From the NCBI GenBank assembly GCA_900543175.1, contig UQQO01000131.1, positions 1 through 5,870 of the forward strand: 5,870 bases of DNA, written 5' to 3'. Within the stretch, counting starts at the first letter, position 1, and every line of letters begins with the position of its first letter. This DNA comes from an uncultured Fusobacterium sp. (lineage in GTDB: Bacteria > Fusobacteriota > Fusobacteriia > Fusobacteriales > Fusobacteriaceae). The position numbers and the translations under genes are program-made. Shown one piece after another: positions 1 to 5,870 of this stretch. The notes below the pieces were generated by a model. That model made no database searches, was not told the DNA's origin, and worked only from the letters and a program-made list of their open reading frames with translations.

Positions 1-60
1 ATATATTAGAGAACCTAGCTTAGCTAGATAAATTATAGTTTATAATAATCTCTTTTATAT
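1..60. other. AT-rich folded intergenic segment, possible terminator of an upstream gene
   Basis: No ORF is visible here. The segment can fold as a Y. An outer stem pairs 1-5 with 56-60 and 8-12 (AGAGA) with 49-53 (TCTCT), with a T-T mismatch pair between them. It encloses two hairpins: CTAGC 15-19 with GCTAG 23-27 (3-nt loop) and ATTATA 32-37 with TATAAT 41-46. The T-rich run TTTTATATTT follows the right arm, so it could be a weak terminator for a gene left of the window. Most pairs are A-T, and such folds arise easily by chance in this base composition. No function is claimed. Confidence 0.25.
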
Positions 61-89
61 TTGAAAAATAAAGAAAAGTATGATAAAAT
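61..89 (+). promoter_or_regulatory. Promoter P1, extended -10, for the tyrS leader transcript
   Basis: There is a TTGAAA -35 at 61-66, a 17-base spacer, and TAAAAT at 84-89 preceded by TGA (81-83), i.e. the extended -10 TGNTAAAAT. Transcription would start near 95-97, about 13 bases before the Shine-Dalgarno of the short leader ORF at 120. The -10 and downstream bases (TGATAAAAT, then ATAGAAA) closely resemble promoter P2 at 314-341. The assignment rests on consensus match and position only. Confidence 0.6.
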
Positions 90-119
90 GTATAGAAATA
101 AAAACACAGAGGTAAATTT

Positions 120-170
120 ATGGTAACAAGAAATAATGTATTTTTAACATCTTCATATTATTACTGCTAA
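120..170 (+). CDS. Tyr-rich leader peptide, 16 aa (MVTRNNVFLTSSYYYC)
   Basis: A 16-codon ORF starts at ATG 120 and ends at TAA 168-170. The Shine-Dalgarno GAGG at 109-112 lies 7 bases from the ATG, as good as those of the large genes here. Codons 13-15 are three consecutive tyrosines (TAT TAT TAC, 156-164), then TGC (Cys) and stop. Three tandem Tyr codons at the end of a tiny, well-initiated ORF, followed by alternative RNA helices, a terminator and then tyrosyl-tRNA synthetase, is the layout of an attenuator leader peptide. Precedent for a synthetase operon is pheM before pheST in Escherichia coli. The peptide itself probably has no function; the ribosome's position on the Tyr codons would be the signal. 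The terminal Cys codon is unexplained. I do not recognise the peptide from any named family. Confidence 0.6.
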   Translation: MVTRNNVFLTSSYYYC

Positions 171-310
171 TAGAGAGTGTAAAAAGAATTAAAGTATATA
201 TTTATTCTTAAAACATTCTCATTTTGTCATGCAATAGCAGTTAAATAATAATGAGAGATGTATTAATGGATAGAGAAAGCCTATTGATACTGTCAATAGG
301 CTTTTATTTT
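156..310 (+). promoter_or_regulatory. Putative tyrosine-responsive transcription attenuator of tyrS
   Basis: Four segments behave like those of classical amino-acid attenuators. Segment 1 (156-169, the Tyr-Tyr-Tyr-Cys-stop codons) pairs with segment 2 (235-250): 163-169 with 235-241 and 156-162 with 244-250, separated by a 2-base bulge. Segment 2 also carries CAATAG (232-237), which can pair with CTATTG (281-286) in the left arm of the terminator (segment 3). Segment 3 otherwise pairs with segment 4 (293-304) to form the terminator. CAATAG is repeated at 294-299 in the right terminator arm, so segment 2 mimics segment 4. Between segments 1 and 2, GAGAGTGT (173-180) pairs with ACATTCTC (213-220) and AAGAAT (184-189) with ATTCTT (204-209). 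Inferred logic: ribosomes stalled on Tyr codons mask segment 1 and free segment 2 to block the terminator, and tyrS is transcribed. The 2:3 helix is short (6 bp), which is the weakest point. Confidence 0.5.
276..310 (+). terminator. Intrinsic terminator upstream of tyrS
   Basis: A 12-bp perfect stem pairs 276-287 (AAAGCCTATTGA) with 293-304 (TCAATAGGCTTT). The loop is 5 bases, and the T-rich run CTTTTATTTTTCTTT follows. This is the clearest hairpin of the window's first 370 bases. It sits after a 16-codon ORF rather than after a full gene, which is why it is read as an attenuator. Its T-run directly abuts the -35 of promoter P2. Confidence 0.87.
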
Positions 311-313
311 TCT

Positions 314-341
314 TTGAAAATATTGGCCTTTGTGATAAAAT
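314..341 (+). promoter_or_regulatory. Promoter P2, attenuator-independent start for tyrS
   Basis: TTGAAA at 314-319, a 16-base spacer, and TAAAAT at 336-341 preceded by TGA (333-335) form an extended -10 promoter. The start would fall near 347-349, leaving only about 22 bases before the tyrS ATG, with GGAGG at 359-363 as Shine-Dalgarno. If active, it gives tyrS a basal supply that bypasses the upstream terminator. It is the main reason for caution about the attenuator model. Confidence 0.5.
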
Positions 342-370
342 AATATAGAAAAAATGAGGGAGGATACAAG

Positions 371-1591
371 ATGGAAAACGTATTTGATGTGCTTGTAGAG
401 CGTGGATATTTAAAACAATTTACTCATGAAGAAGAGATGAGAGAGATATTAGGGAAAGAGAAAGTAACATTCTATATAGGATTTGACCCAACAGCTGATA
501 GTTTACATGTTGGACACTTTATAGCTATGATGTTTATGGCTCATATGCAAAAACATGGACACAGACCTATTGCTCTAGTAGGTGGGGGAACTGCTATGAT
601 AGGAGACCCTAGTGGAAGAACAGATATGAGAAAGATGATGACTAAAGAAACAATAGCTCATAATGTTGCTTGTATCAAAAAGCAAATGGAAAAATTTATT
701 GATTTCTCAGAGGGAAAAGCTATTCTTGAAAACAATGCAGATTGGCTATTAGGACTTAACTATATTGATTTTATAAGAGATATTGGAGCTCACTTCTCAG
801 TAAATAGAATGCTAGCTGCTGAGTGTTTTAAAACTAGAATGGAGTCTGGACTTTCTTTCTTAGAGTTTAACTATATGTTAATGCAAGGATATGACTTCTT
901 AGTTTTAAATAAAAAATATGGTTGTACAATGGAACTTGGTGGAGATGACCAATGGTCAAATATGATTGCAGGAGTAGAATTAATTAGAAAGAAAGAGCAA
1001 AAACAAGCTTATGCTATGACTTGTACTCTACTTACTAATAGTGAAGGTAAAAAAATGGGAAAAACTGCAAAGGGAGCTTTATGGCTTGATCCAGAAAAAA
1101 CAACTCCACATGAATTCTATCAATACTGGAGAAACGTTGATGATGCTGATGTAGAAAAATGTCTAGCACTATTAACTTTCTTACCTATGGATGAAGTAAG
1201 AAGATTAGGAGCTCTTGAAGGAGCAGAAATTAATGAAGCTAAAAAAGTTCTAGCTTATGAAATAACAAAAATGATACATGGTGAAGAGGAAGCTATGAAG
1301 GCTAAATCTGCAGCAGAAGCATTATTTGGAGCAGGACAAGATATGAGTAATGTTCCAGCAATAGAGATTGAAGAAGGTTATCTAGGAACTGGAATAGTAG
1401 ATCTATTAGTAGAAAAAGGTGTTATGAAAACTAAGAGTGAAGGAAGAAGACTTGTTCAACAAAATGGATTAAGTGTAAATGATGAGAAAGTAAAAGATTT
1501 TGCTATGCCTATAACAAGAGAACTTTTTAAAGATAATGAATTTTTAGTAAAAATGGGTAAAAAGAAATTTTATAAAGTAGTTTTAAAATAA
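371..1591 (+). CDS. tyrS: Tyrosyl-tRNA synthetase
   Basis: This class I synthetase (406 aa, normal bacterial length) joins tyrosine to tRNA-Tyr through a tyrosyl-adenylate in the cytoplasm. The Rossmann catalytic domain shows the HIGH signature as HVGH (46-49), with the adenylate-loop sequence GFDPTADS just before it. The tyrosine-binding block is QGYDF (172-176), GGDDQW lies at 190-195, and the KMSKS loop appears as KMGKT (228-232), a variant usual for bacterial TyrRS. The C-terminal region from about 340 ([10 protein letters not shown], then [15 protein letters not shown]) is an S4-type RNA-binding domain that grips the tRNA. The start is fixed by GAGGGAGG (356-363) 7 bases before ATG. Upstream lie the Tyr leader ORF, terminator and P2; no T-box motif is present. 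The GNAT-nth ORF follows within about 16 bases, so they are likely co-transcribed. Confidence 0.98.
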
Positions 1592-1595
1592 TCAT

Positions 1596-1610
1596 AAGGT
1601 GAGTTTATTG
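1596..1610 (+). promoter_or_regulatory. Ribosome binding site and TTG start for GNAT-nth
   Basis: The only Shine-Dalgarno-like run after tyrS is AAGGTGAG at 1596-1603. The first in-frame start, GTG 1599, lies inside this run and has no site of its own. The fourth codon, TTG 1608-1610, is placed 8 bases after AAGG, so TTG is the better start and the protein begins MVDVILRKMEEKD. Confidence 0.6.
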
Positions 1611-2741
1611 GTTGATGTTATATTGAGAAAGATGGAGGAAAAGGATATTCCAGCTCTATATGAAAATATTCATTTGAATTATGTAAAAAAGTATTTCCCT
1701 GACTCTGAAAAGGAGCAGTGGGAAGCTCATAAAAGATGGTATAGTTTTGTTATCAACTCTCCATCATATCTTTTTTATACTGTTGAAAGTTTGAGTAGAG
1801 AATTTTTAGGAACAGTAAAATTTGAATTGGAAGGTAAAAGAGAAGCTGTAGTAAGTGTGTATCTTGTAAAAAGTATAAGAGGGAAGGGATATGCTGAAAC
1901 TGTTCTTCTCAATAGCATCAATGAACTTACTTTTGAAAAGCCTCAATTAACTAAGATTTCTGCCTATATATTGGAAGAAAATGAGATTTCACAAAAAGTT
2001 TTTAGAAAAGTAGGATTTCAGAGAAAGAAAATGAAAGATTTCAATGGAACAGAACATATCTTATTTGAAAAAAAATTAAAAACTTTAGAGGGAAAAACTA
2101 TGACAAAAAAAGATAAAGTAAAAAAAATACTTGAAATATTACATGAAAAGTTTGGTAAGCCTAAGTGTGCTTTAGATTATCAAACTCCTTTTGAGCTTCT
2201 TGTAGCTGTTATTCTATCTGCTCAATGTACAGATGTAAGAGTTAATATGGTAACTAAAGAGATGTACAAAAAGGTTAATACTCCAGAACAATTTGCTGCT
2301 CTTCCAGTTGAAGAGATAGAAGAGATGATAAAGAGTACAGGATTTTTTAGAAATAAAGCTAAAAATATAAAGCTTTGTAGTGAACAACTTTTATCTGAAT
2401 ATAATGGTGAAATACCACAGGAGATGGATAAACTTGTAAAATTAGCAGGTGTTGGAAGAAAAACAGCTAATGTTGTAAGAGGAGAGATATGGGGATTGGC
2501 AGATGGAATAACTGTTGATACTCATGTAAAAAGATTATCTAATTTAATAGGGCTGGTAAAAAATGATGATCCTATAAAAATAGAAAAAGACCTTATGAAA
2601 ATAGTTCCAAAAGAATCTTGGATAGACTTTTCTCACTATTTAATTTTACAGGGAAGAGACAAATGTATAGCTAGAAGACCTAAGTGTAGTGAGTGTGAGA
2701 TAAAAGAGTATTGTAACTATGGAAAAAATAAAGATAAATAA
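1608..2741 (+). CDS. nth: GNAT acetyltransferase domain fused to endonuclease III
   Basis: The ORF encodes about 377 aa in one unbroken frame. Residues 1 to about 158 are a GNAT acetyltransferase. The acetyl-CoA motif A is RGKGYA (91-96), preceded by a beta strand (VSVYLV). Motif B follows as EENEISQKVFRKVGF (123-137). The start region, ILRKMEEKDIPALYENI, is typical of the fold. The W-x-x-H-x-x-W pattern near 38-44 recalls PseH and RimJ/L-like members, but the acceptor substrate cannot be told. From Met165 there follows a complete endonuclease III, described in the next entry. GNAT and Nth are normally separate proteins. The linker (KKLKTLEGKT) is short and charged, suggesting a lost stop codon between adjacent genes. 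The gene follows tyrS closely and probably shares its transcript. No convincing terminator follows it before the nifS promoter. Confidence 0.88.
   Translation: MVDVILRKMEEKDIPALYENIHLNYVKKYFPDSEKEQWEAHKRWYSFVINSPSYLFYTVESLSREFLGTVKFELEGKREAVVSVYLVKSIRGKGYAETVLLNSINELTFEKPQLTKISAYILEENEISQKVFRKVGFQRKKMKDFNGTEHILFEKKLKTLEGKTMTKKDKVKKILEILHEKFGKPKCALDYQTPFELLVAVILSAQCTDVRVNMVTKEMYKKVNTPEQFAALPVEEIEEMIKSTGFFRNKAKNIKLCSEQLLSEYNGEIPQEMDKLVKLAGVGRKTANVVRGEIWGLADGITVDTHVKRLSNLIGLVKNDDPIKIEKDLMKIVPKESWIDFSHYLILQGRDKCIARRPKCSECEIKEYCNYGKNKDK
2100..2741 (+). CDS. nth: Endonuclease III, possible separate product from an internal start
   Basis: Nth is a base-excision-repair enzyme: it removes oxidised pyrimidines from DNA and cleaves the strand at the abasic site. 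Counted from ATG 2100, the product is 213 aa, almost exactly the usual length (about 211 in E. coli). The helix-hairpin-helix motif is LAGVGRKTANVV (115-126) with catalytic Lys121, and the catalytic Asp140 lies in VDTHV. The C-terminal 4Fe-4S cluster loop is intact with Cys189, Cys196, Cys199 and Cys205 in C-x6-C-x2-C-x5-C spacing. A Shine-Dalgarno GAGGG at 2088-2092 lies 7 bases before this ATG, inside the coding frame of the fusion. Ribosomes could therefore make free Nth as well as the fusion. Which form exists cannot be decided from sequence. Confidence 0.65.
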   Translation: MTKKDKVKKILEILHEKFGKPKCALDYQTPFELLVAVILSAQCTDVRVNMVTKEMYKKVNTPEQFAALPVEEIEEMIKSTGFFRNKAKNIKLCSEQLLSEYNGEIPQEMDKLVKLAGVGRKTANVVRGEIWGLADGITVDTHVKRLSNLIGLVKNDDPIKIEKDLMKIVPKESWIDFSHYLILQGRDKCIARRPKCSECEIKEYCNYGKNKDK

Positions 2742-2749
2742 TCATTTTA

Positions 2750-2774
2750 ATTCTTGACAAACCTAATAAGGAAT
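2750..2774. promoter_or_regulatory. Imperfect dyad over the nifS promoter, possible Rrf2-type operator
   Basis: A 25-base imperfect dyad has arms ATTCTT (2750-2755) and AAGGAAT (2768-2774), with ATTC pairing with GAAT at the ends. It covers the -35 and the whole spacer, and a smaller CCT-AATA-AGG dyad (2762-2771) sits at its middle. Length, A/T-rich centre and ATTCC/GGAAT-like arms resemble sites of Rrf2-family regulators (IscR, CymR), which commonly control Fe-S and cysteine genes. No Rrf2 gene is in the window. The link is an inference. Confidence 0.35.
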
Positions 2775-2782
2775 GATATAGT
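2754..2782 (+). promoter_or_regulatory. Promoter of the nifS-nifU operon
   Basis: A perfect -35 TTGACA (2754-2759), a 17-base spacer and TATAGT (2777-2782) preceded by TGA (2774-2776) form a strong extended -10 promoter. It lies in the 92-base gap after nth, starting only 12 bases past the stop codon. The leader to nifS would be about 45 bases. Confidence 0.72.
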
Positions 2783-2833
2783 TTAGTAGTAAGAAATGTA
2801 ATTTATTTATGGAAATTCAAGGAGAGGATAAAT

Positions 2834-4006
2834 ATGAGAGTTTATCTAGATAATAATGCTACTACTAAGATGGATAATGAAGTTTTTGAGGCAATAGTTC
2901 CTTACTTAACAGAATATTATGGAAATGCTTCTAGTTTACATCTTTTTGGTAAAGAAACTAATAAAGCTATGAATGAATCTAGAGAAACAATAGCTAAATA
3001 CTTAGGTTGTGAACCTAATGAAATAATATTTACTGCATCAGGAAGTGAATCAGATAACTTAGCTATTAGAGGAATAGCAAGAGCATATAAAAATAGAGGA
3101 AAACATATAATCACAAGTCCAATAGAACACCCAGCTATTAAAAATACATTAAAAGATTTACAAGATGAAGGGTACGAAGTAACTACTCTTCATGTAAATA
3201 AAGATGGAGTTATTGATATAGAAGAGCTAAAAAAAGCTATAAAAGATGATACTATATTAATAACAGTAATGCATGCAAACAATGAAACTGGTGCATTCCA
3301 ACCTATCGAAGAGATTGGAAAAATAGCTAAAGAAAATAGAATTATATTCCATGTTGATGCTGTTCAAACTATGGGAAAAGTTGATATTAAACCAAAGGAA
3401 ATGGGAATAGATCTTCTTTCTTTCTCTGGACATAAATTCTATGGACCTAAGGGAATAGCAGCACTATTCTGGAGAAATGGAGTTAGATTTGGAAAAGTTC
3501 TTACTGGTGGAGGACAAGAGGGAAAAAGAAGACCAGGAACTTCAAATGTCCCAGGAATGGTAGGAATGGCAAAAGCTCTTGAAATATCTTATAGAGATAT
3601 GGAAGCAGAGTTTAAAAGAGAAGAGGAATTAAGAGACTACTTTGAAGCTGAAGTATTAAAAAGAATACCAGAAGTAGTTATAAACGCTAAAAATACAAAG
3701 AGATTACCAGGAACTTCAAGTATAACATTTAAATATCTTGAAGGAGAATCTATCCTATTAAGCTTAAGCTATAAAGGAATTGCTGTAAGTTCTGGTTCTG
3801 CATGTTCATCAGACGACTTACAAGCATCACATGTACTTTTAGCAATGGGAATAGCTCCAGAATTTGCACATGGAACTATTAGATTTGGTTTAGGAAAATA
3901 CAACACTAAAGAGGAGATAGATTATACACTAGATTCTTTAGTAGAAGTTATTGAAAGACTTAGATCAATATCACCACTTTGGAATGAATATAAGAATAGT
4001 AAATAA
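2834..4006 (+). CDS. nifS: Cysteine desulfurase, NifS/IscS family
   Basis: This pyridoxal-phosphate enzyme (390 aa, usual length) converts L-cysteine to L-alanine and leaves a persulfide on its active-site cysteine, for transfer to the scaffold NifU. The N-terminus is the family signature YLDNNATT (4-11). Other PLP-pocket residues visible are His99 (EHP), the HVDAVQ block with Asp175 and Gln178, and the Schiff-base Lys201 in SFSGHKFYGPKG. The catalytic cysteine is Cys324 in SSGSACSSDD, followed by SHVLLAMG as in NifS and IscS. RRPGTSNVP (232-240) is also diagnostic. AAGGAGAGG (2819-2827) precedes the ATG. nifU follows 14 bases downstream with its own Shine-Dalgarno, so the two form an operon. 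The nif name reflects family usage; no nitrogenase gene is present, and a general Fe-S role is inferred. Confidence 0.97.
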   Translation: MRVYLDNNATTKMDNEVFEAIVPYLTEYYGNASSLHLFGKETNKAMNESRETIAKYLGCEPNEIIFTASGSESDNLAIRGIARAYKNRGKHIITSPIEHPAIKNTLKDLQDEGYEVTTLHVNKDGVIDIEELKKAIKDDTILITVMHANNETGAFQPIEEIGKIAKENRIIFHVDAVQTMGKVDIKPKEMGIDLLSFSGHKFYGPKGIAALFWRNGVRFGKVLTGGGQEGKRRPGTSNVPGMVGMAKALEISYRDMEAEFKREEELRDYFEAEVLKRIPEVVINAKNTKRLPGTSSITFKYLEGESILLSLSYKGIAVSSGSACSSDDLQASHVLLAMGIAPEFAHGTIRFGLGKYNTKEEIDYTLDSLVEVIERLRSISPLWNEYKNSK

Positions 4007-4020
4007 GAAGGAGTATAAAA

Positions 4021-4395
4021 ATGCAATATACAGAAAAAGTAATGGAACATTTTATGAATCCACACAATGTAGGAGTTATTGAAAATCCATCAGGATATGG
4101 AAAAGTAGGAAATCCATCTTGTGGAGATATTATGGAAATATTTATTAAAGTTGAGGACAATATTATAACAGATGTAAAATTTAGAACATTTGGATGTGCT
4201 TCAGCTATAGCAAGTTCTTCTGTTTCAACAGATCTTATCATGGGAAAAACTGTTGAAGAAGCTTTAGAACTAACAAATAAAAAAGTTGTAGAGGCATTAG
4301 GAGGATTACCACCTGTAAAAATGCACTGCTCAGTATTAGCAGAAGAAGCTATAAAACTTGCTATTGAAGATTATCTTTCAAAAAAGGAAAAATAA
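4021..4395 (+). CDS. nifU: Fe-S cluster assembly scaffold, NifU/IscU family
   Basis: The scaffold (124 aa) assembles 2Fe-2S clusters from iron and the sulfur delivered by NifS, then passes them to apoproteins. The three ligand cysteines are Cys34 (NPSCGD), Cys59 (TFGCASAIASSS) and Cys103 (KMHCSVLAEEA). Asp36, which affects cluster release in IscU, and His102 are also conserved. It matches the single-domain IscU length (about 128 aa) and lacks the central ferredoxin-like and C-terminal Nfu domains of full-length nitrogen-fixation NifU. LPPVK (96-100) matches the loop by which the chaperone HscA recognises IscU. GAAGGAG (4007-4013) lies 7 bases before ATG. The order nifS-nifU fits the short, Clostridium-type operon without a regulator or chaperone gene in view. 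Confidence 0.97.
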   Translation: MQYTEKVMEHFMNPHNVGVIENPSGYGKVGNPSCGDIMEIFIKVEDNIITDVKFRTFGCASAIASSSVSTDLIMGKTVEEALELTNKKVVEALGGLPPVKMHCSVLAEEAIKLAIEDYLSKKEK

Positions 4396-4419
4396 TTAGA
4401 TAAGTATAGAATAAGGTAT

Positions 4420-4470
4420 ATAAGCTTTTGTAAGTTTGTGATATAATTTACAAGAGCTTATTTTTTTATT
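4420..4470 (+). terminator. Intrinsic terminator of nifS-nifU
   Basis: A 14-bp stem pairs 4420-4433 (ATAAGCTTTTGTAA) with 4448-4461 (TTACAAGAGCTTAT), with one G-T wobble, followed by TTTTTTTATT. The stem is long but A/T-rich. Its loop and right arm overlap the -10 region of the next gene's promoter. Confidence 0.75.
4439..4447 (+). promoter_or_regulatory. Extended -10 promoter of the carboxypeptidase gene, inside the terminator loop
   Basis: TGATATAAT (4439-4447) is a perfect TATAAT with the extended TGN. No good -35 is found at 16-18 bases upstream (the 17-base position reads TATAAG). Extended -10 elements can work without a -35. The start would lie near 4453-4455, about 33 bases before the ATG. 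Confidence 0.5.
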
Positions 4471-4486
4471 ATCAAGGAGATGGAAA

Positions 4487-5632
4487 ATGAAGAGAATTAT
4501 AGGGGTATTATTTTGTATAATATTATTGTCTGTAACAGTTTTAGGAGCTGAGGCAAATAAAGAGGAGAAGCCACCATATAAAGCTATACTTCTTGGAGAT
4601 GATAAGGGGAAGATATATTATTCAGAAAATGCAGATATGATCCATCCATTAGCATCTGTAACAAAGGTTATGACAATAATGGTTGTTTTTGATGAGATAG
4701 AAAAGGAGAGAGTAAAACTTACAGATAAGGTAAAAATTTCTACAAAGGTTGCTTCAATAGGTGGAAGTAGAATCTATATGAAAAGAGGAGATATCTTTAC
4801 TCTTGAAGATTTGATTAAGGCTACGGCTATCTATTCTGCTAATAATGCTGCCTATGCCATAGCTGAATATGTAAGTAATGGGGATATAGATAGCTTCATT
4901 AAAAAGATGAATAAGAAGGCTAAAGATATAGGAGCAGAGGGAGAGTTAGGGTTTCATACACCAAATGGGTTGCCACCTCATATGACTAAAAAAGGAATGG
5001 ATATAGGGACAGCTAAAGGAATCTATAAGATGTCAATAGCAGCAGAAAAGTATAAAAAATATATGGAAATAGCTTCTATGAAAAATGAAGAGATAGGAAA
5101 TGGACAAGATGGAAAGATAAAATTAAGAAATAGAAATCATCTTTTAGGAAAAGAGGGAGTCTATGGAATAAAAACTGGTAACCATTCAAAGGCTGGATAT
5201 AATATTACAGTAGTTAGTGATAAAGATGGAGCTAAAATTTTTACAGTTGTTTTAGGAAGTCCTACATATAAGATAAGAGATAAAAGTGTTTTAGAAGAGA
5301 TGGAAAAATTTCATGCAAATTATAATTATAGAAAGATTACTGATAAAAATATAGCTTTAGGACAAGTAGCAGTATTTAGTGGAGAGAAGGATTACATTGA
5401 AGTTTATCCAGATAAAGAGTATAAAAAAATACTGCCTAAGGATAGTAATATTAAAATTAACATAAAAAGAAATAAGATGGTAATAGCTCCAGTATCAGCA
5501 GGAAAAGTTTTAGGAGAATATAGAATAACAATAGATGGAAGTATTGTTCAAAGTGGAAAATTAATAACAAAAGAACCAGTAAAATTAAGCTTATCCTTGA
5601 CTAAATATTTTAAAAGTAAAAAAGCTGAATAA
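4487..5632 (+). CDS. Secreted D-alanyl-D-alanine carboxypeptidase (peptidase S11, PBP5-like)
   Basis: A low-molecular-mass penicillin-binding protein (381 aa) that removes the terminal D-Ala from peptidoglycan pentapeptides outside the inner membrane. Residues 1 to about 21 form a signal peptide: MKR, a hydrophobic core (IIGVLFCIILLSVTVLG), then AEA as a likely cleavage region. The catalytic domain has all three active-site motifs: S57-V-T-K60 (nucleophile Ser57, in the typical context LASVTKVMT), S117-A-N119, and K229-T-G231. From about 285 to 365 lies a beta-rich PBP5 C-terminal domain. The C-terminus (KLSLSLTKYFKSKKAE) is basic and could be a short amphipathic membrane anchor, as in DacA. 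AAGGAG (4474-4479) lies 7 bases before ATG. It is flanked by terminators on both sides and has its own promoter, so it is probably monocistronic. dacA or dacF would both be reasonable names; I cannot choose. Confidence 0.94.
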   Translation: MKRIIGVLFCIILLSVTVLGAEANKEEKPPYKAILLGDDKGKIYYSENADMIHPLASVTKVMTIMVVFDEIEKERVKLTDKVKISTKVASIGGSRIYMKRGDIFTLEDLIKATAIYSANNAAYAIAEYVSNGDIDSFIKKMNKKAKDIGAEGELGFHTPNGLPPHMTKKGMDIGTAKGIYKMSIAAEKYKKYMEIASMKNEEIGNGQDGKIKLRNRNHLLGKEGVYGIKTGNHSKAGYNITVVSDKDGAKIFTVVLGSPTYKIRDKSVLEEMEKFHANYNYRKITDKNIALGQVAVFSGEKDYIEVYPDKEYKKILPKDSNIKINIKRNKMVIAPVSAGKVLGEYRITIDGSIVQSGKLITKEPVKLSLSLTKYFKSKKAE

Positions 5633-5648
5633 AAGATATAAATAGAAT

Positions 5649-5700
5649 AAAAAGTGTACCTTGAGATAAAGATGATTTAAAGGAGAGGTACACTTTTTTT
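5649..5700 (+). terminator. Intrinsic terminator of the carboxypeptidase gene
   Basis: Arms 5649-5660 (AAAAAGTGTACC) and 5687-5698 (GGTACACTTTTT) form a perfect 12-bp stem ending in a run of seven T. The 26-base loop (5661-5686) is unusually large and ends in AAAGGAGA, which with the arm reads AAAGGAGAGG, a Shine-Dalgarno-like run with no start codon behind it. Confidence 0.8.
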
Positions 5701-5769
5701 ATTGAATTTAAAAATTTTTATTAAAAAAAGAAAAAAGTTGTTGACAGAAAATAGTAATTGTGATATTAT
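5701..5769 (+). promoter_or_regulatory. Strong promoter with UP-like A/T tracts, probably for an rRNA operon
   Basis: Bases 5701-5740 are almost pure A/T with phased A and T tracts, as in UP elements bound by RNA polymerase alpha subunits. Then come a perfect TTGACA (5741-5746), a 17-base spacer and TATTAT (5764-5769) preceded by TGA (5761-5763). This is the best promoter of the window by consensus. The expected start is near 5776. Confidence 0.7.
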
Positions 5770-5776
5770 AATCAAT

Positions 5777-5870
5777 GTACCGCAGGAAAGCGGAACGAAA
5801 GAAAAAAGAAAAAATAAAAAAAGGACATTAGCAACAGAATAGAGAAAGATGATAAAAATCAACAAACAAT
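5777..5870 (+). other. Transcribed leader, likely upstream of 16S rRNA
   Basis: After the promoter a small GC-rich hairpin, CCGC (5780-5783) with GCGG (5790-5793), extended by GT/AC around an A-A mismatch, is followed by a purine-rich stretch. Then comes GGACATTAGCAACAGAATAG (5823-5842), which recalls the GACATTGAAAAC-type leader and spacer sequences preceding rRNA genes. There is no good Shine-Dalgarno-plus-start pair; ATG 5850 (MIKINKQ, open to the window end) has only the weak AGAGAAAG before it. An rRNA operon starting just past 5870 is therefore favoured, but a protein gene is not excluded. Confidence 0.45.

Follow-up and report, generated by a model that had tools for sequence, protein, structure and literature searches.

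What controls the tyrS gene at the beginning of this fusobacterial contig, and does the DNA in front of it carry a sensor of tyrosine supply? The window, which is the whole stretch of 5,870 nucleotides that was analysed, places a short leader ORF and a terminator-like hairpin upstream of tyrS. The interpretation of this region as an attenuator, made in a preliminary description, is supported by the analysis below. We put the probability at roughly 0.84 that region 61–313, in front of tyrS, is a transcription attenuator in which a ribosome on the leader senses charged tRNA-Tyr, judging from sequence comparison and modelling.

The first 370 positions of the window contain a promoter-like site, a Shine-Dalgarno sequence, an ORF and a terminator-like stem-loop, followed by tyrS (Table 1). 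The preliminary description had reported these elements in the same order, and the observed architecture (ORF, Tyr codons, helices and terminator) is confirmed. The tyrS product matches TIGR00234 with 434 bits (cut-off 113.8). The leader ORF encodes MVTRNNVFLTSSYYYC (each peptide quoted here ends at a stop codon) and contains three tandem Tyr codons at positions 156–164, followed by a Cys codon and the stop codon at 168–170. The terminator-like site consists of 14 pairs, a loop of three and a T tract, and one such site is found compared with 0.0 in shuffles. The segment 96–320 folds with an energy of −55.1 kcal/mol (z −4.98), which was equalled by 0 of 200 shuffles. The five promoter-like sites in 1–420 are not above chance (3.2 ± 2.0 in shuffles), and the call of the putative promoter P1 therefore rests on conservation: a TTGAAA-17 site with an extended −10 element is found in 8/8 sequences of the orthologous set described below (class I). 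A second promoter-like site, P2, which the preliminary description did not mention, lies between the terminator and tyrS. No phage or plasmid sequence matched 61–370 in a BLAST search.

Table 1. Coordinates of tyrS and of the observed and predicted leader elements in the window
Feature	Positions	Strand	Basis
P1 promoter-like site, TTGAAA-17-TAAAAT, extended −10	61–89	+	pattern, recurrence in class I; predicted
Shine-Dalgarno AGAGG of leader ORF	108–112	+	sequence
Leader ORF, MVTRNNVFLTSSYYYC, 16 codons	120–170	+	conserved in 7 relatives
Region 1, leader codons forming the 5' strand of the long helix	135–169	+	duplex test, 9/1000 shuffles
Inner hairpin within the long helix; length and sequence differ among relatives	173–220	+	fold
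Region 2, 3' strand of the long helix; includes antiterminator 5' strand 260–269	235–271	+	pairing
Antiterminator helix, 260–269 x 281–290	260–290	+	predicted; 97.5% of cells paired; duplex tests
Intrinsic terminator stem-loop, 275–288 x 292–305, T-rich tract to 313	275–305	+	predicted
P2, second promoter-like site, TTGAAA-16-TAAAAT, extended −10	314–341	+	between terminator and tyrS; predicted
tyrS, tyrosine--tRNA ligase, 406 aa	371–1591 (including stop)	+	TIGR00234

No Rfam family reaches its gathering score in the window, and a permissive search of 1–420 gave six matches with no T-box among them. The best of the six, RefA9 (E 0.0042, 31.7 bits versus 49), lies on the minus strand, overlaps the terminator and is taken as a chance match. 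The Phe_leader family (RF01859) scores 15.7 bits in 1–420 compared with a gathering score of 55 (E 5.7). The T-box family (RF00230) has no match at gathering score in the window, in agreement with the T-box absence noted earlier, and none in 40 fusobacterial loci. The accompanying claim that tyrS is typically under T-box control in Firmicutes did not hold at this score: of 20 clostridial-type tyrS loci, just two had a T-box that reached it.

Orthologous leaders were identified in the family of the genome holding the F. gastrosuis locus (61 genomes, 57 with a TyrS match). Seven genomes carry one (L094, L095, L096, L097, L098, L099 and L116), and these leaders together with the window form class I (eight sequences); the TyrS proteins of the seven are 98.5 to 78% identical to that of the window. 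An alignment across Fusobacteria had been suggested as a check; in it, all 7 relatives retain the leader ORF, a tandem run of three to four Tyr codons and the terminator. One class I peptide is identical to that of the window; the others are MITKDNVFLTSSYYYYC, MFSKNNVFITSSYYYCY (twice), MFNKNNIFITSSYYYCN, MFNKNNVFITSSYYYCN and MITLNNVFLTASYYYSR. The Tyr codons vary synonymously between TAT and TAC, and L095 has four in succession. A DNA search of the 61 genomes with 96–313 gave matches in 15 genomes, comprising the seven tyrS loci and 13 further weak places. Three of the 13 are the terminator inverted repeat on the opposite strand of the same tyrS loci; among the other ten, six lie within unrelated coding frames and one (L379) is AT-rich without a Tyr leader, while weak places in G002, G003 and G040 lay outside this inspection. 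The weak places inspected contained no leader element away from tyrS. Ten TyrS relatives in viral contigs were set aside.

The leader codons from codon 6 to the stop codon form the 5' strand of a long helix with region 2. The Tyr codons had been described as one strand of such a helix, and this holds: the pair 158 x 248, within the first Tyr codon, reads T-A in four of the eight class I sequences, C-G in three others and T-G in the last. In the class I alignment, 94.3% of the cells in the long helix core (147–167) are paired versus 34–60% when the strands are slid; the corresponding values are 97.5% versus 27–65% for the antiterminator and 98.2% versus 27–56% for the terminator. The segment 281–288 is used by both the antiterminator and the terminator. 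Slid controls separate the pair counts from chance, with a bias arising from a structure derived from one row, but 500 column shuffles do not separate them from chance (reached in 107, 63 and 184 shuffles for the three helices) because the class I sequences are close. A second hairpin, 217–223 x 250–256, was dropped, being broken in part of the sequences.

The survey was extended to the phylum using PF00579, which covers TyrS and TrpS. Matches were found in 96 of 98 genomes, and tyrS upstreams were usable in 91 (seven of the 98 lacked one), a few of them shortened by contig ends (e.g. G068, 74 bases; G012, 119; G031, 221). A leader was counted when a short ORF with a Shine-Dalgarno sequence contained at least three consecutive Tyr codons and was followed by a terminator. 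Such leaders precede tyrS in 21 of the 91 genomes and are absent from the other 70, including the 36 genomes read in G062–G098. The 21 comprise the seven class I relatives, one leader in G049 (LDIKSVNKSMLLYYYYYYSNSDLY) and 13 class II leaders, which lie before TyrS proteins only 29–34% identical to that of the window; class II peptides include MIEKLRRNYYYYYYL, MKFIAVKGYYYYL, MKKNFTLGNRYYYYYL, MNRKINYNGYYYYYH and MKFEDNQTYYYYY. With TIGR00234, three of the class II proteins reach 382–402 bits. BLAST (E below 1e-5) sorts the leaders, 22 when that of the window is counted, into six groups with no detectable similarity between them, and a terminator is predicted in 22/22. Among the 91 upstreams, no tyrS leader ORF contains a run of any residue other than Tyr.

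Controls gave far fewer such leaders. A Tyr-run ORF with a Shine-Dalgarno sequence appeared in 4 of 3640 dinucleotide shuffles. Of 114 upstreams of other synthetases, one had such an ORF, and none had it together with a terminator. Upstreams of non-fusobacterial tyrS contained no Tyr-run ORF (0/76, ORF alone).

The helices were also assessed by duplex tests, in which the region from the stop codon to the terminator was compared with its dinucleotide shuffles. In the window, the leader helix was matched by 9 of 1000 shuffles (2/300 in an earlier run) and the antiterminator by 89 of 1000 (15/300 earlier). With one representative for each of the six dissimilar groups, the Fisher p value is 3e-6 for the leader helix and 0.02 for the antiterminator. 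Single failures occur: L116 fails the antiterminator test (292/300), and L122 fails the leader-helix test (155/300). The long leader helix is thus well supported, and the antiterminator is only modestly supported and constitutes the weakest part of the case. Of the mutually exclusive helices proposed earlier, the leader helix is supported; the antiterminator exceeds chance only weakly and at equilibrium always loses to the terminator.

P2 bears on how much of tyrS expression the leader could govern. A promoter-like site follows the terminator in 8/8 class I sequences, and an element similar to P2 is seen by eye before tyrS in leaderless relatives. Because P2 would bypass the attenuator, the latter would be an add-on to a basal tyrS level in the lineage of the window. 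These sites would also suit a relic or idle leader, in which P2 drives tyrS and P1 with its terminator adds little and has no tyrosine response. Such idleness is unlikely, as the leader, long helix and terminator are kept in eight sequences whose TyrS proteins diverge to 78% identity, and 12 of 13 class II loci have no promoter-like site after the terminator in the same scan.

According to the attenuator reading, RNA polymerase would initiate at P1, and a ribosome would follow on the leader. When charged tRNA-Tyr is ample, the ribosome would complete the leader at 168–170 and depart; region 1 could then pair with region 2, leaving the terminator arm 275–288 available, and transcription would end near 310. 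When charged tRNA-Tyr is scarce, the ribosome would be held on the Tyr codons and cover region 1. The freed segment 260–269 could then capture 281–290 before the 3' arm of the terminator is made, and the resulting antiterminator would let the polymerase continue into tyrS. In either state, P2 would supply basal tyrS transcription, to which the P1 transcript would add. Since the leader codons are themselves the 5' strand of the long helix, translation would open the helix, and a ribosome held on 156–164 would keep it open.

Energy calculations place constraints on this scheme. As isolated hairpins, the terminator (−16.8 kcal/mol) wins over the antiterminator (−6.9 kcal/mol) at equilibrium, and the switch would therefore have to be kinetic, with region 2 pairing with 281–290 before 292–305 is made. 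When the RNA under a ribosome at the first or second Tyr codon of the window is masked, the balance moves 2.3–2.4 kcal/mol toward the antiterminator; placing the third Tyr codon in the A site gives a shift of only 0.1 kcal/mol. A shift of at least 0.7 kcal/mol is obtained at some Tyr codon in 20 of the 22 leaders (the exceptions are L137 and L143), although in L139 only from an isolated Tyr codon. Window codons 6–12 behave like the Tyr codons, so the effect in the masking model is not confined to Tyr codons. In a model of truncated transcripts, stalling at the first Tyr codon raises the upstream capture of the terminator arm in 19 of 22 leaders and lowers it in L116, L132 and L143. Most class II leaders show a large rise (e.g. 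0.25 to 0.60 in L140) and class I a small one (for the window, only from 0.52 to 0.58), the antiterminator of class I being in this model largely formed in the free RNA already. The idea that the stalled ribosome has to cover the inner hairpin was abandoned, because this hairpin persists when the stalled state of the window is modelled.

Runs of cognate codons also precede other synthetase genes of the phylum. For thrS, the sample covered 43 of the 61 genomes (G031 and G060 were dropped for short contigs, and 16 others lay outside the sample). Thr-run leader ORFs with strong terminators, such as MRLLTTTTDTFI, occur before thrS in 11 of the 43 genomes (loci L226, L227, L229, L268, L277, L279, L282, L283, L285, L286, L287 and L292); a G044 thrS leader without a triple, MLGYFSSTTKTTI, was left uncounted. 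Ile-run leaders with terminators, such as MTLRAAIIIIISIICFQ, lie about 180–210 bases before a second ileS gene (ileS2) in 8/8 genomes with a close match (L304–L311). The second IleS, of 1038 residues, passes TIGR00392 and resembles MupA with 1050 bits, below the cut-off of 1900. Trp-run leaders with a terminator lie just before trpS in two of eight chosen genomes (L296 and L302; MSKGFTWWWKNLSNNFNTVSSK). At the trpS gene of L297, a leader ending in NWIHWWF and a stop codon is perhaps visible by eye. One of seven leuS loci (L215) has five consecutive Leu codons 162 bases before the called start, with a weak terminator (13.3) and an uncertain leuS start.

Non-cognate runs are confined to RRR before ileS2 (three genomes) and GGG before trpS (two genomes), both of which overlap the leader in another frame. 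No cognate-run leader was found before pheS (14 loci), valS (7), ileS (6), serS (7), proS (7) or hisS (7), and no cognate run with a terminator was found at 28 loci of aspS, lysS, asnS, cysS and one further PF00152 gene. At a lysS locus with an uncertain gene start (L341), a Lys-run ORF lacks a terminator and a Ser-run ORF has one. The seven metS loci were left out of the run scan because their gene start is ambiguous. Duplex tests on nine Thr, Ile and Trp leaders give Fisher p values of 2e-4 for the antiterminator and 2e-6 for the leader helix, which are upper bounds on the support because the nine include several single failures and relatives.

Chance is very unlikely as the source of the window leader, because unrelated Tyr-run leaders precede tyrS and runs of Thr, Ile and Trp precede their cognate genes. 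The conserved class I residues before the Tyr run (NNVF[LI]T[SA]SYYY) could alternatively belong to an arrest peptide, in which the nascent chain stalls the ribosome on free tyrosine or another small molecule and not for lack of charged tRNA-Tyr. We regard an arrest peptide as quite improbable, since the same nucleotides pair with region 2, which also accounts for the residue conservation, the six leader groups have only the Tyr run in common, and the Thr, Ile and Trp leaders have codon runs of their own. A small-protein gene with its own terminator and a fortuitous Tyr run, which would look identical in any one genome, is very nearly dismissed by the 21 of 91 real upstreams compared with 4 of 3640 shuffles and is contradicted by the cognate specificity of the runs (all Tyr before tyrS; the gene's own residue before thrS, ileS2 and trpS).

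Taken as sequence patterns, the leaders before the several genes support the view that ribosome-mediated attenuation recurs as a means of controlling synthetase genes in Fusobacteriota. On balance, we favour the broader view that this phylum repeatedly invented leader-peptide attenuators with runs of the gene's own residue (Tyr before two distant kinds of tyrS; Thr, Ile and Trp; perhaps Leu before leuS), and that the window represents the first Tyr-specific attenuator, whose sensing codons would also serve as one strand of the regulatory helix.

The kind of system is known, and the amino acid, the gene and the phylum appear to be new. In Escherichia coli, the synthetase genes pheST are preceded by a leader peptide (pheM) rich in cognate codons, by alternative helices and by a terminator, an arrangement also predicted for tyrS in the window. 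The two differ in the amino acid (Phe, not Tyr) and the phylum, no sequence similarity is expected between them, and the window has a P2-like site after the terminator. The tyrS T-box (RF00230) shares the proposed role of sensing tRNA-Tyr charging and controlling tyrS by a terminator or an antiterminator, but it binds tRNA directly without leader translation. Lyubetsky, Seliverstov and colleagues have reportedly surveyed synthetase attenuation, and these surveys could hold a prediction of a Tyr attenuator.

In the text available from each source, attenuation of pheST is cited (PMC11802643), and His leader peptides are predicted before hisS paralogues in bacilli (PMC2965389). The latter resemble the window in having a cognate-codon run before a synthetase gene, there replacing a T-box, but they concern His in bacilli of the Bacillota, whereas the fusobacterial leaders belong to another phylum and span several dissimilar groups and amino acids. 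The Corynebacterium glutamicum aroR leader likewise contains a Tyr codon (Phe-Tyr-Phe), but its target is a DAHP synthase operon, and it is reported to be unresponsive to Tyr (PMC11802643). According to the accessible parts of two surveys, no T-box was counted in two Fusobacteria/Thermotogae genomes (PMC2494555), and Fusobacteria were too small a group for judgement on leader genes (PMC4833913). No description of a Tyr attenuator of tyrS or of leader attenuation in Fusobacteria was recognised in the accessible parts of the open-access literature, including PMC2494555, PMC2965389, PMC4833913, PMC9413887, PMC11802643 and PMC8262941.

If the attenuator reading is true, tyrosine would join the amino acids that ribosome-mediated attenuation is able to sense, and the lineages using it on synthetases would come to include Fusobacteriota. 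In some Bacillota a T-box that binds tRNA governs tyrS, a task that on the present evidence would fall to a translating ribosome in Fusobacteriota. With six dissimilar Tyr groups and Thr, Ile and Trp versions, the phylum may therefore serve as a test bed for how easily a new switch originates.

Further observations concern neighbouring sequences. In four genomes without a Tyr-run leader (L117, L124, L125 and L126), a short frame roughly 100–145 bases before tyrS copies the TyrS N-terminus (12 of 19 residues identical) and continues with YRYC; this frame may be a leader that arose when part of the gene was copied. Near the end of the window, a promoter-like TTGACA-17-TATTAT site is followed by a small CCGC...GCGG inverted repeat (5741–5793, by eye), an element with no Rfam match in the whole-window search. 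Downstream of tyrS, one open frame (1599–2738) combines an acetyltransferase-like N-terminal part, with weak matches below cut-offs, and an endonuclease III part (TIGR01083, 249 bits, residues 172–363), and it represents either a fused gene or a pair of genes that share the frame.
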